DNA of 11,951 nt from Pseudofrankia asymbiotica (GTDB lineage: Bacteria; Actinomycetota; Actinomycetes; Frankiales; Frankiaceae): the NCBI RefSeq assembly GCF_001983105.1, contig NZ_MOMC01000111.1, forward strand, positions 9,268 through 21,218. The letters run 5' to 3'. Both the position numbers and the translations under genes were made by a program. Under the pieces are notes generated by a model, which ran no database searches, had not been told where the DNA came from, and saw only the letters and a program-made list of their open reading frames with translations. This document shows, piece after piece, positions 1-11,951 of this stretch; the first letter of the stretch is position 1; every line of letters starts with the position of its first letter.

Positions 1-511
1 GCGACAGCGGCCGGCCGTCGATGCCGAGCACGCACTCCAGCATCTTGGCGCGCTCGGCCTTCTCCAGGGACATCTCGTTGAGCGCCCATCCGGAGTAGAC
101 GACCTCGCCGCGGTGGCGGACGGTGACGTCGACCGTCATCCGCTCGTCGACGTGGTACTCCTTGCGGATCACGGCGTCGACCGTGGCCTCGAGCGCGTCG
201 GGCTCGGCCTCGGCGAGGAAGCCGACGTGGCCGAGGTTGACGCCGAGCAGCGGGATGTCGGCCGAGCGGGCGAGCTCGGCGCCGCGCAGCAGCGTGCCGT
301 CGCCGCCGAGCACGAGCACGAGCTCGACCCCGACCGCCGCGCTCTCGTCACGCGGGACCGTGCTCGGCAGGGTCAGGCCCAGGAACCCCGCCTCGTCGGC
401 CAGCATCCGGGGGGCGATCCCGGCGGTGGCGAGCCGGTCGAGCACCCACTGGGCGCGCCGGGCCATCCCGTCGCGGCGCGGGTGGGTGAGGACCAGGATC
501 TCCCGGCTCAT
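1..511 (-). CDS. nadK: NAD kinase, 5' part (gene continues past the left edge)
   Basis: ATP-dependent NAD kinase (PpnK/NadK), the cytosolic enzyme that phosphorylates NAD+ to NADP+. The 170 residues visible start MSREILVLTHPRRDGM and contain the family's GGDGT nucleotide-binding signature at residues 69-73, followed by LLGVNLGHVGFLAE. Further on comes the conserved ALNE segment with the NE pair expected to contact NAD. The ATG (509-511) overlaps the tlyA stop codon as ATGA, so translation is probably coupled to tlyA and no separate promoter is expected. tlyA-nadK is a conserved actinobacterial pair, usually followed by recN, which would lie outside the window. The C-terminal half, with the remaining NAD-binding fold, is missing only because the window ends. 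Family assignment is very secure. Confidence 0.96.
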   Translation of the reverse strand, partial: MSREILVLTHPRRDGMARRAQWVLDRLATAGIAPRMLADEAGFLGLTLPSTVPRDESAAVGVELVLVLGGDGTLLRGAELARSADIPLLGVNLGHVGFLAEAEPDALEATVDAVIRKEYHVDERMTVDVTVRHRGEVVYSGWALNEMSLEKAERAKMLECVLGIDGRPLS

Positions 512-1623
512 CGGGACGACCCCCCGCCCACCGCGGTGGTGGCGGCGGCCCGGGCGTCGCGGGCGGCCTGGCCGGCCGGACCGGCCGCGATCGCCTCGGC
601 GAGCGCCGCCGGGTCCAGCGCGGGCGCACCCGCCGTCAGCCACAGCAGGTACTCGACGTTGCCGGCCGGCCCCGGCAGCGGGCTGGCGACCACGCCCCGC
701 ACGCCGAGCCCAAGGCCGCCAGCCGCGTGGGCGATCCCCTCGACGGCCTCGGCGTGCAGCGCGACGTCGCGCACCACTCCGCCGGCGCCGAGCCGCTCGC
801 GCCCCACCTCGAACTGCGGTTTGACGAGCAGGACGAAGTCGGCGCCGCCGTCGGCGCAGGCGACGAGCGCGGGCAGCACCAGCCGCAGCGAGATGAACGA
901 CAGGTCGCCGACGACGAGGTCGACCGGCGCGCCGATGGCCTCGAGGGTCAGGTGCCGCGCGTTGGTCCGGTCGAGCACCCGGACGCGCGGGTCGGTGCGC
1001 AGCCGCCAGTCGAGCTGCCCGTAGCCCACGTCGACGGCGACCACCGAGGCGGCCCCCGCGCGCAGCAGCACGTCGGTGAACCCGCCGGTCGACGCGCCGA
1101 CGTCCATCGCCCGCCGCCCGGCGACACGCAGCGCCGGTCCCCCGTCCGGGCCCGGCACGCCGGCCGGGGCCTCCGGGGCCGTCGGAACGTCCAGATCGCC
1201 TGGCCCGGCCGGATCGCCCGGCCCTCGAGAGGGCGCGGGGGCACCCGGCGCGGTCTCGTCCCGCTCGGAGGCGGCCGCCGGCCCGCTCGGCGTCGACGCC
1301 GCCGACGCCGCCGAGGGCGAGGGCGAGGGCGAGGCGGCCACGGCCACCTGGCCGGTCGGGTTCCGCGCCGCGGTGTCCAGCGGGGGGACACCGAAGGCGG
1401 CGAAGGCGCCAAGCAGCTTGTGGGCGCCGCGTGAGGCGAAGCCCGGGTCGTCGCCGCCGGTGACGGCGATCGAGGTCGTGGCGTCCACGATCGTCGCCGC
1501 CTTGGTCGCGGCACGCCCGGCGACGAGCACGCGCCCGGCGGCGATCGCCTCGGTGGCCTGCTCCCGTGAACGGGCGAGGCCGCGGCGGACCAGCTCGCCG
1601 TCAAGTCTCATCCTGCGTGCCAC
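508..1623 (-). CDS. tlyA: TlyA-family rRNA (cytidine-2'-O)-methyltransferase with large insertion
   Basis: Ribosomal RNA 2'-O-ribose methyltransferase. Mycobacterial TlyA modifies 16S C1409 and 23S C1920, and its loss gives capreomycin resistance. I chose the GTG at 1621-1623 because it gives VARRMRLDGELVRRGLARSR, matching the M. tuberculosis N-terminus, with a GAGAGAG-like ribosome site upstream; the ATG at 1609-1611 is the alternative. An S4 RNA-binding domain spans about residues 5-65. The FtsJ/RrmJ-type methyltransferase has the SAM motif DVGASTGGF near 174 and a K-D-K-E set at K69 (RGAHK), D240 (GDLSF), K268 (LVKPQFEVG) and E324 (GNVEY). Two oddities: an insertion of about 86 Ala/Pro/Ser/Gly-rich residues (about 79-164) makes the protein 371 aa against about 268 aa in M. 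tuberculosis, and the RXWV interdomain tetrapeptide before SRGAHK is absent (DPGFASRG here). The gene lies 13 bases after the preceding gene and overlaps nadK by 4. Confidence 0.95.
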   Translation of the reverse strand: MARRMRLDGELVRRGLARSREQATEAIAAGRVLVAGRAATKAATIVDATTSIAVTGGDDPGFASRGAHKLLGAFAAFGVPPLDTAARNPTGQVAVAASPSPSPSAASAASTPSGPAAASERDETAPGAPAPSRGPGDPAGPGDLDVPTAPEAPAGVPGPDGGPALRVAGRRAMDVGASTGGFTDVLLRAGAASVVAVDVGYGQLDWRLRTDPRVRVLDRTNARHLTLEAIGAPVDLVVGDLSFISLRLVLPALVACADGGADFVLLVKPQFEVGRERLGAGGVVRDVALHAEAVEGIAHAAGGLGLGVRGVVASPLPGPAGNVEYLLWLTAGAPALDPAALAEAIAAGPAGQAARDARAAATTAVGGGSSR

Positions 1624-1636
1624 GGCTATCGCTCTC

Positions 1637-2014
1637 TCACCGCGGCCCGGGCCCGGGCACCGGCGGACCGGGACGCGGGAGGCCGCCGGGGACGGCCCGG
1701 GGCTGCCCGCCTGGGCGCCCGGGGGCACCAGCCGGGCCGGGGCGTGCCGGCTCCCCCGGCCGCGCCGGGCCGCCGGGGCGGCCGAAGGCGGCGCCCACCT
1801 GCTCGGCGTCCTCCGACGCGTCCAGTTCGGCGAGGGTGCCGGCGAGCAGCCGGTTGACCTCCTCGAAGACGGCGACGTGGTCGGCGACCGGCAGCTCGGG
1901 CAGCGCCGCGAGCGCGGCGGACGCCGCCCGCACGCCTTCGTCGCCGGCCCGCCCGGCTCCGGTCTCGTCCGGCGGCGCCGGGTCCGGACCGGGTGTTCCC
2001 GGCTCGGTGATCAC
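1637..2014 (-). CDS. Small conserved actinobacterial protein with Pro/Gly-rich tail, function unknown
   Basis: Hypothetical protein of 125 aa. The GTG start (2012-2014) has a GGGAGG ribosome site 8 bases upstream. Residues about 30-66 form a predicted helical core containing LPVADHVAVFEEVNRLL, which resembles the short proteins encoded immediately upstream of tlyA in many actinobacteria (Rv1693 holds that position in M. tuberculosis, from memory). The last 50 or so residues are almost entirely Gly, Pro, Arg and Ala and look disordered; relatives are typically only about 60 aa, so the tail appears to be an expansion. The stop codon is 13 bases before the tlyA start and part of the tlyA ribosome site overlaps it, so the two are probably co-transcribed. 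The reading frame stays open upstream to 3001, but that translation is not protein-like and the ribosome site fixes the start. No enzymatic motif is visible. Confidence 0.72.
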   Translation of the reverse strand: MITEPGTPGPDPAPPDETGAGRAGDEGVRAASAALAALPELPVADHVAVFEEVNRLLAGTLAELDASEDAEQVGAAFGRPGGPARPGEPARPGPAGAPGRPGGQPRAVPGGLPRPGPPVPGPGPR

Positions 2015-2022
2015 CTGTCCAG

Positions 2023-2028
2023 CCTCCC
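2023..2028 (-). promoter_or_regulatory. Ribosome binding site GGGAGG of the 125-aa gene
   Basis: GGGAGG read on the minus strand ends 8 bases before the GTG at 2012-2014. It decides the start inside a much longer open frame. Confidence 0.7.
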
Positions 2029-2566
2029 GCGGTCGATGTCCGGTCGCACTGGCATGTTCTGGGACGTCCGCGGGGCCTCGATCGACGGGCCGCGTCCGGC
2101 CATCCCTAACGCTAGTGTCGCCTACGGCCGCCCGGAACTCGTGTCGCCCCAAACCCGCCCGGTGCGTCACCAGGGAAACGGCGTATCCCCGGCCATACGG
2201 CGCACCCCGACTCGGCGGCGTCGCGCCGTTCACCGAGCCACAGTCGCGGGCTCCCCGTCCTCTCCGGACTACCCGTGCACTGGCCGGATCGCCGAGGCCC
2301 CGGGGCTCCGCCGGGTTGACGACCCGGTTCCTGACATGTCGACGGCTGGGGAGGCCGCCGGTCCGGCGGGACCGCCGGGCGTACGCCGGCAGGTCCGGGC
2401 CACGGCCGCCACCCACGAAACACCCCAGATCCGGCACTCCCCGCGACACGACGCGCCGAGACGGCCGCCACCACCCGCGCCTGCCGGGCGAAAACGGCCC
2501 TGAGCAGGTAGGACGGTGGAGGCGCGCTTCGCCGGCCGGGCGCGGCCCGGATATCCAGCAGGGCTC

Positions 2567-2573
2567 GGGAGGA
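2567..2573 (+). promoter_or_regulatory. Ribosome binding site GGGAGGA of the SCP2-like gene
   Basis: GGGAGGA lies 8 bases before the GTG at 2582. It favours that start over the upstream in-frame GTG at 2516, which has no comparable site and would add a non-conserved leader. Confidence 0.75.
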
Positions 2574-2581
2574 CGATCACC

Positions 2582-2920
2582 GTGGCGGACCGGGAGCAGT
2601 GCGAGACCGCGCTGCGCGGGCTTGCCGCCCGCCTCGACCAGCTCGCCGCGCGCGACAGCCGCCCGCCGCGCGCGCCCAACCGGACGCTCATGTGCCGGCT
2701 GCCCGACCTTGGCACGTCCTACGTCGCCGAGCTGCGCGGCGGCTGCCTGCGCGGCATCGCCGAGGGCACCCACGCTTCCCAGATCACCTTCACGCTGAGC
2801 AGCGACGACCTGATCGCGATCACCGACGGCCGGCTCTCGGTGACCTCGGCCTGGGCGAGTGGCCGCCTTCGGGTCGAGGCCAGCGTGCGCGACCTCCTGC
2901 GCGTCCGTTCCCTGCTCTGA
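2582..2920 (+). CDS. SCP2-like sterol/lipid-binding domain protein
   Basis: A 112-aa, single-domain soluble protein resembling the SCP2 sterol-transfer family found across actinobacteria. It begins VADREQCETALRGLAARLDQ, an amphipathic N-terminal helix. The diagnostic part is the C-terminal segment from about residue 73 to the end: SSDDLIAITDGRL, then AWASGRLRVEAS, then DLLRVRSLL. This is the SCP2-type pattern of a strand, a DL..L.G helix, and the AW..GRL.V turn, ending with a hydrophobic helix. Members bind lipids or fatty acyl groups in a hydrophobic tunnel; the ligand of this bacterial subgroup is not established. The gene stands alone on the plus strand, diverges from the tlyA operon and converges on the phosphatase gene with only 37 bases between the stops. 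It is probably expressed from its own promoter in 2015-2566. Confidence 0.8.
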   Translation: MADREQCETALRGLAARLDQLAARDSRPPRAPNRTLMCRLPDLGTSYVAELRGGCLRGIAEGTHASQITFTLSSDDLIAITDGRLSVTSAWASGRLRVEASVRDLLRVRSLL

Positions 2921-2957
2921 GAAAGGCAGCCGGCGGGCCGCGGCGGCGCGGTGGCGG

Positions 2958-4112
2958 TCAGGCCGGGACGGCAAGGTCCGCGCAGCCACGGGGACGGTCA
3001 CTGGCTACCCGGCGCGGCGGGCGACCGGCGTCGAAAGCCGCCCAGGCGGCGAGGCAGGCGGCCCGCAGCGCGTCCAGGCCGTCATCCGGCACGCGGTCGC
3101 CACCAGCACCCTCGTCACCGCCCTCCGTCTCGCCGTGTGTGCCTCCGGCACCCCGCTCATGCCAGCGCAGGGTGCCCGCGTCGTCCACCTGGCACTCCCA
3201 GGCGCCGCAGCGGGCACGGCCGTCAGGGGCGAGGCGGGCCGGCGGGTGCGGGCGCAGCAGGCCGCGCAGGTCGTCGGCGAGCATGGTCGGACGGTGCGGG
3301 GGCCCGGCCGCGAGCAGCTCGGCGGGGGTCGCGACGCCGGTGAGCACCAGCAGCGTCGGCGTGCCTGTGCGGGCGCCGGCCTCGATGTCGGTGTCGAGCC
3401 GGTCGCCGACGATGACCGGCCGGCGGGCGCCGGAGCGACGCACCGACTCGGCGTGCATCACCGGCTCCGGCTTGCCGGTCACCAGCGGCTCGGCGCCGGT
3501 CGCCGCCCGGACCATCGCGACCAGGGCGCCGTTGCCCGGGGCGAGGCCACGCTCGGTCGGCACGGTCAGGTCCGCGTTGCTCGCGACCCACAGCGCCCCG
3601 GCACGCACCGCGAGTGCCGCCTCACTCAGCCGCTGGTAGGTCAGCTCGGGGTCGAATCCCTGGACGACGGCCAGCGGCTTGTCGCCCGCCGAGGTCACCG
3701 GCGTGAGCCCCTCGGCCGCTACGGCGGCGCGCAACCCCTCCCCGCCGACGACCAGTACCGCCGCGCCCGCCGGCAGCCGCTCGGCGAGCACGTGCGCCGC
3801 CGCCTGTGCCGACGTGATGACCTCATCCGGACGGGCCGGCACGCCGAACGCGGTGAGCCGGGCGGCGACCGCCTCCGGGGTACGCAGCGCGTTGTTCGTC
3901 ACGTAGGCGGAACGCATCCCGCGCTGCCCGGCCGCCGCGATCGCCTCGGCGGCGTGCGGCACGGCGCCGTCTCCCCGGTAGATCACGCCGTCGAGGTCGA
4001 GCAGGGCGACGTCGAACCGCTCAGCCGGCGCCGCCGTGCCGCTCAGGGGCGGCCCATAGGCCGGGTCGATCCCCTGGCCACGGGTGGGTGTCCGCTCTCC
4101 GGCCACGGTCAC
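2958..4112 (-). CDS. HAD-superfamily (subclass IIA) phosphatase, glycerol-3-phosphate-phosphatase-like
   Basis: Mg-dependent phosphatase of the HAD-IIA (NagD/pNPPase) group, 384 aa. Motif I is LLDLDGVIYRG with nucleophile D39 and acid/base D41; motif II is YVTNNA (T72); motif III is K214 in TGKPEP; motif IV is VGDRLDTDIEAG (D237, D242). The C2-type cap lies between motifs II and III. After about residue 295 there is an extra C-terminal region with RCGAWECQVD and a final helix. Such a C-terminal extension also occurs in M. tuberculosis Rv1692, the family member in the same position near tlyA, reported as a glycerol-3-phosphate phosphatase that recycles glycerophospholipid head groups. The substrate here is inferred from that neighbourhood. 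The start is uncertain: GTG at 4112 or 4106, neither with a clear ribosome site, and the conserved fold begins only at about residue 33. The upstream TPR gene ends 127 bases away. Confidence 0.9.
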   Translation of the reverse strand: MTVAGERTPTRGQGIDPAYGPPLSGTAAPAERFDVALLDLDGVIYRGDGAVPHAAEAIAAAGQRGMRSAYVTNNALRTPEAVAARLTAFGVPARPDEVITSAQAAAHVLAERLPAGAAVLVVGGEGLRAAVAAEGLTPVTSAGDKPLAVVQGFDPELTYQRLSEAALAVRAGALWVASNADLTVPTERGLAPGNGALVAMVRAATGAEPLVTGKPEPVMHAESVRRSGARRPVIVGDRLDTDIEAGARTGTPTLLVLTGVATPAELLAAGPPHRPTMLADDLRGLLRPHPPARLAPDGRARCGAWECQVDDAGTLRWHERGAGGTHGETEGGDEGAGGDRVPDDGLDALRAACLAAWAAFDAGRPPRRVASDRPRGCADLAVPA

Positions 4113-4132
4113 CGCGCCGGCCCGCCGGCCAT

Positions 4133-4162
4133 CGACCAGCGCGCGTCCGACCAGCGCGCGTC
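4133..4162. repeat. Perfect 15-base tandem duplication upstream of the phosphatase gene
   Basis: CGACCAGCGCGCGTC occurs twice head to tail (4133-4147 and 4148-4162), in the 127-base gap between the TPR gene and the phosphatase start, about 20 bases from the GTG. It is seen directly; any function is unknown. Confidence 0.9.
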
Positions 4163-4239
4163 GCCGCCGGGCGTCAGCGTGGGAGGCACGCGTCCTGGTG
4201 GACGACGGAAGGACCGCTCTGGGTGGCCGCCCTCGTCGA

Positions 4240-4671
4240 TCACGCGGAGCGGGCCCGGTTCAGGAGCGCGCGGGCCCCGCGCAGCTCCCGGCCGTAGTGC
4301 TGGATCTCCGGGCGCATCGCCGCGGCCAGGGCCAGGTGTTCGATCGCGGTGGGCAGGTCGCCGATGCGGCGGGCAGCCATCCCCAGGCCGAACTGGGCGT
4401 AGTCGTCGGTCGGGTCCTGCTCCACGATCCAGGCGAACGTCTCCCGCGCCGCGTCGTACTGCCCCGCGTCGAACTGGGCGCGGGCCAGCGCCTCGCGCGC
4501 GCTGCGTGACTCCGGCTCGGCGGCACAGGCGTGCGCCAGCAGCTGGATCGCCGCGTTGGCGTTGCCGTCTCCGTGCAGCGCGACACCGCGGGTGTACCAG
4601 TCGTACACGCTCCCGGCCGGCGAACCCGCCGGGCCGGACTGCCGCGCGCCCTCCTCGAACTGCTCGGACAT
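4240..4671 (-). CDS. Small tetratricopeptide-repeat protein (three TPRs)
   Basis: A 143-aa soluble protein made almost entirely of TPR helix pairs: about residues 22-55 (YDWYTRGVALHGDGNANAAI), 56-89 (ALARAQFDAGQYDAARETF) and 90-122 (AQFGLGMAARRIGDLPTAI). The first 20 residues are polar and probably disordered. There is no catalytic motif, so it is presumably a protein-protein interaction adaptor with unknown partner. The ATG at 4669-4671 has GGGAGG only 5 bases upstream, which fixes the start although the frame is open to 5469. It reads toward the phosphatase gene (gap 127 bases) and away from DUF1015. Actinobacterial genomes often keep a TPR protein beside this phosphatase, so a shared pathway is plausible but unproven. 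Confidence 0.88.
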   Translation of the reverse strand: MSEQFEEGARQSGPAGSPAGSVYDWYTRGVALHGDGNANAAIQLLAHACAAEPESRSAREALARAQFDAGQYDAARETFAWIVEQDPTDDYAQFGLGMAARRIGDLPTAIEHLALAAAMRPEIQHYGRELRGARALLNRARSA

Positions 4672-4676
4672 CAGCG

Positions 4677-4682
4677 CCTCCC
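4677..4682 (-). promoter_or_regulatory. Ribosome binding site GGGAGG of the small TPR gene
   Basis: GGGAGG on the minus strand, 5 bases before the ATG at 4669-4671. It decides the start within a long open frame. Confidence 0.7.
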
Positions 4683-4801
4683 AAGACCTGCAACGCCAAA
4701 CCGGTAGACCGTCATCCGTCCGGTGGGCGTCTCCGGCCGCCGCCGGTCGCGCCCTCGCCCACCCGCCCGTCAGCCCATCCGCGCCCAGCGCGGACCCGCC
4801 G

Positions 4802-4833
4802 AGGTCCTCCACCCGGGGCCGGGTGGAGGACCT
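4802..4833. repeat. 32-base near-perfect palindrome / hairpin
   Basis: Arms AGGTCCTCCACCCGG (4802-4816) and its exact complement (4819-4833) are separated by two G's. All 15 pairs match and the symmetry stops at both ends. In RNA it would form a 13-15 bp stem. It lies 130 bases upstream of the TPR start. It could be an operator, an attenuator or terminator-like stem in the TPR leader, or part of a small RNA. There is no T-tract on either side. Confidence 0.9.
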
Positions 4834-5086
4834 GCCCGCCGTCCAGTGTCTCCGTTCAGACGCGCCGCGTACGTCCCTTCGTCGCTTCTCATGGCCCAGA
4901 CCCGCTTCGTCGCCTGTGCCCGGTCCCATCCCACGCCACCCGTGCCCAGCTCCCGGTCCGCGCGGCCAAGGCGTTCCGAGCGGCCCAGGCCGTCCAGCGT
5001 TCAGGCGCCGAGGGCCGCCTCTCCTCGCACGCTCTGCTTTCCTCCCCCGTCGGGGGACGGGAATACAGGACCCGGCCAAGTGCCGG

Positions 5087-5112
5087 CGGTGGGACTCGCC
5101 GACGGTGGGACT
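5087..5112. repeat. Direct repeat CGGTGGGACT, 16-base period
   Basis: CGGTGGGACT occurs at 5087-5096 and 5103-5112, separated by CGCCGA. It may be a paired activator or repressor site, or chance in GC-rich DNA. Confidence 0.6.
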
Positions 5113-5165
5113 TCCGGTCGCGAACCGTTCCGCCAGGGGGTCTTCCGGCCCAGCCTGGGACAGGG

Positions 5166-5217
5166 CTGTCACAGAGGCGCACAGACGCCTCAGCCGTGTG
5201 ACCTGGGTCCCGTCACA
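5166..5217. promoter_or_regulatory. Cluster of GTCACA/TGTGAC half-sites forming a two-tier hairpin
   Basis: GTCACA occurs at 5168-5173 and 5212-5217, and its complement TGTGAC at 5197-5202. Between the first two lie GAGGCG (5174-5179) and CGCCTC (5186-5191), so the block can fold as a 6 bp outer plus 6 bp inner stem with a five-base bulge. TGTGA/TCACA is the half-site of CRP-family regulators, but the inverted pair 5197/5212 has an 11-base gap between TGTGA and TCACA instead of the usual 6, so a CRP-type operator is doubtful. It sits about 60-110 bases upstream of DUF1015. Confidence 0.4.
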
Positions 5218-5262
5218 GCCGCGCCGGCGAAGGTCCACGATCGCGCGGCCGCCGGTGGCCCC

Positions 5263-5268
5263 TACGAT
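5263..5268 (+). promoter_or_regulatory. Candidate -10 box TACGAT for a leaderless DUF1015 transcript
   Basis: TACGAT fits the actinobacterial TANNNT -10 consensus and ends 7 bases before the ATG at 5276, which would put transcription start on or next to the start codon. No Shine-Dalgarno sequence precedes that ATG, consistent with leaderless expression. No good -35 is visible. An in-frame ATG at 5267 overlaps the box. Confidence 0.45.
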
Positions 5269-5275
5269 GCGGACC

Positions 5276-6613
5276 ATGGTTGACGACGCCGCCGCTGCCG
5301 CCGCTACCGACGTGCCCTCCCCCGCCGGCCTGGTTCTCGCCCCGTTCCGGGCGGCCAGGTTCACCGCCGCCGCCGGGGCCACCGAGAACCTGGCGGCGCT
5401 GACGTCCCCGCCGTACGACGTGATCGACGACGCGGGGGTGACGGCGTTGGAGGCCGCCGACCCGCACAACGTGGTCCGGCTGATCCTGCCCAGGGACCGC
5501 TCGGCTGACGAGCCCGGCAGCCGCTACGCGCGCGCGGCCGAGACCCTGGCCGACTGGTTGGGCTCCGGCGCTCTGGCGCGCGACGAGGCGCCCGCGCTCT
5601 ACGTCTACGAGGAGGAGCAGGACGGTCACCGCCAGCGCGGCCTCGTCGGCGCCGTCGCGCTCGCCGACCCGGACGCCGGGATCATCCTGCCGCACGAGAA
5701 CACCATGGCCGGCCCGGTCTCCGACCGACTGTCGCTACAGCAGGCGACACGGGCCAACCTCGAGCCGATCTTCCTGCTCTACGAGGGCGGCGGCGAGACC
5801 AGCCGGATCGTCGCGGAGACCGTCACCACCGAACCGCTGCTGGACACGGTCACCGATGACGGCGTCGCGCACCGGATCTGGGCGTTGAGCGAGCCGGCGA
5901 CGCTCCTCACGATCGCCACCGACCTGCTGCCGCGCCGCGCCGTGATCGCCGACGGCCACCACCGCTACGCGACCTACCGGCACTACCAGGCCGAACGGCA
6001 CGCCGCCGGCGACGGCCCCGGCCCGTGGGACTTCGGTCTGACCTTCCTCGTCGACGCGACCGTCTCCGGCCCGCAGGTGCATCCGATCCACCGGGCCGTG
6101 CGCGGCCTGTCCGTGGCCGAGGCCGCCCGCCGGGCGGAAGGCGCGTTCACCGTGCGTCAGCTGACCGCGGCGGGCACGACAGGCCGCGTCGACGTCACGC
6201 TGCTGCTCGACGAGCTGTCCAAGGCCGGCCAGGCCGGGCACGCGTTCGCCATCACCGACGGCCGCGACGCCTACCTGCTGACCGAGCCGAGCGCCGAGGT
6301 GCTGACCCGCAGCCTGCCGGCGGACCGCTCGGCGGCGTTCCGCGGCCTGGATGTCACGGTCGCGCACCTGACGCTGATCAGCGACGTCTGGGGCCAGGAG
6401 GACAAGGTCGGCGTCGTCGACTACTTCCACGACGCCCCGGCCGCGATCGCCGCGGTGGCGGACGGCGCCGGCACCGCGCTGCTACTCAACCCCACCCCGG
6501 TCGCCGGCGTGACGGCGGTCGCCGGGGCCGGCGAGCGCATGCCGCGCAAGTCGACCCTTTTCACCCCCAAGCCCCGCACCGGCCTGCTGATTCGCCTGCT
6601 CGACGAGTCCTGA
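5276..6613 (+). CDS. DUF1015 family protein
   Basis: Conserved protein of 445 aa, the usual length for DUF1015. Landmarks are FRAARF near the N-terminus, LTSPPYDVID (about residues 43-52), HNVVRLILP, the central ILPHENTM, and the signature ADGHHRYATY with D226-G-H228-H229-R230-Y231. The C-terminus contains LLNPTPV and RMPRKSTLFTPKPRTGLLIR. No signal peptide or membrane segment is seen. The His/Arg/Tyr cluster suggests an active site or phosphate-binding site, but I know no established reaction for this actinobacterial subgroup, so function is left open. The start was chosen for the leaderless promoter spacing and because upstream in-frame sequence is not protein-like. It is monocistronic on the plus strand, divergent from the TPR gene and convergent with the giant gene, and followed at once by a GC-rich hairpin. 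Confidence 0.92.
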   Translation: MVDDAAAAAATDVPSPAGLVLAPFRAARFTAAAGATENLAALTSPPYDVIDDAGVTALEAADPHNVVRLILPRDRSADEPGSRYARAAETLADWLGSGALARDEAPALYVYEEEQDGHRQRGLVGAVALADPDAGIILPHENTMAGPVSDRLSLQQATRANLEPIFLLYEGGGETSRIVAETVTTEPLLDTVTDDGVAHRIWALSEPATLLTIATDLLPRRAVIADGHHRYATYRHYQAERHAAGDGPGPWDFGLTFLVDATVSGPQVHPIHRAVRGLSVAEAARRAEGAFTVRQLTAAGTTGRVDVTLLLDELSKAGQAGHAFAITDGRDAYLLTEPSAEVLTRSLPADRSAAFRGLDVTVAHLTLISDVWGQEDKVGVVDYFHDAPAAIAAVADGAGTALLLNPTPVAGVTAVAGAGERMPRKSTLFTPKPRTGLLIRLLDES

Positions 6614-6621
6614 ACCGCGAC

Positions 6622-6649
6622 GGCGGCCAGACCTACCGGCCTGGCCGCC
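6622..6649 (+). terminator. GC-rich hairpin after DUF1015
   Basis: GGCGGCCAG (6622-6630) and CTGGCCGCC (6641-6649) are exact complements with a 10-base loop, starting 8 bases after the DUF1015 stop. There is no T-tract, as is common for actinobacterial stem-only terminators. Confidence 0.6.
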
Positions 6650-6678
6650 ACCCGCCACTCGCCACCCGTCGCACGCAC

Positions 6679-6746
6679 CGGTCCGGCGCCGGACCGCGCC
6701 CGCTCGTATGAGCGCGGCGCGGGCCGGCGCCGGGAACTCCCGGCGC
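6679..6746. terminator. Tandem hairpins in the convergent gap
   Basis: Three further stems follow. An 18-base perfect palindrome lies at 6679-6696. A 10 bp stem with one bulged base spans 6696-6720 (GCGCCCGCTC against GAGCGCGGCGC around GTAT). An 8 bp stem with loop AACT lies at 6727-6746 (GCGCCGGG/CCCGGCGC). They sit 38 bases and more past the stop of the minus-strand giant gene and would fold in either transcript, so they probably act as a bidirectional terminator. Confidence 0.55.
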
Positions 6747-6783
6747 TCAGACGGCAGGGATACGGGCGGCGGCCCGTCGTCCG

Positions 6784-9700
6784 CTAGTCGCCCGTGTCCT
6801 CGTCGTCGGCGGGGCCCTCGCTCTTAGCCTCGGTGGGGGCTTCCTGACCCAGCGGCAGGCGCTCGGCGGCTGGGATCTCGCGCAGGCCCAGATCGCTGAA
6901 CAGCACGCTCAGGTCCGGCAGGCCGCCCGCGGGACGGGCGGCCTCGCGGCGAGCCGGCTCGGGCTCGACGTCGGCCGGCTCACCGGTGCCGAGGAGCGCG
7001 AGTGACGAGCTCCCATCGTCGAACAGCACCGGCGCGACGACCTTCGCGCCACCCGACTCCCGGGAGTCGCCCGAGTCCTGGTCGCCCTCCGCTGAGGCCT
7101 CATCGCTGATCGCCACGTCCGGGCCACCGGCCACCACGTCGCCACCGGCGGCCTCCTGGCTCGACGTGCCGGCGCCGCCCGGCACGACGTCACCCGAGGA
7201 CGCCACGTCAGCCGAGGACGCCACGTCAGCCGAGGACGCCACGGCGAGCGAGTCAGTCACGGCGGCCGAGTCACTCATGGCGGCCGAGTCGGTCACGGCA
7301 CCCGACTCAGTCACGGCGTCCGAGGCGTCCGCCGCTTCGGGCGCCGACGTTGTGGCGACGACCGGCTCGTCCGTGGAGGTGGCCTTCCGGGCGTCCTCGG
7401 CCGCGAGCTGGGTCATGAGCTCATAGGCGCGCTCGTTGGCGTCGGTCTCCTCCTCCTCGTCGATCGCCGCCGCCGCCTCGAACGCCCGCAGCGCGTCCCC
7501 CGGCCGGCCCGCGTCGAGCAGCGCCTCGGCGTAGGCATACCGCAGCCGGGCCGTCCACGGCCGTGGCTCGCCGGGCCGGGTCGCCTCGTCGTGGAGCAGA
7601 ACGACGGCGGCCTCCGGCTGCCCGAGGTCACGGCGCGCGCCGGAGCCGACCATCAGCAGCTCGGCGTGCCCAGCCGGGTCGAGCGTCTCGATCGACGGGT
7701 CGGTGAGGTAGGCGACGGCCCGCTCCGGGCGGCCAAGTCCGCGCTCGGCGTCCGCGATCATGGGCAGGTAGCGCGGCGAACCGTCCATCCGGCGGGCCGT
7801 GCGCAGTTCGACCAGCGCCGTCGCGTACTCCCCCGCGTGGTAGGCCGCGATGCCGGCGGCCTCCCTGGTCGCGGGCAGCCGGGCCGCGAGGCTCGCGGCC
7901 GCGCGGCCATGCGCGAGAGCGAGCGCCGGGTCGTCATCCAGGAACATCGCGGCGGCGACCAGGTGGCGTGCCACCACCTCGGCGAGACCGACCGGCAGGC
8001 CGCGCAGCTCCTTGCGGACCTCCAGGTCGAGCAGCTCGGGCTGCGCCTCGTCCGGCAGCGGCGGCGCCTCGACGCGTGGCCGGGTGGTCAACGCCGGCCC
8101 CTGGCCGCGTTCTCCCGGCCCGGCCCGACGATCCGTGACCCGCCCGGCGCGCCGGACCGGCCGGCCCGCATCGCCCTCATGCCCACGCGGCCCGCGTCCG
8201 GGAGCACCCGGCCGTGCCGCGGCACCGCCTCGCGGCCCCCGGTCACCGGCCCGAGGCGCACCCTGGCCGCGCGGCGACGTTCCCCAGCCGCCTTCGCGCC
8301 GGGGCCCTCTCGCCGCACCGGCCGCGTCGTCACGGGAGGCACCCGCCTCCCGACGGCGGTCCACGGACGCCGGCCGAGTCGAGGCCCGGTCGCCCCCCGT
8401 CTCGCTGGTGGTCCCGTGGGCCGCCGTGCCTCCTCCGGCCGGCGCGGGCGCGGCCGGGCCGTTCTGGCTCGCCGTCGCCTGGCCGGGCGCCGTGGCAGGC
8501 GCCGCCGCCGGCGCGGTGGTGCCCGGCCCTGCCGGCGGCGTGCGGCCGACGGTGGGCTCGGCCGATGTGGTCTCTCGGGCTACGGGCGCCGCGCCCTCGG
8601 CCGGCAGCGCCCAGGAGGGCGGACCCGTCGGGCGACGCTCGCCGCGATCACGGTCGTCGCGGGTGCTCCGGCCGTCGCCGTGCCCGCTTTCGCGCCCCTG
8701 ACGACGGTCGTCCCGGTGGCCGCGGTCCGGTCCGCCCGCGGCCCGGTCCTGGCGCCCGGCCGGCCGGTCGTAGCGCTGGCCGTCTCGCGACCCCTGGTCG
8801 GGCCGCGGCGAGCGATGAGGCGTCCGACCATCCTGGGCGCCACCCGCCCGGTCACGAGCACCGCCGGCGCGGCCCGCGCCGTAGCCGCTGGAACCACCAG
8901 AACCGCTGGAACCACTCGGCCGGTCACTCCGGTAGCTGGAACCGCCTGCACGGTCACCCCGGTAACCGCCAGAACCGCTCGAACCGCTGGAACCGCTGGA
9001 ACCGCTCGAACCGCTGGAACCGCTGGAACCGCTGGAACGGTCGCCCCGGTAGCCGCCGGTTCCGCTGGAACCGCCCGCGCGGTCGCTCCGATAACCGCCG
9101 GAACCGCCCGGACGGTCGCTCCGGTAACCACCAGAACCACTTGGACGGTCACTTCGGTACCCGGAACCGGCCGCACGGTCACCCCGGTAACCGCCAGAAC
9201 CGCTGGATCCACCGGATCCAGCTGATCCGCCTGAATTGCTGGAACCGCCCGCACCGTCATTCCGATAGCCACTGGAACCACCGGGACGGTCACCTCTGTA
9301 ACCGCTCGAACCGCTCGTCCGGTCGCCACGGTAGCCGGAACTACCCGTACGGTCACCGCTGTAGCTGGAGCCACCTGTGCGGTTACCGCCGTAGGTGGAA
9401 CCGCCCGCGCGGTCACCACCATGGCCGGGACCGCCTGTGCGGTCACCGCCGCGGTCCGGCCGCTCGGATCGGTCCGTTCCTGTTCCTCGCCGGTCCGCCT
9501 GGCCGGGCCGGTCGGACCAGGTCGGCCGACTGGGGCGCTCGCCGCGGTGATCATCCGCCCGGTCCGGTCGGCCAGCGCCCGTGGGCCGGTCGGAACGCCC
9601 GCTCCAGCTGGGACGCTCGGAACGCTGCCCGGCCCCGCGCCCCCAGCTGCCGGACTGGCCGGCCCCGCTGGCACCGCCTCGACCGGCGGATCCGTCGCGG

Positions 9701-10788
9701 CCGGACGGACGGTCGTCCCGTCGATCGCTCCGCTCGCCGCGCTCCTGCCATGGGCGCCCTGGCCCAGCTGGACGGTCGCTTCCGTGGCCGTCCCGCGCCG
9801 GCCCAGCCCGATGGCCCCGGTCGGCCGAACCAGCTGCCTGGCCGAAACGACGCGGGCGCTCCCCCGGCCCGTTCGCATCCGCGGACCAGGGACGCTCCGG
9901 CCGGCCGCCGGGACGCTCGGCACGGCTGTCACCGCCGGAACGGGCCGCCGCGCCCCAACTGGTCTGGCGGGTGCCGGCCGGCCGGCCACCGGCCGCGTCG
10001 CGCCCACCTGGGCGGCCCCCCTGCCCGGCATGGGTGGACGGCCCGGCGCCGCCTGACCTCTCACGCCAGCCGGAACCACCCCGTCCGCCGGAGGCACCAT
10101 CGCCGGCCGGGCGGTTACCTCCACGGAACCCGTCTCCGCCACGGGCGCCAGGTCCACCGCGGGCGTTGTCGCCGCCACGAAAGCCGTCGCCACCACGCGC
10201 GCCAGACCGGTCAGCACCGCCAGCACCCGCGTACGGCCGGCGGTTGCCCCGGTCGTCGCCGTCGCGGCGGTAGGAACCGGCGGGCGCTCCCGCGGGGCGG
10301 TCCGGCCGGGCACCGCCGGCTCCGCCAGCACCGCCGCGGGGACGCTCACCACTGCCCCATCGGGTCGCCGAACCGCCGGCACCACGGCCCGCGGTTCCGG
10401 CGGAGCCGCGTTCGCCGCGGAAGCCATCCCGACGCCGGTCGTCGCCCGACCCTCCGGCCTCGGCGGGTCGCTCACGCGACCATCCAGTCGCCTCACCACG
10501 TCCGGAGGCCTCGTCGCGCCGGTATCCTCCGGCGGCCCGGTTCGGCCCGCCGGCGGCCGAGGGCCGATGCGGCCGCTGGGCGCCCGCGCCCCCTGCTCCC
10601 CTCGGCTGGCCGCCGGCCGCGCGCCGCGCGCCCGCACCGCCACCGGCCGAGCGGGACCAGCCGCCGGCGCCGCCGTTTCCGCCACCGGCGCGGCCAGCGC
10701 GACGCGGGGCGGGGGTGGACCCTCGGGAAGCCGACGGACGTGCTGGCTCCCCACCTGTGGGAGACGGAGGGACTGCAGAGCTCGACAT
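6784..10788 (-). CDS. Giant Gly/Arg/Ser-rich disordered protein with C-terminal TPR-like domain
   Basis: 1334 aa from the ATG at 10786-10788, which has GGAAG 8 bases upstream; ATG 10794 and GTG 10812 are in-frame alternatives. Residues 1 to about 905 are low complexity: mainly Gly, Arg, Ser, Asp, Pro and Ala, few hydrophobics, no signal peptide. Residues about 446-639 hold nine YR[GS]DR motifs in Gly/Ser spacers plus looser variants. About 905-1130 is a folded helical-repeat region with TPR-like units (AAYHAGEYATALVELRTA, AEALLDAGRPGDALRAFEAA). The tail is acidic and Ser/Ala/Val-rich with two hexapeptide-repeat arrays, ending in DLSVLFSDLGLREIP and a Glu/Asp-rich stretch. The C-terminal half resembles the TPR-like protein encoded near tyrS-tlyA in actinobacteria (Rv1691 position). 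No function is established; RG-rich composition suggests nucleic-acid binding or self-assembly. The continuous 4-kb frame and the recognisable C-terminal domain in the same frame argue that the repeats are translated. Confidence 0.85.
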   Translation of the reverse strand: MSSSAVPPSPTGGEPARPSASRGSTPAPRRAGRAGGGNGGAGGWSRSAGGGAGARRAAGGQPRGAGGAGAQRPHRPSAAGGPNRAAGGYRRDEASGRGEATGWSRERPAEAGGSGDDRRRDGFRGERGSAGTAGRGAGGSATRWGSGERPRGGAGGAGGARPDRPAGAPAGSYRRDGDDRGNRRPYAGAGGADRSGARGGDGFRGGDNARGGPGARGGDGFRGGNRPAGDGASGGRGGSGWRERSGGAGPSTHAGQGGRPGGRDAAGGRPAGTRQTSWGAAARSGGDSRAERPGGRPERPWSADANGPGERPRRFGQAAGSADRGHRAGPARDGHGSDRPAGPGRPWQERGERSDRRDDRPSGRDGSAGRGGASGAGQSGSWGRGAGQRSERPSWSGRSDRPTGAGRPDRADDHRGERPSRPTWSDRPGQADRRGTGTDRSERPDRGGDRTGGPGHGGDRAGGSTYGGNRTGGSSYSGDRTGSSGYRGDRTSGSSGYRGDRPGGSSGYRNDGAGGSSNSGGSAGSGGSSGSGGYRGDRAAGSGYRSDRPSGSGGYRSDRPGGSGGYRSDRAGGSSGTGGYRGDRSSGSSGSSGSSGSSGSSGSSGSGGYRGDRAGGSSYRSDRPSGSSGSGGSSGYGAGRAGGARDRAGGAQDGRTPHRSPRPDQGSRDGQRYDRPAGRQDRAAGGPDRGHRDDRRQGRESGHGDGRSTRDDRDRGERRPTGPPSWALPAEGAAPVARETTSAEPTVGRTPPAGPGTTAPAAAPATAPGQATASQNGPAAPAPAGGGTAAHGTTSETGGDRASTRPASVDRRREAGASRDDAAGAARGPRREGGWGTSPRGQGAPRAGDRGPRGGAAARPGAPGRGPRGHEGDAGRPVRRAGRVTDRRAGPGERGQGPALTTRPRVEAPPLPDEAQPELLDLEVRKELRGLPVGLAEVVARHLVAAAMFLDDDPALALAHGRAAASLAARLPATREAAGIAAYHAGEYATALVELRTARRMDGSPRYLPMIADAERGLGRPERAVAYLTDPSIETLDPAGHAELLMVGSGARRDLGQPEAAVVLLHDEATRPGEPRPWTARLRYAYAEALLDAGRPGDALRAFEAAAAIDEEEETDANERAYELMTQLAAEDARKATSTDEPVVATTSAPEAADASDAVTESGAVTDSAAMSDSAAVTDSLAVASSADVASSADVASSGDVVPGGAGTSSQEAAGGDVVAGGPDVAISDEASAEGDQDSGDSRESGGAKVVAPVLFDDGSSSLALLGTGEPADVEPEPARREAARPAGGLPDLSVLFSDLGLREIPAAERLPLGQEAPTEAKSEGPADDEDTGD
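7189..7242. repeat. 18-base tandem repeat, three copies, inside the giant gene
   Basis: Unit GTCAGCCGAGGACGCCAC at 7207-7224 and 7225-7242, with a one-base variant at 7189-7206. It encodes SADVAS-type hexapeptides in the tail. Confidence 0.9.
7244..7315. repeat. Second 18-base tandem repeat, four diverged copies
   Basis: Units at 7244-7261, 7262-7279, 7280-7297 and 7298-7315 (for example GCGGCCGAGTCGGTCACG). They encode VTDSAA-like hexapeptides directly adjoining the SADVAS array, with the same period but different sequence. Confidence 0.85.
8870..9450. repeat. YR[GS]DR-encoding degenerate repeat array inside the giant gene
   Basis: Degenerate repeats built on CGGTC(A/G)C(C/T)(C/T)CGGTA and glycine/serine codons on the minus strand. 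Translation gives nine YR[GS]DR units, with relaxed forms YRND, YSGDR and YGGNR at the upstream end. Spacers are mainly Gly and Ser with Pro or Ala after the second Arg. Boundaries are approximate. Confidence 0.85.
8971..9033. repeat. 9-base minisatellite encoding (SSG)n
   Basis: Seven uninterrupted copies of (A/C/G)GAACCGCT, differing only in the first base, within the YR[GS]DR array. They encode alternating Ser-Ser-Gly. The 9-base period keeps the frame if copies are gained or lost. Confidence 0.92.
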
Positions 10789-10861
10789 CGTCATCGCTTC
10801 CGATCGGCCCACGCCATCGTGGGTTCCACTGTTGACTTCTAGTTACGGTCGTCTGGCTTCA

Positions 10862-10890
10862 TGACCGTGTGGTGCTTCGTGACCGTGCGG
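10862..10890. repeat. Direct repeat TGACCGTG(T/C)GG, 18-base period
   Basis: TGACCGTGTGG (10862-10872) and TGACCGTGCGG (10880-10890) lie 75-100 bases upstream of the giant gene's start. They may be tandem regulator sites. Confidence 0.6.
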
Positions 10891-10905
10891 CCCACTGGCC
10901 GCCTT

Positions 10906-10933
10906 GCCCACACACCCCACCCGTGGGGTGGGC
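10906..10933. repeat. Inverted repeats with two competing pairings
   Basis: CACCCCAC (10913-10920) and GTGGGGTG (10923-10930) pair perfectly around two C's. GCCCAC (10906-10911) can instead pair with GTGGGC (10928-10933). It lies upstream of the giant gene: an operator or leader structure, or chance. Confidence 0.5.
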
Positions 10934-11530
10934 GGTGCCGCGCAGATTCCGACGCGGCTGCCCGCGCGGGCCGCTCCCACCAGCCGCGAAGGGCTGGCGG
11001 TGGCCCGCCGGCCGGCGGCCCGCCGCGGGATCGGCGTGACCGGCGCGGCCCTCGAAGAACGGGCCCCGGTGAATCGGCCGAGAGCCCGCGAACACGGCCG
11101 GCGCCGCGCCGGATGAACGCCGACGCTGGGACCCGCGCTGTCCCAACGACGGGTCACCAGCGCTGACAGGCACATCACCTGACGGGCGGAGCCGCTGATA
11201 CGAGACACGTCACCACCGGACCCCGCCCGGGCAGGTGTGCTACCTCAGGCGGCGCTGACGACGCGCCGTCTTCTACGGTAGTCCTCCGCGCGGGCAGGCC
11301 GCGGCCAGTGTGCCGATGGACGCCCGTGGCTCGGTGTTTCCGTGAGCTTCACCGGTGTCGTCCGTCACCTGCTGCCCGAAGACCCCTTGTGCCACAGGCA
11401 TGGGTATGGGCGGCGGCAGGAGAGGGACCATGGGTCAGCCGCGGGCGGCGGCGGTGAACCCGTCGAGTCAAGGACTCTCCGTGGAGGCCGCCCGATCTCC
11501 GTCTCCCGGTGGCGCCCAGGCAGGTTCGCG

Positions 11531-11951
11531 CTACTCGGTCTCGAGGAGTCCCTGGACCTGGCCAGCGCGGGACGCCGTCCGTGCGCCGACGCCGAGCACC
11601 TGCAGAAAGCCTTCGGAATCCTTGTGGTCGAAGGCTCCGACCCGGCTCATCGACGCGTCCTCCTCGCTGTAGAGCGAGTGCGGGATGTCCGCCGCGCCGG
11701 CGAAGTTGACGGTGCCCCGGTAGAGCTCAAGGGTGATCGAGCCGGTAGCGAGCTGGGCGACCTCGGAGACGACCTTGCGCGCGAGCTGCGAGCCAAGGTC
11801 CTCGCCATAGGCCTGGTACAGCTGCTCGCCGAGGAAGTCCGACGCGAACTCGAAGATCTTCCTGGCCCGGCGGTCGAGAATCGTCTGCAACAGGTACTCG
11901 TAGGCGCTGCCCAGCAGCTCCATGCCGGGCGCCTCATAGACACCACGGGAC
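11531..11951 (-). CDS. argG: Argininosuccinate synthase, C-terminal part (gene continues past the right edge)
   Basis: Last 139 residues of argininosuccinate synthase, the ATP-dependent enzyme that joins citrulline and aspartate in arginine biosynthesis. The visible part opens with SRGVYEAPGMELLGSAYEYL, the conserved SRG(I/V)YEAPG region found in known ArgG proteins. It continues with a helical segment, then GSITLELYRG and SLYSEEDASM, comparable to SLYNEE..SM of animal enzymes, and ends at TAG 11531-11533. The catalytic N-terminal PP-loop domain is outside the window. The helical linker before GSITLELYRG does not look like the short bacterial (type 1) or E. coli-type sequence I remember, so subtype is left open. 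The gene is probably not co-transcribed with the giant gene 742 bases downstream. Confidence 0.88.
   Translation of the reverse strand, partial: SRGVYEAPGMELLGSAYEYLLQTILDRRARKIFEFASDFLGEQLYQAYGEDLGSQLARKVVSEVAQLATGSITLELYRGTVNFAGAADIPHSLYSEEDASMSRVGAFDHKDSEGFLQVLGVGARTASRAGQVQGLLETE

Follow-up and report, generated by a model that had tools for sequence, protein, structure and literature searches.

An actinobacterial gene that seems to encode a very large protein, with a low-complexity segment in front of a single recognizable domain, raises two questions: whether the low-complexity segment is made at all, and what a protein of this build could do. We addressed both in a window of 11,951 nucleotides from Pseudofrankia asymbiotica (contig NZ_MOMC01000111.1). 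An earlier reading, made from the sequence alone, had described about 900 of the 1,334 residues as low-complexity and Gly/Arg/Ser-rich and the remainder as containing a TPR-like domain. The open reading frame and its composition were confirmed, with Ala also abundant. The features of the window are collected in Table 1.

Table 1. Features of the window (positions are those of the 11,951-nucleotide stretch)
Feature	Position	Strand	Remarks
TlyA-family rRNA 2'-O-methyltransferase	508..1728	(-)	Pfam/NCBIfam; conserved downstream neighbor
HAD-IIA family hydrolase	2958..4112	(-)	Pfam/NCBIfam; conserved downstream neighbor
Small TPR protein	4240-4617		Pfam TPR_16 above cutoff; syntenic copies L122, L123, L034, L036, L037, L084
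DUF1015 gene	5300-6613	(+)	Convergent with the giant gene; also adjoins the orthologue in L113, L117, L122, L123
CDS, 1,334-aa protein	6784..10788	(-)	Stop codon included
Mildly acidic C-tail, residues 1134-1334	6787..7389	(-)	41 D/E, 10 K/R
Conserved TPR solenoid domain, residues 907-1133	7390..8070	(-)	Profile and AlphaFold model
Arg/Gly-rich, Lys-free low-complexity N-tail, residues 1-900	8089..10788	(-)	Composition; translated according to the coding test
Block with nine YR[GS]DR motifs, residues 466-650	8839..9393	(-)	Tandem-repeat expansion
Ribosome-binding-like GGAAG	10797..10801	(-)	8 nt before ATG 10788
Argininosuccinate synthase C-terminal part	11531-11950		Upstream of the giant gene; likewise upstream in L034, L036, L037

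An Arg/Gly-rich tail precedes a TPR domain

In the list of open reading frames, the ATG start yields the 1,334-residue protein, and the longest in-frame start, a GTG at 10812, yields 1,342 residues. The N terminus MSSSAVPP is common to all six congeners in a protein-guided comparison. Residues 1 to 900 are 27% G, 17% R, 13% A, and 12% S; they include no Lys and a total of nine Leu, Ile, Val, and Met residues. RGG triplets number 10 per 930 residues of the window protein, and DR is commoner than RG. The last 201 residues are encoded by DNA with 18- to 36-bp tandem repeats; the 18-bp repeats at window positions 7187 to 7324, in the acidic C-tail region, are a second repeat expansion within the same gene.

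The TPR match of the domain lies below the Pfam cutoff, and NCBIfam gave none. The AlphaFold model is nonetheless a clear TPR solenoid with the tandem helix-turn-helix arrangement that defines the TPR superfamily, bearing out the TPR-like domain of the sequence-only reading, and the matches listed are mainly TPR proteins. A profile of the conserved domain (A1, with the window domain as its first row) matched the designed PPR protein 6een at 3e-10, without any single stretch passing alone. Identity as PPR, an RNA-binding repeat, was set aside, the listed matches being mainly TPR proteins. No RRM or other RNA-binding domain was recognized in the window protein by Pfam at E values up to 0.1 or by NCBIfam.

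The gene lies close behind rRNA in most informative genomes outside the genus

Of 246 genomes from the class, 233 contain the domain according to profile A1 at E ≤ 1e-10; for the phylum the count is 150 of 396, and members outside the class are more divergent. For comparison of loci, we sampled 86 orthologues, one per genome, spread over families and with long contigs preferred; seven are from the genus of the window. Orthologues with a domain score above 180 bits are termed close, and the remainder are termed distant.

Rfam rRNA operons were first seen just upstream of the orthologue in Frankia-like, streptomycete-like, and other loci. We then checked all 79 fetched genomes outside the genus, 10 of which were uninformative (too little upstream sequence and no rRNA visible). 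A 5S or 23S gene lay within 600 nt upstream on the same strand in 55 of the 69 informative genomes (42/50 close, 13/19 distant), a raw tally, uncorrected for kinship or chance, that includes a few genomes counted through a 5S gene visible at a contig end. If all ten uninformative genomes were misses, the figure would be 55/79. Four of the remaining informative genomes have rRNA at 625 to 865 nt; in the other ten it lies at a greater distance (2.6 and 4.9 kb) or is absent from the 3.6 to 9.2 kb seen. None of the rRNA matches in the 79 genomes was on the opposite strand. The unexpected part of the analysis, as judged from gene positions, is that a TPR-family gene is tied to rRNA operons in the majority of the informative genomes that were sampled.

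Distances are larger in the genus itself. A 5S gene was found upstream at 3.3 kb (G001), 2.4 kb (G004), and 6.9 kb (G005), and in G003 part of a 16S gene was matched at 6.6 kb; Rfam found no rRNA within reach upstream in the other three fetched congeners, nor in the window or its own contig, which ends approximately 4.3 kb upstream of the gene. Other genes stand between the rRNA and the orthologue in congeners L034, L036, and L037. The mycobacterium-like loci L076 to L078 and L136 have no rRNA seen upstream and yet keep both gene and tail, and tail length in mycobacterium-like loci does not follow rRNA presence (43 to 45 and 85 aa without rRNA, 40 to 59 aa with it). Many draft contigs begin shortly before the orthologue, a pattern that probably reflects the failure of short-read assembly at the rRNA or in the low-complexity tail.

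Genomes with two copies offer another view of the linkage. The class sample has four of them, G221, G472, G428, and G568, and the first three were examined. In G221 and G472, which belong to one genus, the two copies share a 99% identical block of 6.7 to 6.8 kb that runs from approximately 425 nt before the 16S gene to within approximately 25 nt of the stop codon of the orthologue. The duplicated block is rrn plus the orthologue (L167/L168 and L137/L138), and its near identity raises the possibility that the unit as a whole undergoes gene conversion. In G428, from another family, both copies (L170/L171) lie behind 5S/23S.

A strong hairpin follows the 5S gene at most loci. Automatic hairpin ends were mis-set at several of them, including L139 and L167, and automatic distances are rough; read by eye, the start codon at these two loci falls 14 to 17 nt past the hairpin. 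Such a gap leaves no room for a promoter, which suggests read-through of the rRNA terminator at L139 and L167. At streptomycete-like and mycobacterium-like loci, -10-like boxes were read from the sequence between the rRNA and the gene, and an own promoter is likely there. Given these boxes, read-through was not adopted as the general mode of expression.

The gene order HAD, tlyA, nadK downstream is shared by the window and its relatives. The other window neighbors recognized by Pfam/NCBIfam are an SCP2-like gene (+) and an NAD kinase gene cut by the window end. The rRNA methyltransferase that had been noticed nearby from sequence is identified by Pfam and NCBIfam as TlyA, and tyrS, which had been expected in relatives, was found at the mycobacterial locus L129, where it precedes rrn. 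Excerpts of two papers place rrnB behind tyrS, in agreement with this order (PMC10218544; PMC6089878).

Mycobacterial counterparts and the weight of gene position

Gene order, annotation, and the mycobacterial relatives of L129 (77 to 96% identity among the matches listed) lead us to infer that the window family is the Rv1691/MSMEG_3754-type actinobacterial TPR family. The gene order around Rv1691 was taken from an excerpted M. tuberculosis operon list (PMC3072309), and the pairing of MSMEG_3754 with Rv1691 is that of the authors of a study, seen in excerpt, of M. smegmatis proteins (PMC7092591). Both proteins appear to resemble the window protein in having the same kind of TPR domain and HAD, tlyA, and nadK downstream; mycobacterium-like loci also share an Arg-rich tail, though a short one. 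They would differ from it in that the tail measures about 40 to 60 aa and no acidic C-tail follows, whereas the window protein has a 900-aa tail and an acidic C-tail.

In the excerpted study, MSMEG_3754 is among the high-confidence proteins pulled down with RNA polymerase beta from formaldehyde-cross-linked M. smegmatis (PMC7092591). Since formaldehyde was used and 275 proteins were reported, the pull-down is weak evidence of direct contact. FLAG-MSMEG_3754 recovered no DNA according to the same excerpt (PMC7092591), and contact with the polymerase through RNA or protein would fit. MSMEG_3754 also appears in a ClpC1 interactome list (PMC10433963, excerpt), and in the excerpt of another paper Rv1691 is merely named in a table (PMC11754781). 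Among the open-licence PMC matches listed, there was no description of the gene behind rRNA or of its function.

The main rival to a functional tie is positional inertia: an ancestral tyrS-rrn-TPR-HAD-tlyA order persisted, the adjacent rRNA has no meaning, and the protein serves some other process, such as proteostasis or metabolism, in which it might be a TPR adaptor. The neighbors tyrS and tlyA/nadK are indeed kept as well, the gene is retained in genomes where no rRNA is visible beside it, and the ClpC1 interactome entry is in keeping with a role in proteostasis. However, duplicated rrn copies carry the gene along and end near its stop codon, adjacency to rRNA recurs in the distant members, and the RNA polymerase pull-down also speaks against inertia. 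We consider inertia doubtful on this evidence.

The design of the tail, not its sequence, persists in the family

Tail properties were compared in the 79 of 86 loci that are uncut at the 5' side, the other seven being truncated. Tail length ranges from 16 to 897 aa with a median of 232, although start codons were set by a simple ribosome-site rule and individual lengths can be off. The window protein, which had been presented as a giant rare among bacteria, proves to be the long-tailed end of a widespread family. One of the 79 tails is shorter than 20 aa; among the other 78, Arg accounts for at least 15% of residues in 77, the exception being L097. The median Lys content of tails is 0 in close and 1.1% in distant members, and R/(R+K) is higher in the tail than in the protein's own domain in 69 of the 78 (53/59 close, 16/19 distant). 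Alignability of the tail is lost between genera. C-tails of at least 40 aa, acidic at the median, occur in 28/59 close and 2/19 distant members. The persisting trait, to judge from these comparisons, is the design, an Arg-rich, Lys-poor N-tail before a conserved TPR domain, while sequence and length drift.

L086 and L081 (G295 and G305) have an N-tail of merely 16 to 22 aa and a C-terminal extension of 347 to 415 aa, as if the low-complexity part had moved to the opposite end.

Drift of this kind might mean that the protein works through its TPR domain and that the Arg/Gly tail is a passive solubility or spacer segment under a loose constraint on composition. The wide range of tail lengths, the loss of alignability, and the building of part of the tail by repeat expansion are what a passive segment would display. 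A neutral spacer does not predict a high Arg content in all tails but one with Lys nearly absent, nor an R/(R+K) above that of the domain in close and distant members alike, and we regard a purely passive tail as unlikely.

A regular Tyr/Arg "sticker" pattern had also been read from the window sequence. The nine YR[GS]DR motifs are real and far above chance (mean of 0.015 and maximum of 2 in 2,000 shuffles). They lie within or beside 30- to 33-bp tandem-repeat arrays and thus represent expansions, not nine independent events. The nearest congener has five copies and the other five congeners have 0 to 1, so the Tyr/YR motif is peculiar to the window species and its nearest relative, and YR[GS]DR was rejected as a conserved motif given its 0 to 5 copies across six congeners. 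In other members of the family, Phe, Tyr, or Trp is favored among the aromatics, which are few or absent in short tails. Among tails of at least 100 aa, aromatics reach 2% or more in 40/50 close and 3/9 distant members; in tails of at least 100 aa with at least five aromatics, aromatic-Arg pairs exceed the expectation from composition in 32 of 43.

The low-complexity tail is translated by comparative evidence

As a coding test, the window gene was aligned to those of congeners L038 and L036 at the DNA level only, without regard to frame. With L038, whose domain is 97% identical, all 10 of the tail indels have lengths divisible by three, and first, second, and third codon positions differ by 11.8, 5.8, and 23.0%, respectively. 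L036 is more distant; 16 of its 25 indels fit a multiple of three, and those that do not are clustered in residues 715 to 837, where the alignment is unsure. The corresponding differences are 29.9, 23.5, and 38.2%. An excess at third positions was likewise present against six congeners in the protein-guided comparison. GC3 is 0.56 to 0.86 in the tail versus about 0.92 in the domain, which is unusual for a high-GC gene. Within the genus, the domain occurs in 8/8 genomes and open frames of 1,107 to 1,352 aa occur in 7/8, the eighth being cut by a contig end. Orthologues lacking a Gly/Arg-rich N terminus, which the sequence-only reading had singled out as evidence against itself, did not emerge, since short tails are also Arg-rich: those of 40 to 45 aa in the mycobacterium-like L076 to L078, L129, L135, and L146 are 21 to 27% Arg. 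We conclude from these DNA comparisons that the Arg/Gly-rich N-tail is translated in frame with the TPR domain. The idea that the frame is open by chance because the DNA is so rich in GC, with translation truly starting near residue 900, was rejected as highly improbable, for although long frames lie on both strands of the region, its GC content reaches 82%, and its GC3 is low for coding DNA, the indels in threes, the codon-position bias, the conserved start with its ribosome-binding-like site, and the same kind of Arg-rich tail throughout the family all speak for coding.

A tentative role in rRNA synthesis or ribosome assembly

The reading that we favor, with somewhat less than even confidence, is that the gene encodes a scaffold, linked to rrn and able to bind RNA, that serves the synthesis of rRNA or the assembly of ribosomes. 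The TPR domain would dock on a single partner protein of the machinery for transcription or ribosome assembly, either RNA polymerase or a component close to it. The multivalent Arg-rich, often aromatic tail would bind pre-rRNA as it is transcribed, and the polymerase, the rRNA, and factors for modification or assembly, TlyA among them, would in this way be kept together at the rrn locus. A long tail such as that of the window protein would confer higher multivalency and possibly condensation.

Support for the scaffold comes from a tail that is in frame and almost always Arg-rich, from rRNA within 600 nt in most informative genomes and the duplications of rrn with the gene, and from tlyA synteny and the presence of MSMEG_3754 in the RNA polymerase pull-down. 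Against it stand the lack of a recognized RNA-binding domain in the window protein; the failure of FLAG-MSMEG_3754 to recover DNA; the 14 of 69 informative genomes without rRNA within 600 nt and the distance of at least 2.4 kb in the window's own genus; the weakness of the pull-down as to direct contact; the loci L076 to L078 and L136, which keep gene and tail with no visible rRNA; tails of 16 to 48 aa, too short for much multivalency; and the scarcity of aromatics in distant tails. An RNA-linked scaffold had been guessed from sequence; rRNA adjacency, tlyA/tyrS synteny, and the polymerase pull-down make the RNA link stronger, while condensation and RNA binding stay conjectural.

A bolder form of the scaffold, which we think improbable, is a nucleolus-like actinobacterial protein, RG-rich and anchored by its TPR domain, encoded as the protein-coding tail of the rRNA operon. 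Its synthesis would keep pace with that of rRNA, perhaps through terminator read-through in some taxa, and it would gather RNA polymerase, pre-rRNA, and modification enzymes at rrn.

In E. coli, clustering of rrn and RNA polymerase condensates are known; knowledge of the mechanism of clustering stops at cis elements, and trans factors are under study, according to an excerpted account (PMC12037070). That system resembles the proposed role in its spatial grouping of rrn and polymerase; it differs in that the excerpt names sigma factors, NusB, and omega, an RG-rich TPR scaffold being absent from that text (PMC12037070). In actinobacteria, a scaffold that is rich in Arg, binds RNA, and is made next to rRNA would be a natural candidate for such a factor. 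If the scaffold reading is true, actinobacteria own a scaffold devoted to making rRNA or assembling ribosomes, overlooked because of its divergent TPR domain, its low-complexity tail, and draft assemblies that break at the neighboring rRNA; what gathers bacterial rRNA genes and RNA polymerase would become testable by deleting or trimming one gene.

Two other kinds of disordered protein invite comparison. Eukaryotic RG/RGG proteins, both FUS-like and of the nucleolar GAR type, have an Arg/Gly-rich disordered tail with aromatics, as the window protein probably does. Unlike FUS/RGG proteins, the window protein has few RGG triplets, no RNA-recognition domain found, a TPR partner domain, and no homology to them. 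RNase E-based bacterial RNP bodies are built on a scaffold with a charged disordered region. The window protein differs from RNase E in having a TPR domain instead of a nuclease domain and resembles it as a putative bacterial scaffold with a charged disordered region that could gather RNA.
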